A DNA stretch of 64,000 nt from Phycisphaerae bacterium (lineage in GTDB: Bacteria > Planctomycetota > Phycisphaerae > UBA1845 > UTPLA1): assembly GCA_023150615.1 (NCBI GenBank), contig JAKLKO010000006.1, forward strand, positions 124,001-188,000. Direction: 5' to 3'. Both the position numbers and the translations under genes were made by a program. The notes beneath the pieces were generated by a model that saw only the letters and a program-made list of their open reading frames with translations, did not search any database and was not told where the DNA came from. Positions within the stretch are counted from its first letter, which is position 1. Each line of letters starts with the position of its first letter. Below are positions 1-64,000 of this stretch, one piece after another.

Positions 1-1
1 C

Positions 2-385
2 CGCACGTTCAACGAACTGCCGACCGGGCCCTGCTTCAAGATCAAGCACGACCCGCGCGTGACGTGGGTCGGCCGCCACCTTCGCCGTTCCAGCATTGAC
101 GAGCTTCCGCAACTACTGAACGTCTTGCTCGGGGACATGAGTCTCGTCGGACCGCGGCCGCTGCCGCTCGACGAGGTCCGTTACGACACCCCGGATCAGA
201 TACTGCGGATGTCCGTCAAGCCTGGGCTGACGTGCCTGTGGCAGATCTCCGGCCGCACCGAGATTCCGTACGAGGAGTGGCTGGCGCTTGACGTCTGGTA
301 CATCCGCAACCGGACCTTCGTGCTCGATCTCCAGATCATGCTGAAGACGCTGCCCGCGATCTTGACGGGCCACGGCGCGTATTGA
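2..385 (+). CDS. Bacterial sugar transferase (WcaJ/ExoY type), C-terminal part
   Basis: The gene runs in from the left edge; only about 127 C-terminal residues are visible. The fragment carries the conserved core of the polyprenyl-phosphate sugar-1-phosphate transferases: a K(I)KHDPRVT segment, [28 protein letters not shown], then [14 protein letters not shown] and the closing DVWYIRN...[11 protein letters not shown]. Family members sit in the inner membrane and start exopolysaccharide or O-antigen repeat units by moving a sugar phosphate onto undecaprenyl phosphate. The N-terminal membrane segments lie outside the window, so the sugar and subfamily cannot be judged. It converges on the DUF309 gene with a 28-base gap. 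Confidence 0.93.
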
Positions 386-413
386 CCGCGTCGCGTGCGA
401 TGGGATCATCGAT

Positions 414-863
414 TCAGCCGCTCCCTCGCCCATCCGCCTCCTCGCTGTTGCAGGAGGTCTCGAACGGGTCGTACTCCAGCTCGATCGTAAAGAGCCGCGT
501 CGGGTCGATCTGGACGTGGCGCGCATCGAGGTCCACCAGCACCGGCTCGATTGCGTCGCGAAGGCGTCGACGAAACTCCGGGATGTTCAGCCCCATGAAG
601 ACGGTCGGCAGGGTGTCGAAGAGCGCTCCGGAGGAGATGAAGACCTTCCGGACGCCCGCGGCCCGGCCGCGCCGGAGCAGTTCGAGCGTTACGGCGCTCT
701 GAATGATCGCACGGTAGTACTGCTCGCGCCGCCGATGCAGGACCGTCCGCCAGTTCTCCTCCCACGCATCATGGGCCTCGAAGAACTGCCCCTCGTTGAA
801 CAGCCGAATTCCCTCGAAATAGATGCGGCGCTCCTCCGCGAGATGTTCGGCGCGTTGCGACAT
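414..863 (-). CDS. DUF309 domain protein
   Basis: This 149-residue protein matches DUF309: residues 15-37 hold YFEGIRLFNEGQFFEAHDAW followed by EENW, the helix-turn-helix-like signature of the family, and a second conserved block begins near YRAIIQSAVTL. The function of DUF309 is not established; the proteins are small, helical and cytoplasmic. It starts 5 bases before the end of the phosphodiesterase gene's downstream side (that gene ends at 869 on the same strand), so the two are likely cotranscribed with the phosphodiesterase first. The C-terminal tail is Glu/Gly-rich and probably disordered. Confidence 0.85.
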   Translation of the reverse strand: MSQRAEHLAEERRIYFEGIRLFNEGQFFEAHDAWEENWRTVLHRRREQYYRAIIQSAVTLELLRRGRAAGVRKVFISSGALFDTLPTVFMGLNIPEFRRRLRDAIEPVLVDLDARHVQIDPTRLFTIELEYDPFETSCNSEEADGRGSG

Positions 864-868
864 GGCCT

Positions 869-1366
869 TCAGGTCACCGCGCGACCGTGGAGATCGAGGA
901 AGACAAGCTCATCGCGGGCGAGGTCGAGCAGCGCGACGGTCTTGGTGATCGCGCGGTGCAGGGCGCCGGGGTTGATGATTCGCACCGCGCCGACGCGTCG
1001 CTCACCGTACACGTGCGTGTGACCGTGGAAGATGTAGCGCGGCGATTCGCCATCGAGCGCCGTGCGGAACTCGCGCTCGTGGCCGTGAAACATCCGGATC
1101 TCGCGCCCCGCGAGCTCGACACGCACGGGGACCTCCGGCCACGGGAGTCCGAGCGAGCGGACGTAACGGCGCGTCGCGGCGCCCGGGTGATCGCAGTTTC
1201 CCCAGACGAAATAGGCGTTGCGCCCCGCGAGCAGATCCAGCACGCGGTCGTCGCAGACGTCGCCGCAGTGGAAAAACGCGCACGCGCCGCGCCCTTCCAA
1301 CAGCGCGATGGCCTTCGCTGTCGTGGCAGCGTCACCGTGACTGTCCGACATGATACCGACGATCAT
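869..1366 (-). CDS. Metallophosphoesterase, MJ0936/YfcE family
   Basis: A 165-residue protein with all the metal-ligand motifs of the small MJ0936/YfcE phosphodiesterases in order: GIMSDSHGD (residues 4-12), FHCGDVCDD (near 37), GNCDH (near 62), FHGHE (near 103) and FHGHTHVYG (near 122). Family members hydrolyse phosphodiester bonds with two divalent metals; the physiological substrate is usually unknown. The open frame continues far upstream, but homology begins at ATG 1366 and everything beyond lies antisense to the next gene. It is divergent from the DUF21-CBS gene (154-base gap) and probably forms a pair with the DUF309 gene downstream. Confidence 0.9.
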   Translation of the reverse strand: MIVGIMSDSHGDAATTAKAIALLEGRGACAFFHCGDVCDDRVLDLLAGRNAYFVWGNCDHPGAATRRYVRSLGLPWPEVPVRVELAGREIRMFHGHEREFRTALDGESPRYIFHGHTHVYGERRVGAVRIINPGALHRAITKTVALLDLARDELVFLDLHGRAVT

Positions 1367-1519
1367 GCGATACCCGGTGCGTTCGAATGCCGAGGCGCGC
1401 GCGAGGGGCAGAGTATAGCCACCGGCGCGCGGCTTGTCAGGCAGATGCCGCGGGCCATCGCCGCGCCGCGGCGCCGGCGCTTTGCCGTGATCCGACGCCG
1501 CGGGTATCGTGCGGACGAG

Positions 1520-2611
1520 ATGTTCGCAGCGCCGCTGTGGTTGCAACTCTGCCTCGTTCCGCTGCTCATCGGACTGAATGCGTTTTTCGTTGCCGCCGAG
1601 TACGCCGTGGTCACCATCCGGCGCACGCGCGTCGAGGAGCTTCGTCAGCTCGGCCTCGGTCCGGCCCGCGTCCTGGCCCGACTCAAGACCGACATGGGGG
1701 GGTCCCTCGCGACGATCCAGATCTGCATCACGGCAACCAACCTTTTGATCGGCGCGGTCGCCGAGCCGACCATGACGAGCGTGCTGGTCCGCGTGCTGTC
1801 TCCGCTCGGATGGATCGTTCCGATGCACGTCGCGCGTCCTGCCGCGCTGGCCGCCGGTCTGCTCATCGTCACCTTCTTCACCGTCGTCCTGAGCGAGCTG
1901 CTGCCGAAGGCGCTGACGCTCCAGCACACCGAGCGTATCGCCTTCGTCGTTGCGCGGCCGGTCGCTGTTCTCCGCGTGGTCTGTGCCCCGCTGGTTGTCG
2001 CTATGGAATGGACGGCGCGGCGAATCGCGGCCCTGTTGGGCCTGCATAGCGGGCAGTTCGAGGAGCCGATCCACTCGGAGGAGGAGCTTGAAATGCTCGT
2101 CGACCGCGCCGACGACGCGGGCGAGTTCCACGAGGAGCACGGCGAGCTCCTGCGGCGCGCGTTCGACTTCGCCGACCTGGTGGTCCGCCACGTCATGATC
2201 GCGATGCGCGACGCGGCCGTCATCGACAGCAACATGAGCATCAGCGACCTGGCGCAGCGCATCAGCGATCGCCCGCACACGCGCTGGGCGCTGCGTGATC
2301 TGGAAACCGGACGGATCAACGGCATCGTCAACGTGAAGATGGCGCTCTACGCCATTTCGCTTTCGGTCAACGAGGCGGTCATCCTGCACGACCTCGCGAC
2401 GCCGCCATTCTACGTAGATCCGGAGCTCCCGCTGATCGATGCGCTGACGCAGATGCGCCGTGCCCGCCAGCATCTGGCGGTCGTTCGCGACTCGGCGGGA
2501 GTCGAACTCGGCCTCGTGACGCTCGAGGACATCGTCGCCGCGATCGTCGGACGCATCCCGAGCGACGTGGCGCCGGCCCGCGTCGTGCCGAAGCGACCGG
2601 TCCGCCACTGA
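1520..2611 (+). CDS. DUF21/CBS-domain membrane protein (hemolysin C/CorC-like)
   Basis: This 363-residue protein begins with a CNNM/DUF21 membrane domain (residues about 8-190) that includes the characteristic NAFFVAAEYAVVTIRRTR and LSELLPKALTLQ. A linker containing SEEELEMLVD follows, then a pair of CBS motifs to about residue 350. Related proteins are membrane-bound and implicated in Mg2+/Co2+ export or metal homeostasis. The usual C-terminal CorC/HlyC FAD-like domain is absent: the protein stops shortly after the second CBS unit. ATG 1520 was chosen because homology begins there; the open frame upstream has no family features. Confidence 0.85.
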   Translation: MFAAPLWLQLCLVPLLIGLNAFFVAAEYAVVTIRRTRVEELRQLGLGPARVLARLKTDMGGSLATIQICITATNLLIGAVAEPTMTSVLVRVLSPLGWIVPMHVARPAALAAGLLIVTFFTVVLSELLPKALTLQHTERIAFVVARPVAVLRVVCAPLVVAMEWTARRIAALLGLHSGQFEEPIHSEEELEMLVDRADDAGEFHEEHGELLRRAFDFADLVVRHVMIAMRDAAVIDSNMSISDLAQRISDRPHTRWALRDLETGRINGIVNVKMALYAISLSVNEAVILHDLATPPFYVDPELPLIDALTQMRRARQHLAVVRDSAGVELGLVTLEDIVAAIVGRIPSDVAPARVVPKRPVRH

Positions 2612-2685
2612 CCCGGACCCGGTTCAACGCCGACGCGACACCGCCGGGCGCACGTCGCTTGCCGAACCGCGTGGTTCGTCCGAAG

Positions 2686-3522
2686 ATGCGCGCGATGAAC
2701 GCTCCGTCGGAGTGGGAGGAGTTTCGGCATATCGCCGCGCACGTCGCCGGACTTGGCGGGGCGACCGCCCTCGCGCGGCTCGGCGATCCCGTTGTCGAGC
2801 GCAAGGCCGACCGGTCGCCGGTCACGCATGCCGATCGGGACGTGCAGGCCATGATCCTCGCAACGCTCTTGGATCACTTCCCCGATCACGCGGCCATCGT
2901 CGAGGAGCCAATCGAGTCCGGCCGGCGACCGGCCGATCCGCGATCGAGCCGCTACTGCTGGGTTGTCGATCCGATCGACGGGACGCGCAATTTCACCTGC
3001 GGCATGCGGCATTTTGCCACCTCGGTCGCCCTGCTGCTGGATGGTTCGCCCGTGGCCGGTGCGATCTTCGACGCGTCCACCGGAGACACCTACTCGGCGG
3101 TACGCGGCGGCGGGGCGTTCAAGAACGATCGGCCGCTGGAACTCCGGGACCGTCCGCGCGGTCCGGACACGAGGATCGCGGTGTCCAGTTTCCGGCTCCA
3201 TCCGGTTCCGCCCGGGATCCGTCGATTGCTCGACGAGGTGCTGTTCCGCAACGTCGGCGCTGCGTGCCTGCATCTGGCGTGGACGGCCGCCGGGTTCGTC
3301 GATGCGATCTATGCCCCCGACATCAAGCTGTGGGATGCCGCAGCCGGCGCACTCCTGATTGCGGAGGCCGGCGGCATCGTCAGCGACGAGAATGGAGCAC
3401 TGTGCTGGCCGGTCGATCTCTCGCGCCCCCTAAACGCGAACTTCGGGCTGTTGGCCGGAACGCCGACGGCGCACGCGCTAGTCCTGAGCTACCTTCGCGC
3501 CGGGGGAGACCGTCGAACATGA
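2686..3522 (+). CDS. Inositol monophosphatase family protein
   Basis: About 278 residues with the signatures of Mg2+-dependent IMPase/CysQ/SuhB phosphatases: an EE pair (IVEEP), DPIDGTRNF (metal-binding Asp residues) and the C-terminal WDAAAGALLIAEAGG. It dephosphorylates a small phosphate monoester, for example inositol phosphate or histidinol phosphate; the sequence does not decide which. ATG 2686 and ATG 2695 are both possible starts, and TTG 2659 gives a longer form; none has a clear ribosome site. Its stop codon overlaps the start of the downstream secreted phosphodiesterase (ATGA), and a third gene overlaps in the same way, so the three are translationally coupled. Confidence 0.88.
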   Translation: MRAMNAPSEWEEFRHIAAHVAGLGGATALARLGDPVVERKADRSPVTHADRDVQAMILATLLDHFPDHAAIVEEPIESGRRPADPRSSRYCWVVDPIDGTRNFTCGMRHFATSVALLLDGSPVAGAIFDASTGDTYSAVRGGGAFKNDRPLELRDRPRGPDTRIAVSSFRLHPVPPGIRRLLDEVLFRNVGAACLHLAWTAAGFVDAIYAPDIKLWDAAAGALLIAEAGGIVSDENGALCWPVDLSRPLNANFGLLAGTPTAHALVLSYLRAGGDRRT

Positions 3523-4598
3523 TCGCGCGCCGGTCCAATATCCGACGCATCGCGGCCGCGCTGCCGGCCGTGCTTCTGATATCCTCCACGGCTGCGTCGG
3601 CGTCGAATCCGCGCTCGCGCGTCATGTTGGTGAGCTTCGACGGACTGCGCGCCGACGTCGTTACGGACGAACGCATGCCGGTGCTCGCGAACCTGGCGCG
3701 AAACGGCGCGATCGCCGTCGAATGCCTGAACGAGTGTCCGCCCGTCACGCTCGTGAACCATGCGTCGATGGTCACCGGTCTGCGGGTCGTGCGGCACGGC
3801 GTCTTGCTGAACACCGATTTACCGGGGTTCATCGCGTGGCCCACGATCTTCGACGTTGCGGCGGCAAACGGTTTGCGCGTCGGGTTCTTCGCCGGAAAGT
3901 CGAAGCTCGGGTACCTCTGCCGACCTGAGTCGGCGGTGGTGCGGACAATCCTCGGCGACTCGCAGGAACTGGCCGCCGCCGCCGAGGCGGCAATCGAGTC
4001 GCAAGACCTCGATCTGGTCTTTTTTCATTTTCCCGAGCCGGATGTGACCGGTCATCGCGATGGCTGGATGTCGCCCCAGTACCTCGACGCCGCGTCACGG
4101 ATGGACGCCCTCTTCGGTTGCCTCGTCGAGGCGCTCGCGCGGGCCGGCGTCGGCGGTCAGACGCTGATTATCGTCACGGCCGATCACGGCGGGCTGGGGC
4201 GATCGCACGCGTTCGATATCCCGGTGGTTCGCCGCATTCCGTTCATCCTCCACGGACCGGGGATCGCGCCCGGTCAGCGGCTCGAGCGTCGCCGCAGCGT
4301 GGTCGACGCGGCGGCCGTCGCCGCCGATCGACTCGGGCTGGTGATGGAGGACATCGACGGCACGCTCGATGGTTTGCCGTTTCCGGCGGTGTTTGCGCCG
4401 TGTTTTCCGCCCGGCGACGTTGTGTCGTGGCTTTTCGCGAGCTGCGGCGCGATGCCGATCGGCTGGCTGGCCGCGGATTCAACGCTGATCATCGCAATGC
4501 GTGGCCGCACCCGCATCCGGCCTTGGCGCAGCTTGTGGCGTCGCGCCGGGCTCGATAGACTCGCGCCGGGGATGCCGGGAAAGGACGTGCGCCCATGA
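3519..4598 (+). CDS. Secreted type I phosphodiesterase/alkaline-phosphatase superfamily protein
   Basis: A 359-residue protein with an N-terminal signal peptide (basic start, then AAALPAVLLISSTAASA) and an alkaline-phosphatase-superfamily fold of the nucleotide pyrophosphatase/phosphodiesterase type. Motifs are SFDGLRADVV (first metal site), NHASMVTG (nucleophile region), a FHFPEPDVTGH segment and TADHGGLG (second metal site). It probably acts in the periplasm on a phosphodiester or phosphomonoester. The start ATG at 3519 overlaps the previous stop, and homology begins just after the signal, so longer in-frame extensions are not used. The substrate is unknown. Confidence 0.85.
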   Translation: MIARRSNIRRIAAALPAVLLISSTAASASNPRSRVMLVSFDGLRADVVTDERMPVLANLARNGAIAVECLNECPPVTLVNHASMVTGLRVVRHGVLLNTDLPGFIAWPTIFDVAAANGLRVGFFAGKSKLGYLCRPESAVVRTILGDSQELAAAAEAAIESQDLDLVFFHFPEPDVTGHRDGWMSPQYLDAASRMDALFGCLVEALARAGVGGQTLIIVTADHGGLGRSHAFDIPVVRRIPFILHGPGIAPGQRLERRRSVVDAAAVAADRLGLVMEDIDGTLDGLPFPAVFAPCFPPGDVVSWLFASCGAMPIGWLAADSTLIIAMRGRTRIRPWRSLWRRAGLDRLAPGMPGKDVRP

Positions 4599-4942
4599 GC
4601 GAATCACCATTGCCGCAGATCACGTGGGATGACTTCGCCAAACTGGACTTGCGCATCGCGCGGATCATCGAGGCCGCCGCGCATCCCAATGCCGACAAGC
4701 TGCTCGTGCTTCGCATCGACCTCGGCGCGGAACAGCGGCAGCTTGTGGCCGGAATCCGTGGCTATTACGAGCCGGAGCAGCTCGTCGGCCGCCTGATCGT
4801 CGTCGTCACGAACCTCGCGCCGCGGACGATGCGCGGCATCGAAAGTCAGGGCATGCTTTTGGCCGCATCGACGACCGATCGTTCGCAAGTCATCCTGGTA
4901 TCGCCGTCGGCGGACATCGCACCGGGTTCAAAGGTGTCCTGA
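4595..4942 (+). CDS. Stand-alone tRNA-binding domain protein (MetRS C-terminal/CsaA type)
   Basis: A 115-residue protein consisting of one OB-fold tRNA-binding domain. It shows WDDFAKLDLRIARI, HPNADKLLVLRIDLG, QLVAGI and LAPRTMRGIESQGMLLAA, the same signature as the C-terminal dimerisation/tRNA-binding domain of methionyl-tRNA synthetase and the beta subunit encoded separately in some bacteria. It either supplies this domain in trans to MetRS or acts as a CsaA-like chaperone. The ATGA overlap with the phosphodiesterase gene (4595-4598) indicates translational coupling. A few other details fit a MetRS beta subunit better than CsaA, chiefly the motif MRGIESQGM. Confidence 0.88.
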   Translation: MSESPLPQITWDDFAKLDLRIARIIEAAAHPNADKLLVLRIDLGAEQRQLVAGIRGYYEPEQLVGRLIVVVTNLAPRTMRGIESQGMLLAASTTDRSQVILVSPSADIAPGSKVS

Positions 4943-4971
4943 TTCGGGTTGCCGTGCCGCGGTGGGGGCGC

Positions 4972-5256
4972 TTACGGTCTGGCCCTGGCAAGCGGGTCGC
5001 GCAGAAACCGCCGATGACATTCTGCGCACAGATCGAAGCGCCACTTGCGGAACACGCCGTCCTCGATCTCGTCTGCGCTCATGCGTGCGGCCGCCGCGAT
5101 GAGCCGCCGGATCTCCGCGGCGTAATCGCGCTGCGAATCGTGCTCGGTGATTTCCAGCCGCCCCGCCGCCGCGAAGGCCTCCACGTTGACGATAAAGTGC
5201 CCCTGTCCATCGGACGGCAGGCGGACTCCGCAGCCATCACAGCGATGGTAGATCAT
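4972..5256 (-). CDS. Small CxxC zinc-ribbon protein, unknown function
   Basis: A 94-residue protein with two Cys pairs: HRCDGCG at residues 5-11 and DLCAECHRRF near residue 77, which together could bind one zinc ion. The middle is helical and acidic. It overlaps the end of trpD by four bases (ATGA), so it is translated from the trpD message. No function is recognised; proteins like this near planctomycete housekeeping genes are usually annotated hypothetical. The overlap, ribosome coupling and paired Cys motifs make it a convincing gene rather than a shadow. Confidence 0.7.
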   Translation of the reverse strand: MIYHRCDGCGVRLPSDGQGHFIVNVEAFAAAGRLEITEHDSQRDYAAEIRRLIAAAARMSADEIEDGVFRKWRFDLCAECHRRFLRDPLARARP

Positions 5257-6278
5257 GCCTTGCCCCGGCTCGCGCGCACCCAGTCGGCCAGCGTTTGTGC
5301 TGCCCGGCCCGTGTCGATTGCGTCCGCCGCGCGGCGCGCGGCCGCGTCGAGCGTCGATTCCAGGCCGCCAGCGACGAGGGCCGCCGCGGCGTTCAACAAC
5401 AGGTGATCGCGCGCTGCGCCCAACTGGCCATCGAGAATCGCCCGGATCATCGCCGCGCTCTGCTCCGGTCCGTTCGCCAACAGCGCGTCGATGCTCCCGA
5501 CCTTCATGCCGAAGTCCTCCGGGCGTACCTCAAACGTGCGGCACCGGCCGTCGGCCAGTTGTGTGACGCGCGCGGGGCCGGTGATGGTCAGGTCGCACAG
5601 ACCGTCGTGGCCGCAGACGACGAAGGCGTGTGTGCTGCCGAGCGCCGCCAGCGCCGCTGCGATCAACTCGGTCAGCTCTGGCCGCGGTACGCCGACCAGT
5701 TGCCTCCGCACGCCGGCCGGGTTGGCCAGCGGTCCGAGCAGATTGAACAACGTACGGACGCGCACCTCGCGTCGCGCCGCGGCGACGTGCGCCATCGCGG
5801 GGTGCAGGCGCGCCGCGTTTAGATATGCGATCCGTGCTGTGCGCAAGCTCCGTTCGACAATCGGTGGCGGCGCGTCGATGTCGATCCCCAGCGCGATCGC
5901 GACGTCCGACGATCCGCTGGCGCGCGCGTGGCTGCGGTTGCCGTGCTTTGCTACCGTCGCGCCGGCGGCTGTTGCGACGATGGCGGCGGCCGTCGAGACA
6001 TTGAAGGTGTTGATTCCATCGCCGCCCGTGCCACACGTGTCGATCGCGTCGGGGGCGTCGCACGCGATCCGCGACATGTGCTGCCGGAGCACGGTGGCCG
6101 CGGCGACGAGTTCCTCCACCGTAGGGAGGCGCCGGCTGGTCGCGAGGAGAAACCGCGTCGTCTGTTCGTGTGAAATCGCGCCGCTCAAGAGCGCGCGGAT
6201 GGCCGCCTCGCAGACCTCCGCCGACATGTCACGGTCGGCCTCGAGCTCGGCGATCGCTTCAACAACGGTGTCGTCCAC
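5253..6278 (-). CDS. trpD: Anthranilate phosphoribosyltransferase TrpD
   Basis: A 341-residue enzyme of tryptophan synthesis that joins anthranilate and PRPP to give phosphoribosylanthranilate. Diagnostic motifs are DTCGTGGDGINTFNVST (PRPP-binding glycine-rich loop, near residue 82), AKHGNRS, SDVAIALGI, LHPAMAHV and RTLFNLLGPLANP. The length is normal for the family. The downstream zinc-ribbon gene overlaps its stop. trpC lies alone 21 kb away, so trp genes are scattered rather than in one operon. It is divergent from the nucleoside hydrolase gene (167-base gap). Confidence 0.97.
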   Translation of the reverse strand: MDDTVVEAIAELEADRDMSAEVCEAAIRALLSGAISHEQTTRFLLATSRRLPTVEELVAAATVLRQHMSRIACDAPDAIDTCGTGGDGINTFNVSTAAAIVATAAGATVAKHGNRSHARASGSSDVAIALGIDIDAPPPIVERSLRTARIAYLNAARLHPAMAHVAAARREVRVRTLFNLLGPLANPAGVRRQLVGVPRPELTELIAAALAALGSTHAFVVCGHDGLCDLTITGPARVTQLADGRCRTFEVRPEDFGMKVGSIDALLANGPEQSAAMIRAILDGQLGAARDHLLLNAAAALVAGGLESTLDAAARRAADAIDTGRAAQTLADWVRASRGKA

Positions 6279-6445
6279 GGGGCGTCCTCAAGGCATGTCT
6301 CGGGCAGGTCGATCGGCCGGTGCCCGCCGATCATGTTATCCTCGCGTCGTCGGCGGTGTCGTGGACGGACCGCCTTTTTTCGTCGCGGCACCGGGGCGCG
6401 GGATTAGAATCCGGGCGGATACCTGATGTCTGCGAGACCCGACCG

Positions 6446-7375
6446 GTGCCGACGCCGATCCTGATCGATACCGACATGGGCGTGGATGACGCGGTGGCGA
6501 TCGCGCTGGCCTTCATGGCCCGCGACCTCGATGTCCGCGGCATCGTCTCGGTCGGCGGCAATGTCGATCTCCAGCAGGCGACGGCGAACGTCGGACGATT
6601 GCTGCGGGCGGTGGAGCCCGCGCGACGGCCGCTCGTCGGGCGAGGACTCGATCAGTCCGGCGACGGCCTGACGAACGCGACGCACGTCTTCGGGCGCGAT
6701 GGGTTCGGAGAGTGCGATCGGAAGGCGGATGAAGGACTCGAGCCAGTCGACTTTCGAGACGTCTATCGCGCTGCGCTCGACGATCCGGCCGGTCCGGCGA
6801 CGATCGTCGCGATCGGTCCGCTGACCAACGTGGCCGTGATGCTGCGGGAGGACGCCACCCGGATCCGAACCGTGCCGCGGATCGTCGTCATGGGTGGCGC
6901 GCTGTGGTGCAAGGGCAACGTCCGCGACGTGGTCGAGTTCAACTTCCATCGCGACCCGGCGGCCGCAGCCGACGTCCTGTCGGCCGGGCTGCCCGTGACG
7001 CTTGTCCCGCTCGACGTGACGCGCTTCGTGACGCTCGATGCTTCGCACGTCGCGCGCCTCGCAGCGAGCGGCACGCGCGTGGGCGAATTCCTGGCCGAGA
7101 TTATTCCGTACGTGATGGAGCACTCGACCGAGGCCGGCAAGGGCCGCTTCGTCGTTCACGATGCGCTGGCCGTTGGCGCGTTGTTATGGCCGCAGTTGTT
7201 CCTCAAGACGGGCGTCGCGGTTGAAGTCTCGCGCGACGGGACGATTGCCGGGCAGACTCGGCCCCGGATCAGCGCGATGCAGGATCAGCGGATCGACGTA
7301 TTGACGGCCGTGAACGCCGCGGATTTCCTTGAGAACATGCTGGAGACGCTCTGTCAGGAAGAGTTTGTCGTATGA
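6446..7375 (+). CDS. Inosine-uridine preferring nucleoside hydrolase family protein
   Basis: A 309-residue protein starting at GTG 6446, immediately before the Ca2+-binding signature ILIDTDMGVDDAVAIALA that always lies at the N terminus of this family. Further motifs are AIGPLTNVA, IVVMGGALWCKGN and the C-terminal FVVHDALAVG containing the metal-coordinating Asp. It hydrolyses the N-glycosidic bond of ribonucleosides for purine/pyrimidine salvage. It is the first gene of a five-gene overlapping run (nucleoside hydrolase, copper chaperone, copper ATPase, ribF, nrnA). The longer open frame upstream lies antisense to trpD and is not used. Confidence 0.9.
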   Translation: MPTPILIDTDMGVDDAVAIALAFMARDLDVRGIVSVGGNVDLQQATANVGRLLRAVEPARRPLVGRGLDQSGDGLTNATHVFGRDGFGECDRKADEGLEPVDFRDVYRAALDDPAGPATIVAIGPLTNVAVMLREDATRIRTVPRIVVMGGALWCKGNVRDVVEFNFHRDPAAAADVLSAGLPVTLVPLDVTRFVTLDASHVARLAASGTRVGEFLAEIIPYVMEHSTEAGKGRFVVHDALAVGALLWPQLFLKTGVAVEVSRDGTIAGQTRPRISAMQDQRIDVLTAVNAADFLENMLETLCQEEFVV

Positions 7376-7608
7376 AGCGAGTTGCGATTACGTTGGGCGG
7401 CATGTCATGCGATCACTGCGTTCAGACGGTTGATCAGGCGCTGCGTTCGGTTTCGGGCGTTGCGTCGGCACAGGTCACGCTGAACTCGGCCGTAGTCGAG
7501 TTCGATGAATCGAACTGCTCCGTGCGGGCTCTCGGCGACGCGATCCGCGCCGCGGGCTATTCCATGTCCGGCTTCCGCGCCGCAACCGATCTCCCCGCCC
7601 ACCCATGA
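7372..7608 (+). CDS. copZ: Copper chaperone, heavy-metal-associated domain
   Basis: A 78-residue single HMA domain with the metal-binding motif GGMSCDHC (Cys near residues 13 and 16) and the beta-alpha-beta-beta-alpha-beta pattern of CopZ/Atx1. It should bind Cu(I) in the cytosol and hand it to the P-type ATPase encoded next. ATG 7372 overlaps the stop of the nucleoside hydrolase gene, and its own stop overlaps the ATPase start (ATGA at 7605). The symbol is assigned from the domain and the neighbour only. Confidence 0.88.
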   Translation: MKRVAITLGGMSCDHCVQTVDQALRSVSGVASAQVTLNSAVVEFDESNCSVRALGDAIRAAGYSMSGFRAATDLPAHP

Positions 7609-9887
7609 CGCCGGACCACGCCACGCAGGACGTCGAGCTGCGGATCATCGGCATGACGTGCGGCGCGTGTGTCGGACGCGTCGAGCGCGCGCTTCGATCC
7701 ATCGCAGCCGTCCGCGACGTCGGCGTGCATCTTCTGACAGAGTCGGCGCGCGTCACCGTCGATCCCGCGGAGTTCCGCCGCGACTCGCTCATCGAGGCGG
7801 TGCGCCGCGTTGGCTACGACGCCGAATTCTCGGGTGGCCCGTCCGCCCTGCCCGCGGTCGGCGCCGATGAGCGTCGCCGAGGCGAGAGCGTGCGCCGCGT
7901 ACGGCAGTCGATGATCCTCGCGGTCGGATTCGCGCTGCCGATCCTCGCGCTCGATCACGTCGGGCACGGTCTCGCCGCGACGCACGCGGCGGGCGTTTTT
8001 GGCGGGCGATTGATCCAGGGCAGCCTCATGGTTCTGCTGTTTGTCAGCCCGGCGGCCGGACCGCTGCTGGTCGCGGGCCTGCGATCGGCGTGGTTCCGCA
8101 CGCCGAACATGGACTTGCTCGTGACGATGGGCGTCGGAGTCGCGTTCGCCAGCAGTGTCTACGCGACGTTCGCGATGGACGCCGATTTTGTGCACTTCCA
8201 CGCCGCCGCGGTCATCATCGCGCTGGTCGATATCGGGCGATATCTCGAAACGCGCGCGCGGGGTCGGACGGGCGCCGCCGTCGCCGCGCTGGCGCAGCGG
8301 ATGCCGCGAACGGCCAACGTCCGTCGCGATGCGTCGATCGTCACCGTGCCAATCGAGTCCGTGGCGATCGGCGATGAGATTGTCGTCGCGACCGGGCAGT
8401 CAATCCCGACCGACGGTATCGTGTCGACCGGCCGCGCGTCCGTCGATGAACGACTCTGGACCGGGGAGCCGCTGCCGCGCGAGAAATCGCCCGGCAACGC
8501 GGTGCTCGCGGGGACGATTGTCGCCGAAGGCGCGGCGTCGATTCGCGTCACGCGCGTCGGAAGCCAGGCGGCCATCGGTCGAATTCTCGAGCTCGTTGCC
8601 GAATCGCAGCGAAGCGGCACTCAGATGCAACGCATGGCCGACCGCGTCGCGGGCATCTTCGTCCCTATCGTGATCGGCATCGCGGCGGTGACGCTCGCCG
8701 GCTGGCTATTGACTGGCGGCACGGCTGCGCTGCCTGCCGCGCTCCGCTCGACCATCGCCGTGCTCGTTGTCGCGTGTCCGTGCGCGCTCGGCCTGGCGAC
8801 GCCGACGGTGGTCGCCGTTGTCAACGGGCTTGCCGCCGCGCGGGGGATCCTCGTCCGCGACGCGGCCACGCTCGAGGCGTTCGGCCAGGTCAACGTCGTG
8901 CTCTGGGATAAGACGGGGACGCTGACGAGCGGAAAACTCGGGGTCGTGCGTGTCCGTCGCGTCGGTGATGCCGCCCCGACGGAACGGGAGTTGCTACGAA
9001 TGGCGGCCTCGGCCGAGTTGCTCTCGGTCCATCCGATCGGGCAGGCGATCGTCGCTCACGCCCGCCGCGAAATGACCGAGCCCGCCGAGCCGGAGACGTT
9101 CGAATCGGTCGCCGGCGGTGGCGTCGTGGCCCGGATCGATGGGCACGATGTCATCGTGGCGTCGGCGAAGTTCCTCGCCGCGCGCGGTATCGAGACGAGT
9201 TCGACCTCGCCGATGTCGGATGAGGCCGGCGAGGAAGGGCATTCGGTCTGCTGGATAGCGCTGGACGGACGGCTCGTCGGTGCGATCGAGCTGAGCGACG
9301 TCTTGCGGCCGTCCGCCGCGTCGGCTGTCGCGCGGCTCTCGCGCGCCGGAATCCGCAGTGTGCTGCTCACCGGGGATTCCGCGCGGGCTGCTCACGCCGT
9401 CGCGCGCCAGGTCGGCATTGCGGACGTGGTCGCCGAGGCCTCGCCGGAGGACAAGCGTCAGGCCGTCGAGATGTGGCGCGGTCGCGGAGCGATCGTGGCG
9501 GCAGTCGGAGACGGAATCAACGATGCGCCTGCGCTGGCCGCGGCGTCGGTCGGCGTCGCATTCGCAACCGGCGCCGACGTTGCGCTGGAATCGGCGGGCG
9601 TGAACCTGATCGGATCGACGCCGCATCTCGTCGCCGACGCGGTCGAGCTGTCGCGTGCGGCACGGCGCGTGATGCGCCAGAATCTCGCATGGGCCTTCGG
9701 GTACAACATCGCGATGATTCCGGCGGCCGCGGTCGGAGTTTTGCCCCCCGGGATTGCGGCCGGCGCGATGATGGCCAGCTCGCTGACCGTGGTGATCAAC
9801 GCACTTCGACTCGGTGGCCACGCATCGGGCCGCCGCGAATCGGTCGGTGCGAAGAAACCTCCGGAACCCAGCGCGACGGCGAAATGA
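7605..9887 (+). CDS. copA: Copper-translocating P-type ATPase
   Basis: A 760-residue P1B-type ATPase. The N-terminal HMA domain (about residues 8-70) has IGMTCGACVGRVERAL. Transmembrane helices follow, with the ion-channel motif ACPCALGLATP (CPC near 391), the phosphorylation site DKTGTLTSG (Asp near 435), an HP dipeptide (SVHPIG) in the nucleotide domain, TGDS and GDGINDAPAL (near 635), then terminal helices. CPC together with the HMA domain argues for Cu(I) export. The copper chaperone gene overlaps upstream and ribF overlaps downstream. No CsoR/CueR-type regulator is seen nearby. Confidence 0.95.
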   Translation: MTPDHATQDVELRIIGMTCGACVGRVERALRSIAAVRDVGVHLLTESARVTVDPAEFRRDSLIEAVRRVGYDAEFSGGPSALPAVGADERRRGESVRRVRQSMILAVGFALPILALDHVGHGLAATHAAGVFGGRLIQGSLMVLLFVSPAAGPLLVAGLRSAWFRTPNMDLLVTMGVGVAFASSVYATFAMDADFVHFHAAAVIIALVDIGRYLETRARGRTGAAVAALAQRMPRTANVRRDASIVTVPIESVAIGDEIVVATGQSIPTDGIVSTGRASVDERLWTGEPLPREKSPGNAVLAGTIVAEGAASIRVTRVGSQAAIGRILELVAESQRSGTQMQRMADRVAGIFVPIVIGIAAVTLAGWLLTGGTAALPAALRSTIAVLVVACPCALGLATPTVVAVVNGLAAARGILVRDAATLEAFGQVNVVLWDKTGTLTSGKLGVVRVRRVGDAAPTERELLRMAASAELLSVHPIGQAIVAHARREMTEPAEPETFESVAGGGVVARIDGHDVIVASAKFLAARGIETSSTSPMSDEAGEEGHSVCWIALDGRLVGAIELSDVLRPSAASAVARLSRAGIRSVLLTGDSARAAHAVARQVGIADVVAEASPEDKRQAVEMWRGRGAIVAAVGDGINDAPALAAASVGVAFATGADVALESAGVNLIGSTPHLVADAVELSRAARRVMRQNLAWAFGYNIAMIPAAAVGVLPPGIAAGAMMASSLTVVINALRLGGHASGRRESVGAKKPPEPSATAK

Positions 9888-10855
9888 GCATTGCACCTCT
9901 TGCACCTTCGGTCCTTCGCGGCATCGCCGCCGAGACGGCGATGTGGCGCGGCTCGGTCGTCACCATCGGGAACTTTGACGGTGTTCATCTCGGTCATCGG
10001 GCCATCCTGATGCGCTGCCGGACGCGTGCCGTCGAGACCGGCGCGCGCGTCGTCGCGGTCACGTTCGAACCACACCCGCTCGCGATCCTGACGCCCGATC
10101 GCGCACCGGCGCGGCTGGCGACGCTCGAAGAGCGCGTCGAGTCGCTGCACGCCTCGGGCGCCGACGCGGTCTGGATCATCGACACGGACCGCGCGTTCTT
10201 GTCGTGGACCCCCGAGGAATTCGTCGAGCGCCTGATCGTGGAGCGCCTGGCCGCTTGTTGCGTCGTCGAAGGCCTCGATTTCAACTTCGGCCGCGGTCGG
10301 CAGGGCTCCATCGAGACGCTTCGGGAGTTGGGCGACCGTTTTCAGTTTGCCATCGACGTTGTCGAGCCGCTGCGCGTCCGACTGGGCGCGGTCGAACGCG
10401 TTGTATCAAGCAGCGTTATTCGCGAGCGACTGCTTGCGGGCGACGTCGAGGCCGCCGCCGCGTGCCTCGGCCGCGACTACGCCCTGAGCGGCACGATCAC
10501 GCCGGGCAGCGGCGCGGGCCGTGAACTCGGCTTCCCCACAATCAACCTGGCGTCGCCGCCCACGGCCGTTCCCGGCGACGGCGTCTACGCGGGTACCGGA
10601 CGCATCGCGGGCTGGACCTTCGCGGCGGCCATCAGCATCGGCCATCGCCCGACCATGGGCGGAACGACGCGGGCGATCGAGGCCCATTTGCTCGATGCGT
10701 CGGGGGCGTGGTACGGTCAGTCGGCGCGGCTGGGATTCCGATGCCGCTTGCGCGACCAGCAGCGCTTCGAGGACATCGAGCACTTGCGCGAGCAGATCGA
10801 GCGCGACGTGGCGCGCGTCCGCGAACTCATCGGTCCGACCGGGACGACGGTATGA
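9884..10855 (+). CDS. ribF: Bifunctional riboflavin kinase/FAD synthetase
   Basis: A 323-residue enzyme making FMN from riboflavin and FAD from FMN. The N-terminal FAD-synthetase domain shows TIGNFDGVHLGHRAIL and a VTFEPHPL segment, and SSSVIRERLLAGDVE marks its end. The C-terminal flavokinase domain has GSGAGRELGFPTINL and IGHRPTMGG. Start ATG 9884 overlaps the copA stop (ATGA), and the next gene nrnA overlaps the ribF stop, so expression of all three is probably coupled. Length is typical for bacterial RibF. Confidence 0.96.
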   Translation: MSIAPLAPSVLRGIAAETAMWRGSVVTIGNFDGVHLGHRAILMRCRTRAVETGARVVAVTFEPHPLAILTPDRAPARLATLEERVESLHASGADAVWIIDTDRAFLSWTPEEFVERLIVERLAACCVVEGLDFNFGRGRQGSIETLRELGDRFQFAIDVVEPLRVRLGAVERVVSSSVIRERLLAGDVEAAAACLGRDYALSGTITPGSGAGRELGFPTINLASPPTAVPGDGVYAGTGRIAGWTFAAAISIGHRPTMGGTTRAIEAHLLDASGAWYGQSARLGFRCRLRDQQRFEDIEHLREQIERDVARVRELIGPTGTTV

Positions 10856-11847
10856 CGCTCCAAGCGCGATATTGCGAGGCCGCCGAACGGTTGCGTGAGG
10901 CTCGCCGCGTGGCGATCACGACGCACACGCGCCCAGACGGCGACGCGATCGGCAGCAGCGTTGGGCTGGGCCGCGTCCTTCGCGAGCAGGGGGGCGACGC
11001 GACCGTGCACCTGCTTGACGCGGTGCCGCCGCGGTATCAGTTCCTTACCGACGGCTTTCCCTGTCGTCCGATCGGTTCGGCGTCCGACGCGCTGGCGGAC
11101 GTGGACTTGATCTGCATCGTCGATACCTCGTCGTGGTCGCAGCTTGAGCCGATCCGCAAAACGCTCGAACGGTCGAGCGGTCCGATCGTCGTCATCGATC
11201 ACCACCGCACGCGGGACGCGATCGGCCACGTCACCGTGCTCGATGAATCCGCCGGCGCGACCGCGGAGATGATTACGACGCTCTGCCGGTACGCGAATTG
11301 GCCCATTTCCGCCGATGCGGCGCTGGCGCTGCTGACCGGACTGGCGACCGATACCGGCTGGTTCCGATTTTCGAACGCGACACCGCGGGTGTTTGAGACG
11401 GCCGCGTATCTGCTGCAGCGCGGCGTGCCTTTGCCGGAGCTCTACGAGCGGCTCTACCTCGGCGATCCCGCGCCGCGACTCCGTCTGATGGGGCGACTGC
11501 TTGCGTCGATGGAGCTGCTCGCCGACGGCCGCATTGCGGTCCTGAAGCTCCCGCAGCACGTTTTGCATGAATGCGGCGCGACGAGCGCGATGACCGAGGA
11601 GTTGATCAACGAACCGCAGCGGATCGGTTCCGTGAATCTGGTCATCCTCTGCGCCGAGTCGGACGCTGGCGTCATTCGCGTCAGCCTCCGCAGCAAGCGC
11701 GACGTTGACGTTGCCGCCCTCGCAGCGCGCTACGGCGGTGGCGGGCATGAGCGCGCGGCCGGCGCGCGGATCTCAGGCCGGCTCGACGACGTCGCGGCGC
11801 GCGTCGTCGCCGACGTGCTCGCAACGGTCGGCCAAACGGGTCCGTAG
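10852..11847 (+). CDS. nrnA: DHH/DHHA1 phosphoesterase, NrnA-like oligoribonuclease/pAp phosphatase
   Basis: A 331-residue protein with THTRPDGDAIGSSVGL (first metal site), CIVDTS, VIDHHRTRD (the DHH motif) and the C-terminal DHHA1 signature GGGGHERAAGARI. These are the features of NrnA, which degrades nano-RNAs to mononucleotides and dephosphorylates 3'-phosphoadenosine 5'-phosphate. ATG 10852 overlaps the ribF stop; in many bacteria this gene sits with rbfA, truB and ribF, so the pairing with ribF is conserved. The upstream extension of the open frame is a ribF shadow. Confidence 0.93.
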   Translation: MTLQARYCEAAERLREARRVAITTHTRPDGDAIGSSVGLGRVLREQGGDATVHLLDAVPPRYQFLTDGFPCRPIGSASDALADVDLICIVDTSSWSQLEPIRKTLERSSGPIVVIDHHRTRDAIGHVTVLDESAGATAEMITTLCRYANWPISADAALALLTGLATDTGWFRFSNATPRVFETAAYLLQRGVPLPELYERLYLGDPAPRLRLMGRLLASMELLADGRIAVLKLPQHVLHECGATSAMTEELINEPQRIGSVNLVILCAESDAGVIRVSLRSKRDVDVAALAARYGGGGHERAAGARISGRLDDVAARVVADVLATVGQTGP

Positions 11848-11850
11848 TCC

Positions 11851-12699
11851 ATGGCGCCGGCATCCCCACACCCCTGGCGCGGCATTCTCCGCACGTTCCC
11901 GGTGTCGACGCGCGGCATGATCGGCGCGTTCCTGCTGATGATCGCGGGCGGGTACCTCTTCGCGCTTCTCAACATCGTGGCCACGCATTCGATGGCGGAC
12001 GGTCGGCGCGGGCTCTCGTTCGACGATCTCCGCGCGGTCTATTCCGGGCTGACGGTTGAACGCGGATCGCGCGACGTGATCCCGTCGCGGATGCTCCAGA
12101 TGATCGAGGGCGCGATGCGCCAGTATCTCGAGGATCAGGACGACTTCGAGGTCCTGCGCGCCTGGCTTGCGTCCGGCGGAGCGCCGGCCGGACTCGACGA
12201 ACGGTCGCGCGACCGGACTCCGCGCCGGGTGATCATCCTCAACTGTCTGCGCTGCCATGCGGCCGACGCGAACACGGACATTTCACGGAAGGCGCCGTTC
12301 GGACCCGATCAGATGACCGTGGACCCGCAGCACGTCGCGCGCGTCGCGGCCGCACGCGAAGTTGAAGGCTCGAAAAGCGTCCGGATCGGCCCACAGGAGA
12401 CGCGGCATCTGATTCTGATCACCCACGCGCACATGCTGGCCATCCCCATCTTCACGTTGATCGTCGGCGGGCTGTTCGCGCTGGTCTCCGGACCGCCGCG
12501 TGCCATTGCCGTGCTGACGCCGGCGCCCATGCTCGCGCTGCTCGTCGACTTTTCCGGCTGGTGGCTGGCCCGGTTGTTTCCGCCGGCGATCGGGCTGATC
12601 GTTGCCGGCGGGGCCGTCTTCGGACTCGCGTTCGCCGTTCAGTTGCTCTTCGTGGGCTGGGAGTTGCTCCGTGGTGCTCCGCCCGCGCAGCGCCGCTGA
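11851..12699 (+). CDS. Membrane protein with a CxxCH (haem c-like) motif, unknown function
   Basis: A 282-residue protein with one hydrophobic helix near residues 23-45, a polar loop of about 150 residues, then three or so hydrophobic helices from about 195 to 270. The loop contains NCLRCHAADA near residue 131, a single CxxCH, which would attach one haem c if the loop is periplasmic. No family is recognised. It starts three bases after the nrnA stop, so it belongs to the end of that run, and lies just upstream of the MoxR operon. An electron-transfer or redox-sensing role is only a guess; the motif could also bind zinc. Confidence 0.7.
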   Translation: MAPASPHPWRGILRTFPVSTRGMIGAFLLMIAGGYLFALLNIVATHSMADGRRGLSFDDLRAVYSGLTVERGSRDVIPSRMLQMIEGAMRQYLEDQDDFEVLRAWLASGGAPAGLDERSRDRTPRRVIILNCLRCHAADANTDISRKAPFGPDQMTVDPQHVARVAAAREVEGSKSVRIGPQETRHLILITHAHMLAIPIFTLIVGGLFALVSGPPRAIAVLTPAPMLALLVDFSGWWLARLFPPAIGLIVAGGAVFGLAFAVQLLFVGWELLRGAPPAQRR

Positions 12700-12747
12700 G
12701 GCCTGTCAGTCGCCCGATTCAACAAGATCGCGGGGGCCCGCGGACGA

Positions 12748-12753
12748 TATAAT
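12748..12753 (+). promoter_or_regulatory. Candidate -10 box ahead of the MoxR-DUF58-transglutaminase operon
   Basis: A perfect TATAAT lies 42 bases before the moxR start codon in the 95-base gap after the CxxCH membrane protein gene. No good -35 hexamer is found 16-18 bases upstream, so the assignment rests on the -10 box and its position. The gap also supplies the ribosome site AGGAAA nine bases from ATG 12795. Confidence 0.35.
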
Positions 12754-12794
12754 GAACGTACGGAGTTTGGACCACCGGCCCAGGAAACCGCTCC

Positions 12795-13757
12795 ATGCAG
12801 GCCACCATGCCCGTCACGGCGGACGTATTGACCTCGCGGCTCCAGCGCTTGCGCGAGAACGTCTCGTCCGTCTTTCTCGGCAAGCCGGACACCGTTCGGC
12901 AGCTCCTCGCCGGGCTTCTCGCCCGCGGGCATGTGCTGATCGAGGACGTGCCCGGCGTGGGCAAAACCGTCCTCGCCCGGGCGCTCGCCCGCAGCATTCA
13001 CTGCACGTTCTCGCGAATCCAGTTGACGCCCGACCTGCTGCCGTCCGACATCCTCGGCGTCAGCATCTTCAATGAGAAAACGGGGCTTTTCGAGTTCAAG
13101 AAGGGGCCGATCTTCGCCCACATCATCCTCGCTGACGAGATCAACCGCACGACACCGCGGACGCAGTCAGCCCTGCTCGAAGCGATGAACGAAGCGCAGG
13201 TCAGCGTCGACGGACAGAGCTTCCGCCTCGATCGGCCGTTCATGGTGATCGCGACGCAGAATCCCTTCGAATTCGAGGGTACGTACTTTCTGCCCGAAAA
13301 CCAGCTCGATCGCTTCATCCTGCGGATCCGGATCGGCTACCCGTCGCGCCAGGACGAGCGGCGGATCCTCCGGGAAGAGCCGGATCGTGCGCCGCTGGAA
13401 GCGCTTCAGCCGGTGATGCAGGCGAGCGACGTCGTCGCGCTACAATCGCTGACCGAGCGCGTTCGCATCGATGCGGAGATCATCGACTACCTCCAGGCAA
13501 TCGTCGAAGCGACGCGCCGCCACGAATCGCTCGAGGTCGGCGTCTCGCCTCGCGGCGCGCTGGCAATGGTCCGCGCCGCGCGGGCGATGGCCGTCCTCGA
13601 CGGGCGCGACTACGTCGTGCCGGACGACGTGAAGCAGCTCGCCGTCGCCGTGTGCGCGCACCGCGTCGTCGGCAAGTCGTACCTGCACGACGGTCGAGCG
13701 CAGCGGAATGACGAGATCATCGAGGAGATTCTGGAGCAGGTCGCTCCGCCCGCCTGA
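12795..13757 (+). CDS. MoxR family AAA+ ATPase (first copy)
   Basis: A 320-residue MoxR-type ATPase. It has Walker A (EDVPGVGKTVLARALA, near residue 55), ILADEINRTTPRTQSALLEAM (Walker B and the MoxR-specific region), FMVIATQNPFEFEGTYFLPE (sensor 1) and QLDRFILRI. A C-terminal lid domain carries SPRGALAMVRAARA. MoxR proteins are thought to act as chaperones that insert cofactors or mature partner VWA/DUF58 proteins. The start ATG 12795 has AGGA at 12782-12785. It is followed by the DUF58 and transglutaminase genes, a classic arrangement. Confidence 0.93.
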   Translation: MQATMPVTADVLTSRLQRLRENVSSVFLGKPDTVRQLLAGLLARGHVLIEDVPGVGKTVLARALARSIHCTFSRIQLTPDLLPSDILGVSIFNEKTGLFEFKKGPIFAHIILADEINRTTPRTQSALLEAMNEAQVSVDGQSFRLDRPFMVIATQNPFEFEGTYFLPENQLDRFILRIRIGYPSRQDERRILREEPDRAPLEALQPVMQASDVVALQSLTERVRIDAEIIDYLQAIVEATRRHESLEVGVSPRGALAMVRAARAMAVLDGRDYVVPDDVKQLAVAVCAHRVVGKSYLHDGRAQRNDEIIEEILEQVAPPA

Positions 13758-15030
13758 GCCGGACGGGCGCGACGCCGCCTCGCCGCGGATTCCCTGGATT
13801 CCGCGCCGCCAGCGACTGCCGCCCAACGGTTTCTGCGGCTCCATGGGGACCTGGCTCTTTCTCCTCGCGTTTGTCCTGATCGGTCTGACGGCCGTCGACA
13901 CGGACGCCAATCTGCTCCTGATCCTCTTCGGGCTCTGCGGTGGCGCGCTCGTCGCCAGCTTTGTCGCCGGCTGGCTCGGACTGCGCAACCTCGTGGTCAA
14001 GCGCGTCGTTCAGGACGGCGTCATGGCCGGCCAGCCCTTCGTCCTTCGCTACCAGTTGACGAATCCGCAGCGCTGGTGGTCGTCCTATTCGCTCCACCTC
14101 GTCGACGTCATCGACACGAGCCAGTCGATTCCGCTGCCGGAGGCATTTGTGCCGATGCTGCGGCCCGGCGAGTCGATCACGGTCGAAGTGCCGATGGTCT
14201 TCCGCCGCCGCGGACGCGTCGTGTTCGATCAGATCGCCGTCGCCACGCGCTACCCATTCGGCCTGTTCACAAAATACGCCACGGCGTCGCTGCCGCAGAC
14301 GGTACTCGTCTATCCGGCGCTGGGGCGGATTCGCGACGCCCGCTGGTCGTCGCGGAACTGGGCCGAGGCCATCAGCATCGAGGGCCAGTCGCGCTGGCAG
14401 CGCGGCGACGATGAGTTCTACGGACTGCGCGAGTACCGACTCGGAGACAATCCACGCCGCATCCACTGGCGCCGCTCGGCCCGGACTCGCACGCTGGTCG
14501 TCCGCGAGATGGCCGCCGCCCGCGCCAACCAGATCTGGTGCGTCCTCGATTCGCGCATCCCGTCGGACGACCCGTATCTCGCCGACCGGCTCGAGCTGGC
14601 CATCCGTTGCGCCGCGACCGTCGCGTGCGACGCAATCGAGTCGAGCGGCCGCGTGGGGTTTATCTGCAACGGCGAGCCGCTGCTGATCCTCCCGCCGGCC
14701 GGCGGAAGAGACTACCGCCTGCGGATCCTCCGCGAGCTGGCGATGCGCGCACCCAATCACACCGACCGCCTCGCGGATCGCCTTGCCCGCGTCGCCTGGC
14801 CGTCGCGCTGGCGGGGGCGCTGCCTGATCTTCGCCGGGCGGTTCAACGACGACCTGGGCGAGTGCGCCAAGTGGCTCAGCGGCCGCGTCGGCAGCACGTC
14901 GATCTACATCCCCGGCACGCCCGCGTTCGACGCGATCTTCTCGGTCGCAACGCACGAGACTCGCGCGCCGCGCCGCTCGCGGCTTCAGTCCTCGTTGCGA
15001 CCGGCGACCCGCACGGAGGTCGTCGCATGA
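13708..15030 (+). CDS. DUF58 domain protein, MoxR partner
   Basis: A protein of up to 440 residues with two hydrophobic helices near residues 48-90, then the DUF58 domain with its hallmark DEFYGLREYRLGDNPRRIHW near residue 235. ATG 13708 would overlap the moxR gene by 50 bases; a start at ATG 13843 would fall inside the first membrane helix, so the upstream start, or an unrecognised one between them, is preferred. DUF58 proteins have a VWA-like fold and occur beside MoxR ATPases; their exact role is unknown. The stop overlaps the transglutaminase start (ATGA at 15027). Confidence 0.88.
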   Translation: MTRSSRRFWSRSLRPPEPDGRDAASPRIPWIPRRQRLPPNGFCGSMGTWLFLLAFVLIGLTAVDTDANLLLILFGLCGGALVASFVAGWLGLRNLVVKRVVQDGVMAGQPFVLRYQLTNPQRWWSSYSLHLVDVIDTSQSIPLPEAFVPMLRPGESITVEVPMVFRRRGRVVFDQIAVATRYPFGLFTKYATASLPQTVLVYPALGRIRDARWSSRNWAEAISIEGQSRWQRGDDEFYGLREYRLGDNPRRIHWRRSARTRTLVVREMAAARANQIWCVLDSRIPSDDPYLADRLELAIRCAATVACDAIESSGRVGFICNGEPLLILPPAGGRDYRLRILRELAMRAPNHTDRLADRLARVAWPSRWRGRCLIFAGRFNDDLGECAKWLSGRVGSTSIYIPGTPAFDAIFSVATHETRAPRRSRLQSSLRPATRTEVVA

Positions 15031-17342
15031 CGCCCGTGCGGTTCCGTCGCGGACTGCTCCTGCTGCTCGTGATGAGCGTGCTGCCGGTCACCGAGGCCGA
15101 GGGATCGTGGTGGGTCCTGGGGATCGTGGTGCTCGCGGCCGTCCTGAGCGAGATCGTCCGGTCGATTCGCGGCCGGCCGATCGTCCCGAGCCTCTGGACG
15201 CAAGTGACCGCGCTACTGTGCGTGGCGTTTCTCTTCATCGAGACGACGGTGCTTCCGGAGCGGACGCCCACAATCCTCGCGCTGACGCATTTCCTGTGCT
15301 TCCTCGGTTGTTGCAAGTTCTTCGAGCTTTCGACGAACCGCGACCACACGCTTCTGCTCGTCATCGCGCTGCTGCTGCTGATCGTCGGCGGGCTGGTGAG
15401 CGGCAGCGTCGTCTATGCCCTCGTGCTCGTCGCGAACATGAGCTTCGGTCTGTTCTGGCTCGTGGCGTTCCACCAGAAGCGGGAGCTCGACGCGTGGCGT
15501 TCGCGGGAGACGCTCCGCCTGGCCCCGGTGCGGACCGCGCCGCCGTTCGTTGCGCGGATCCAGCCGCGCGGCGTCGCCTTCATTGCGCTGCTCTTGGTCA
15601 TCACGTCGTCCGTGATCTTCATCACCATCCCCCGCGGCGTCGGACGCAGCCTGTTCGGCCGGCTGCGCACGCCCATCTCCGCGGTCGTGACCGGCTACAC
15701 CGACAACGTGACGCTGACGACCTCGGGACTCATCGAGAACGACAAGCTTGCCGCGCGCGTCAAGCTCACCATCGCCGGCGAGCCCTACGGCGGCGGAAAT
15801 GTCGCGCTCTACCTGCGGGGCCGGACCTACTCGCGGTACAAGGGCGGCGTGTGGCTGCCGACTCCGGGCGTCTTCGTCTGGAATATCGACCCGTCGTCCA
15901 GCGAGGAGATGCAGGAATTGTCCGCGGCGGCGCACGCCCTGCACCCCAGCCAGCTCGTCCATCAGGAGATCTGGGTTGAGCGGGCGCATGGCCCCAACCT
16001 CTTTTCGCTGTATCCGCCCGTCGCGATCTCCGCACCAGACCTCGGCGGCATCGAACAGAACTGTGACGACCTGTCGTTGCGGCTGCGGCGCTATTCCGGC
16101 CGCGCCGTGCACTACGGCGTTGTTTCACCGCTTGCTGCCTCCTCGCGCCTCGCGTCGATCCTTGAACGGGAACGGCGCGATCGGACGGAGAACCCCATCC
16201 GCACACGGCGCTCGCGCATCGACGAGATTGATCACGTGTTCGAGCGACGGCCCGGTTCGACGGAAGAACGGTCCGACATCCCGGAGCGGATTGCCGAATA
16301 CGCCCACCGCCTCGTTGCGGATCTTCCCGGCGGCCCGGAGACCGCACGCGTCCGCCGCATGGCCGACCGGATTCGCGACACGCTCAGCGGCGGAGCGTAC
16401 GAGTACACGCTGAGCGGCGTACGCGGGTCGCGCCGCGGCGATCGCGTCGAGCGATTCCTCTTCGAGACCAAGCGCGGCCATTGCGAGTTCTTCGCGTCGG
16501 CCATGACGCTGATGTGTCAGGCCGTCGGACTCGACGCGCGGCTGGTCACCGGCTACTTTGGCGGCGAATACAACCCGGTCGGGTCCTTCTACGTCATCCG
16601 CGAGCGCGACGCCCACGCCTGGGTCGAAGTCCGAATCCCCGGCAAGGGCTGGGTGACGTACGATCCCAGTCCGGCCGCCGTGCGCGAGCGCCCCTCGGCC
16701 ATCGCCGGCCTGTGGGACGGCACGAAGCGCTTCGCTCAGTACCTGCAATTCGAGTGGGTGACGTTCGTGGTCTCGTTTGACGCCGAGCACCGCAGTCGAC
16801 TGCTCGGCAAGTTTGAGGGCTGGTTCCGAAAGATCGATGATTCGCGCAGCGGATGGCAACACCTCTGGCAGGTCGTGCTGGCGTTCCTCCAGGGGCCGCC
16901 GGAACTGACGTCGATGCAGCGCGTGCTGTACTGGTTCATGCTCGCCCTGGTCGTCCTCCTCATCCTGCTCGTGGCTCGCGTGCTCTGGATCCTTTTCCTG
17001 ATGGTCCGCGACTACCTGCCCGCGCCGCGGCGAACCGCGCCGACCCATCCGCGAGAGCCGGCCGCGCGGTTTTACGATCGACTGTTGCGTCAACTCGCCC
17101 GGCTGGGCTATGAGAAGCCGCCGGAGCTGACCCCTCGCGAGTTTGCCGCGCGACTCGCGCACGAAAACGAGGGGCTGGCGACCGTCGTGCCCCTGACGGA
17201 TTGGTACTACGAGGCCCAATACGGCCGCCGTCCGCCGAGCGAAGAACGTCGGCAGCGGATCGGCGAGCTGATCGGCGAGATCGCGAAGCTCGCGGCCGGC
17301 GGACCGGTGGGAAACTCGCGGCACGGGCGGGAAACTGCATGA
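15027..17342 (+). CDS. TgpA-type membrane transglutaminase (DUF3488/transglutaminase-like/DUF4129)
   Basis: A 771-residue protein. The N-terminal third has about five transmembrane helices (DUF3488). A periplasmic part follows, with a transglutaminase-like core whose catalytic triad is visible: Cys in KRGHCEFFASAMTLMC (near residue 485), His in RDAHAWVEV and Asp in TYDPSP. A further membrane helix near residues 635-660 precedes a cytoplasmic DUF4129-like tail with LGYEKPPELTPREFA. The MoxR-DUF58-TgpA order matches the Pseudomonas TgpA locus, where the protein is essential and acts on a periplasmic substrate. The frame upstream of ATG 15027 is a DUF58 shadow. Confidence 0.9.
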   Translation: MTPVRFRRGLLLLLVMSVLPVTEAEGSWWVLGIVVLAAVLSEIVRSIRGRPIVPSLWTQVTALLCVAFLFIETTVLPERTPTILALTHFLCFLGCCKFFELSTNRDHTLLLVIALLLLIVGGLVSGSVVYALVLVANMSFGLFWLVAFHQKRELDAWRSRETLRLAPVRTAPPFVARIQPRGVAFIALLLVITSSVIFITIPRGVGRSLFGRLRTPISAVVTGYTDNVTLTTSGLIENDKLAARVKLTIAGEPYGGGNVALYLRGRTYSRYKGGVWLPTPGVFVWNIDPSSSEEMQELSAAAHALHPSQLVHQEIWVERAHGPNLFSLYPPVAISAPDLGGIEQNCDDLSLRLRRYSGRAVHYGVVSPLAASSRLASILERERRDRTENPIRTRRSRIDEIDHVFERRPGSTEERSDIPERIAEYAHRLVADLPGGPETARVRRMADRIRDTLSGGAYEYTLSGVRGSRRGDRVERFLFETKRGHCEFFASAMTLMCQAVGLDARLVTGYFGGEYNPVGSFYVIRERDAHAWVEVRIPGKGWVTYDPSPAAVRERPSAIAGLWDGTKRFAQYLQFEWVTFVVSFDAEHRSRLLGKFEGWFRKIDDSRSGWQHLWQVVLAFLQGPPELTSMQRVLYWFMLALVVLLILLVARVLWILFLMVRDYLPAPRRTAPTHPREPAARFYDRLLRQLARLGYEKPPELTPREFAARLAHENEGLATVVPLTDWYYEAQYGRRPPSEERRQRIGELIGEIAKLAAGGPVGNSRHGRETA

Positions 17343-17406
17343 GCCACCGCGGCGACGGCGGATGGGACACGGGTTCTAAACCTCGCGTTCTGCGCGGATT
17401 AGCTCC

Positions 17407-17424
17407 GGCCGCCCCCCGGCGGCC
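17407..17424. terminator. GC-rich hairpin after the transglutaminase gene
   Basis: A perfect 7-bp stem (GGCCGCC/GGCGGCC) encloses a CCCC loop 65 bases after the transglutaminase stop. It lacks a clear T-run, so it is a weak or Rho-assisted terminator at best, or an mRNA-end structure. It lies in the 216-base gap between the MoxR operon and the small Tyr-rich gene. Confidence 0.4.
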
Positions 17425-17558
17425 TGCTCCGCTAACCTTTGCCGTGGCCTTGAGTCTATTGGCAATGGAGGCGCTGGATGCGCTATGAATAGATGGATAC
17501 TCGCCGCCGGGCCGGCGTAGGCCCGCAGCGACGTTCCGCTCTTCGCCGGGTGGGTGCC

Positions 17559-17921
17559 ATGACTCGAAATCGAACTACCGTCGGCCTCGTCGGTCTCTTG
17601 CTCGCCGGAGTTGCGTTGGGCAGCAACCCGTCGCGCGCCCAGGCGTACCACGGCGCGGTGGTCTACACCTCGTACTCGTACTGCCCGCCGCCGGTCGTCT
17701 ATCGACCCGTCGTCGTTGCGCCGTGCTACCCGACCTATTACTACCCGGCGCCGTACTATCCCGCCCCGGTGTACTACTCGCGGCCGGCCTACGTCGGCGG
17801 CGGCTTTGGGTTCAGCTTTTCGTACCGTGATCGCGATGTCGTGCGGCACTACGGCGGTCCTCGATATCACCGCGGCGGCCATCACGGCGGTCCGCGGCAT
17901 CATCGCGGCCATCGACGCTGA
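17559..17921 (+). CDS. Small secreted Tyr/Pro/His/Gly-rich protein
   Basis: A 120-residue protein with a clear signal peptide (MTRNRTTVGLVGLLLAGVALG, cleavage probably after SRAQA near residue 28). The mature part is low complexity: first Tyr/Pro/Val-rich with two Cys (SYCPPPVVY, APCYPTYYYPAPYY), then a Gly/Phe patch and a His/Gly/Arg-rich tail. No enzymatic domain is present. Similar short Tyr-Pro-rich exported proteins are common in planctomycetes and may be surface or metal-binding proteins, but the function is unknown. The start at ATG 17559 is chosen because it gives the proper signal peptide; the frame opens 22 codons earlier. Confidence 0.7.
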   Translation: MTRNRTTVGLVGLLLAGVALGSNPSRAQAYHGAVVYTSYSYCPPPVVYRPVVVAPCYPTYYYPAPYYPAPVYYSRPAYVGGGFGFSFSYRDRDVVRHYGGPRYHRGGHHGGPRHHRGHRR

Positions 17922-18112
17922 TCGATGATCTTCGTGCAGTTGCGGCGGAGCGGTCCGTCGTTTTGCGCGGTGATTTGAGAGTCAGTTTCTCTCTTGGCGG
18001 GATCGGACGCGTGTTCCGGTCTCGCCTTTTTTTTGTGTTCGACGAGTCATCGATCGGCGTGCCGGGAGCGGCATGGAGTCGGGGTCGCCGAGTGCGGTAT
18101 AGTGAAACACCA

Positions 18113-19384
18113 ATGGCGATGCGACGGTGCCTGTCCCTGCTCCTGCTTCTGGCCGCTGGATGCGATGGTGCGCATTCGTGGTTCTCGCCCCGCGCATCCT
18201 CCGTCGAAGAGGCTCGTTCGGCATCGCCTTCCGCGACGCAGGAGGAACCGGCGCGTGACGACCGGTCCGCCGCGGCCGAGGCGCCATCGCGACCGGCGGC
18301 GGCACGCCGGCCGGCGGCACCTCCCGGAAGCCTGCGGGCCACGGTGCTCACTTTCAACGACGAGACGGTGACGACGGAGGACGTGCTCGAGCCGATCCGG
18401 GCGCGGCTGGAGGACGCGGCGGAGCGGCTCAGCGATGATGAGTACAACGCGCTACTCTGGCGCCTGATCCGCAATCAGCTGCTTTCGGAAGTGATGGAGC
18501 GGCTCATTTGGCGCGAGGCGACGCGCGAACTTGGCGACGCCGCCAACGAATCGATCGACAAGGCGATCGACCGCGCCGAACTGGACCGGATTAATTCCGA
18601 ATTCGCCGGTCGCGAATCGCGCTACGAGCAGTACCTTGCCGAGCTCGGCAAGACACGGCAGGTGGTGCGTGACCGTCTGCGCCGCCGCATCATCGTCGAG
18701 CAGTACCTTCGCAACCGCCTTATGCCGCTCGTGTCGGTCCAGAAGCGCGACATCGTGAAGTACTACGACAATCACCGTGCTGAGTTCTCACGAACGAAGC
18801 GCGTGGAGATGTTCCTGATCGACGTGCCGTTCACGGCGTTTCTCGAGTCGCTCCGTCCGCCGACCGAGGGGGAAAAGACCGAGGCCCGGCGCAAGGCCCG
18901 CGAGCGCATCGAGCAGTGCCGCGCGCGGCTCCGCGCCGGCGAGTCGTTCGAGGAAGTCGCGCGCACCGGCGGCGCAGGACTGCATCGCGAGGACGGCGGC
19001 GCGTGGGGCTTTATCTCCGCGCCGCTTCGTGGGCGTTATCAGGCGCCGTCCGAGGCCGTGCTGGCGATGTCGGAAGGGCAGATCAGCGACATTATTGAGA
19101 CGCCCAGCGGCTACTTCATCGTCCGGGCCGGGCGCGTCGAGGCGGCGGAGACCCAGCCGCTCGAATCGGTGCAGGGCGAGATCGTGGAGCGCCTGCGCCT
19201 CGAGCAATTCAACGAACTGCGTGCGCGTTTCGTCCAACGCGAGCTTTCCCGTTCCGCGGTCGGCGACGTCGAGCCGTTCGTCCAGGCCATTGTGGCCCGC
19301 GCGCCCGAGTCAAAGCGCCGTGCAGTCAAGCCGGTCAATGCCGAGGATTCTGCCGCGCAACGGCGCGGACCGTCCGGCGGCTGA
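18113..19384 (+). CDS. Lipoprotein peptidyl-prolyl isomerase (parvulin/SurA-like)
   Basis: A 423-residue exported protein. The N terminus is a lipoprotein signal with lipobox LAAGC (Cys near residue 17). A Ser/Ala/Pro-rich linker to about residue 75 precedes a SurA-like helical domain with INSEFAGRESRYEQYL and VRDRLRRRIIVEQYLR. A parvulin-type PPIase domain follows (residues about 235-350) with GESFEEVARTG, GGAWGFISA and ISDIIETPSGYFIVR. It should aid folding of outer-membrane or periplasmic proteins. ATG 18113 or 18119 are both possible. The open frame upstream is not needed. A TATAGT box at 18098-18103 is too close to be a convincing promoter. Confidence 0.85.
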   Translation: MAMRRCLSLLLLLAAGCDGAHSWFSPRASSVEEARSASPSATQEEPARDDRSAAAEAPSRPAAARRPAAPPGSLRATVLTFNDETVTTEDVLEPIRARLEDAAERLSDDEYNALLWRLIRNQLLSEVMERLIWREATRELGDAANESIDKAIDRAELDRINSEFAGRESRYEQYLAELGKTRQVVRDRLRRRIIVEQYLRNRLMPLVSVQKRDIVKYYDNHRAEFSRTKRVEMFLIDVPFTAFLESLRPPTEGEKTEARRKARERIEQCRARLRAGESFEEVARTGGAGLHREDGGAWGFISAPLRGRYQAPSEAVLAMSEGQISDIIETPSGYFIVRAGRVEAAETQPLESVQGEIVERLRLEQFNELRARFVQRELSRSAVGDVEPFVQAIVARAPESKRRAVKPVNAEDSAAQRRGPSGG

Positions 19385-19517
19385 ACGCGGCCCGCTTCAG
19401 CGCGCTTCTCGCAAACGCAAGTTCGAAGGCAAACCGCCGCCCGCATTGACGGCCGCCCCGCGTACGGGATAACCTGACTGGGTTTGCGTGAGCCGGTTTC
19501 GGATACAGGAGAGCATC

Positions 19518-22391
19518 ATGCGCATTCGCAGACACGTCTGGCCGCTGGTCGGGGTCCTCGCGGCGACGGCGCTGGCCGTTGGCGCGGACGAGCGTCGGTA
19601 CGATTTCCGCAAGCGCGTTCTGCCGAACGGGTTGACCGTGATCTCGCTCGAAGATCACTCGTGCCCCATCGTCGCGGTGCAGGTCTGGTACCACGTCGGC
19701 TCCAAAGACGAGGATCCCAAGCGTCAGGGCTTCGCCCACATGTTTGAGCACATGATGTTTCGCGGCACCGACCGACTTGGACCGGAGGAGCACTTCTCGC
19801 TGCTGCGCCGTGCCGGCGGCGACGGGAACGCCTTCACCTCGTTCGACAACACGACCTACGTTAACTCGCTGCCGAGCAACCAGCTCGAGCTGGCGCTGTG
19901 GCTCGAGGCCGAACGCATGGCCTTCCTCAAGATCGACGACGAGAGCTTCTACAAGGAGCGCGCCGTCGTCGAGGAGGAGCGCCGGCTGCGATCGCTCAAC
20001 ACGCCGTACGGCATGGTGCCCGAGCGATTGCTTGGTCAGCTCTTCACCAAGCACCCGTATCGCTGGACGCCGATCGGCCAGATTCCGCACCTGCGGGCTG
20101 CCACGATCGACGAGCTCCAGAAGTTCTGGGACACGTATTACGTACCCTCGAATGCGACGCTCGTCGTCGTAGGCGACGTGACGCATGACCGGGTCCACGC
20201 GCTGGCGGAGAGGTACTTCGGTTGGATTCCGCGCTGTGCGGATCCGCCACGGATTACGGTCAAGGAGCCGCCCCAATCGAAGCGGCGGAAGATACAGATT
20301 CCGGAAAAGAAGGGCCCGGTCCCGATCATCGGCTTCGTCTATCGCGGCGTCCCTTCGGGTCATCCGGACGAACTGCCGCTCGGCATGCTCATGTCGGTCC
20401 TCGGCGGCGGCGAGAGCAGCCGGCTCTACAAGGACCTCGTGAAGGACAAGAAGCTCGCGCAGGCGGCCGTGGCGGGGGCGTTCTCGTTCGAGCAGGACGG
20501 GCTTGCGGGTGCCGGCGCGGTCCTGCTGCCGTGGGGAAAGACGAAGAAGGTGATGAAGCTCATCTCCGAGCATATCGCGCGGGCCCAGGAAGAGATGGTC
20601 ACCACGGAGGAACTGGAAAAGGTCCGGAACCAGTTGCTTCGCAGCGAGGTCACGCAGTCGCTCACGGTGGCGAGCAAGGCCGGCTTGCTCGGCCGCAAGG
20701 AGGTGCTCGAGGGCGGCGCGGATCGCGCCAACAAGCGGTTCGAGGAGATCCGCGCCGTCACGCGCGAGGACCTGCTGCGCGTGGCGAAGAAGTACCTCGT
20801 GAAGTCGAACGAGAGCGAGGTGTCGGTCGAACCTCAACTGACGGGCGTGCTCGGCTCGCTGCTGGGTGGGAAAGAGGACGTCGACGAGGGCGCTGCGCCG
20901 GCGAGCAAGCCGGCGGTGAATCGCATCGCTGCCCGCGGCACGCCGCGCGATTCTCTGAAACGACCCGGGAGTTTCCCCAAGGAGCCGCCCCTCGCCGCGC
21001 TGGCCGACGTCGTCCCGACCGTTCCGCACGAGGAGCAACGGCTGAAGAACGGTCTGCGCGTCGTGGTCGTCGAAAACCACGAAGTGCCGTTCATCACGAT
21101 GACGCTCGGCTGCCTCAACGGCGGATGGACCGAGACGCACCCGGGCACGGCGTCGATGGCCGCATCGATGATCACCAAAGGCTCCTCGAAGCACACGGCG
21201 GCCGAGATGGCAGAGGAACTCGAGTATCACGCGATCTCGCTGGATGGCAGCGCCGATCTCGACACGGCGAGCGTCTCGGCGTCGTGTGTCAGCGACAAGT
21301 TCGACCGCGCCCTCGGGCTGCTTGCCGAAGTGGTCCGGACGCCGACGTTTCCCGAGGACGAGTTCGAGGTGCTTCGCAAGCAGGTGGTGCTGGGATTGAT
21401 GGTCCAGACGCGTACGCCCGAGTATCTCGCTGACCGCGAGTTCCGGGAGCGCCTGTTCGGCCGACATCCGTACTCGCGGACCCCGACCGGCGAACTGCCG
21501 GACGTCCAGGCGCTCAAGAGCTCCGATCTCCGCGAGTGGTGGACGACGTTCATCCGCCCCGATGCGTCGATCCTCTACATCGCCGGCGACATCAGGCCGG
21601 ATGCCGCGGTCGCCGCGGCGCGCAAGTATCTCGAAGACTGGAACGTGACGACGGCCGCCCCGAAGGTCCGCATGCCGCTCATCCCGGCGGTCGAGAAGAC
21701 CAACATCTTCCTCGTGGATCGTCCCGGCTCGGTGCAGAGCCAGATCCGCGTCGGCCATCGCGGAATCACGCGGAAGGACGCGGAGTACTTCCCTTCGCGC
21801 GTTCTCTCGCAGATCTTCGGCGGGGCGTTCGACAGCCGGTTGAACAAGGCCATCCGGATCGAGAAGGGCCTGACCTACGGCGCCCGCGGCGGGTTCTCGG
21901 CCGATCGCTATGCGGGGACGTTTCGCGTCAGCACGTTTACCAAGACGCCGTCAACGGCGGAGACGGTGCGCGTCATCCTCGACGAGATCGGAAAGCTCCG
22001 AAACGACATGCCCACCGATGAGGAGATCAACGTCGCCCGGTCCTACCTCGTCGGCTCGATGCCCGCGACCATCGAGACGCCGCAGCAGGTCGTCGGCGAC
22101 CTCTGGTTGATCGAGTTCTGCGGTCTGCCGAAGGACTTCAAGGCGCGCCTGCTCGACGGTGTGCGCCGCACGACGGGCGACGACGTCCTGCGCGTGGCCC
22201 AACGGCTCGTCAATCCCGAGGCGATGGTCATCACGGTCGTCGGCGACGCGGAGAAGATCCGTGCGGACCTGCAGCAGATCGCACCGGTCACGGTCGTGAA
22301 GGCCTCCGTCGCCGAGCCGGCGGATCAGGAGTCCGGCCGAAAGAAGGACGAAGCAGGAACACCCAACAACGAGGACGCGTCGGAAGATTAA
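19518..22391 (+). CDS. Secreted M16 metallopeptidase with two M16 units
   Basis: A 957-residue protein with a signal peptide (VWPLVGVLAATALAVGA) and two M16 halves. The first has the inverted zinc motif HMFEH (in FAHMFEHMMFRGTD, near residue 79) and the downstream Glu in ERAVVEEERRLR. The second half (from about residue 515) lacks HxxEH and is the non-catalytic partner, as in fused two-unit M16 enzymes. It should degrade peptides in the periplasm or at the surface. ATG 19518 is supported by AGGAG at 19507-19511 with a six-base spacer. A Lys/Ser/Pro linker near residues 455-500 joins the halves. Confidence 0.93.
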   Translation: MRIRRHVWPLVGVLAATALAVGADERRYDFRKRVLPNGLTVISLEDHSCPIVAVQVWYHVGSKDEDPKRQGFAHMFEHMMFRGTDRLGPEEHFSLLRRAGGDGNAFTSFDNTTYVNSLPSNQLELALWLEAERMAFLKIDDESFYKERAVVEEERRLRSLNTPYGMVPERLLGQLFTKHPYRWTPIGQIPHLRAATIDELQKFWDTYYVPSNATLVVVGDVTHDRVHALAERYFGWIPRCADPPRITVKEPPQSKRRKIQIPEKKGPVPIIGFVYRGVPSGHPDELPLGMLMSVLGGGESSRLYKDLVKDKKLAQAAVAGAFSFEQDGLAGAGAVLLPWGKTKKVMKLISEHIARAQEEMVTTEELEKVRNQLLRSEVTQSLTVASKAGLLGRKEVLEGGADRANKRFEEIRAVTREDLLRVAKKYLVKSNESEVSVEPQLTGVLGSLLGGKEDVDEGAAPASKPAVNRIAARGTPRDSLKRPGSFPKEPPLAALADVVPTVPHEEQRLKNGLRVVVVENHEVPFITMTLGCLNGGWTETHPGTASMAASMITKGSSKHTAAEMAEELEYHAISLDGSADLDTASVSASCVSDKFDRALGLLAEVVRTPTFPEDEFEVLRKQVVLGLMVQTRTPEYLADREFRERLFGRHPYSRTPTGELPDVQALKSSDLREWWTTFIRPDASILYIAGDIRPDAAVAAARKYLEDWNVTTAAPKVRMPLIPAVEKTNIFLVDRPGSVQSQIRVGHRGITRKDAEYFPSRVLSQIFGGAFDSRLNKAIRIEKGLTYGARGGFSADRYAGTFRVSTFTKTPSTAETVRVILDEIGKLRNDMPTDEEINVARSYLVGSMPATIETPQQVVGDLWLIEFCGLPKDFKARLLDGVRRTTGDDVLRVAQRLVNPEAMVITVVGDAEKIRADLQQIAPVTVVKASVAEPADQESGRKKDEAGTPNNEDASED

Positions 22392-22414
22392 CTCACCACG
22401 GAGGCATTCCCCGA

Positions 22415-23479
22415 ATGATCTCGGACGACCAACGACGAGCGGAACGCGACGCCGCGATCCGCGAGTTTCTTGCCAGGCACGCGCCCGGGCCGAACGACGA
22501 CCTGCTGGCGAGCATGATGACCACGATTTGTCGCATGGCACGCGACGGCACCGGCCGCGGCGAGCTGAAGCTGCTCGACCGCGCGCTGGCCGAGCTGCGC
22601 TACGCGTTCAAGACTTTCGCGCCGTATCAGCACGTGCGGAAGGTCAGCATCTTCGGCTCCAGTCGGACGCCCGAAGGACACGTGGACTACAAGCAGGCCG
22701 TCGCGTTCGCGCAGCGCATCCGCGCAAACAACTGGATGGTCATCACGGGCGCCGGCGACGGCATCATGAAGGCCGGGCACGGCGGCGCGGGTCGCGAGGC
22801 GAGTTTCGGCGTGGCGATACGACTTCCGTTCGAGCAGCGGACCAACACGATCATCGCCGACGACCCGAAACTGGTGAACTTCAAGTACTTCTTCACGCGG
22901 AAGCTGCTGTTCATGAAGGAAGCGTCCGCGGTCGCGCTCTTCCCCGGGGGCTTCGGAACGCAGGACGAGGGGTTCGAAGTGCTGACGCTCGTGCAGACCG
23001 GCAAGGCGCCGCTCGTGCCGATCGTCCTCGTCGATGCGCCCCGCGGCACCTACTGGCAGCACTGGCGGACCTACGTTCAATCCGAGCTGCTCCGCACCGG
23101 CATGATCAGCCCGGAGGACATGAATCTGTTCCGGGTGACCGACAACATCGAGGTCGCCGTCCAGGAGATTCTGCAGTTCTACCGCCGCTACCACTCGATG
23201 CGATTCGTCAACGATCGCCTCATCCTCCGCCTGAACGAGCCGGTTCCCGCCGCGATCGTCGAACGGATGAACGACGAGTTCGGCGACATCGTCGATAAGG
23301 GCCGCATCGAGGTCGTGCCGACTGCCTCGGAGGAGTCGGAGGAGGTCCCGCACCTGCCGCGGATCGGTCTGTGGTTCAATCGTCGGAGCCACGGCCGACT
23401 TCGACAATTGATCGACTTCATCAACAACCATGACCTGCCGACGATGGCGGCGGCCGGCGCATCGACCGCGACCGCATGA
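22415..23479 (+). CDS. LOG family protein (lysine decarboxylase-like Rossmann fold)
   Basis: A 354-residue protein with the LOG/PpnN-type nucleotide-binding core: KVSIFGSSRTPEG, ITGAGDGIMKAGHGGAGREASFG, the helical FFTRKLLFM and FPGGFGTQDEGFE (the PGGxGTxxE motif, near residue 185). Family members hydrolyse nucleoside 5'-monophosphates to base plus ribose 5-phosphate; earlier annotation as lysine decarboxylase is obsolete. It is longer than plant-type LOGs because of N- and C-terminal extensions. GGAGG about 14 bases before ATG 22415 is a distant but plausible ribosome site. The stop overlaps the phosphatase gene (ATGA). Confidence 0.85.
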   Translation: MISDDQRRAERDAAIREFLARHAPGPNDDLLASMMTTICRMARDGTGRGELKLLDRALAELRYAFKTFAPYQHVRKVSIFGSSRTPEGHVDYKQAVAFAQRIRANNWMVITGAGDGIMKAGHGGAGREASFGVAIRLPFEQRTNTIIADDPKLVNFKYFFTRKLLFMKEASAVALFPGGFGTQDEGFEVLTLVQTGKAPLVPIVLVDAPRGTYWQHWRTYVQSELLRTGMISPEDMNLFRVTDNIEVAVQEILQFYRRYHSMRFVNDRLILRLNEPVPAAIVERMNDEFGDIVDKGRIEVVPTASEESEEVPHLPRIGLWFNRRSHGRLRQLIDFINNHDLPTMAAAGASTATA

Positions 23480-24090
23480 GCACCGCTGCCGGACAGACCG
23501 GCCCGCTGGCCCCGAATCCGTGGCTGACCCCGCTGGCGCTGGCGACGGCTGCGGCGATCGCGATCCTGTGGATCTGGCCCGGCGCGTTGGAGGAGCGGCC
23601 GCGCCGCTTCGCTGAGGTCGAGCCGGGGTGGCTCTATCGGGGCGGCTATCCGGAGCCGGACGAGTTGCGCTGGCTGGCGCGGCGGTTCGGCGTTCGAAGC
23701 GTTGTCAGCCTGATGAAGGACCCGCCGAATTCGCCTCGCGAAAAGGCTGAGTCATCGACCGTCCGGGAGCTGGGCCTGCGGTTTCGCGAGATTCCGATGC
23801 CCGGCGATGGGCGCGGCGATTTCAATTCGTTGGACGCCGCGGCCGACGCCATCGCGGATTCCAAAGGCGAGCCGGTCTACGTCCATTGCGCCGCGGGCCG
23901 GCAGCGATCGAACGCGGCGCTGGCGGCCTATCGCATGCGGCACTGCGGCTGGACGTTCGAACAGACGCTTCGCGAGCTCGAACGCTTTGGCCTCGATCTC
24001 GCCGAGGACGAGGCGCTTGTCCAACATCTCCGTAAATACTGGGAGTCGCACCTGCAGCCCGCAGCGCGCCGAGCCGCGAAGACGCCCTGA
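23476..24090 (+). CDS. Membrane-anchored dual-specificity/tyrosine phosphatase-like protein
   Basis: A 204-residue protein with one N-terminal transmembrane helix (LTPLALATAAAIAILWIWPG) followed by a cysteine-based phosphatase domain. The P-loop VHCAAGRQRSN (near residues 134-144) fits HCxxGxxRS, the general acid Asp may lie in MPGDGRGD, and VEPGWLYRGGYPEPDEL is the usual N-terminal segment of this bacterial group. It could dephosphorylate a phosphoprotein or phosphoinositide-like substrate; no specificity is evident. It overlaps the LOG-family gene by four bases and converges on lexA. Confidence 0.82.
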   Translation: MSTAAGQTGPLAPNPWLTPLALATAAAIAILWIWPGALEERPRRFAEVEPGWLYRGGYPEPDELRWLARRFGVRSVVSLMKDPPNSPREKAESSTVRELGLRFREIPMPGDGRGDFNSLDAAADAIADSKGEPVYVHCAAGRQRSNAALAAYRMRHCGWTFEQTLRELERFGLDLAEDEALVQHLRKYWESHLQPAARRAAKTP

Positions 24091-24102
24091 CCAGCGCGGC
24101 CG

Positions 24103-24735
24103 TCAGATGCACCGGAGCACGCCGATCACCACCCCCTGGATCGTCAGGCGGTCGACGTACATGGGCGCGTACTTCGGATTGGCCGGCTGCAACCTGAAGC
24201 GGCCTTTTTCGCGATAGAGCCGCTTGAGCGTCGCCTCACCGTTTTCGAGCAGGGCGACGACCGTCTCGCCGTTCTCGGCGGTCGATCGTCGCTCGATAAT
24301 GACGTAGTCCCCGTCGCGGATCTGGTCGTCGATCATGCTGTCGCCGCGGACCTGAAGCGCGTAGGTCCCGTGCCGCGAGGCGAAGACCGTCTCCAGATCG
24401 AGCGTGTCCGGATTCTCGACCGCCTCCACCGCCGCGCCGGCGGCGATCCGCCCGGCCAGCGGCACGACGGACGGCCGGTCATTCGGCAAGCGCAAGTCGT
24501 CCGCCAATTCCATCGAGCGAGCCTTGTGGCGACCGCGCCGCACGAGACCGCGCTTTTCGAGTGCGGTAAGGTGCTCGAAGACGGTGACCTTGCTGATGCC
24601 GAGATAATCCCCGATCTCCTGCAAGGTCGGGGAATAACCAGTTCTCTTTTGGTAATCGCGGACGTACGTCAGGATTTCCGCCTGACGGGGCGTTGACGGG
24701 CCGCGGCGAGACCCGCGGCGGCGTGTCGGGGGCAT
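24103..24735 (-). CDS. lexA: LexA SOS repressor
   Basis: A 210-residue LexA. The N-terminal winged helix (residues 15-80) shows TPRQAEILTYVRDY and SPTLQEIGDYLGISKVTVFE. A self-cleavage site Ala99-Gly100 (GRIAAG) precedes a C-terminal S24 domain with catalytic Ser133 (GDSMIDD) and Lys171 (ATLKR). It represses DNA-damage genes and is inactivated by RecA-stimulated autocleavage. The start at 24735 has GGAGG eight bases upstream; the frame opens 13 codons earlier but that extension has no support. The 467-base upstream region contains a candidate GTTC-N7-GTTC operator. Confidence 0.96.
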   Translation of the reverse strand: MPPTRRRGSRRGPSTPRQAEILTYVRDYQKRTGYSPTLQEIGDYLGISKVTVFEHLTALEKRGLVRRGRHKARSMELADDLRLPNDRPSVVPLAGRIAAGAAVEAVENPDTLDLETVFASRHGTYALQVRGDSMIDDQIRDGDYVIIERRSTAENGETVVALLENGEATLKRLYREKGRFRLQPANPKYAPMYVDRLTIQGVVIGVLRCI

Positions 24736-24924
24736 GTTGTTCCTCCGTGACGGGCGACCACGGCCGACCCCCAAGCCCCTCCGGTCCCAGGATCAGAAGG
24801 GGCAGGGCTGCGACCGGTGTCGCCGTTTGCTCATCGCTCGAACCAGCCGTCCGTGCCACGTACTCGCTTGCGCCGAGTGCGTGCCACGCCGGTTCCGCCC
24901 CCGCCTTCGGCAGGGGAGAAAGGG

Positions 24925-24941
24925 GTGGCCCCGGGGGCCAC
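24925..24941. repeat. Perfect palindrome GTGGCCCC-G-GGGGCCAC
   Basis: Eight-base arms around a single G lie in the long gap upstream of lexA. With almost no loop it is unlikely to be an RNA terminator; it could be a protein-binding site or just a GC-rich chance palindrome. Confidence 0.4.
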
Positions 24942-25067
24942 GCGGTCCTGTACTCTCCCCCGGGGCCAAAAACGCACAACGGCAATCCAGCGCCATCCCT
25001 GCGCAAAGTCCACCCGTGCATCCGTGCAGCCCGCCGCGGCGAGTCTCACCCGGCCGGCGGGCTACGG

Positions 25068-25082
25068 GTTCGAGTTTTGTTC
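25068..25082. promoter_or_regulatory. Possible LexA operator, GTTC-N7-GTTC
   Basis: The direct repeat GTTCGAGTTTTGTTC matches the GTTC-N7-GTTC operator known from Alphaproteobacterial LexA. It lies about 335 bases upstream of the lexA start, which is far. The LexA motif of this lineage is unknown to me, so the match is suggestive only; in a 64 kb window such an 8-base fixed pattern can occur by chance. Confidence 0.25.
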
Positions 25083-25202
25083 GCCCAAATGATACCCGAA
25101 CATCGACCGGAAGGCAAGAGGAACTGGTGCGGATTTTTTGAAATTGTTCGGGCGCGGGCAGCGGACGCCGCAGCCGGATTCTCAGCGGCGTTCAGGTCGT
25201 CG

Positions 25203-26900
25203 CTACGGCCCGATCAGGGCGTCCGCGAAGGCCTGGGCATCCCGACCGTCGACCTGGCCGTCGCCGTTGAGGTTCGCCAGGTTGATGTCGCACAGGGGGT
25301 ACGCGGCCGCGTAGCCGGCCGGATCGACGAGCGCCAGCACAAAGGCGGGCAGATCTGCGGCATCGGCCGTGCAGTCGCAGTTCATATCGCCCGGGTTCGA
25401 TGGAATCGAACCGTTGATGTCGAGGTTCGCCGAGCTCTGATCGAGACCCGTGTTGCCGACGCCGTCGCGCGCGACGACGCGGATTCTCGCGCGGTCGGTG
25501 CAGAGGTTGGGAACGGTCCACGTGAACAGGCCGTCGTCCGCCGTGGCCGACGCGAGCGTGGTCGAATACGTCGCGCCGCCGTCAACGCTGAGGAGGATGT
25601 CGACGCTGGAGACGGAAACATCGTCGTCGGAAATCCACCGGATGTCGACGTTGGTGCCGGGCGTGAGCGTTTGCGGTCCGCGAAGTGTCTTGAGGTAGAT
25701 CGTCGGCGACAGGCCGCCGTTCGGGCCGGGCGCGCCGCGATGCTGCGGCACGTGCATGACGATGCAGTGGATGACGCCGGCCGACGACGCGAGGCTGTCG
25801 CAATTCGGAATCTGGTAGACGGATTTTCCGGTGCCCGACAGGGCCGTCACCATTGTGTTGAACGCTTGCGTGTTGTGCGTGGTCATGTTGGCGTTCGAGT
25901 ACATCGGGAGCAGGACGGCGTTGTTGCACATCACCATGTTGGTGTACGTATAGTGCACGCCGCTGATCGAGCGCGCCGGCGTTCGATAGACGGTATACCC
26001 GCGGCTCTGCATGAACGTCGCCGCGTTGTCGCAGATCACGTCCTGCGTCGAGCCGACGTTGTTCGGCCAGTCGCTGATGACGACGCGGTCGTCGGCGATG
26101 ATCTGCATCCACATGTCCAGGTGCTGCGTCAGATCGACGCTCGTCGGGAACGGGTCGAAGAAATGCGTATCGACGTTGAGGAAGCTCTGCCAGATGTCGT
26201 GAATCTGCAGCTCAGTCAAGAATCCGACGTTCTCGTTCACGACCAGCCGCGTGCAGTATGCCCGGTTCAGCGCATCGAGGTGGTAGTTCCCGCCGCCGTG
26301 GATGATCTGATGCTCGTAGTACGCGTGATGCTTGTAGTTGGCGAACGTGGTCGGAAAGACCTCGTCGAGCGGCCGCGGCCGGTTGTAGTCGTGATCCACG
26401 GCGGCGCGGCAGTTGCCCTCAAAGATGTACCGCGGACCGTAGTCGCGGATCCAGACCGTGTTCAGCGACGTGGTAATGAACTTGACGCGGCTCATGTTCG
26501 CCCCGGCATTCGTCAGCGTCGTCGTGACCGTCGATTGCTCGCTCGCGCCATCAACGACGACGTACGCGTTTGCCGCGCCTTCGTTCGTGACGTAGTCGAT
26601 CAGCGACGTCAGGTTGGATGTGAACGACTGCCAGCCGAAAAGCAGTCCGTCCATCGGCTCGTACTCCGCGGCGCAGTGCACCGGTCCGGTCGGGGGCGAT
26701 GTGACCGCGCGCGGACGCGGGATCTGCGGGTGCGTCTTGAGGTACTCGATCTCGTTCGGCGTAAGGAACCGCGGAATCTCCGCGTTGGGCGGGAAGATCA
26801 GTTCGCCATCGCGGAGGATCGGCTGATCGTAGCCGATCGACGGCGCGAATGAAGCCAAGACGACCACGCACCCCAAAACGACGGCACACGCTCGTGACAT
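25203..26900 (-). CDS. Secreted agmatine/peptidylarginine deiminase-like protein with dockerin-like C terminus
   Basis: A 565-residue exported protein. A signal peptide (CAVVLGCVVVLASFAPS) is followed by a PAD_porph-type deiminase domain (about residues 60-420). Key motifs are VWIRDYGPRY, IHGGGNYH and SSAGVIHCIVMHVPQ, in which Cys is the nucleophile by comparison with agmatine deiminase GIHCITQQ. An immunoglobulin-like domain (VDIRWISDDD to FTWTVPN) and two Asp-rich repeats (DMNCDCTADAADLPAFV; NLNGDGQVDGRDAQAF) close the protein. ATG 26900 is preceded by AGGAAAG and gives a proper signal; the frame opens 57 codons earlier. It probably converts an extracellular guanidino compound or protein arginine to citrulline. 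Confidence 0.87.
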   Translation of the reverse strand: MSRACAVVLGCVVVLASFAPSIGYDQPILRDGELIFPPNAEIPRFLTPNEIEYLKTHPQIPRPRAVTSPPTGPVHCAAEYEPMDGLLFGWQSFTSNLTSLIDYVTNEGAANAYVVVDGASEQSTVTTTLTNAGANMSRVKFITTSLNTVWIRDYGPRYIFEGNCRAAVDHDYNRPRPLDEVFPTTFANYKHHAYYEHQIIHGGGNYHLDALNRAYCTRLVVNENVGFLTELQIHDIWQSFLNVDTHFFDPFPTSVDLTQHLDMWMQIIADDRVVISDWPNNVGSTQDVICDNAATFMQSRGYTVYRTPARSISGVHYTYTNMVMCNNAVLLPMYSNANMTTHNTQAFNTMVTALSGTGKSVYQIPNCDSLASSAGVIHCIVMHVPQHRGAPGPNGGLSPTIYLKTLRGPQTLTPGTNVDIRWISDDDVSVSSVDILLSVDGGATYSTTLASATADDGLFTWTVPNLCTDRARIRVVARDGVGNTGLDQSSANLDINGSIPSNPGDMNCDCTADAADLPAFVLALVDPAGYAAAYPLCDINLANLNGDGQVDGRDAQAFADALIGP

Positions 26901-26995
26901 GAGGACTTTCCTGAAGGAATCGGCACGCTCGCCCGCATTCCGGTTCATTCTACCCGATCGACGCATCTGTCCGCAAGACGCCGCCGCGGCGCCGA

Positions 26996-27025
26996 TTGAC
27001 TTCGTCGGCATCGCGTCACTAGAAT
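26996..27025 (+). promoter_or_regulatory. Candidate sigma-70 promoter for trxA
   Basis: TTGACT (26996-27001) and TAGAAT (27020-27025) are separated by 18 bases, and the thioredoxin start is 66 bases after the -10 box. The site lies in the divergent gap between the deiminase gene and trxA and is oriented towards trxA. Confidence 0.55.
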
Positions 27026-27091
27026 CGCCCCCGTTAACGCAGGAGTCGATCGTCCTCACGGAGCCGCACAACAGCGGCCAGGAGCATTCGA

Positions 27092-27424
27092 ATGGCGGGT
27101 ACGCACACGCTGACGTTTACCGATGCCGGTTTCGAGTCTGAGGTGCTTCGTTCGGACGTCCCCGTACTGGTCGATTTCTGGGCCGATTGGTGCATGCCCT
27201 GCCGCGCGCTCGGCCCGATCATCGACGAGCTGGCGAGCGAGTATCACGGACGGATGAAGGTCGGCAAGCTCGACACCGAGGCGAATCAGCACACGGCGAT
27301 CAAGTACTCGGTCCAGAGCATCCCGACGATCATCCTCTTCCAGAATGGCGAGATCAAGCACCGCTGGCTCGGCGTCACGCCCAAGAAGGAATTCAAGGCG
27401 GCGATGGATGCGCTGCTGAAGTAG
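27092..27424 (+). CDS. trxA: Thioredoxin
   Basis: A 110-residue single-domain thioredoxin: VLVDFWADWCMPCRALGPIIDEL holds the redox pair, KVGKLDTEANQHTAIKY and the cis-Pro motif SIPTIILF follow, and the length is standard. The active site is WCMPC rather than the usual WCGPC; Met between the cysteines may change the redox potential. AGGAG at 27080-27084 supports ATG 27092. It converges on trpC; CGCGGG/CCCGCG arms at 27427-27445 could form a weak shared terminator. Confidence 0.95.
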   Translation: MAGTHTLTFTDAGFESEVLRSDVPVLVDFWADWCMPCRALGPIIDELASEYHGRMKVGKLDTEANQHTAIKYSVQSIPTIILFQNGEIKHRWLGVTPKKEFKAAMDALLK

Positions 27425-27426
27425 CG

Positions 27427-27445
27427 CGCGGGCAACGCCCCCGCG
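27427..27445. terminator. Weak bidirectional hairpin between trxA and trpC
   Basis: A 6-bp perfect stem (CGCGGG/CCCGCG) with a 7-base loop sits in the 28-base gap between two convergent genes. There is no T-run on either side, so it is only a possible terminator. Confidence 0.3.
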
Positions 27446-27452
27446 AATCGAA

Positions 27453-28268
27453 TTACTCGCCCGGCGAAAACAACTTCGCGAACGCCTGACGGATATCGGC
27501 CGCGCGCAGCAACGTCTCGCCGATCAGCACGGCCGTGGCCCCCGCAGCCGCCAGGGACTCCACGTCGGCCCGCGTTCGGATTCCGCTTTCGGCGATGATC
27601 GGAACGTTTTGGGGTGCGCGGGCCGCGAGTCGGGCAGTCGTGGAGAGGTCGATCGTCTGAGAGCGAAGGTCACGGTTGTTGATTCCGAGCAGCCAGCGGT
27701 CGCCCGTCGCGGGCGGCACGACCCTCGCTGCCCGCTCCAGCTCGTGCTCGTTGTGCACCTCGACCAGGCAGGCCAGGCCGAAGCGCGTCGCGGAGACGGC
27801 AAGCGATTCCATGGCCTCGTCGGTCAGGATCGCCGCGATGAGCAGCACCGCGTCCGCTCCCAGCACCCGCGCTTCGGCGACCTGATACTCTTCGATCAGG
27901 AAGTCCTTGCGGAGAATCGGCAGTTCACACGCCGCACGAACGCGGGCCACGTCGCCGTCGCGCGCGCCGAAGAACTTCGCATCGGTCAACACGCTCAACG
28001 CCGCCGCGCCGCACGCGGCGTAGGTCTTCGCGATTTCGCTCGCGTCGCCATCCGTCCGCAGCGGTCCGGCCGACGGCGAGCGCCGCTTGAATTCGGCAAT
28101 GACGCGAACACCGCGGTGCGGTTGACGTGCGGTGACGGCCGCGAAAAAATCGCGCGGCGCGGGCGCGGCACGGGCGGCGGCCGCAATCTCGGCGAAACCG
28201 CTCGTCCTGCGCGCGGCGTGCAGTTCTTCACGCTTGTGCTCGACGATCCGCTCGAGGATGTTTCCCAT
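27453..28268 (-). CDS. trpC: Indole-3-glycerol-phosphate synthase TrpC
   Basis: A 271-residue TIM-barrel enzyme that closes the indole ring in tryptophan synthesis. Motifs are VIAEFKRRSPSAGPLR (catalytic Lys), LSVLTDAKFFGA, LPILRKDFLIEEYQ (catalytic Lys), GADAVLLIAAIL, CLVEVHNEHELERA, INNRDLRSQTIDL and ESGIRTRADV. ATG 28268 (MGNILERIVEHKREEL) is the family's normal start; the longer frame overlaps the divergent CPBP gene. It is not linked to trpD or the other trp genes in this window. Confidence 0.97.
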   Translation of the reverse strand: MGNILERIVEHKREELHAARRTSGFAEIAAAARAAPAPRDFFAAVTARQPHRGVRVIAEFKRRSPSAGPLRTDGDASEIAKTYAACGAAALSVLTDAKFFGARDGDVARVRAACELPILRKDFLIEEYQVAEARVLGADAVLLIAAILTDEAMESLAVSATRFGLACLVEVHNEHELERAARVVPPATGDRWLLGINNRDLRSQTIDLSTTARLAARAPQNVPIIAESGIRTRADVESLAAAGATAVLIGETLLRAADIRQAFAKLFSPGE

Positions 28269-28331
28269 CGACACGGCCGCTGACCTCCGAATCTGCCGGT
28301 AGTATCGCCCGATGCCGCCGCGGAGGCGAAC

Positions 28332-29270
28332 ATGACCATGACGACCGAGACGCTGTGGTGGATCGATCTGGGCCTGATCGCATTCGGCGCAGTCGTCTGG
28401 ATCGCGATGTTCCGTCGCCACCCGCGGCGGACCGACTGGTTGCGCGACCTCGCCGTCCCGCACACGCGCTTCACGGCCCTCGACGTGTTAACGCTCTATG
28501 TCGCGTCCTGGCTGCTCGGTGGTCTGATTCAGTTGGCCCTGGCGGGCTATTTCATTCCATCGGGGCCGGCCGGGCCCGGCGGTGGTCGCAGCGCCGCGTC
28601 CTCAAGCTCGCCAGAGCCGGTTGTTGACACCCCGGGCGCCGGCGCGCCGGTGGCCGCAACGCAACACGCGATGCGCGATCCCCGCACGCTGGCCATCGGA
28701 AACGTCGTCGGACAACTGCTCACGATCGGCGCCGTCCTCTTTGTGGCGGCCCATCGAGTTTCGGGAGGACTGCCGGGCTGGGGGCTGGCGCGCGTCAGGG
28801 GCGGAATTGTCGGGCCGGCGGTGCTGACGTACCTGGCTGCGCTTCCCACCTGCGTGCTCTTGCTGTGGATGACGCGCGGCATTGCTCAGTGGCTGAATCC
28901 GGAGGTCGCGTTCGACGAGCATCAGACCATCGAGCTGCTGCGAATACTCGGCGCGGAGCCGGCCTGGGTCGCGGTGCTGCTCGTGGTCGCGGCGGCGGTC
29001 ACGGGCCCCGTGATGGAGGAGCTTCTCTTCCGCGGCGCGTTGCTCAATCTGATCGCGCAGGCGGGTGGGTCCGTGGCCGGGGCCATCACTGCGTCGGCCG
29101 TGCTCTTCGGGCTGGTTCATCACCGCAACCCTGACACGATTCCGCCGCTGATCGCGTTCGGGCTGGTACTCGGCTGGGTCTACGCGCGGACGCGTTCGCT
29201 CTGGACGGTGATCGCGGCGCATGCCCTGTTCAACGCCAAGACGCTCCTCTGGCTCCTCCTGACGCGATGA
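28332..29270 (+). CDS. CPBP family intramembrane metalloprotease
   Basis: A 312-residue, multi-helix membrane protein. The three conserved CPBP (Abi/CAAX-protease-like) motifs are EELLFRG (residues near 228), FGLVHHRN and HALFNAKTLL, giving the Glu-Glu, His and His/Asn of the active site in the membrane. A low-complexity Gly/Ser/Pro/Ala stretch at residues 75-105 separates the first helices. Bacterial members may cleave prenylated or signal-like peptides or confer bacteriocin immunity; no specific role is shown by the context. Divergent from trpC. Confidence 0.87.
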   Translation: MTMTTETLWWIDLGLIAFGAVVWIAMFRRHPRRTDWLRDLAVPHTRFTALDVLTLYVASWLLGGLIQLALAGYFIPSGPAGPGGGRSAASSSSPEPVVDTPGAGAPVAATQHAMRDPRTLAIGNVVGQLLTIGAVLFVAAHRVSGGLPGWGLARVRGGIVGPAVLTYLAALPTCVLLLWMTRGIAQWLNPEVAFDEHQTIELLRILGAEPAWVAVLLVVAAAVTGPVMEELLFRGALLNLIAQAGGSVAGAITASAVLFGLVHHRNPDTIPPLIAFGLVLGWVYARTRSLWTVIAAHALFNAKTLLWLLLTR

Positions 29271-29324
29271 GCGGAGCAGCGCACGAGACCGCTCGGAGCG
29301 CTGAATCGACACCGGGCGACTCGA

Positions 29325-29933
29325 TCAGAAGAAGAGCGTGATGATCAGATGGTGCTCGGTGTGCTGCTTGGCCTCGAAGAGCCCGACCGTGGCCGTCGCG
29401 TGTTTGATGTAGATGTCCGGATTGGCCTCGAGCCATTCGTTGATGATCGAGTCCAGGTGGGCCATCGCGCCTTGGCTGATGCGGGCGTGAAACGTGCGAA
29501 CGCGCGACGCGCCGAATTCCGTGCCGGCCAGTGCGCGCTTGTATTGCTGACCCGTGTGAAATGTACCCCGCGCGCCGAGCGTCTGGATGCGATTGCCGCC
29601 CTCGACGACAAGTTTGGACGAGTCGTCGCCCGACGATCGCTCCGAATCGCTGATGAGCTGGATCGGCTCCTCGTGATTGTCGCGGCTGGCCGCGGTCGTC
29701 GTCGTTGCGCCGACGATCGATTTCGCGCCGATGTCGCCGGACGGACTGGCCGGAGCCGCGTTCGGTGTCTGGATCAATCCGGATCGCGACGCGGCGACCT
29801 GCTTTCGCAGCGCGTCAACGCACGCGGCGCAGAGCAGCTTGCCCGACACCAGGCCTGCCAGCTTTCGGGCGATATGGTCGTTCGGAATCGTCGCGCCACA
29901 CTTTTCGCACGTGCGTTCGGGTTGCTCAGACAT
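29325..29933 (-). CDS. Zinc-ribbon protein of unknown function
   Basis: A 202-residue protein with an N-terminal CxxC zinc ribbon (TCEKCGATIPNDHIA ... LLCAACVDALR), a Thr/Ser/Ala-rich middle without obvious fold, and a conserved-looking C-terminal domain of about 85 residues beginning GARGTFHTGQQYKRALAGTE and ending IKHATATVGLFEAK and HHLIITLFF. The C-terminal alternation suggests a beta-rich domain. The start ATG at 29933 lies next to the SirB1/TPR gene's upstream region in a divergent arrangement. I do not recognise the family. Confidence 0.65.
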   Translation of the reverse strand: MSEQPERTCEKCGATIPNDHIARKLAGLVSGKLLCAACVDALRKQVAASRSGLIQTPNAAPASPSGDIGAKSIVGATTTTAASRDNHEEPIQLISDSERSSGDDSSKLVVEGGNRIQTLGARGTFHTGQQYKRALAGTEFGASRVRTFHARISQGAMAHLDSIINEWLEANPDIYIKHATATVGLFEAKQHTEHHLIITLFF

Positions 29934-30073
29934 GGGTCGTCAGTCTCTCGATGAACGAAGGGCCCCGCGAAAACCTCACCGTTAACCGCCAGTATACGGT
30001 GCATCGGCGTGGCACGTCAATTCTCACGCCGCACTCGTGCACGGCCGCACGCGATTCCTTAGAATGCAACGCG

Positions 30074-30907
30074 ATGGCGCATCCGCCGTGGAACGATTTC
30101 GAATCGCTGGTTCGCCTGCCGGAGCATCAGGTCCGGCTCGCGGCCGCCGCGCTGCACCTGGCCCGTGACGAGTATCCGACGCTCGATGTCCGCCGTTGTC
30201 TGGACCGGCTCGATGCGCTCGCCGCACAGGTCGCCGCGCTGAGCCCGGCGAAGCGAGCCAAGGAGCGTCTGGTGGCCCTGCGAACGGTTCTCGTGGAGCG
30301 CGAGCGCTTTCGCGGCAACGACGACGACTACTACGACCCGCGGAACAGCTATCTCTGCGATGTACTGGACCGCCGCGTCGGGATTCCCATCACGCTCGCG
30401 ACGCTCTGGCTCGACGTCGCCGCGCAGCTTCGCTGGCCGCTCGTTGGAATCGGCATGCCCGGGCGGTTCCTCGTCGGCTATCGCGACTCGCGACGAACGC
30501 GGTTGATCGACGTGTTCGACGGCGGCCGCGAAGTGACGCAGAAGGACTGCCGTTCGATCCTTGCATCGCTTTACGGCAGCGCCGTCCGGCTCGAGGCGGA
30601 GCATCTTCAGCCGGTCGGAAATCACGCAATTCTGACACGGATGCTCTGCAACTTGCGCGGGCTTTACATGAAGCGCGAGGACTGGTGCCGTGCCGAGCGC
30701 GTCTTGCGCCGGCTGCTCGCGCTGCATCCCGACTGCGGTGACGTGCTCGGCGACCTCGGCCTCGTGACGTACCGGCTGGGTCGGTATGCGGATGCGGCCG
30801 ACCTCCTGCACCGTGCGCTCCAGCAGCCGGAGGTCCAGCCATCGACGCGGAGCACGCTTACGAGCGCGTTAACTTCGGCCGTGCGGCGCTGGGCAAACGC
30901 GAACTGA
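30074..30907 (+). CDS. SirB1-type transglutaminase-like protein with TPR
   Basis: A 277-residue cytoplasmic protein. The central part matches the SirB1/transglutaminase-core-2 family: NSYLCDVLDRRVGIPITLAT, then GIGMPGRFLVGYRDS. The C-terminal third has TPR-like helical repeats (RAERVLRRLLALHPDCGDVLG, GRYADAADLLHRALQQ). In other bacteria SirB1 genes sit near prmC/prfA or stand alone and the role is unclear. ATG 30074 is the first start that keeps the family N terminus. The second MoxR gene begins 66 bases after it, so the two are probably cotranscribed. Confidence 0.82.
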   Translation: MAHPPWNDFESLVRLPEHQVRLAAAALHLARDEYPTLDVRRCLDRLDALAAQVAALSPAKRAKERLVALRTVLVERERFRGNDDDYYDPRNSYLCDVLDRRVGIPITLATLWLDVAAQLRWPLVGIGMPGRFLVGYRDSRRTRLIDVFDGGREVTQKDCRSILASLYGSAVRLEAEHLQPVGNHAILTRMLCNLRGLYMKREDWCRAERVLRRLLALHPDCGDVLGDLGLVTYRLGRYADAADLLHRALQQPEVQPSTRSTLTSALTSAVRRWANAN

Positions 30908-30972
30908 CCTTCCGCGAGGCCGTGAGCGGTCACTGGCGCGAGGAGCAACGACGACGTCAGCGCGAAACAGGA

Positions 30973-32049
30973 ATGGCAAAGGACACCTGGATCAACTTGC
31001 TGAATCAGTTCCGGCGCTGCGTCGATGTCGTCCGGGGCGAACTGGCCAAGTCCATCGTCGGTCAGCGCGACGTGATCGATCAGATGCTCGCCGCGGTCTT
31101 CTCGCGCGGGCACTGCCTGCTGGTCGGCGTCCCGGGGCTGGCGAAGACCCTGCTGGTCAGCTCGCTGGCGCGGATCATGACGTTGTCCTTCAAGCGGATC
31201 CAGTTCACACCGGACCTGATGCCCTCCGACATTACCGGGACGAACGTGATCGAGGACGTCGCCCAGGCCGGCGGCGGCATGCGACGCGGGTTTCATTTCG
31301 TTCGCGGTCCGATCTTCGCGAACATCATCCTCGCCGACGAGATCAATCGAACGCCGCCCAAGACGCAGGCCGCCCTGCTCCAGTCCATGCAGGAGCGGGA
31401 GGTCACGGTCGGGCAGGAGACCTATCCGCTGCCCGATCCGTTCTTCGTCATCGCGACGCAGAACCCGATCGAGCAGGAAGGGACGTACCCGCTGCCGGAA
31501 GCGCAGCTCGATCGCTTCATGTTCAACGTGCACGTCAATTACCCCAACCTCGCCGAGGAAGAGCGCATCCTCGCGACGACCACGACCGGCCGGCCGCCCG
31601 AGCTTCAGGTCGTCCTCAACGGCACGCAGTTGCTGAACATGCAGAAGGTCGTGGCGACCGTTCCCGTCGCCGATTACGTGATTCACTACGTCGCGCGGCT
31701 CGTCCGGGCCACGCGCCCGGGCGATCCGGCCGCGCCCGACTTCGTGAGAACGCTGGTCGATTGGGGCGCCGGACCGCGCGCGGGCCAGTACCTGATCCTC
31801 GGCGCGAAGGCCTTCGCCGCGATGAACGGTCGCGTCAACGCCAGCACCGAAGACGTGCGCCGCGTCGCAGTGCCCGTGCTGCGACATCGCATCGGATGTA
31901 ATTTTGCCGCGCAGGCGGAGGGGGTGACGCCCGTCGATCTCGTGCAGCGGCTCTTGCAGGCCGTGCCCGAACCCGAACCGGCCAAGTACGCGAAAGAGCC
32001 GCCGATCATCCCCGACGATCAGGCGATCGAACCTATCGGACTGGTGTGA
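30973..32049 (+). CDS. MoxR family AAA+ ATPase (second copy)
   Basis: A 358-residue MoxR ATPase with Walker A VGVPGLAKTLLVSSLA, Walker B region ILADEINRTPPKTQAALLQSM, FVIATQNPIEQEGTYPLPE and AQLDRFMFNV. It differs from the first copy in this window in the Walker A spacer residues and in the lid, and belongs to the MoxR proper type whose partners are usually DUF58, VWA and BatA-like genes. Here no such partner follows: the next gene is convergent. ATG 30973 was preferred over GTG 30922 because homology begins with the helix WINLLNQFRRCVDVV. Confidence 0.92.
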   Translation: MAKDTWINLLNQFRRCVDVVRGELAKSIVGQRDVIDQMLAAVFSRGHCLLVGVPGLAKTLLVSSLARIMTLSFKRIQFTPDLMPSDITGTNVIEDVAQAGGGMRRGFHFVRGPIFANIILADEINRTPPKTQAALLQSMQEREVTVGQETYPLPDPFFVIATQNPIEQEGTYPLPEAQLDRFMFNVHVNYPNLAEEERILATTTTGRPPELQVVLNGTQLLNMQKVVATVPVADYVIHYVARLVRATRPGDPAAPDFVRTLVDWGAGPRAGQYLILGAKAFAAMNGRVNASTEDVRRVAVPVLRHRIGCNFAAQAEGVTPVDLVQRLLQAVPEPEPAKYAKEPPIIPDDQAIEPIGLV

Positions 32050-32060
32050 GCCGGCCGCGG

Positions 32061-33053
32061 CTAAACGGCGTCGGCCGCGGACGTCGTTGTCGGTGCGGAT
32101 TCAGTCGGTTTCCGCTCGGGCGGCGCTCCGCGAACAAGCGAAATGGCGAGAACGACGCCCGCGGCGGTGCTGACGAGCGTCCCGACCGACACGAGCGGTG
32201 CGTAGGCGTTCTTCTGGAGGAGGGCGAACAGCGCGCCGGAGGTCAGGAGCATCGCAATCCCCGCTGTCGGCTGAGAGAAGATCGTCTCGACCATCGCGGC
32301 CAGCAGCGCCAGCCCGCAGGCGCTGTAGTTCCAGCCGCCGCCCGCGAGTCCGATCCGTCGCGCGACGGTCAGGTATGCAGCCGGGAACGCGACCGCCCAG
32401 AACGCGTTGTACGGATCAAACCCGTCGGGATTGCGGACGCCGCGCAGCAGATGATCGACCGCCAGCAGCGCACCGAGCACGATCAGGATCGTCCGTGCGA
32501 TCTGGAATCGGTTCTTCATGAGCGCATCGAATGGGGACGGCTTTCGGGTGATGCTTTGCAGCACAGGCGCTCTGGGCATCGCGGCACGCGCGCCGGACGG
32601 CGGGGCAATGACCACCGGCGACGGGGCCACGTCCTCGATGCTGTATCGCAACTGGAATGACCCGATCCGCAGCACCTGGTTCGGCTGGATGACGTTGCTG
32701 GCCGTCGACTCGGATGGCTTGCCGCCGTAGCTGCTCCCGACGAAGACCTCCAGCCGGCCGTCGGCCGCAAGCCGGAACGTGCAGTGCTGCGCTGCAACAG
32801 AGTCATCGAGCAGGTATAGCCACGATCCCTCCAGCGAGCCGACCGTAAGGTCCTTGCCTACTGGCAGCAGCAGCCGCTCGCCGATGCGATCCGGCCCGCC
32901 GGTGATGGTCAGAAATCCCCGCCGGCGTTGGCCGTTGATCGTCAGATCAAGGTCGAGCTCGGTTCGGCAAACGGGGCAGTGCACTGCCTCGAGCACGTCG
33001 GTTCGTGCGGTTTCAATCGCTTCGCCGCAGGGACAGAAGATGATCTCGGCCAT
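32061..33053 (-). CDS. Membrane protein with zinc ribbon and FHA domain
   Basis: A 330-residue protein. The N terminus has two Cys pairs (FCPCGEAI, HCPVCRTEL), consistent with a zinc ribbon. An FHA domain follows (residues about 50-145), with LTVGSLEGSWLYLLDDSVAAQHCTFRL and VIQPNQVLRIGSFQLRY. After an Ala/Pro linker there are about four hydrophobic helices (residues 205-300). FHA domains bind phosphothreonine peptides, so it may be a membrane-tethered reader for a Ser/Thr kinase; no kinase of that kind lies in the window. It converges on the second MoxR gene (11-base gap). Confidence 0.8.
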   Translation of the reverse strand: MAEIIFCPCGEAIETARTDVLEAVHCPVCRTELDLDLTINGQRRRGFLTITGGPDRIGERLLLPVGKDLTVGSLEGSWLYLLDDSVAAQHCTFRLAADGRLEVFVGSSYGGKPSESTASNVIQPNQVLRIGSFQLRYSIEDVAPSPVVIAPPSGARAAMPRAPVLQSITRKPSPFDALMKNRFQIARTILIVLGALLAVDHLLRGVRNPDGFDPYNAFWAVAFPAAYLTVARRIGLAGGGWNYSACGLALLAAMVETIFSQPTAGIAMLLTSGALFALLQKNAYAPLVSVGTLVSTAAGVVLAISLVRGAPPERKPTESAPTTTSAADAV

Positions 33054-33114
33054 GTGTCGCCCGGTCCGTGTGCCCGTGGACCGCCCGTTCGGCCAGTTTC
33101 GGCGGACGTGACGA

Positions 33115-34506
33115 TTATTGCAAGACCGATAGCCCCGTCGTATTCGGCACCGCCAGCACGTCGTAGCCGTCGCTGCCGGTTCCGCGCACGCGTACGAGCT
33201 GCCCGACGTCGAATTCTCCGCCGCGGACGTACGTCACGCTGTCGATCTCGGGCGCCTGACCGGCATGCCGCCCTGGATACACTCCGTCGCGTCCAAAGGC
33301 GTCGATGACGACGTCAAATCTCCGCCCAGCCATGGCCCGCGCCTTTTCGAATGCGATCGGCTGCTGCGCCTCCATCAGCGCTGCGACGCGCGATTGCTTC
33401 ACCTTCTGAGGCAGTTGATGACGCATCCGTCCGGACGGCGTCTCGGGTTCGAGCGAATAGGGGAAGACGCCGACGGCATCGAAGCGTTGCTCGCGCACGA
33501 ACTCGACCAGTTCCGCAAACTCCGCGTCCGTCTCGCCCGGAAAGCCGGCGATGAACGTCGTTCGCAGCGACACGCCGCGGATACGATCCCGCAGGCGTCG
33601 CAGCAGCGATTCGGTCCCGGCCCGGTCGATGCGACGATGCATCGCCTTGAGCACGCGGTCGTTGATGTGTTGCAGCGGAATGTCCACGTACTTCACAACG
33701 CGCGTGCACTCCGCAATCGCGTCGATCAGCGCCTCATCCACCTCGGTCGGATAAACGTACATCAGGCGAATCCACGTTGCGCCGTCGAGGCGATCCAGCT
33801 CCCGCAGCAGTCCGGCCAGACCCGGGGCGTAGCCGATGTCGCGCCCGTAGCTCGTCGTGTCCTGGCCGATCAGGATCAGCTCGCGGACGCCGTCGTCGAT
33901 CATCTCGCGGCATTCGTCGAGGATGCGTTCAACGGGCTTGCAGTGCATCGGACCGCGGATGCTCGGGATCGTGCAGAACGTGCACTTCTGGTCGCAGCCC
34001 TCGCTGATCCGCACGTATGCGTAGTGCGGCGGTGTCAGCCGAACCCGCGCGCGATCGGTCCATTCCTTCGACCGCAGCGGGTGATATTCGGCGAGAAAGA
34101 CGAGCGGTTCACCCGGCCGGCGATTGCCGTTCGCGCGCGCCGATCGACGGGATCCCGGCGCAACCGCCCGGACGATGTCCTCGCGGTTGTTCACGCCGAC
34201 GAGGGCATCGATCTCCGGCACTTCTTCGACAAGGCGCTGGCCATCGCGCTGCACGAGACAGCCGGCGACCACCAGCCGCCGAATCTCGCCGCGGCGCTTC
34301 CGCGCCGCCGCATCGCGCAGGATACCCAGGGCCTCGTCCCGCGACGTCGCGAGGAACCCGCACGTATTGACCACCAGCACGTCGGCGCCGACAGCCTCCG
34401 ACGCGATCGCGCAGCCCGACTCGGCCAGCAGACCCAGCATCTTCTCCGAGTCCACGAGGTTCTTCGGACAGCCGAGCGAAACCAGCGACACGGTCGGCTT
34501 CGACAT
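33115..34506 (-). CDS. rimO: Ribosomal protein S12 methylthiotransferase RimO
   Basis: A 463-residue radical SAM enzyme that methylthiolates an Asp of ribosomal protein S12. The N-terminal UPF0004 domain has SLVSLGCPKNLVDSEKMLG, typical of RimO rather than MiaB, and Cys residues at NTCGF and AGCLVQRD that bind the second cluster. The radical SAM motif is EGCDQKCTFCTIPSIRG. A TRAM domain ends the protein (GRDGVYPGRHAGQAPEIDSV ... GQLVRVRG). It is slightly longer than the E. coli protein, with an insertion around residue 115-140. Start ATG 34506. Confidence 0.96.
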   Translation of the reverse strand: MSKPTVSLVSLGCPKNLVDSEKMLGLLAESGCAIASEAVGADVLVVNTCGFLATSRDEALGILRDAAARKRRGEIRRLVVAGCLVQRDGQRLVEEVPEIDALVGVNNREDIVRAVAPGSRRSARANGNRRPGEPLVFLAEYHPLRSKEWTDRARVRLTPPHYAYVRISEGCDQKCTFCTIPSIRGPMHCKPVERILDECREMIDDGVRELILIGQDTTSYGRDIGYAPGLAGLLRELDRLDGATWIRLMYVYPTEVDEALIDAIAECTRVVKYVDIPLQHINDRVLKAMHRRIDRAGTESLLRRLRDRIRGVSLRTTFIAGFPGETDAEFAELVEFVREQRFDAVGVFPYSLEPETPSGRMRHQLPQKVKQSRVAALMEAQQPIAFEKARAMAGRRFDVVIDAFGRDGVYPGRHAGQAPEIDSVTYVRGGEFDVGQLVRVRGTGSDGYDVLAVPNTTGLSVLQ

Positions 34507-34628
34507 GCGATGAACGCTCCGGCGATCAATGGCTCAGGCCGCGGCACGGGTCGAACGACCGCCGCGAGAGACACGACAGGATAGCACAAATCGATCGCGG
34601 CCGCCCGCGTTCCGACGGTCGCCACCGT

Positions 34629-35693
34629 TCAAACGTTGAATCGGAACAGGATGACGTCGCCGTCCTGCACGACGTATGTCTTGCCCTCGAGGCGAACCTT
34701 GCCCGCAGCCTTGGCTGCCCGCATGTCGCCGGCCGCCTTCAAGTCCGCATACGCCACCGTCTCGGCCCGGATGAAGCCGCGCTGGATGTCGCTGTGGATC
34801 TTCCCGGCCGCCTCCAAGGCCGACATGCCGCGCCGAATCGTCCAGGCCCGAACCTCTTCTTCGCCGGCGGTCAGGAACGAGATCAATCCGGCGGCGTCGT
34901 AGCAGGCGTGAATGAGTCGATTCTTGGCGGGTTCGGACAGTCCGAGGTCAGCGAGGAACGCGGGCCGGTCGTCCGGACTGAGCTGTGCGATCTCGGCCTC
35001 GATCTCGGCGGACAGGGCGAGCGTCGCGGTCGCCGTGGGATGCGTGAACGCGGGTGGTCGCGCCACGTCGCCCTCGGAGACGTTGATCACCACGATGAGC
35101 GGCTTTTGCGTCAGGAAGCCGAAGCTCAGCGCGATCTTGCCTTCCTCGTCGTTGTGCAGCGCGTTGCTGACCGGCAGTTCCTTCTCGAGGCATTCGCGAA
35201 TCCGCTGCATCAGCGCCAGCTCGCGTTTGTCGGCCTCAACTGCTTTGCCGCCCTTGGCGACTTGTTTTTCGAGACGTTCGATCCGGTTCACGACCTGTTC
35301 CAGGTCGGCGAACATCAACTCCGTGTGCAGTTCGTCCAGGTCGGCCTTTGGGTCGATCCGATTCCGGTACGCCGTCACGCCGGACGATTCAAACTGTCGC
35401 ACAACCGCCACCAGCCCGTCGCACACCCGCAGGTTCGCCATGCAGCGCCGGAACTCGGCCTGCCCGTGCGGATCGGAGAGCGAGATGCCCGGCACGTCGA
35501 CGAACTCGAGTGTGGCCTCGGTGTACTTCTTGGGCTTATGGAGCACGGCCAGCAGGTCGAGGCGCGGATCGGGCACCTTGACGGTCGCGAGCCGTTCGAC
35601 GCCCGACTGCGCTGGATCGGGCGCGAGTCCGGTGATGGCCGAGAACAGCGTCGATTTTCCGGATTGCGGTGGTCCGACGAGAGCGAAGCGCAT
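34629..35693 (-). CDS. ychF: YchF-type ATPase/GTPase
   Basis: A 354-residue Obg-related P-loop protein: G1 GPPQSGKSTLFSAITG, switch region VDVPGISLSDPHGQ, the YchF-specific G4-like NVSEGD (instead of NKxD, which explains the ATP preference of YchF), and a C-terminal TGS domain ending DGDVILFRFNV. It binds the ribosome and modulates translation/stress responses. Length is normal. Divergent from the AMP nucleosidase gene by 173 bases. Confidence 0.94.
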   Translation of the reverse strand: MRFALVGPPQSGKSTLFSAITGLAPDPAQSGVERLATVKVPDPRLDLLAVLHKPKKYTEATLEFVDVPGISLSDPHGQAEFRRCMANLRVCDGLVAVVRQFESSGVTAYRNRIDPKADLDELHTELMFADLEQVVNRIERLEKQVAKGGKAVEADKRELALMQRIRECLEKELPVSNALHNDEEGKIALSFGFLTQKPLIVVINVSEGDVARPPAFTHPTATATLALSAEIEAEIAQLSPDDRPAFLADLGLSEPAKNRLIHACYDAAGLISFLTAGEEEVRAWTIRRGMSALEAAGKIHSDIQRGFIRAETVAYADLKAAGDMRAAKAAGKVRLEGKTYVVQDGDVILFRFNV

Positions 35694-35866
35694 CGAGGCA
35701 GATCCCCTGCTTGATTGAGCCGGGCCGATTCTAGCGGCGCGGGCGCATGGCTGTCGACCGCGCGGTCCGCTGCGACTGGCGACGAAGGCGAGGGTGCGTA
35801 TAGTGTGCGGTTGTCAGGGCGACGGCGCATCGCGCGGGCGAGCGCGCGCCGCACAAGGGGCTGCTC

Positions 35867-36640
35867 GTGCCGACGAAACTGCAATTGGCCCGAAGCTGGC
35901 TGCCGAGATACACCGGCATGCCGGTCGATGAGTTCGGCGAGTACATTCTGCTCACCAATTTCTTCGCCTACGTCGAACGCTTCGCGGCCCGGTTTGGCTG
36001 CGACGTGACCGGCGTCGGCCGGCCGATGCAGGCGGCCACGAACTCCGCGGGGCTGTCGATCGTCAATTTCGGCATCGGCTCGCCGAACGCGGCGATCATC
36101 ATGGACCTGCTGACGGCGCGGCGCCCGAAGGGTGTTCTGTTTCTCGGGAAGTGCGGCGGGCTGAAGAAGACGTCGGAGATCGGGCACTTCATCCTGCCGA
36201 TCGGCGCGATTCGGGGCGAAGGCACGTCGGACGATTACTTCCCACCTGAGGTTCCGGCGCTGCCGTCGTTCAAGCTGCACAAGTTCGTGTCACAGAAACT
36301 CGCCGAGCGAAACCTCGAGTATCGCACGGGCGTGGTCTACACGACGAACCGCCGCGTCTGGGAGCACGACGAAGCATTCCGCACGCGACTGGCGGAGTTG
36401 ACCTGCATCGCGATCGACATGGAGACTGCGACCATTTTCATCGTGGGTCACCGGAACGAGATCTCGCGCGGGGCGCTCCTGCTCATTTCGGACGTCCCGA
36501 TCACGCCCGACGGGATCAAGACCGAGGAGAGCGACGCCCGCGTCACGCGCGAGTGGGCCGACCTGCACCTCCAGATCGGCGTCGATGCCATGACGCAGAT
36601 CGGCGAGCACGGCGAGCCGATCAAGCACTTCCAGTATTGA
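35867..36640 (+). CDS. amn: AMP nucleosidase
   Basis: A 257-residue member of the purine phosphorylase fold. It shows SWLPRYTGMPVDEFGEYILL, NFGIGSPNAAIIMDLLTA, VLFLGKCGGLKKTSEIGH and CIAIDMETATIF (the conserved Glu-Met-Glu region). This matches the short AMP nucleosidase type familiar from Bacteroidota, lacking the N-terminal domain of E. coli Amn. It would release adenine from AMP to control adenylate levels. GTG 35867 has AAGGGG at 35855-35860 with a six-base spacer. A TATAGT box lies at 35799-35804. Confidence 0.88.
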   Translation: MPTKLQLARSWLPRYTGMPVDEFGEYILLTNFFAYVERFAARFGCDVTGVGRPMQAATNSAGLSIVNFGIGSPNAAIIMDLLTARRPKGVLFLGKCGGLKKTSEIGHFILPIGAIRGEGTSDDYFPPEVPALPSFKLHKFVSQKLAERNLEYRTGVVYTTNRRVWEHDEAFRTRLAELTCIAIDMETATIFIVGHRNEISRGALLLISDVPITPDGIKTEESDARVTREWADLHLQIGVDAMTQIGEHGEPIKHFQY

Positions 36641-36659
36641 GCCGTCTTGCCTCGGGGCG

Positions 36660-36679
36660 GCGGGCAAGCGGTCGCCCGC
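36660..36679. terminator. Hairpin between two convergent genes
   Basis: GCGGGC/GCCCGC arms with an eight-base loop fill the middle of the 50-base gap between the AMP nucleosidase gene and the beta-propeller protein gene. No T-run follows, so it is a possible, weak bidirectional terminator. Confidence 0.35.
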
Positions 36680-36690
36680 GGCATGGCCGG

Positions 36691-39408
36691 CTACGGGCAC
36701 AGCCCGTTCACGATGCACGCCACGAACCCGGTGATGTCGCCGCCGTTGACCGAATCGTCGTTGTTCACGTCGGCGGCGCAGCGGCGTCTTGGCGTCGCCG
36801 AGCCGGGATCGAGCAGCACCGCGACGAATGCCGGCACGTCCGCAGGTTCCCGCACGCCGTTCTCATCGACGTCGGCCTTCGCGATCGGCACGACGGCGGC
36901 GTTCGCTGGATCACCACCGCAACCGATGACCTCTTCGCGGTCGAAGAACCCGTCCTCGTCGCGGTCGATGCCGATGCGCGTCTCGCTGCCTTTGGGCACG
37001 ACCGTCCAGGTCAACTCGTTGCCCGTCTGGGCCGCGGCGCGAAGCGTGGCGGGCGTGATCGACTCCGCCACGAGGTCGGACTGAAACACGTTGTTCGGGG
37101 CAAACGTGGTCGAGTTGTAGCGATAGCCGCGCTGCACGCCGCCCTGGCGGCCCTTGACCACGAGTCCGACCTGGTTCGCGTTCGCCAGCGCGATCATCGA
37201 GTTGGTGAGATTGACGACGTTTGGGGCGTTGTTGTTCGTGCCGTCGAGCGTCACCTGCCGGCCGACGGCGGCGTGCGTATCCGCGGAGAAGCACAGCATC
37301 AGCGCCTCGACATCGCGCCGTTGCTGCTGGCCTTGCGCCCCCGGCGCGAATGCAAAGCCGGCGTTCAGCAGGGCGTTGAGCGTGTCGAACTCGCTGTGAT
37401 GGTTGAACCCGAATCCGCGATTGGACTGCTGGCTCAGCCGGTCCCAGCCTGTCTTCTCGTGCATGTTCCTGAGCTGCGCCATCTTCAGGTTCTGCGGCGC
37501 GAGCGGCAGGCCCGGAAAGTCGATCGTCTGGTTCGTCCCGCTGCCGGGGAACGGGCCGTGGCACGAAATGCACGGCGCGCCGCCGACGGTCGGGAGCGTG
37601 TTGAAGATGTTGACGCCGGCGTTCGGGTTTCCGATGCCGGTGGATAGTGTCATGCTCGGCGGCAGGGTGCCATCGAAGTTGCGGTTCGGGTTGGGCGGGT
37701 ATTCGATCGTCGCCACAAAGTCGGTCATGAGTTGCATCTGCATGGGGTCGGGCTGCGCATCCGCTCCCTGCAGGTCGGTGAACGCCGGCGCGAACGCCGC
37801 GAGGTTCTCGCGGTCGCCGCGCCAGTGAAACGGCTCGGTGCCGACAATGCCCTGAAGCGACTGAGTGACCATCGGCCCTTTCATCGGATGCCAGTCCGGG
37901 CAGTTCGGCTGACGGCAGTCCTGATTGAACGCCTTCATCTGGCCAGCGGGATTGCCGAGGTCCCACGCGAGAAAGTCGGTTCGACCGTCGATGTGGCATG
38001 AGGCGCAGGCGATCTGCCCGAGGCCGGAGAACTGGTGCGTGTCGTAGAGCAGCGGACGGCCGAGGCGGATCGCGTTTGGCGTCGGATCGAAGAAGGGGAC
38101 GCGCGCGGTCTCGGTGTTGCTCGCGGTGTCGATCTGCGAGACCGAGGCGTCGAAGCGGTTCAGCACGAAGACTCGGCCGCCGGAGGCGTCCATCGCCAGC
38201 CCGGTGGGACCTTGCGCAACGTCGATCTGCGCGATCCGCGCGCCGGCGCTGTTGGTGACAATGACGGAATTCGAACCCATGCCGGCGACGTAGGCGATCC
38301 CGTTCGACGGGTGCCAGACGATGGCCCGCGGGTCGCCGATGGACTGGTCGCGCTGCGCCTGCGGAATGCTCGGCGTGGCGTAGGTCAGGTGCGGATTCAG
38401 GTCGATGACCTGAGTCGTCGCGGGCGTCGCGGGATCGAACAGGCCCATGTGGACGCGCACGAACGTGGCGCGGATGTTCGGCTCGAAGCGGATCTGGTTC
38501 CGCGCCTCGGTGCCGATGACGCTGACCGTTCCGTTCGGGCGCACGCCGATGCCCATCACCGTCGTCAGCATGCCGTTCGCATACGTCACGCCGAGCGTCG
38601 TCGTGTCGATGATCGCCACGTCATGATCATGCAGATTCCACGTCACGAACGCCGACCAGTTCCGGCCGTTGTCGTCGAGCCACTGACCGGCGGCGTTGCG
38701 CCGCACGATGTGGCCGACGCGCGGCGGCGGCGGGAGTCCCGGCGTGATCGGCGGGTTGAAGACGTTGCCCGAATTCGGCGGTGGATTGAGTCCGCCGTAC
38801 GGCCCGGCCGGGTTGGAGACATCCTGCTGGCGAATGGCCGTCGTCGGGTTGCCGGATTCGAAGATGGCTGCGTAGACCCGCGTGCCGTCCGGGCTTGCCG
38901 CGAGGGCTCGCGGGTCCTCGCCCTGGATGGTGATGATCGCGGGCGCGGCGGCGAGATTGGCCGGATCGAAGACGCGGACCTGGTTGAGCTGCGAGACGCT
39001 GGCGAAGGCCCGTTGCGGCGACCCGGCGAACACCACATCGCATGGTTCATCGCCGGTGTCGATCGTTCGGATGACGCGCATCGTCGGCAGATCGACGATG
39101 CTGATGCTGTCGGACATGTGATTGACGACCCACGCCTCGGTCTCCGATCTTGCCCGAACGGAGACGGGATCCAGTCCGACCGGGACCGCGCCCGTTCGCA
39201 CCGGGCTGGCCCCGGATACGTCGAACGCCAGCAGTCGGTTGTCGGCCGTGCTGACGACGAGGAGCGTGTTTCCGGACGGCGTCAGGTCGATCGGGTGGAC
39301 CTGCGGCGTCTCCCAGTTCACAAAACTCGACTGGGCCGCCGCCGGTTCGAGCTTGAATCCGATGACGATCGTGAGACAGAGGATCGGCGAAACGAGCTTC
39401 TTTGCCAT
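36691..39408 (-). CDS. Secreted beta-propeller/di-haem cytochrome protein with dockerin-like C terminus
   Basis: A 905-residue exported protein. A signal peptide (MAKKLVSPILCLTIVIGF) is followed by YVTN-type beta-propeller repeats (about 35-450; for example AWVVNHMSDSISIVDLPT and RVFVLNRFDASVSQIDT). A cytochrome-peroxidase-like part has two haem c motifs, CASCH near residue 482 and CISCH near 600. The C terminus has two Asp-rich repeats (ADVDENGVREPADVPAF; ADVNNDDSVNGGDITGF). ATG 39408 has GGGAG nine bases upstream; a GTG at 39423 is the alternative. A periplasmic or surface oxidoreductase role is likely. A TTGACA at 39522-39527 on this strand may be its -35 box. Confidence 0.88.
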   Translation of the reverse strand: MAKKLVSPILCLTIVIGFKLEPAAAQSSFVNWETPQVHPIDLTPSGNTLLVVSTADNRLLAFDVSGASPVRTGAVPVGLDPVSVRARSETEAWVVNHMSDSISIVDLPTMRVIRTIDTGDEPCDVVFAGSPQRAFASVSQLNQVRVFDPANLAAAPAIITIQGEDPRALAASPDGTRVYAAIFESGNPTTAIRQQDVSNPAGPYGGLNPPPNSGNVFNPPITPGLPPPPRVGHIVRRNAAGQWLDDNGRNWSAFVTWNLHDHDVAIIDTTTLGVTYANGMLTTVMGIGVRPNGTVSVIGTEARNQIRFEPNIRATFVRVHMGLFDPATPATTQVIDLNPHLTYATPSIPQAQRDQSIGDPRAIVWHPSNGIAYVAGMGSNSVIVTNSAGARIAQIDVAQGPTGLAMDASGGRVFVLNRFDASVSQIDTASNTETARVPFFDPTPNAIRLGRPLLYDTHQFSGLGQIACASCHIDGRTDFLAWDLGNPAGQMKAFNQDCRQPNCPDWHPMKGPMVTQSLQGIVGTEPFHWRGDRENLAAFAPAFTDLQGADAQPDPMQMQLMTDFVATIEYPPNPNRNFDGTLPPSMTLSTGIGNPNAGVNIFNTLPTVGGAPCISCHGPFPGSGTNQTIDFPGLPLAPQNLKMAQLRNMHEKTGWDRLSQQSNRGFGFNHHSEFDTLNALLNAGFAFAPGAQGQQQRRDVEALMLCFSADTHAAVGRQVTLDGTNNNAPNVVNLTNSMIALANANQVGLVVKGRQGGVQRGYRYNSTTFAPNNVFQSDLVAESITPATLRAAAQTGNELTWTVVPKGSETRIGIDRDEDGFFDREEVIGCGGDPANAAVVPIAKADVDENGVREPADVPAFVAVLLDPGSATPRRRCAADVNNDDSVNGGDITGFVACIVNGLCP

Positions 39409-39704
39409 CTGGATTGCTCCCACAACCTGAGGCTCGCCCAGGCCTCATCCGCGACACGGGGCCCGTGCCGGGTCGCGTTGCGCCCGCTCGGGGCGTAGAA
39501 CGCCGTACCGGTCGGTCTTATTGTCAACATTTGCGGGTTGAAGTCAGGATTCCCGCGACGGCGCGGGCTCGGCCGAAGGTCCGAAAGCACGTTCTTCGGC
39601 GGGACAACACCGTCATTCCGCCCAGAACGCGAAATAGCTCAGCGGCGGCAGTCGGCTTAGCGAAAAACCGTGTTGTGTCGACGAAGGAGAGGTGTGCTGG
39701 TCAA
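39409..39704. other. Intergenic region between the beta-propeller gene and tRNA-Leu
   Basis: These 296 bases hold no recognised gene. On the minus strand a perfect TTGACA (39522-39527) occurs without a convincing -10 partner at standard spacing. An inverted pair GACACGGGGCCCGTGCC near 39455 can form a short hairpin. Confidence 0.5.
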
Positions 39705-39788
39705 TGCGGCCGAGAGGAGTCGAACCTCCACGAGCTTGCGCCCACTAGGACCTGAACCTAGCGCGTCTGCCAGTTCCGCCACGGCCGC
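39705..39788 (-). tRNA. tRNA-Leu (anticodon CAG)
   Basis: The 84-base minus-strand sequence folds as a leucine tRNA: acceptor stem GCGGCCG/CGGCCGC is perfectly paired, the D-arm is GCGGAACTGGCAGACGC, and the anticodon stem CTAGG/CCTAG encloses TTCAGGT with anticodon CAG. A long variable arm (GGGC-GCAA-GCTC) of class II type precedes a T-arm with loop TTCGACT. The discriminator is A and the CCA end is not encoded. The stem, loop and variable-arm lengths are all standard for Leu. Confidence 0.96.
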
Positions 39789-39889
39789 GAGCATCGACAG
39801 GGCGTTTTCGGGTCCTGTCGAACGCTAGAACCTAGCCGCGCCGCGGCGGCTTCGCAAGCCCCTCGCCGATCGGGGCATCGCACGCGGCG

Positions 39890-41293
39890 TTACGGCGAAA
39901 CCAGCAGCGCCGCGAGACCGACCGCGTCGGCCGCGTCGATGGCGAAATCGCCGGATTGCACGTTTGCAGCGCAGAAATCCCGGGACGTGTCGCATGGGGG
40001 ATTCAGAAGCACCTCGACGAACGCCTGGATGTCGAACCCGTTCAGCACGCCGTTGTCGTCCACGTCGCCCACCAGACACGCGGCCGGCGTCGGCACGACG
40101 GCGTCGATGGACAACTCCGACTGCCCCGCGCCGGGAAGGTACGGAACGAGCGTCGCGCGGGCCGTCGTCGGGGCCACGCCGGCGTCGAAGCTGAAGTTGA
40201 ACAGATAGCCCCAGAGCAGGGCGTTTGCGGCCGGGTCCTTGTCGAACGCGTCCGTCTCGTAGACGATCGCTTCGCACGTCGCGTCGTAGGACGGCGTCCA
40301 GTCATTGCCGGGCGTCGTGTCGCCATCGCGAAAACCGATGTTCGACGGCGTCGCGCTGCTCGGCAGCGGGACGCTGAAGCGGCGGATCCGCCGCGTGTAG
40401 TTGTAGTTGTACAACGCGTATTCGTAATGCCAGTTCCCGCCGCCGAGGTCGGTCGCCTTCGAGGCGAGATACACCGTTCCCGGATCAGCGACCGACGCGA
40501 CGAGCTGGTTGGCCCCGCCGGTCAGCCATCGGGTCGCGACGGCCGGTCCGGGCGTGAACGGATTGTCCGCGGCGGGGGTGCTGAAGGCCCAGCTTGAGCC
40601 GAACCAGGTCATGGTGCAGCGTCGCGTGCCGAGATTGTTTGCGGCGTTCACGTCATCCCGGACGATGATCATCGCCTCATAGAAGTACGTCGCATCGGCG
40701 TTGCCGAGATCGGCGTCGTTGACGACCATGCGGTGGTCGAGCGGGCCGTGGCCGGTCGATCCGTGATTGCGGAGGCAATCGACGGGCACGCCGTCGAAGT
40801 GCGATCCGCACGCCTCCCAGAGACCGGTGTACGGATCGACCTCCTCGCGCGGGCCGAGATAGAACTGGTTCGAGTTTGCGCTGTTGCTGTAGGTGTCGGA
40901 GCAGTTGACGGCGAGATACGTCCCGCCGGAGTCGGAGCAGATTCCGCAGAGACTCGCCCCGTTGACGAAGAACGTGTGCTTCACCCAGGAGCGCCCGAGC
41001 TGCTCGATGCGATCGTTCTTGAGGCGGTAGAGGCTGTACGCGATGAACGGATGGTCCTCGTCCATCGGCGCCAGCCACGGGACGTTTTCGGTGCCGATGT
41101 TGCAGGCGACGGTGGAGAGCGAGATTGCGTTATCGCCGGTCGGATACGTCCCGACGCGCGTCACCGGCGAGATGTTCGTGAGGTTGAAGAGCTGAACGTC
41201 CTTGACGGCCAGTGCCGGCGACGCGATCGAAAGCGGCGCGAGAATGCCGAACAGGCGCAGGCCGATCCACGAAAGCCGAGAACGGCGGCGCAT
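39890..41293 (-). CDS. Secreted protein of unknown function with dockerin-like C terminus
   Basis: A 467-residue exported protein with signal peptide RLFGILAPLSIASPALA. The body (about 35-385) is rich in Asn/Thr/aromatic residues with paired Cys (ASLCGICSDSG, AACGSHFDGVPVDCL); it has no known catalytic motif. The last 75 residues contain two repeats (GDVDDNGVLNGFDIQAFVEVLLNP; ANVQSGDFAIDAADAVGL), the same module as in the deiminase-like and beta-propeller proteins of this window. The body resembles nothing I recognise. tRNA-Leu lies just downstream. Confidence 0.78.
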   Translation of the reverse strand: MRRRSRLSWIGLRLFGILAPLSIASPALAVKDVQLFNLTNISPVTRVGTYPTGDNAISLSTVACNIGTENVPWLAPMDEDHPFIAYSLYRLKNDRIEQLGRSWVKHTFFVNGASLCGICSDSGGTYLAVNCSDTYSNSANSNQFYLGPREEVDPYTGLWEACGSHFDGVPVDCLRNHGSTGHGPLDHRMVVNDADLGNADATYFYEAMIIVRDDVNAANNLGTRRCTMTWFGSSWAFSTPAADNPFTPGPAVATRWLTGGANQLVASVADPGTVYLASKATDLGGGNWHYEYALYNYNYTRRIRRFSVPLPSSATPSNIGFRDGDTTPGNDWTPSYDATCEAIVYETDAFDKDPAANALLWGYLFNFSFDAGVAPTTARATLVPYLPGAGQSELSIDAVVPTPAACLVGDVDDNGVLNGFDIQAFVEVLLNPPCDTSRDFCAANVQSGDFAIDAADAVGLAALLVSP

Positions 41294-41481
41294 GTCTTTC
41301 GTGCCCCTCCGAGCGGCGGTCGCCGCGCTGGATCGGTTGTCTCGAACGGCTCACCCACCCCGATATTCAAGATTATCCCCGCCAGGGTCGCGATTCAACC
41401 GGGGAGCGGAAATATCGGGGCTGGGAACGCTCGAATCGGCGTCCGGGAGTTCGCGAAGCGCGTGCGACCGCGGGCCGCGCG

Positions 41482-42720
41482 TCAGTCCTTCAGCCAGCGC
41501 GCGGCCGCCTTGCGCAGCCGCGGGGCGGTGTCGATCGATTCCCACGTAAAACCCGGGCGCCCGAAGTGCCCGTGCGCGGCGGTCTGCTCATAGACCGGCC
41601 GGCGGAGCTTGAGTTGCTCGATGATGCCGCGCGGCGTGAGCGGGAAGTGATCGCGAACGAGCTTGGACAGGATCTCCTCGTCGACGCGGGCCGTGCACTC
41701 GGAATCGATCAGGACGCTGACGGGTTCTGCGACTCCGATGGCATAGGCAAGCTGAACTTCGCAGACGTCGGCGAGCTTCGCGGCGACGATGTTTTTCGCG
41801 ATGTGCCGCGCCATGTAGCTCGCGGAGCGATCGACCTTGGAAGGGTCCTTGCCCGAGAACGCGCCGCCGCCGTGCGCGCCGCGCCCGCCGTAGGTGTCCA
41901 CGATGATCTTTCGTCCGGTCAGGCCCGTGTCGCCGTGCGGACCGCCGACGACGAACCGCCCGGTGGGATTGATATGGAACACGATGTCGCGGTTCCAGAG
42001 CTTCGCGTCTTCCTTCATGACCACGGGGCGGATGACACGGTCGATGATGATCGATCGGAACTTCTCGTTGATGTTGCCCTTGCGGTCGAGTAGGTCGCGG
42101 CGCTCCTCGTGCTGGGTCGAAACCACGACCGTGTGCAGGCGGTGCGGCTTGTTGTCGCGATACTCGATCGTCACCTGACTCTTTCCATCCGGCTTCAGCC
42201 AGTCGATCTCGCCGCGCTCGCGTGCCTCGGCCAGCCGCTCGCAGATGCGGTGGGCGAGGTGGATCGGCAGCGGCATCAGCGCCCGCGTCTCGCGGCAAGC
42301 GAAGCCGAACATTAGGCCCTGATCCCCGGCGCCCTGCGCGTGCGTTCGCGTCGCGTCGACGCCCTGCGAGATGTCCGGCGACTGGCTGTGAAGACTGCGA
42401 AGCACCGCGCAACTCTGGTAGTCGAAGCGCAGGAGCGGGTCCACGTAGCCGATCCGCCGGATCGTCCGCCGCGCCGTCTCCTCGGCCGAGTTGAGCGCGT
42501 CGATTGCGGCCTGATTATGAACGGTCACCTCACCCGAGATCACCACCAGCCCGGTCGTGCACAGCGTCTCGCACGCCACGCGGGCGTACGGGTCCTTGGC
42601 GAGCAGGCTGTCGAGGATCGCGTCGGAAATCTGATCGGAGACCTTGTCCGGATGCCCCATCGTCACCGATTCGGACGTGAACAGATGCGAGGGGCGATGG
42701 TTGTTTCGTTGTCCCTTCAC
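41482..42720 (-). CDS. metK: S-adenosylmethionine synthetase
   Basis: A 412-residue enzyme forming SAM from methionine and ATP. It has [20 protein letters not shown] (ATP/methionine site), [33 protein letters not shown] and [20 protein letters not shown] with the KVDRSASY continuation. The start is GTG 42720, chosen because GGAGGAA lies seven bases upstream. Length is slightly above the E. coli enzyme. A good promoter (TTGTAC-17-TACGAT) lies 67-95 bases upstream; no SAM riboswitch was recognised in the 170-base divergent gap. Confidence 0.97.
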
Positions 42721-42786
42721 GGGGCGGTTCCTCCAGGAGCCGAGTACGTGCTCTTACCCGAACCGGCGCTCTGAGCCGAATCTGGA

Positions 42787-42815
42787 ATCGTACTGTCGCA
42801 CCGCGGCCGGTACAA
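42787..42815 (-). promoter_or_regulatory. Candidate promoter for metK
   Basis: On the minus strand TTGTAC (42810-42815) and TACGAT (42787-42792) are spaced 17 bases. The start codon of metK is 67 bases beyond the -10 box, and the site lies in the divergent gap shared with the heptosyltransferase gene. Confidence 0.5.
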
Positions 42816-42830
42816 GAGTAGCCTCGGCGA

Positions 42831-42857
42831 TTGTCGCCCGCGACGGTGCGGTATAAA
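42831..42857 (+). promoter_or_regulatory. Candidate promoter for the LPS-core operon
   Basis: TTGTCG (42831-42836) and TATAAA (42852-42857) face the heptosyltransferase gene with a 15-base spacer, a little short. It lies next to the divergent metK promoter, so the two transcripts could interfere or be coregulated. Confidence 0.4.
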
Positions 42858-42890
42858 GTAGGGCGATATCGAAGGTTGGATGCCCGTCCC

Positions 42891-43976
42891 GTGCCCAATC
42901 CCCGACACATCCTGGTCGTGCTGCCGAACTGGGTCGGCGACGTCGTGCTGGCGACGCCCTCATTGATGGCGCTGCGACGGCGCTATCCCGCCGCGCGGAT
43001 CGGCTACCTCGCCCGGGCGTACGTGGCCGACGTGCTGAGCGGCTGCTCTTGGCACGACGAGCTGTTGCACTGGCCCGACGCGCGCGGGGCGGGGGGGCTG
43101 TGGAACTTGGTGTGCGAACTGCGCCGGCGGGCGTTCGACTGCGCAATCCTGCTTCCAAACTCCTTCCGTTCCGCGCTGGCCGTCTGGCTTGCTCGCATCC
43201 CGCGACGCATCGGCTACGCCCGCGACGCCCGGGGCTGGATGCTCACCGACCGGATCGATCCGCCGCGCGACGGCCGGCGATTCGCCGCGATCTCGATGCT
43301 CGACTATTACCATCGCCTGTTCGAGCGGGCCGACTGCGGCGATGTGGGGCGGCGGCTCTCGCTTTCGTACGATCCGCAGGACGCCGAGCGGTTGGAGGCC
43401 CGCGTACCGCCTCAGACGGATAATCGTCCGCTGGTCGTGCTGAATCCCGGCGGCGCCTACGGCACGGCCAAGCTCTGGCCGGCCGAGAGGTTCGCCGCGC
43501 TGGCGGAGCGTCTCGTTGCGGAGTTCGGCGCGCGTGTGCTGGTGACGGGCACGCCGGGCGAGCGTTCGATCGGTGAAACAATCGCCGGTTGCAGCCGCGT
43601 CCCGCTAGAGACGTATTTCGATCCGCCGCTCGGGTTGGGGCCGCTCAAGGCGCTGATCGAACGCGCGGACCTTCTCGTAACCAACGACACGGGACCGCGC
43701 CATTTTGCGATCGCGTTCGGCGTGTCGGTCGTCACGATCTTCGGCCCGACCGATCCCGCCTGGACGGAAACGCATTTCGCCGACGAGCGCAAGGTGTCGT
43801 TGTCGCTCGACTGCCAGCCGTGCCAGGAGAAGATCTGTCCGCTCGGCCACACGAACTGCATGCGGCAGCTTGAGGTGGATGCCGTCTTCGCGGCGGCGCG
43901 CGACTTGTTGCAGCGACGACTTTCAGATCGGGCGAGCGACCACGTTGCGGTTCGCACGGGCGGTGGTGGACGATGA
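42891..43976 (+). CDS. Glycosyltransferase family 9, heptosyltransferase II-like
   Basis: A 361-residue GT-B enzyme. The N terminus HILVVLPNWVGDVVLATPSLM and the donor-site motifs GGAYGTAKLWPAERFAALA, LVTNDTGPRHFAIAFG and FGPTDPAWT match WaaF-type heptosyltransferases, and the Cys-rich tail CQPCQEKICPLGHTNCM is typical of them. It would add ADP-heptose to the inner core of lipopolysaccharide. GTG 42891 is the best start, although its ribosome site is poor (GAAGG about 15 bases away). It opens a seven-gene envelope operon, overlapping the next gene by four bases. Confidence 0.9.
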   Translation: MPNPRHILVVLPNWVGDVVLATPSLMALRRRYPAARIGYLARAYVADVLSGCSWHDELLHWPDARGAGGLWNLVCELRRRAFDCAILLPNSFRSALAVWLARIPRRIGYARDARGWMLTDRIDPPRDGRRFAAISMLDYYHRLFERADCGDVGRRLSLSYDPQDAERLEARVPPQTDNRPLVVLNPGGAYGTAKLWPAERFAALAERLVAEFGARVLVTGTPGERSIGETIAGCSRVPLETYFDPPLGLGPLKALIERADLLVTNDTGPRHFAIAFGVSVVTIFGPTDPAWTETHFADERKVSLSLDCQPCQEKICPLGHTNCMRQLEVDAVFAAARDLLQRRLSDRASDHVAVRTGGGGR

Positions 43977-44860
43977 TCGTCGAGACCGATCGGATGCACG
44001 TCGACTCGCCGTATCGGCAGGCGATCGCCGAAGCCGGCCTCGCGTCGGTGGAAGCGGTCCTGACCACGTTGGGTGATCGGCTGGTGGCTTGGAGCCGCAC
44101 GTCCGATACGATCTTCGCCTCGCTGCCGCGCTCGAACACCGGCGTCTACATCAAGCGCTATCACTATCCGCGCTGGCGACAGCGAGTGCGGCTCGCCCTC
44201 CGCGGGACGGTGCTGCGCAGCAGTCGCGCGCGGGCTGAGTTCCGCATTCTCAGAAACATGCGCCGCCACGGCATCCAGGCCGTCCGGCCCATCGCCTGGG
44301 GCGAGCGCCGCCGCTACGGCACGGTCCGGAGCTGCTTCCTGATGACTGAGGCGGTCCCGGAGTCGATGGCGCTTTCGTCGTTCATTCACACGTTTGGCGG
44401 ACGGCACTCGTCGTATCGCACGCCCGCCGCGATGCGCGCCCGGCGCGTGATCCTGACGACGCTGGCGGAACAGATCCGCTTCATGCACAACGCCGGCTTC
44501 GTGCATCGCGACCTGTTCTGGCGCAACGTGCTGATTCGTCCGCTGCCCAACCAGGAGTTCGAGTTCTACTTCCTCGACGCGTCGGTCGGACGCCGCATCC
44601 GCGTCCGGCAGTGGCGCAAGGAGTCGATCGTCCGCGACCTCGCGGCGATCGCCGTGCTCGCGCCGGAGTTCTGCTCGCGCGCCGACCAGCTCCGCTTCAT
44701 TCGCGTGTATCTCGACACCGAGCGCATCGACGACGAGGCCCGACGCTGGATGGAGCTGGTCCAGCAGCGCGCCCGCGGCCTTCGCTCGGCCGAACAGCAG
44801 CGCATGTTCCGCGAGCGCGTCTTCGATCGCATTCGCGCCGAACCGGTGGGCATCCTGTGA
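43973..44860 (+). CDS. Lipopolysaccharide kinase-family protein (WaaP/InaA-like), single domain
   Basis: A 295-residue kinase-fold protein. It has a beta-3 Lys in GVYIKRYHYP, a helix-C Glu in SRARAEFRIL, the catalytic loop GFVHRDLFWRNVLI (near residue 175) and the metal Asp in EFYFLDASVGR. All four catalytic elements of the LPS-kinase family (WaaP/KdkA/InaA) are present. It likely phosphorylates a core sugar of lipopolysaccharide or a lipid-linked acceptor; specificity cannot be inferred. ATG 43973 overlaps the heptosyltransferase stop and its stop overlaps GTG 44857 of the next kinase gene. Confidence 0.87.
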   Translation: MIVETDRMHVDSPYRQAIAEAGLASVEAVLTTLGDRLVAWSRTSDTIFASLPRSNTGVYIKRYHYPRWRQRVRLALRGTVLRSSRARAEFRILRNMRRHGIQAVRPIAWGERRRYGTVRSCFLMTEAVPESMALSSFIHTFGGRHSSYRTPAAMRARRVILTTLAEQIRFMHNAGFVHRDLFWRNVLIRPLPNQEFEFYFLDASVGRRIRVRQWRKESIVRDLAAIAVLAPEFCSRADQLRFIRVYLDTERIDDEARRWMELVQQRARGLRSAEQQRMFRERVFDRIRAEPVGIL

Positions 44861-45660
44861 ACGACCGGTCCGGCGCGCGCTGGAGCATCCGCTTGAGAGA
44901 ATTCGCCGACCTGCTCACGTCGTGCGGCTTCCTCGCCTACGAGGACTTCGCCCGATCATCGCGCGGCGACGCCGTCAGCCGCACGGGGACGTCCGAGACC
45001 CGCAGGCTTGAACTGCGCAACGGCGCCCGGTCGGAGCTCGTCTTCCTCAAGCAGTACCGCTATGGCGGGCCGCGGACGCGGTCGCGATTCCGCCGACATA
45101 AGGGCGCGATCGAGGCCCGCAACTACGAACGGCTCCGGCGCTGCGGCGTGCCGGTGCCGGACGTCGTGGCGCTCGGCTCGCGGTGCGTCGGCTGGCAACT
45201 CGCCGATGCGTTCATCATGACCCGCGGCATTCGCGACGCCCGTCCGCTCGATGAGGCCTGGCCACAACGGTCCGCATCGACTCCGGCGGATCGGGCGTGG
45301 CGCCGCGCCGTAGCAGAACGCTTGCTTGAAATCGTGACGCGGATGCACCGTCGGCACTTTTACCACATCGATCTCCAGTGGCGGAACATCCTCGTTGCTG
45401 ACGGACCGCGCGGGCCGGAACTGACTGTCATCGACTCGTCGCGCGGCGGCCGGCGGTGGAGTCCCTGGATGCGGCGGCACTGCCGACTACGGGACCTCGC
45501 CAGCCTCGACAAGTCGGCGCGGCAGTGGGTTTCGCGCACCGATCGCGTTCGCTGGCTGAAGCGGTATTCGTCCGCTGCCGGACGCGCAATGGACTGGCGC
45601 GACGTGGCGCGCTGGATCGGACGAGATCGCGCGAGAAAGCAGGGAGCGGCCGGTCCGTGA
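44857..45660 (+). CDS. Second lipopolysaccharide kinase-family protein
   Basis: A 267-residue paralogue-like kinase: beta-3 Lys in ELVFLKQYRYGG, helix-C Glu in EARNYERLRR, catalytic loop HFYHIDLQWRNILV (Arg of HRD replaced by Ile) and metal Asp in LTVIDSSRGG. GTG 44857 overlaps the upstream stop, and the stop overlaps GTG 45657. It is similar in organisation to its neighbours but clearly diverged, not a recent duplicate. It is expected to act on LPS core; the change at the HRD Arg is common in this family and does not imply loss of activity. Confidence 0.84.
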   Translation: MNDRSGARWSIRLREFADLLTSCGFLAYEDFARSSRGDAVSRTGTSETRRLELRNGARSELVFLKQYRYGGPRTRSRFRRHKGAIEARNYERLRRCGVPVPDVVALGSRCVGWQLADAFIMTRGIRDARPLDEAWPQRSASTPADRAWRRAVAERLLEIVTRMHRRHFYHIDLQWRNILVADGPRGPELTVIDSSRGGRRWSPWMRRHCRLRDLASLDKSARQWVSRTDRVRWLKRYSSAAGRAMDWRDVARWIGRDRARKQGAAGP

Positions 45661-47321
45661 AGACAAACGTCCAGATCGAGCCGCAGTACGCGGCCGTGCT
45701 CGCGGCAGCCGGCCTGACCGAGTTTGACGCGTTCATGGAGCGTCGGCCGGACGGCCCGCCCGCGAGCGTGCACCGGCATCGCGAGACGGTCCCGATCTGC
45801 GTGAACGGCCAGCCCGCGCCGCGCCGCTTCTTTCTCAAGCGCGTCTTCCGCGTGCCCGCGAAGCACGCCCGCGCGGACTGGCTCCGCCGTCGAGTTGCCC
45901 GCTCGCAGGCCTGGCGCGAATGGGAGGCCATCGCGCGGCTGGAGTCGGCCCGGATCGGCGTCATGCGCCGCGTGGCGGTCGGCGAGCGTCGGCGCGGCGT
46001 TCGAGCGGTCTCGGCGTTCCTGCTCGTCGAGGCCGTCGAGGCCGAGCGAACCGTCGCCGACTGGCTGCGGATGCATGACGGCGTGACGTCGCGGATGCGT
46101 CACCGTTTGTTCGCCGCCCTCGGCGAGACGGCCGGCCGCCTGATTCGTGCCGGACTCCGTTGGCCCGACGCGCATCCACGGCACGTCTTCGCCGCGCCGG
46201 CGGACGATGTCCCGCACGGCTGGCGGCTCTGGTTGATCGACGTCGAGCGCGTCGAATCATCGCAATCGACTCCGGACTTTTGGGCCACCTGGGTCCGCCG
46301 GCTCCTGCCGGTCGAGCCGACGCGGTTCGAGCAGCTCGCGTTCTGGTCGCGGTTCTGCTGTGCGTCTGGCCTGCCGCGCACCGCACCGGTCGGCGAGGCG
46401 TCCCGGATGCTCGCGTCCACGTCGCGCTTCGTGCCGCTTCGACGGCCGACCGATTCCAGTGACGCACCGCGCGGCCTGATCAATCGCGACGGCGTCTGGC
46501 GCGATCCATCGAGCGAGCCGTTGCTGGAGTCGCTCGGAATGCGCGATGCGGCGGAGTTGTTCCGCGCGAGGAACGGCTCGCCGCTGGACAAGCCCGGCCT
46601 GGATGCGCACCGCCGCCGGGAGCGAATCGAGGTTGATTTGAACGGCCGGCGCGAAACGGTCTTCCTGAAGCGGTGGCTCTCGCCGCCGCTGGCGGCGCAG
46701 CTTCGTCGCATCGCGGGCGGCGCACCGTGGCGTGCCACGGCACGGATCGAATGGCGTGCCGCGCGGCGCCTGGCCATGGTGGGCATCGACGTGCCCCGCG
46801 TGCTGCTCGTCGCGAGCGAGATGCTCGGGCCGTGGGAATGCCGCAGCGCCCTGTTGATGCGCGAGGCGGCCGGTACGTCGCTAGAGCAGTGGGTCCCGCA
46901 GCACTGGAACGGCCTGTCGCGGGCGAAGCGCAACGCCGTAATCGCGCAAGTCGCCGCGGTCGCGCGGATCATGCACCGTGCGGGGCTGTTTCATCGCGAC
47001 CTCTACCTCTCGCACCTGTTCGTGACCGTCGACGACGCCGGGTTGCCGCGCGTCTCGCTGATAGACCTTGGCCGCGTGCTGGACTCACCGCTGCGGCGGG
47101 AACGATGGCGGATCAAGGACCTCGCCGCGTTGCACTACAGCGCCCCGTCGGAATTGGTCGGCCGGACCGATCGCTTCCGTTTCCTGCGGGCCTATGCGAC
47201 CGATCTGGCCGGACCGCGTCGCCGCGTCGATCGCCACGCACGGTATCGGCGGTGGATCGGATCCATCGAGTCCCGTGCGGTCCGGATCGCCCGCCACGAT
47301 CGAAAGCGAGGCCGTGCGTGA
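45657..47321 (+). CDS. Protein with two fused LPS-kinase-family domains
   Basis: A 554-residue protein made of two kinase-like units. Domain 1 (about 15-260): beta-3 Lys in RRFFLKRVFRVP, a catalytic loop degenerate to RWPDAHPRHVF (Trp-Pro in place of His-Arg, Asp retained) and LIDVERVE. Domain 2 (about 290-545): Lys in TVFLKRWLSPP, GLFHRDLYLSHLFV and SLIDLGRVLD, a full WaaP-type set with His where ordinary kinases have Asn. Domain 1 may be inactive, may have altered specificity, or may be a regulatory unit. Starts at GTG 45657, overlapping the previous stop, and overlaps the glycosyltransferase start (GTGA). Confidence 0.84.
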   Translation: MKTNVQIEPQYAAVLAAAGLTEFDAFMERRPDGPPASVHRHRETVPICVNGQPAPRRFFLKRVFRVPAKHARADWLRRRVARSQAWREWEAIARLESARIGVMRRVAVGERRRGVRAVSAFLLVEAVEAERTVADWLRMHDGVTSRMRHRLFAALGETAGRLIRAGLRWPDAHPRHVFAAPADDVPHGWRLWLIDVERVESSQSTPDFWATWVRRLLPVEPTRFEQLAFWSRFCCASGLPRTAPVGEASRMLASTSRFVPLRRPTDSSDAPRGLINRDGVWRDPSSEPLLESLGMRDAAELFRARNGSPLDKPGLDAHRRRERIEVDLNGRRETVFLKRWLSPPLAAQLRRIAGGAPWRATARIEWRAARRLAMVGIDVPRVLLVASEMLGPWECRSALLMREAAGTSLEQWVPQHWNGLSRAKRNAVIAQVAAVARIMHRAGLFHRDLYLSHLFVTVDDAGLPRVSLIDLGRVLDSPLRRERWRIKDLAALHYSAPSELVGRTDRFRFLRAYATDLAGPRRRVDRHARYRRWIGSIESRAVRIARHDRKRGRA

Positions 47322-48520
47322 AGGTCGGCGTCTTCATCGAACGCGTCGAGCCCTGGCGCGGCGGAGCGGAGACGAGCACGCGCGAGCTGGTCGACGGGCT
47401 TGCGGCGCGCGGTTGCGACGTCACGGTCGTCGCCAGCAGCCCGGATCCCGGCTGGCCGGGCGCGCGATACGAACGACTCGAAGTCGGCGGCGTTCTGAAG
47501 CCGCTCCGCACCCGGACGTTCGTGCGCCGCGCGGGCGAGTTCCTGGCGACACGTCGATTCGACATCGTGCACGCGATCGCGCCGCTGGACGTCTGCGATG
47601 TGTATCAGCCGCGCGGCGGACTGGTCTGCGAGACGCTCGACCGGAACGTCGCGATCCGTCGCTCCGCGGCGCGGCGCTGGGCCAAGCGCATGGTCCACCG
47701 CCTGAGCCTCAAGCAGCGCAGTCTGCTCGAGCTGGAACGCCGCATCTTCCGCCCGAACGGACCGTGGATCGCCGCGGTCTCGCGCTATGTCGCCGATCAG
47801 GTCGCGCGACATTACCCGGCGGCCGCGCCGCGCGTCCGCGTCGTCTTCAACGGCGTGTCGCTCGATCCACCCGGATCGTCCGAGCGGATCGCCGCGCGGC
47901 AGCGCGTGCGGCAGATGCACGGCGTGCCGGACGGGGCGACGCTGATGATCTGCGTCGCGCACAACTTCCGGCTGAAAGGCGTAGGGATCCTGCTCGAAGC
48001 GGCCGCGCAGGCGCTGCGGGCGAAGGCCCTGCCCATCCACGTGCTGATCATCGGGCGCGACCGGGACGCGACGTACCGCGTCCGCGCGGCGCGGCTCGGC
48101 CTCGCCGGATCGGTGCGGTTCATCGGCTCCGTGGCGCGGATCACCGACTACTTCGCGGCGGCCGACGTCCTGCTGCACCCGACGTTCTACGATCCGTGCA
48201 GCCGCGTCGTGCTCGAAGCGCTCTGCTGCGGCGTGCCCTGCGTGACGACGCGCTTCAACGGCGCGGCGGAGAAGATCATCGACGGCACGCATGGATACGT
48301 GCTTGACGCGCCGGACGATGCGGCCGCGCTCGCGGACCGAATGCTCCGCCTGATGGACTCCTCGCTGCGCGCGCGCATGGCCGACGCCGCGCGGGCGCTG
48401 GCACCGCAGTTGCACATGCGTCGGCACGTGGATGAGCTGCTGGGCATGTACGATGAGGTGATGGCGAATCGCTCCGAGCCGCGGCCGGTCTATTCCGGCG
48501 GCGGCGTGCCGGTGCGCTAG
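47318..48520 (+). CDS. Glycosyltransferase family 4, LPS core type
   Basis: A 400-residue GT-B enzyme with the N-terminal VEPWRGGAETSTRELVDGLA, a middle VVFNGVSLD, and the donor-site region HPTFYDPCSRVVLEALCCG followed by VPCVTTRFNGAAEKI (EX7E-like arrangement). This resembles WaaG-like core glycosyltransferases, which transfer glucose or related sugars to LPS. GTG 47318 overlaps the double-kinase stop. Position between kinases and the deacetylase supports a role in core or capsule assembly. Confidence 0.88.
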   Translation: MKVGVFIERVEPWRGGAETSTRELVDGLAARGCDVTVVASSPDPGWPGARYERLEVGGVLKPLRTRTFVRRAGEFLATRRFDIVHAIAPLDVCDVYQPRGGLVCETLDRNVAIRRSAARRWAKRMVHRLSLKQRSLLELERRIFRPNGPWIAAVSRYVADQVARHYPAAAPRVRVVFNGVSLDPPGSSERIAARQRVRQMHGVPDGATLMICVAHNFRLKGVGILLEAAAQALRAKALPIHVLIIGRDRDATYRVRAARLGLAGSVRFIGSVARITDYFAAADVLLHPTFYDPCSRVVLEALCCGVPCVTTRFNGAAEKIIDGTHGYVLDAPDDAAALADRMLRLMDSSLRARMADAARALAPQLHMRRHVDELLGMYDEVMANRSEPRPVYSGGGVPVR

Positions 48521-48541
48521 GTCCCGCCGAGGAAGTCCGCG

Positions 48542-49360
48542 ATGTTTGGCGAAGGCAAACGCTGGGTCCGCTGGCTGCGGCAGCGCGGGCTTCTGCGTCG
48601 CGGGCGTTCGATGCGGATCGAGGGCAGGTTGCTCGTTCTTTCGTTCGATTACGAGCGCGGATTCGCGGGCGAAGATCTGCACGCCGCGGACGAAGGACTG
48701 GCGCGCGCGCTTGAACTCCTCCGAGATTGCGGTGCCCGCGCCACGTTCAACTGCGTCGCGAAGATCTCGCTCGTCGCGCCGCAGCGCATTGCCGAGATCC
48801 TCGCCGCCGGACACGAAGTCGCCTGCCACGGCTACGAGCACGAATCACCGCGCGACCTCCCGGACGAAGCGCTGGATCGCATGTTGGCGAATTGCGTCGA
48901 GGCGTTCGGACAAATCGGCCATCGGCCGCGCGGCTTCCGCTCGCCGCGCTCGCATTGGGACCGGCGCCTGCTCCAACGCCTGGCACCGCATGGCTTCGCG
49001 TACAGCGCCGAGCACGATGCGGCGCCCGCTCCGTACGCCCTGTCGTTCGGCGACGCGTCGCTCTGGCGGATGCCCATCGCGACGGATGACTGGGACGATG
49101 TCCGGCATCCCGGGCAGTCCGAGCGCGTCTCGCGCGACCATCTCAATCGCCTGCACCGCCGGTTCGCTCGCCACACGTACCTCGCCCTCGGCTATCATCC
49201 GTGGCTGCTGGCCGGAAACCCGCATCGAGTGGAACGACTGAAAGCGATGATCAGACAGGCGATGGCAAGTGGCGTGCGCATGTGCGCGTTCGATGATCTG
49301 CTCGGCGAGGATACGACGTTTCTTCGCGCATCACGCAGCGCGGAGGAGCAGACCGCGTGA
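48542..49360 (+). CDS. Polysaccharide deacetylase family protein
   Basis: A 272-residue NodB-fold enzyme: LVLSFDYERG carries the catalytic Asp, ACHGYEHESP gives the metal-binding His pair, and GFRSPRSHWD is the conserved third motif. No signal peptide is seen, but the N terminus is basic (RWVRWLRQRGLLRRGR). It could remove acetyl groups from a sugar of the envelope polysaccharide made by neighbouring genes. It starts 22 bases after the glycosyltransferase and overlaps plsY (GTGA). Confidence 0.86.
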   Translation: MFGEGKRWVRWLRQRGLLRRGRSMRIEGRLLVLSFDYERGFAGEDLHAADEGLARALELLRDCGARATFNCVAKISLVAPQRIAEILAAGHEVACHGYEHESPRDLPDEALDRMLANCVEAFGQIGHRPRGFRSPRSHWDRRLLQRLAPHGFAYSAEHDAAPAPYALSFGDASLWRMPIATDDWDDVRHPGQSERVSRDHLNRLHRRFARHTYLALGYHPWLLAGNPHRVERLKAMIRQAMASGVRMCAFDDLLGEDTTFLRASRSAEEQTA

Positions 49361-50088
49361 TGCTCGCGCTGTTCGTTATCGGTTCCTACCTCATCGCGTC
49401 AATCCCCTTCGGATTGCTCATCGCGCGGGCTCGCGGCGTCGACATCCGAGCGTGCGGCAGCGGCAACATCGGCGCGACCAACGTCGGCCGGATCCTGGGG
49501 CGCAAGTGGGGACTCCTGGTCCTGATGCTCGATGCGCTCAAGGGCGCGACGCCGGTCGTGCTTGCCGGCTGGCTCACGCGGCGTAACCCGGCCTTCGTCC
49601 CGTTCGACGGTCCGATGGTCGTCGACTGGACGCTTTTGGCGGTCGCGATCGCATGTCTGGCCGGGAGCGTCGCGCCGATACTTGCGGGTTTTCGGGGCGG
49701 CAAGGCGGTCGCCACGTCGTTGGGCATCGTGCTGGCAATCCCGCCGCTGTGGGAAGCGGTGGCGGTCGCCCTGGTCTGCTACCTGGTCGCACGAAAGCTC
49801 AGTGGTTTTGTCTCCGTAGGCTCACTCGTTGCGGCGACCGTACTTCCGCTCGCGTGTCTGTTGCTCTGGCGGATCGGCCGCTTCGACATGACGCGACACG
49901 CCCCGCTGATGTTGCTCGTTCTGACACTGACGGCGATCGTGTTCATCCGCCACCGCGCAAACGTCGCCCGGCTCCTCGCGGGGACCGAACCGCAACCCCC
50001 CGCGGCGGACGATCCAGCGGTGCGCTCGGATGCCGTTGGGACCGAATCGCCGAGGGAGTCAGGCCATTCCGGAGCGTCGGCCCGATAA
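49357..50088 (+). CDS. plsY: Glycerol-3-phosphate acyltransferase PlsY
   Basis: A 243-residue multi-helix membrane protein with the PlsY signatures GSGNIGATNVGR (motif 1), GWLTRR..., and GFRGGKAVATSLGI (motif 2/3). It transfers an acyl group from acyl-phosphate to glycerol 3-phosphate, the first step of phospholipid synthesis. GTG 49357 gives MM at the start and overlaps the deacetylase stop; ATG 49360 is equally possible. The C terminus has a Pro/Asp/Ser-rich extension of about 30 residues beyond the typical family end. Confidence 0.94.
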   Translation: MMLALFVIGSYLIASIPFGLLIARARGVDIRACGSGNIGATNVGRILGRKWGLLVLMLDALKGATPVVLAGWLTRRNPAFVPFDGPMVVDWTLLAVAIACLAGSVAPILAGFRGGKAVATSLGIVLAIPPLWEAVAVALVCYLVARKLSGFVSVGSLVAATVLPLACLLLWRIGRFDMTRHAPLMLLVLTLTAIVFIRHRANVARLLAGTEPQPPAADDPAVRSDAVGTESPRESGHSGASAR

Positions 50089-50364
50089 TTTCGCGCCTGC
50101 CCGTTGCGCGATCGGTGAAACTCCGTCGTTGAAGCGAGCTTGATCCGCCCGTTCTGCCGAGATAAACTACGGATGAGCCTCGCACTCGGGAGGCACCAGC
50201 GCGCGAACGGCCGATAACCATCGGTGTTTCAGGGGGCTGTCGCGACGTCGCCGGGGCTTCCATCCAGATCGGTTTGACGCCGCGCCTTCCCGGTGTCGAT
50301 CGAAACCGAATCGCCCAAGCGTCCGCGGTACGGGCCGCCATGCCGGTCCGGGGAGAGTTCTGCC

Positions 50365-53136
50365 ATGCGTTGTCCGACACGTCGGTCCATCCTCGTCGCA
50401 ACCCTCGCGCTCAGCACGACGTTGCTTACCACCGGTTGCGGCATCCTGGTCATCCTGCCGTGGGGGACGATTCAGACGACGCAACGCTTCGACCTCCCCA
50501 ACTTCACCGTCGACTTCAGCATCGTCAACGCCGTCTCCGACCCCAGCGCCGTCACCTCCGTCAACTGGGTCTTCGGCGATGCGGCCGGTTTCGTGGTTGG
50601 CGGCACGACGATCTCGCACCAGTACGCCGCGGGCGGCACGTACAACATCAGCGCCTTCGTATTCGGCATCAACGGGCTTGTCGGCGAGATCACGGGCACG
50701 CTCATCGTCAACGTCCCGGACAAGGCAACGCAGCCCAGTCCTGCCAACGGCGCAATCGATGTCAGCGTCAACGTCACGCTCTCATGGACGCCTGGAAACA
50801 GCTCGCCGCAACACGACGTTTTCCTCGGAACGGACATGGCCGCCGTGGCGGCTGCGACCACCGCGAGCCCCGAGTATCAGGGACGCAGGACGCCTGCCAA
50901 CTTAACGCCGACGACGCTCATGGGTGCGACCGTCTATTTCTGGCGCGTGGACGAGGTTCGGGCCAGCGGCACGACGACGGGCGACATCTGGAGCTTCACT
51001 ACCGCCGTTCCGCCGGGGGCCGCGAGCGGGTTCATCCCGGCGGATCTCAGCACGGGCGTCGAGATCGACGTCGAACTGATGTGGACCGCCGGCAGCAGCG
51101 CCACCAGTCACGACGTGTACTTCGGCACGACGTTCGCCGCGGTCGATGCGGCAACGCGGATGTCGGGCGAATTCCGCGGCAACCAGGCGACCACGAGCTT
51201 CTCACCCACCGGGCTCGCGCCGGGCACGGACTACTACTGGCGCATCGACGAAGTCGGGCCTGGGGGCACGACCAAGGGTGTGGTCAATACGTTCTCGACG
51301 GCGCCCGTCCCCGGACAGATCACAAGTCCATCCCCGGCCGATGACGCGGTCGATGTGCCGATCGCCGTCGTGCTGACGTGGACCGCCGGCACCGATACGA
51401 CCAGTCACGACGTTTACTTTGGCACCAGCGAGTCGGCCGTGACCAACGCCACGACCGCCAGCCCCGAGTTCCAGGAAAACCTGGCCGGCACGATGTTCGA
51501 CCCCGAAGACGTCGTTGCGAACACGACCTACTTCTGGCGCGTGGACGGGGTCGGCCCGGGTGGCACGACCAAGGGCGCGACGCTGAGCTTTACGACGATC
51601 GAAGCGCCCGGGCAGATCACCGATCCGGATCCCGAGTCGGGCGAGTTGGGCGTCTCGCTCAACCCGACGCTCTCGTGGACGGCCGATCCGCTTGCGACGT
51701 CGCACGACGTCTACTTCGGGACCGACGCCACCGCGGTCAACAATGCGACGGAAGGCAGTCCGGAATTTCAGGGCAATCAGGCCGGAACGATGTTCACCCC
51801 GGCCGGTCCGCTTACGAGCAACACGCAGTACTTCTGGCGCATCGATGAGAAGGGCGACGGCGGTACGACGAAGGGCGCGGTCCTCAGCTTCACCACGCTC
51901 GATGAAGAGGCCGCGTCCGATCCGACGCCCGCCCACGAGGCGACCGATGTGCCGACAAGCCAGGTCCTGAGCTGGATGGCCGGCACGGGCGCCACCAGCC
52001 ACGACGTCTATCTCGGCACCAACGAGACGGCCGTGACGAACGCGACCACGGCCAGCGCCGAATTCCAGGGGAATTTCCCGTCGGCCATGTTCACGCCGGC
52101 CTCGCTCGATCCCGGCACGACGTACTTCTGGCGGATCGACGAAGTGAACATGGATGGCACGGTCAAGGGCCTCATTTGGCAGTTTACGACCGTGCAGACG
52201 CCGCCCGAGCAGGCGCAGAATCCGAATCCGGCCGACGGCGCGGTTGACATCGCGCTGAACGAGCAGTTGAGCTGGACCGCCGGCGCGCGGGCGTCCAGCC
52301 ACGACGTGTACTTCGGAACCGACATGACGGCCGTCACAAACGCGACGACGGCCAGTGCGGAATTCAAGGGCAATCGTCCGACCACGAACTACAACCCCGG
52401 CGCGCTCACGCGCAACCAGACGTACTACTGGCGGATCGATGAGAAGAACTCGGCCGGGACGACGACCGGGGCGGTCTGGTCGTTTACGACGATTCCGGAT
52501 CCGCCGACCAAGGCGACGATGCCGATGCCGACGGATGCGGCGACCGGTCAGAACGTCAACAACCCGAGCAGCCTGATCCCGCTCATGCTGAGCTGGACGG
52601 CCGGAACGGGCAGCGGGACGATAACGCACGATGTGTTCTTCGGAACGAGCTTGACGAGCGTGACGAACGCGACCACCGCGACCGCAGGCATCTTCCGCGG
52701 CAATCAGGCCTCCACGACGTTTGATCCGGGCTCACTGACCGCGAACACCACGTATTACTGGCGGATCGACGAGCGGAATGCCGGCGGCGCGACCAAGGGC
52801 GATGTCTTCAGCTTTACTACTGCGGCCGCACCCACGCAGGCCAACACGCCGGTTCCGGCGAGCGGCGCGCAGGGTCAGAGTACGACGCCGACGCTGATGT
52901 GGACCGCCGGCACCGGTGCCACGTCGCACGACGTGTACTTCGGGACGTCATCGACCTCGGTCAACAACGCCGTCCGCCAGCCGCCGAGTGCCGAGTTCCG
53001 CGGCAACCAGGCCGGAACGAGCTTCATGCCGGCCGAGACGTTGAACGCGGATACGGTCTACTTCTGGCGAGTCGACGAAGTCGGTCCGGGCGGCATCACG
53101 AAGGGAGAAGTTTTCAGCTTCCGCACCGCGCCCTGA
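50365..53136 (+). CDS. Lipoprotein with PKD domain and eight fibronectin-like repeats
   Basis: A 923-residue exported protein. A lipobox LLTTGC (Cys near residue 22) follows the signal ATLALSTTLL. A PKD-like domain comes next (VFGDAAGFVVGGTTISHQYAAG near 60-115), then eight tandem repeats of about 100 residues, each running from SPADxAxDV through SWTAGTxATSHDVYFGT to YYWRIDEVGxGGTTKG and FSFTT. This fibronectin-like unit is widespread in planctomycete surface proteins. It probably forms a long rod anchored to the outer membrane, with binding rather than catalytic function. ATG 50365 has GGGGAG about eight bases upstream. Confidence 0.88.
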   Translation: MRCPTRRSILVATLALSTTLLTTGCGILVILPWGTIQTTQRFDLPNFTVDFSIVNAVSDPSAVTSVNWVFGDAAGFVVGGTTISHQYAAGGTYNISAFVFGINGLVGEITGTLIVNVPDKATQPSPANGAIDVSVNVTLSWTPGNSSPQHDVFLGTDMAAVAAATTASPEYQGRRTPANLTPTTLMGATVYFWRVDEVRASGTTTGDIWSFTTAVPPGAASGFIPADLSTGVEIDVELMWTAGSSATSHDVYFGTTFAAVDAATRMSGEFRGNQATTSFSPTGLAPGTDYYWRIDEVGPGGTTKGVVNTFSTAPVPGQITSPSPADDAVDVPIAVVLTWTAGTDTTSHDVYFGTSESAVTNATTASPEFQENLAGTMFDPEDVVANTTYFWRVDGVGPGGTTKGATLSFTTIEAPGQITDPDPESGELGVSLNPTLSWTADPLATSHDVYFGTDATAVNNATEGSPEFQGNQAGTMFTPAGPLTSNTQYFWRIDEKGDGGTTKGAVLSFTTLDEEAASDPTPAHEATDVPTSQVLSWMAGTGATSHDVYLGTNETAVTNATTASAEFQGNFPSAMFTPASLDPGTTYFWRIDEVNMDGTVKGLIWQFTTVQTPPEQAQNPNPADGAVDIALNEQLSWTAGARASSHDVYFGTDMTAVTNATTASAEFKGNRPTTNYNPGALTRNQTYYWRIDEKNSAGTTTGAVWSFTTIPDPPTKATMPMPTDAATGQNVNNPSSLIPLMLSWTAGTGSGTITHDVFFGTSLTSVTNATTATAGIFRGNQASTTFDPGSLTANTTYYWRIDERNAGGATKGDVFSFTTAAAPTQANTPVPASGAQGQSTTPTLMWTAGTGATSHDVYFGTSSTSVNNAVRQPPSAEFRGNQAGTSFMPAETLNADTVYFWRVDEVGPGGITKGEVFSFRTAP
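50725..53133 (+). repeat. Eight tandem fibronectin-like repeats (about 100 codons each)
   Basis: The coding sequence from 50725 repeats the unit HDVYFGT ... YYWRIDE ... SFTT eight times at near-regular spacing. The units share motifs strongly at the protein level and moderately at the DNA level (for example repeated GTCTACTTCGG/ TACTTCTGGCGC stretches), so the region is prone to recombination or assembly collapse. Unit 7 is longer by about ten residues. Confidence 0.85.
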
Positions 53137-53205
53137 TCGTCAAGGACAATGTGGGACTCGGCGGCCCCCGCCGCGGAACACCAGGGGCCCGCTTCATTTC
53201 AGGGG

Positions 53206-53961
53206 TCAATCGCGCGGCTCGGCGATTGACGCTTCGTCGCCTGCGGCGCGCGGCGCGGCGTCATCGTTCGCCTGAAGTGATTCTAAATCCCCGACCATGC
53301 TCGCGGTGTGCGGGTCCGGACTGACGGCGTGGCTCCCCGCCCCGCGAAGTCCCTCGCGCAGGACCTCCACCTTCGGCAGATCCTCGAGGCTTCCCAGCCC
53401 GAATACCTCCAGGAAGTGCTTCGTCGTGCCGTACAGCAGCGGACGGCCGAGGTCTTCCGCCCGGCCGACGATCTTGACCAGGTTCAGCTCGCGCAGCCGG
53501 TTCAGCAGATCACCGGCCGCGACGCCGCGGATCGCCTCGATGTCCGCGCGCGTCACGGGCTGCTTGTACGCGACGATCGCCAGCGTTTCGAGCGACGCTT
53601 GCGAGAGCTTGCTGTCCTGCCGCGCGCGGAGCAGCTTTGACAGCCAGGCGTTGAACTCCGGCAGTGTCAGCATCTGGAACCCGCCGGCGATCTCCTCTAC
53701 TCGGAAACTCCGGCCGGTCCGCTCGTACGCCTCGTTCAGTTCGGCGATGTGCCGACGGACGTCCCGCGCATCGCCGACGCCGACGAGTTGGGCGACCTTC
53801 GCCGCCGGGAGGGGCGCATCCGTCGCAAAGAGCAAGGCCTCGATTACGCGAACGGGCGTAATCTCACCCGAAGGCTCCCGCGGTGCCGATTCGCCGGAGG
53901 GGGCGTGTTTCGCGTCGTCCTCGTTGTTCATGCGGCTGAGTTCGGCCGTGGCTCCGTCCAT
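53206..53961 (-). CDS. scpB: Segregation and condensation protein B
   Basis: A 251-residue ScpB. Two winged-helix domains carry VIEALLFATDAPLPAAKVAQLVG, then LSQASLETLAIVAYKQPVTR ADIEAIRGV, and GRPLLYGTTKHFLEVFGL. It joins ScpA and SMC in chromosome condensation. ATG 53961 (AAAGGAA upstream, imperfect spacing) or ATG 53931 are both possible starts. The N- and C-terminal tails are longer and more charged than usual. scpA is not in the window. It is divergent from murI (185-base gap). Confidence 0.94.
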   Translation of the reverse strand: MDGATAELSRMNNEDDAKHAPSGESAPREPSGEITPVRVIEALLFATDAPLPAAKVAQLVGVGDARDVRRHIAELNEAYERTGRSFRVEEIAGGFQMLTLPEFNAWLSKLLRARQDSKLSQASLETLAIVAYKQPVTRADIEAIRGVAAGDLLNRLRELNLVKIVGRAEDLGRPLLYGTTKHFLEVFGLGSLEDLPKVEVLREGLRGAGSHAVSPDPHTASMVGDLESLQANDDAAPRAAGDEASIAEPRD

Positions 53962-54146
53962 CGTCGGAGGATTCCTTTCCGCCCAAAGTGTAACGCCGCC
54001 GGCGAACGTCCTCAATCGTCGCCTTGCGGTTCGCCGATACCTTCTTTCGCGAGCTCCACGCAGGCGCGGCTTGCCGACGTCGGCCGAGAAGGCGATACTG
54101 GTGGATCGCCGGCCGGGCCGGCGCGGGGCCAATCGGGGATCGGCGA

Positions 54147-54986
54147 GTGGGTCACGACAATCGCTGTATCGGCGTTTTCGATTCCGGCATCGGCGGGTTG
54201 ACGGTCGTTCGCGAGCTGCAGCGCCGCCTGCCAAGCGAGACCGTGGTCTATTTCGGCGATACTGCCCGTGTTCCGTACGGCATCAAGAGCATCCAGGCCG
54301 TTACGGCCTTCGCGCGGCAGGATTGTGAATTCCTGCTGCGGTTCGACCCCAAGCTGATCGTCGTCGCCTGCAACACCGCAAGTGCCGCGGCAATCGACGA
54401 CCTCGAGCAGCGCTACGACGTGCCGATCTGCGGCGTCGTCCGACCGGGCGCGATGGAGGCGGTCCGGGCCTCGGGCGGCCGGCCCATCGCCGTGATCGCG
54501 ACCGAGGCGACCGTCAATTCCGACGCCTACCGCCGCGCCATTCACGCCGTTCGCCCGGGGATCATCGTGCATCAGCGGGCCTGTCCGCTGTTCGTCGGCG
54601 CGGTGGAGGAAGGTCGCAGCGCCGATGATCCGATCGTCGAGGCCCTGGCCGCCGACTATCTCGGACCGCTCCGGCTGTTGCAGCCGGCCGTGCTCGTGCT
54701 CGGCTGCACGCATTACCCGCTGCTGAGGCCGGCCATCGCGCGGGCGATCGGTCCGGCTGCGGCGCTCGTCGATTCGGCCGAGCAGACCGCCGCGACCGTG
54801 GCGGCGATTCTGGAGCGGCGGCACGCGCTGACGGATCGGAGCGGCGCGGGCGGCCTGACCTGCTACGTGAGCGACAACCCGCAGCGATTCCGCGAGGTCG
54901 GCCAGCGGTTCCTCGGGCACTCGGTGGTCGACGTCACCTGGGTTTCGCCGGAGGAGTTCCTTGCGGGGGAAGTGCACACCGTCTAG
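54147..54986 (+). CDS. murI: Glutamate racemase
   Basis: A 279-residue enzyme supplying D-glutamate for peptidoglycan. It has GVFDSGIGGLTVVREL (near residue 8), YFGDTARVPYG, VVACNTASAAA (first catalytic Cys) and LVLGCTHYPLL (second catalytic Cys). GTG 54147 starts the protein just before the conserved DSGIGG; a longer frame from 54024 adds an Arg-rich stretch with no homology. Its presence indicates that this planctomycete makes peptidoglycan precursors. The following lipoprotein gene overlaps its end. Confidence 0.95.
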   Translation: MGHDNRCIGVFDSGIGGLTVVRELQRRLPSETVVYFGDTARVPYGIKSIQAVTAFARQDCEFLLRFDPKLIVVACNTASAAAIDDLEQRYDVPICGVVRPGAMEAVRASGGRPIAVIATEATVNSDAYRRAIHAVRPGIIVHQRACPLFVGAVEEGRSADDPIVEALAADYLGPLRLLQPAVLVLGCTHYPLLRPAIARAIGPAAALVDSAEQTAATVAAILERRHALTDRSGAGGLTCYVSDNPQRFREVGQRFLGHSVVDVTWVSPEEFLAGEVHTV

Positions 54987-55821
54987 AGAACGACGCGCCC
55001 GCGCGCCGACATCGACGCAACGCCTCGACGGCGGGTCGAGACGGCGTCCGCGAGGTTCTCAGCTATCGGTTCTCTTCGTGGCGATAGCTCCGTTCTTCGC
55101 CGGCGGGTGCGACGGCTCACGAATGCTCTCGTGGCAGGAACGGCGCCGCACTCCCGAACAGTGGATGGACGCTGCACTGCACGCCGAGCGCGCTGACGAG
55201 CGTCGTAAGGCCGTCGATGTCCTGTCGCGGGGGCGGCACGCCGCGGACGACTGGGTTGCGCAGGGTTTTTCGACGATCGCCCGTACCGACTCCGATCCGA
55301 TGGTCCGCGTCTCCGCGCTTCGCGGACTGCGGGCATCCGGCGGACCGGCAGCCGTGTCCACGGCGCTGAAACTCCTCCAGCGAACGCCGCCGCCGGACGT
55401 CGTCCCGCCGCCCGCGCCCGTACGCTGGCAGGCGATGCAACTGCTTCGGGACCTGTGCCACGATCAACGGATCGGCGATTCGGAACGGGACGGCGTCGTC
55501 GCGACGCTGATCGACCGCACCGACCTCGATGCTGATCGCAATGTGCGGCTCGCCGCGATCGAAGCGCTCGCCGTGTTCCGCGAGCGGCGCGTGCTGATCG
55601 CGCTTATCGACGTGCTCCGCGAGCGCGACTTCGCGCTTCAGGCGGCCGCCGAGCAATCGCTTGCCGAGTTGACCGGGCAGCATTTCGAGTATGACGCCGA
55701 TGCCTGGTCGGCGTGGCTGAATCGCACGACCGACCTGTTCACGTCGGAGGAGCCCCCGGCCGCGCAGCGGGTCCCGGGTTCGTCCGAATGGTGGTCGCGC
55801 CTCTGGGGCGGCAAGCGCTGA
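54961..55821 (+). CDS. HEAT-repeat lipoprotein, unknown function
   Basis: A protein of 286 residues if translated from TTG 54961, with basic residues then LSVLFVAIAPFFAGGC as a lipoprotein signal (lipobox FAGGC). The mature part is helical, with HEAT-like repeats (PMVRVSALRGLRASGG; RNVRLAAIEALAVFRERRVLIALIDVL; FALQAAAEQSLAELTG). GTG 55078 would give a much shorter signal without basic residues. The TTG start overlaps murI by 26 bases. The role is unknown; HEAT repeats usually bind proteins. Confidence 0.7.
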   Translation: MRGKCTPSRERRARAPTSTQRLDGGSRRRPRGSQLSVLFVAIAPFFAGGCDGSRMLSWQERRRTPEQWMDAALHAERADERRKAVDVLSRGRHAADDWVAQGFSTIARTDSDPMVRVSALRGLRASGGPAAVSTALKLLQRTPPPDVVPPPAPVRWQAMQLLRDLCHDQRIGDSERDGVVATLIDRTDLDADRNVRLAAIEALAVFRERRVLIALIDVLRERDFALQAAAEQSLAELTGQHFEYDADAWSAWLNRTTDLFTSEEPPAAQRVPGSSEWWSRLWGGKR

Positions 55822-55864
55822 CGACCGCGAACGCAATTGCCGATCGGAAGGGGGGGCGAGTCTG

Positions 55865-57013
55865 CTACACCTTTTCGTAAAAGTTCGGCCCAGCCCCGCG
55901 CACGACGCCCTTGAGTTGGAGCATCGTCACGAGTGCGGCGACGCGGGCCGGCGCGAAACCCGTGGCCTCGGCGAGATGATCGATCGACATCGGTTCCTGC
56001 TCAAACGCGGCCAGGATCGCGGTCTGCTCGGGATCGAGCGGCACGACAGGTCGCGGCGCCGATTCGTGCGCCTTGCCATCCGGCGCAACAGGCATCAGCG
56101 TGCGTCCGACCTCACCTAGTTCAGAGAGGATGTCGCCGAAACTCGTCACGAGTTTCGCCTCGCCGCGCTGGATCAGCGCGTTGCAGCCGTCCGCGTGCGG
56201 TGAATCGAGCCGCCCCGGTACGGCGAACACCTCGCGGTTGTACTCGTTCGCCAGTCGCGCGGTGATCAGCGCGCCGCTTCGCGCAGCGGCCTCGACGATC
56301 AGCGCCCCGAGCGCCAAGCCGGCGATAATTCGGTTCCGGCGCGGGAAGTTCTTCTCATCGGGCGGCGTCGACATCGGCAACTCGCTGAGCAGCGCACCGT
56401 TCGCGGCGATCCGCTCCGCCAGCGGTCCGGCGTCGGGCGGGTAAAGGTACTCCAGTCCGCAGCCGAGAACGGCGAGGGTCCGTCCGCCCGCGTGAAGCGC
56501 GCCCTGGTGTGCGGCCGAGTCAATGCCCCGCGCCATGCCCGATACGACTGTCATGCCGGCCTGCGCCGCCAGTGCGGCGAAGCGCTGCGCCTGCTCCAGC
56601 CCGTAGCGCGTGCAATGCCGCGCGCCGACGATGGCCAGTGACACCGCGTCGGCCGGTTCGATGCGACCGCGGACGTACAGCACCGGGGGGGGATCGGCGA
56701 TGGTCTTGAGGCCCGGCGGGTAATCCGGATCGAGGCAGGCGACGATCCGCACGCCTGCCGCCCGCGCGCGCTGGACTTCCCCCTCAACGTCGAACTGATT
56801 TCTGCTTGCGACGATCTTCGCGGCCGTCTCGGGTCCGATGCCGTCGATGCGCGCCAGTTCCGTCGCGGACGCGGCCAGCGCGGCCTCGATGCTCCGGCAT
56901 CGCAGCAGGATTCGGGAAAAGCGGATCGGCCCGACCCCGTCGCAGTGCGCGAACTGCATGCACTGTCGACCGGCATCGGTGATCGTCGGTGCGTCCTGCA
57001 CGGCGGCGGTCAA
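55865..57013 (-). CDS. dprA: DNA processing protein DprA
   Basis: A 382-residue DprA/Smf. An N-terminal helix-hairpin-helix-like part (LARIDGIGPETAAKIV) precedes the Rossmann-type domain with LAIVGARHCTRYGLEQAQRF, VVSGMARGIDSAAHQGAL, GGRTLAVLGCGLEYLYP, FPRRNRIIAGLALGALIVEA and FAVPGRLDSPHADGCNALI. A winged-helix-like DML1 segment closes it. It loads RecA onto incoming single-stranded DNA in natural transformation. It lies downstream of clpC beyond a strong terminator, so it has its own promoter, perhaps in the 163-base gap. Confidence 0.95.
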   Translation of the reverse strand: MTAAVQDAPTITDAGRQCMQFAHCDGVGPIRFSRILLRCRSIEAALAASATELARIDGIGPETAAKIVASRNQFDVEGEVQRARAAGVRIVACLDPDYPPGLKTIADPPPVLYVRGRIEPADAVSLAIVGARHCTRYGLEQAQRFAALAAQAGMTVVSGMARGIDSAAHQGALHAGGRTLAVLGCGLEYLYPPDAGPLAERIAANGALLSELPMSTPPDEKNFPRRNRIIAGLALGALIVEAAARSGALITARLANEYNREVFAVPGRLDSPHADGCNALIQRGEAKLVTSFGDILSELGEVGRTLMPVAPDGKAHESAPRPVVPLDPEQTAILAAFEQEPMSIDHLAEATGFAPARVAALVTMLQLKGVVRGAGPNFYEKV

Positions 57014-57099
57014 GCGTGTGCCCTCGGCCCGCCGCGGCCCCGGCGGCGCGCGATGCGTAGATTGCGCGGCCGCGAATCCGGCGTCAATTGCGAAAGGGT

Positions 57100-57140
57100 G
57101 TCGAAAAGAAAAGGGCCCGGCGCTGAAACGGCCGGGCCCT
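57100..57140 (-). terminator. Rho-independent terminator of clpC
   Basis: On the minus strand a perfect 9-bp GC stem (GGGCCCGGC with GCCGGGCCC, arms 57131-57139 and 57113-57121, nine-base loop) is followed by TTTTCTTTT. It lies 37 bases after the clpC stop and is the clearest intrinsic terminator in the window. Confidence 0.92.
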
Positions 57141-57176
57141 GACGTGACAATCAGAGCGCGCTTGCAACCGGTGGCG

Positions 57177-59690
57177 TCAAGTCGCCTCGCTGCCGGCGCC
57201 GGCCAGCGCGGGCTTGTCCTGCGGCGGGACGCCCATGCCTTCGAAGGCCAGCTTCTTCTCGTTGTTCTCCTCGCGGACGACGACGCAGACCTTCTCGCAG
57301 CCCTTGAAGTCGCTGCGCAGCAACATCTCGGAAAGCGGGTCCTCGACGAGCTGCTCGATCGCGCGGCGAAGCGGTCTGGCGCCGAACTTCTCGTCGGTGC
57401 CGCGCTCGATCAGCAGCTCCTTCGCCTCGGGCGTGATCTCGAGCTCGAGCGAATGCTCGTGCAGTCGCTTGGCGACCTTCTTCAGCTCGAGTTCAACGAT
57501 CGACGTCAGGTCGGTGTGTCCGAGCTTGCGGAAGACCACGATCTCGTCGACGCGGTTGAGGAACTCGGGGCGGAAGTACGTCTCCAGCTCCGTCTTGAGC
57601 ATCGTCCGCATCTTCTCGTACGTGACGTTCTCGTCGCGGCGCTCGAATCCAAACGTCGTCTGGTGCGTGATCTTGTCCGCCCCGATGTTGCTCGTCATGA
57701 TCAGCACGGTGTTGCGGAAGTCGACGTGCCGGCCGAACGAGTCCGTCAACCGGCCCTCCTCCATGATCTGAAGCAGCATGTTGAACACGTCCGGGTGCGC
57801 CTTCTCGATCTCGTCGAGCAGCACGACGCTGTACGGCCGGCGGCGGATGCGCTCGGTGAGTTGCCCGCCCTCCTCGTATCCGACGTAGCCGGGCGGCGCG
57901 CCGATCAGGCGGCTGACGTTGTGTTTTTCCATGTACTCGGACATGTCGATGTGCACCAGCGCATCGGCATTGCCGAACAGGAACTCGGCCAGGCTCTTGG
58001 CCAGCAGCGTCTTTCCGACGCCGGACGGCCCGATGAAGATGAAGCTCCCCATCGGCCGGTTCGGGTCCTTCAGCCCGCTGCGGGATCGCCGCACGGACCG
58101 CGCGACTGCGTTGATCGCCTCGTCCTGGCTGATGACGCGCTTGTGCAGCTCGGCCTCGAGCTCCAGCAGCCGCTCGGCCTCCTGCTTCTCCAGCCGCGTC
58201 AGCGGCACGCCGGTCATCTTGCTGACCACTTCGGCCACGACCTCGGCATCGACCACGCCGCCGATCTCCTTGCGGCGCTCGCGCCATTCCTTCTGCACCG
58301 CTTCCTTCTGCGCCTGAAGCGACAGCATCTTGTCTCGCAGCGACGCGGCCCGCTCGTAGTCGGCGTTCTTGACAGCCTCGTCCTTCTCGGCGCTGAGCCG
58401 GTCGATCTGCCGCTCGATGTCCGCGAGGTTCGGCGGCTTGGTCATGCTCTTGAGCCGGACGCGCGCGCCCGCCTCGTCGATCACATCGATCGCCTTGTCC
58501 GGAAGCACGCGGCCGGAAATGTACCGGCTCGACAGCTCGACGGCGGCCCGCAGGGCCTCGTCGGTGATCTGCACGCGATGATGCGCCTCGTAGCGATCCC
58601 GCAGTCCGCAGAGGATCTCGACCGTCTCCTCCCGATTCGGCTGCTCGACGATGATCTGCTGGAAGCGGCGCTCCAGCGCGCCGTCCTTCTCGATGTACTT
58701 GCGGTACTCGTCCAGCGTCGTCGCGCCGATGCACTGGATTTCGCCGCGCGAAAGGGCCGGCTTCAGCACGTTGGACGCGTCGATCGCGCCCTCGGCCCCG
58801 CCCGCGCCGACGAGCGTATGCAGCTCGTCGATGAACAGGATCACGTTGCGAACGCGGCGGACCTCGTTCATCACCGCCTTGATCCGCTCCTCAAACTGGC
58901 CGCGGTACTTCGTCCCCGCGACCATCATCGCCAGGTCAAGCACCACGATCCGCTTGTCGGCCAGCAGCTCCGGAACGTCGTTCGAGACGATGCGGTGCGC
59001 CAGCCCTTCGACGATCGCCGTCTTGCCCACGCCCGCCTCGCCCAGCAGCACCGGGTTGTTCTTGTAGCGGCGGCAGAGCACGACGAGCAACCGCTCGATC
59101 TCGCGCTCCCGGCCGATGACCGGATCGAGCTTGCCCTCGCGGGCCATGTCGGTCAGGTCGCGCCCGAACGAATCGAGTGCCGGCGTCTTGGACTTGCCCT
59201 TCTTGGTCGTCTCGGTCGGAGTGGCGGGCGCGCCGCTCTCCTCCTGCTCCACGCCCGCGCCGAGAAGGTTGAGCACTTCCTCGCGGACCTCTTCCAGCTT
59301 GACGCCGAGGTTCATCAGCACCTGGGCCGCCACGCCGTCCTGCTCGCGGAGCAGGCCGAGCAGCAGGTGCTCGGTGCCGACGTAGTTGTGGTTCAGGTTG
59401 CGGGCCTCTTCGATTGCGAACTCGATGACCTTCTTGGCGCGCGGCGTCTGCGGCAGCTTGCCGATGGTGACCATCTCGGGGCCGCTCTTGACGAGCTTCT
59501 CGACCTCGAGGCGGACCTTGCGCAGGTCGATGTCCAGATTTTTCAGGACGTTCGCCCCGACGCCGCTGCCTTCCTTCACCAGCCCCAGGAGGATGTGCTC
59601 CGTTCCGATGTATTCATGGTTAAAACGCTGAGCTTCCTGGTTCGCCAACGCCATCACTTTTCGGGCACGATCGGTGAATCGCTCGAACAT
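57177..59690 (-). CDS. clpC: ATP-dependent Clp protease ATPase subunit ClpC
   Basis: An 837-residue HSP100 unfoldase. Two Clp-N repeats (residues 1-145; [35 protein letters not shown]) precede AAA-1 with Walker [16 protein letters not shown]. The UVR-containing middle domain ([19 protein letters not shown]) follows, then AAA-2 with Walker [16 protein letters not shown] and a C-terminal D2-small domain. It feeds unfolded proteins to ClpP; the Clp-N/UVR combination is diagnostic for ClpC rather than ClpA or ClpB. ATG 59690 is the family start. Promoter and terminator are both visible. Confidence 0.96.
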
Positions 59691-59775
59691 ATGGACCTTT
59701 CGTTGCCGCCGTCGCCCGCCGGATACCGGACTTCCCCACGCGGATACAGGCGGCTCTTCGCTTCCCTGGCGTCGA

Positions 59776-59804
59776 ATTCTAGTTGGCCGCGGCAACCCGT
59801 TCAA
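59776..59804 (-). promoter_or_regulatory. Sigma-70-type promoter of clpC
   Basis: On the minus strand TTGAAC (59799-59804) and TAGAAT (59776-59781) are exactly 17 bases apart. Transcription would begin near 59769, leaving a leader of about 80 bases before the clpC start. No CtsR or CIRCE-like inverted repeat was noticed in that leader. Confidence 0.6.
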
Positions 59805-60540
59805 CGCGCGCACGTCCGATAGCGCGCAGTCCGGGCCGCACTCTGATTGCTGTATCGGCGGGCCACCCGCGGCGTTGCACTTCAATTCCATGCCACGGAA
59901 CGGCGGCCCTGCCGATCGGACGTTCCGCGGACCTTGATGCTCGCACGGCGATCATGCTGATGGCGCGACCGACCGCCGACGGCCTCGCATCGCCACAAAA
60001 AGGCGGGACCATCGACGGCACGACGCCGATGGTTCCCGACGGGCGAGCAGCGTGCGAGGCTCGCCCGATCGTCAATCACTTCCTGCACGATGCGCATGCC
60101 GCTCGGTGCACGGCCCTCAATCCGCGCCATCGGCCGGCGGGTGCGACGCTGCAACGAGCGTGGTCTCTACGCCGATGCGCGCGGACTCCTCGAGCGCCGC
60201 GCGCCTCGCACAATGCAATGCGCCGCGCGATCCGCGCTGCGTACGAGCGACAACCGCATGTCAGATGACCGGGGGAACGTGGAGAAGGATGCTTAGGATG
60301 GCACACTCAGCGACTGTTGGCGCCGCGATAAAAACTGAAACGAATGAACCACGTTCCAGCAGCCAAGCTAACTAGACAATATCATGAGTTTCGGACGTGT
60401 CAAGTGAATTCACGCGCTGTCGCGACATTCGCGCGCCGCGAATCCTTGCCATGCGAGGCCGGCGCCGGTATTCCGCAACGGCGCACCGCACTCCCCCAGT
60501 CGATGTGCCGCCCGTACAATGCCGGACGGACGGGTCCAAC
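59805..60540. other. Long intergenic region between clpC and the aldehyde dehydrogenase gene
   Basis: No gene or known RNA is recognised in these 736 bases. A GGGCGAGC/GCTCGCCC hairpin occurs at 60041-60066. From about 60285 to 60400 the sequence becomes locally AT-richer (for example AAAAACTGAAACGAATGAACC and CAATATCATGAGTTTC), unlike the surrounding GC-rich DNA. Several open frames of 70-160 codons on both strands have no family resemblance and look like composition shadows. Confidence 0.5.
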
Positions 60541-62007
60541 GTGCTCGTGATCAAGAACTACATCGACGGTCAATGGTGCGATGCCGCCAGCGGCCGCACG
60601 CTCGACGACATCGAGCCCGCCACGGGAAGCATCCACGGCCGCCTGCCCGACAGCGATGCCGCCGACGTCGATGCGGCCGTGACCGCGGCCGAACGGGCCT
60701 TCCCCGCCTGGGCCGCGACGCGGGCCGCCGAACGATCGCAAATCCTGCTCAGGATCGCGGATCTGATCGACGCCGAGACCGAACGGCTGGCCCGCGCCGA
60801 GTCGATCGACACCGGCAAGCCGCTCGCGCTGGCCCGGGCACTCGACATCCCCCGTGCGGCCGCAAACTTCCGCTTCTTCGCAACCGCCATCGTGCATTTT
60901 TCCTCCGAATCCCACACGACCGACGACGAGGCGATCAACTACACCCTGCGCGATCCCCGCGGCGTCGCCGGGCTGATCTCGCCCTGGAACCTGCCGCTCT
61001 ATTTGCTGACCTGGAAGATCGCGCCGGCGTTGGCAACCGGCTGCACGGCCGTCGCCAAGCCCTCCGAGCTGACCCCGGTGACGGCGTTCATGTTGGCCGA
61101 ACTCTGCGAACGAGCCGGCCTGCCGCCCGGCGTGCTGAACATCGTGCACGGGCCAGGTGCGAAGGCCGGCGCTGCGATCGCCGCGCATCCGTGCGTCGGG
61201 ACGATCTCGTTCACGGGCGGCACGGTGACCGGCGCGGCCATCGCGTCTGCCGCCGCGCCGCATTTCAAGAAACTCTCGCTCGAACTCGGCGGGAAGAATC
61301 CCAACATCATCTTCGCCGACGCGGCGACCGACGAGGTCGTACAGGCCTCGCTTCGCGCCGCGTTCTCGAACCAGGGGCAGATCTGCCTTTGCGGCTCGCG
61401 CATCTTCGTCGAGCGGCCCGCGTACGCCTCGTTTGTCGAGCGGTTCGTCGAGGCCGCGCGACGCCTGCGCGTCGGCGATCCGCTCGAACCGGCGACCGAT
61501 CAGGGGGCGCTCATCTCCGAAGCGCATCGACGGAAAGTCCGCTCCTACGTCGATCTGGCGCGGAAGGACGGCGGCCGAATCCTCTGCGGTGGATCGGACG
61601 TGACCGTGGATTCCGACCGCTGCCGCGGTGGGTACTTCTTCGCACCCACCGTCATCGTCGATCTGCCGGCGACTTGCCGCGTCCTGTGCGAGGAGATCTT
61701 CGGCCCCGTGGTCACGATCACGCCCTTCGTCGACGAGGCCCAGGTGATCGAGTACGCCAACGGCGTCGAGTACGGCCTGGCTGCGTCGGTTTGGACGCGC
61801 GACCTTCCGCGGGCGCATCGCGTCGCGCGGCGCTTGGAGTCCGGGACGGTCTGGGTGAATTGCTGGATGCTGCGCGATCTTCGGGTGCCGTTCGGCGGAA
61901 TGAAGAACAGCGGCGTCGGCCGCGAGGGCGGGCTGGAAGCGCTGCGGTTCTTCACCGAGCCGAAAAACGTCTGCGTGCGAACGACCGATCCCCGGCCAAG
62001 CGGCTAG
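60541..62007 (+). CDS. ALDH8-type aldehyde dehydrogenase (likely 2-aminomuconate semialdehyde dehydrogenase)
   Basis: A 488-residue NAD-dependent aldehyde dehydrogenase. GVAGLISPWNLPLYLLTWKI, LELGGKNPNIIFADA, NQGQICLCGSRIF (catalytic Cys near 282) and GTVWVNCWMLRDLRVPFGG closely match the human ALDH8A1 sequence I can recall, which oxidises 2-aminomuconate semialdehyde in kynurenine breakdown. GTG 60541 (or GTG 60547) starts the conserved VIKNYIDGQW; the longer open frame lacks homology. The downstream deaminase and the facing kynB gene support this substrate. Without them 2-hydroxymuconate or betaine semialdehyde would be alternatives. Confidence 0.85.
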   Translation: MLVIKNYIDGQWCDAASGRTLDDIEPATGSIHGRLPDSDAADVDAAVTAAERAFPAWAATRAAERSQILLRIADLIDAETERLARAESIDTGKPLALARALDIPRAAANFRFFATAIVHFSSESHTTDDEAINYTLRDPRGVAGLISPWNLPLYLLTWKIAPALATGCTAVAKPSELTPVTAFMLAELCERAGLPPGVLNIVHGPGAKAGAAIAAHPCVGTISFTGGTVTGAAIASAAAPHFKKLSLELGGKNPNIIFADAATDEVVQASLRAAFSNQGQICLCGSRIFVERPAYASFVERFVEAARRLRVGDPLEPATDQGALISEAHRRKVRSYVDLARKDGGRILCGGSDVTVDSDRCRGGYFFAPTVIVDLPATCRVLCEEIFGPVVTITPFVDEAQVIEYANGVEYGLAASVWTRDLPRAHRVARRLESGTVWVNCWMLRDLRVPFGGMKNSGVGREGGLEALRFFTEPKNVCVRTTDPRPSG

Positions 62008-62245
62008 TCACCATTGCGCTGCCCGGTTCACCGGTCCGGCCGCTCGCGCGGACTCCCTCGCGACGCGAAGCCGGCGTCGCCGTGATGCCGCGCGCGACGC
62101 GGATCACGCCGCGCCGTAACGGTCCCGGGACCGCGAGATTCGCCGGCGATCGTGTTAACATGCATCACCGGAACGCCGTCGAGGCCGGCGCTGCATCGGC
62201 GTTCGCCGGTCGAGCGATTCACCGCAACGTCCAGGAATGACCCGC

Positions 62246-62812
62246 ATGCCCGATCGCCTGAGCTTCATCGACATTCCGCCCGGCGTTGACATTCCCAACG
62301 TCGTCAACGCCATCATCGAGATTCCGCGCGGCCGCCGGAACAAGTTCGAGGTGGACAAGCGCACCGGTCTCATGAAGCTCGATCGCTACCTCTACTCCTC
62401 CAGCCATTACCCGGGCGATTACGGGTTCATTCCGCAGACGCTGGCCGAAGATGGCGACGCCCTCGACGTGCTCGTCATGGTTAACGAGCCGACGTTTTCC
62501 GGCTGCCTGATCGAAGCGCGCGTCGTGGGTCTGTTCCGGATGGTCGATCGCGGCGCGAACGACTTCAAGGTGCTGGGGGTGCCGCACTCCGACCCGCTCT
62601 TTGACGAGTACCGCGATGTCGATGACGTGCCTCGGCACTACCTGCGAGAGGTCGAGCATTTCTTCGCGACATACAAGCAGCTCGAAAACGTCTCGGTCGA
62701 GACCGGCGGCTGGTCGCACGCCGCCGACGCGATCGCCGAGGTCCGCGCGAGCGTCGATCGCTACGCCGTCGCGAAGCGCGTTCAGGCGGCCTCGATGGCG
62801 CCGTCCGAATAG
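62246..62812 (+). CDS. ppa: Inorganic pyrophosphatase (family I)
   Basis: A 188-residue soluble pyrophosphatase with IEIPRGRRNKFEVDK, SSSHYPGDYGFIPQTLAEDG and DALDVLVM (the Asp-rich metal site). It hydrolyses pyrophosphate to drive biosynthetic reactions. ATG 62246 is favoured over ATG 62237 because AGGA (62233-62236) would be only one base from the earlier codon but about nine from the later one. It sits between two tryptophan-degradation genes with a 238-base gap upstream and 24 bases downstream, so it may share their transcript. Confidence 0.94.
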   Translation: MPDRLSFIDIPPGVDIPNVVNAIIEIPRGRRNKFEVDKRTGLMKLDRYLYSSSHYPGDYGFIPQTLAEDGDALDVLVMVNEPTFSGCLIEARVVGLFRMVDRGANDFKVLGVPHSDPLFDEYRDVDDVPRHYLREVEHFFATYKQLENVSVETGGWSHAADAIAEVRASVDRYAVAKRVQAASMAPSE

Positions 62813-62836
62813 GCTACGGGCACACGGGAGGAGCAC

Positions 62837-63289
62837 ATGCCGGACGGACCGAAACCAGCGCAGCGCGGCATCATGAGCCTCCGCGCCCCCGAACCGGTCG
62901 GACCCTATCCGCATGCGCGGCGCGTCGGGTCGTTCTTGTTCCTCTCGGGCGTTGGACCGCGCACGCGCGGCTCGAAGGAGATCCCCGGTGCGACGCTCGA
63001 CGCATCCGGCCGTGTCGTCACCTACGACATCGTCGCGCAGTGCCGCAGCGTGTTCGAGAACGTCCGCGTCATTCTGGAAGACGCCGGCTCGTCGTGGGAT
63101 CGGATCGTTGACGTCACCGTCTTCCTGACCGACATGAACGACTTCGACGCGTACAACCGCGTCTATGCCGAGTACTTCGCCGGGCCGGGCAAGCCGAATC
63201 CTGCGCGGACGACGGTTGCCGTCACCGCGCTGCCAACGCCGATCGCGATCGAGTTAAAGGTCATCGCGACGATGCCGGATGGCGGTTGA
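62837..63289 (+). CDS. RidA-family protein, likely 2-aminomuconate deaminase
   Basis: A 150-residue RidA/YjgF-fold protein. VGPYPHARRVGSFLFLSGVG, FLTDMNDFDAYNRVYAEYFAG and PARTTVAVTALPTPIAIELK (conserved Arg) resemble the bacterial 2-aminomuconate deaminase of the nitrobenzene/3-hydroxyanthranilate pathways more than the generic RidA imine deaminase. It would turn 2-aminomuconate into 4-oxalocrotonate plus ammonia. GGGAGGAG five bases before ATG 62837 is an excellent ribosome site. The ALDH8-type gene upstream makes its proposed substrate. Confidence 0.82.
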   Translation: MPDGPKPAQRGIMSLRAPEPVGPYPHARRVGSFLFLSGVGPRTRGSKEIPGATLDASGRVVTYDIVAQCRSVFENVRVILEDAGSSWDRIVDVTVFLTDMNDFDAYNRVYAEYFAGPGKPNPARTTVAVTALPTPIAIELKVIATMPDGG

Positions 63290-63304
63290 CCGGCGACGCG
63301 TCAG

Positions 63305-63949
63305 TCATCGTGGGCGGAGCACGGCCCGCACCGGGCTGGCGTCGAAGCCCGCAAGCCGCAGCGGCGGCGCGATCAGCTCGTACGTCCCCTCGCTGACGTG
63401 AGAAAGGACCAGGCCCTCCAGAATCGCCATGTCGTGCCGCAGGATCGCGCGATGCGCCGGAAGATCCTTCGAGTCGAACAGATCGACGCTGGGCGTATCG
63501 ATGCCGATCAGTCGTACGCCGCGCGCCGCCAGCTCGTCGATCAGCTCCGGCGAGAGGGCGGCAAAGTCCTCGTTGAAGCGAACTGGATCGGGGTAGGTGC
63601 CCGTTGCAATCAGGACGCGCGGCGCGGTAATCGCCGCACGGATATCCGCAGATTCGATGCGCGTCCGTCGTGCCGCGGTGACGCGAATCACCTGGCACGC
63701 CCCAATGTAGTAATCCAGCGAGCGCGATTCGATCGACGGTGCTCCGGCCGCATAGTGGCTCGGCGCATCCGCATGCGCGCCCAGATGCACCGTCGCCCGC
63801 AGCGTCGAGAGCGTGATGTTCGAGCCGGACGCGATGTCGCACAGGACTTCGCGCGACGGGGGCGTATCTCCGGGCCAGACCGCGAGCGCCGGCGTCACCG
63901 TTGGAGTGATGTCGATCCACGTCGATGCCATCGGCGCTCTAGAGTTCAT
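63305..63949 (-). CDS. kynB: Cyclase-family kynurenine formamidase (arylformamidase)
   Basis: A 214-residue cyclase-family metalloenzyme. WIDITPTVTPALAVWPGDTP and the metal motif HLGAHADAPSH (His55, His59, Asp61, His65) match KynB, which hydrolyses N-formylkynurenine to kynurenine. The C-terminal GTYELIAPPLRLAGFDASPVRAVLR is also family-like. ATG 63949 overlaps the preceding gene's stop; ATG 63931 is an alternative. The preceding gene ends like tryptophan 2,3-dioxygenase, which makes the substrate, and the convergent neighbours act later in the same pathway. Confidence 0.88.
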   Translation of the reverse strand: MNSRAPMASTWIDITPTVTPALAVWPGDTPPSREVLCDIASGSNITLSTLRATVHLGAHADAPSHYAAGAPSIESRSLDYYIGACQVIRVTAARRTRIESADIRAAITAPRVLIATGTYPDPVRFNEDFAALSPELIDELAARGVRLIGIDTPSVDLFDSKDLPAHRAILRHDMAILEGLVLSHVSEGTYELIAPPLRLAGFDASPVRAVLRPR

Positions 63950-64000
63950 GGCGGATCGCCCAGAGGTCGTGGAAAACGGGTTTGAAGAGCGATTGCTTGA
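63939..64000 (-). CDS. kynA: Probable tryptophan 2,3-dioxygenase, C-terminal 19 residues
   Basis: Only the end of this gene is in the window: the minus frame reads KQSLFKPVFHDLWAIRHEL then TAG. It aligns without gaps with the tail QALALTFFPELFDVRTSV of Xanthomonas tryptophan 2,3-dioxygenase (Q, L, F, L and R identical; several conservative changes). Its stop overlaps the kynB start by 11 bases, so the two form one operon. With so few residues the match alone is weak; the adjacent kynB makes the assignment reasonable. Confidence 0.6.
   Translation of the reverse strand, partial: KQSLFKPVFHDLWAIRHEL

Follow-up and report, generated by a model that had tools for sequence, protein, structure and literature searches.

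A conserved planctomycete operon carrying four Kdo/WaaP-family kinase domains, predicted to assemble and phosphorylate the lipopolysaccharide inner core

The window analyzed here, a stretch of 64,000 nucleotides from a Phycisphaerae bacterium, carries an operon on the forward strand (positions 42891-50088) in which three consecutive genes encode four kinase domains of the Kdo/WaaP family. Judged by their sequences, these domains are old, separately conserved subfamilies that predate the bacterial family to which the organism belongs (f1). The operon is probably a cluster for assembly and phosphorylation of the lipopolysaccharide (LPS) inner core, with predicted acceptors, order of steps and activities of the individual domains. 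This reading rests on homology, conservation, catalytic residues and the presence of the required pathway genes. The operon consists of seven genes, with K3 and K4 denoting the two halves of a fused double kinase:

42891..43976, + strand: HepT, lipopolysaccharide heptosyltransferase II (WaaF type), GTG start, PF01075 127 bits
43973..44860, + strand: K1, single-domain Kdo/WaaP-family kinase of the Asn type (HRDLFWRN), PF06293 72 bits
44857..45660, + strand: K2, single-domain Kdo/WaaP-family kinase of the Asn type (HIDLQWRN), GTG start, PF06293 69 bits
45657..47321, + strand: K3-K4, fused double kinase, GTG start, PF06293 159 bits in two stretches
45657..46445, + strand: K3, N-terminal domain of the fusion, of the His type, WPD replacing HRD (WPDAHPRH), PF06293 70.6 bits
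46446..47321, + strand: K4, C-terminal domain of the fusion, of the WaaP type (HRDLYLSH), PF06293 93.4 bits
47318..48520, + strand: WaaG-like GT4 glycosyltransferase, GTG start, PF00534 98 bits
48542..49360, + strand: polysaccharide deacetylase, optional cluster member, PF01522 51.6 bits
49357..50088, + strand: PlsY, glycerol-3-phosphate acyltransferase, GTG start, TIGR00023

Five of the six gene junctions are four-base NTGA overlaps (ATGA or GTGA) of start and stop codons, which makes coupled translation of the genes probable; the sixth is a gap of 21 bases. The coordinates bear out the original prediction of nearly overlapping envelope genes, including plsY, over some 7 kb, and the four LPS-kinase-family domains that it had placed in three consecutive genes all lie well above the curated PF06293 cut-off of 21.3 bits. 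A chance arrangement or frame artefact is ruled out, as gene order and reading frame are conserved across genera. Upstream the operon is flanked by a divergent metK gene (41482-42720). Directly downstream, positions 50293-53136 encode a protein of 947 amino acids that has a PKD match and numerous Ig/fibronectin-like repeats. A scan for promoters and terminators gave no signal clearly exceeding that of shuffled sequences. The host genome comprises 4.1 Mb and is 99.6% complete.

None of the operon kinases should bear the name of a characterized LPS kinase, because all remain below the relevant equivalog cut-offs: for the RfaP/WaaP heptose(I) kinase (NF011703, 170 bits), K3 and K4 together score 130.6, K1 61.8 and K2 45.2 bits, and for the KdkA Kdo kinase (NF002475, 142 bits) they reach at most 51.4 bits. 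K4 is thus termed WaaP-type rather than WaaP. Nevertheless, the catalytic Lys, the alpha-C Glu, the catalytic Asp and the Mg-binding Asp, equivalent to K51, E78, D163 and D188 in WaaP numbering, are kept in all four domains of the window. The position of WaaP H168, which binds the second Mg (PMC6147952), is occupied by Asn in K1 and K2 and by His in K3 and K4. The four catalytic loops given in the original prediction proved exact. The conclusion it drew from them, that their differences point to different acceptors, is not supported: the loops are part of the ATP/Mg apparatus, from which no acceptor can be told.

A tree of 85 kinase domains, which included WaaP as well as InaA and WaaY from Escherichia coli, resolved K1, K2 and K3 as separate clades (SH-aLRT 99, 100 and 99, respectively) and placed K4 in a clade with single-domain relatives (SH-aLRT 94). 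K3 and K4 group with WaaP, while long branches leave the placement of InaA and WaaY unsure. Each of the four orthologous clades is kept across at least 11 genera. A single orthologous family, the outcome that the original prediction had named as fatal to it provided that it had one known substrate, is rejected by the tree. Four old and separately conserved subfamilies suggest four different jobs, and it is plausible on this basis that the domains act on four different acceptors; an ordered phosphorylation series is speculation.

The gene order was followed through 61 related genomes. In the family of the window's organism, the recurrent arrangement is HepT-K1-K2-K3K4-GT4-(deacetylase)-PlsY, with K1 found in 16 of 17 genomes and K2 and the K3-K4 fusion in 15 of 17 each (one fusion gene is cut by a contig end); the deacetylase occurs in seven of these clusters. 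PlsY adjoins GT4 in many related clusters, and the order recurs in related genera, as the original prediction had asked to be checked. In five genomes (G002, G003, G006, G013 and G014) the HepT-K1 pair is located at another place in the genome or on a different contig, and this joint displacement suggests that the two genes move as a unit. One 95% complete member of the same family (G008) serves as a natural negative control: it possesses LpxC and a Kdo transferase and gave no match to any of K1 to K4, which argues that the kinases are dispensable in parts of this family. The sister family f4 has K1-K4-GT4 in 13/13 genomes, directly preceded by HepT in 12 of them, and in the loci read from families f5 and f8, K4 alone (joined by K1 in G042) precedes GT4, mostly together with PlsY. 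Overall, f1 has K1 in common with f4, f6 and a single f5 genome; K2 turned up in f1 and f6, and K3 in these two families and in two genomes of f5. K4 adjoins GT4 in almost every cluster read from f1, f4, f5 and f8, and among 119 genomes sampled from the phylum only K4-like matches occur outside the order, K3 giving no convincing match there. K4 and GT4 can thus be considered the old core of the cluster: judging from this distribution, K4 is the ancestral kinase of WaaP type that accompanies GT4, and K2 and K3 are lineage additions.

The remaining enzymes of the operon and the genomic background fit LPS core synthesis. HepT exceeds the cut-off for heptosyltransferase II (TIGR02195, 199.2 versus 134.6 bits) and shares 29% identity with E. 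coli WaaF over 303 amino acids. The GT4 enzyme is 26% identical to E. coli WaaG over 368 amino acids and is the top match of that protein in its own genome (81 bits compared with 46 for the runner-up); on this basis it is termed WaaG-like, with a putative sugar donor and acceptor. LpxC was found in 61/61 related genomes and a Kdo transferase in 56/61, the window's own genome having both. This genome also encodes a bifunctional HldE-like protein, whose domain II lies above its cut-off and whose domain I falls just below, and two further GT9 proteins beyond HepT, one of which comes near the cut-off for heptosyltransferase I (HepI). Genes for lipid A and heptose, the absence of which would have spoken against the original prediction, are accordingly present. 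In several genomes from families f3, f5 and f6, the HepT-type gene has as its neighbor a gene resembling HldE domain I, whose open frame spans about 340-390 codons (L050, about 4888-5835; loci in G036, G026, G033, G045, G060 and G018). PlsY scores above the cut-off of TIGR00023 (141.9 bits, cut-off 137.2). The suggestion that plsY ties envelope sugar to phospholipid synthesis is speculation: the adjacency is conserved in several families but shows no metabolic link, and PlsY serves phospholipid synthesis in general.

K3 deviates from the canonical pattern. The His of the HRD motif (WaaP H161) is replaced by Trp in 18/18 sequences, the alpha-F Asp position (D206, which contacts H161 in WaaP) is variable, and the DFG position carries D-[VL]-E. 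AlphaFold2 models of K3 and K4, built from shallow alignments of five sequences, gave pLDDT values of 74 and 81 and matched WaaP (6dfl) best, with Z 17.9, rmsd 4.1 over 231 residues for K3 and Z 17.2, rmsd 4.1 over 234 residues for K4. The runner-up fold, PRPK/Bud32, scored about 2 lower (Z ~15). Both predicted models align to residues 1-259 of 6dfl and thus comprise the WaaP fold including the C-terminal subdomain II. By sequence, K4 matches 6dfl with E=4.6e-17. From the basic acyl-ACP surface of WaaP (R221, R222, R226, R229 and others), all 24 K4 sequences retain R226 and are basic at 224, mostly without R222, while most of these positions are lost in the K3 of the window. Two other double-domain proteins were noted. 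One is a 561-amino-acid protein in G030 (L056:7834-9516), whose K3-like domain lacks both catalytic Asp residues (WPELVAKH, LVGVTRM). The other is a second double Kdo-kinase gene of the Asn type in the window's own genome (L061:8547-10499; contig C5, about 32546-34498), which encodes 651 amino acids, lies outside any heptosyltransferase cluster near genes for trehalose synthesis and a metallo-beta-lactamase fold, and is matched in length by PF06293 proteins found widely among genomes of the order, G008 among them.

The catalytic Asp of K1 is not kept in every family. It is present in 17/17 K1 proteins of f1 and f6. K1 of all 13 f4 genomes and of G042 (L058, L060, L069, L087-L096 and L106) carries N, Q, R or A in place of the HRD Asp, and these proteins still keep the Lys, the Glu, the Asn and the metal-binding Asp. 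From this residue pattern, the K1 of f4 is probably a conserved pseudokinase that has been retained in the operon.

We propose that HepT, working on the inner face of the inner membrane, would transfer the second heptose onto lipid A-Kdo-heptose as its acceptor and that the WaaG-like GT4 would extend the core. K4 would act as a WaaP-like kinase paired with GT4, while K1, paired with HepT, as well as K2 and K3 may phosphorylate other core hydroxyls, probably on heptose or Kdo. Such a highly phosphorylated core could allow bridging through divalent cations. K3 and K4 would either constitute one fused two-site enzyme, or K3 would position the substrate for K4. Against this reading stand the scores below the RfaP and KdkA equivalog cut-offs and the genome G008, with its LpxC and Kdo transferase but no K1-K4 match. 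Only tentatively do we go further and suggest that K3-K4 may be an LPS-core kinase with two active sites, K3 representing a new non-HRD subfamily (W-[PL]-D-x3-[KR]-H with D-[VL]-E-R) whose acceptor would be unlike those of WaaP, WapP, WapQ and KdkA, and that K1 may be an active kinase or a retained pseudokinase depending on the family of the order.

In principle, the same operon can be read in ways that differ in how many of the domains are active. It is possible, though we would not favor it, that only some of them are working kinases. Core phosphorylation would then fall to K4 and perhaps K2, and K3, in some lineages also K1, would be a pseudokinase-like partner for binding substrate or nucleotide or for holding the complex together. 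The invariant Trp and the variable alpha-F Asp of K3, its fusion to a canonical K4, the loss of both catalytic Asp residues in the distant K3 of G030 and the Asp-less K1 of f4 and G042 are all in line with such a division of labor. It is countered by K1 and K3 of f1 themselves, which keep the Lys, the Glu, the catalytic Asp and the metal-binding Asp in every genome read; a dead K3 is thus unsupported for the window's own genome, where the catalytic residues are present.

The substrate is a separate matter. Planctomycete envelopes are atypical and GT9 enzymes occur beyond LPS, and since the deacetylase and GT4 belong to general polysaccharide enzymes, the kinases might act on a heptose-containing glycan other than LPS, be it a glycolipid, a capsule or a protein-linked glycan. 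We consider this unlikely in view of the near-universal presence of LpxC and Kdo transferase in the related genomes, the rank of the operon GT4 as best WaaG match and the closeness of the predicted K3 and K4 models to WaaP. That the four domains are redundant recent duplicates sharing one substrate is very improbable. They do all belong to PF06293, but the paralogs of the window are 20-31% identical to one another as against 45-69% to their nearest orthologs, and the four clades, each with its own conserved motif, are older than f1.

Contrary to the original prediction, which held that typical LPS loci contain one or two WaaP/KdkA-type kinases, four core kinases in one cluster are already known from Pseudomonas: the P. 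aeruginosa region PA5006-PA5012 (PA5006, wapQ, wapP, waaP, wapG, waaC, waaF) has four consecutive kinase genes (PMC8707732, PMC8005017). Compared by content, with WaaP 6dfl as the sole Pseudomonas sequence used, both clusters combine four Kdo/WaaP-type kinases with genes for heptosyltransferase and a WaaG-type GT4. The kinase genes of Pseudomonas are, however, all separate, whereas the planctomycete operon has a fused pair, one WPD loop and a single heptosyltransferase, along with the deacetylase and plsY. The planctomycete operon thus stands apart by the fusion of K3 to K4, by the WPD-bearing K3 subfamily and by the company of deacetylase and PlsY. In the E. coli core operon waaQ-waaG-waaP...waaY, GT4 (WaaG) likewise adjoins the WaaP kinase and WaaY is a further kinase, but these are two single-domain kinases of different subfamilies. 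With the heptose(I) kinase WaaP/RfaP (6dfl), K3 and K4 share the predicted fold and the equivalents of K51, E78, D163, H168 and D188; they depart from it in that K4 stays under the RfaP equivalog cut-off and K3 has Trp for H161, and K1 and K2 have Asn for H168. E. coli InaA resembles K3 in having an Asp-Leu/Val-Glu triad where DFG would stand and a His corresponding to H168, but has HGC and lacks the catalytic Asp.

No description of a planctomycete LPS core structure was found in the open-access literature searched. A family-wide cluster of four separately conserved core kinases predicts that this core would be heavily phosphorylated, in parallel to Pseudomonas. Related families with one, two or four kinase domains form a natural series for matching each kinase to its phosphate, and K3 together with the Asp-less K1 proteins may serve as test cases for which catalytic residues the sugar kinases of PF06293 need.
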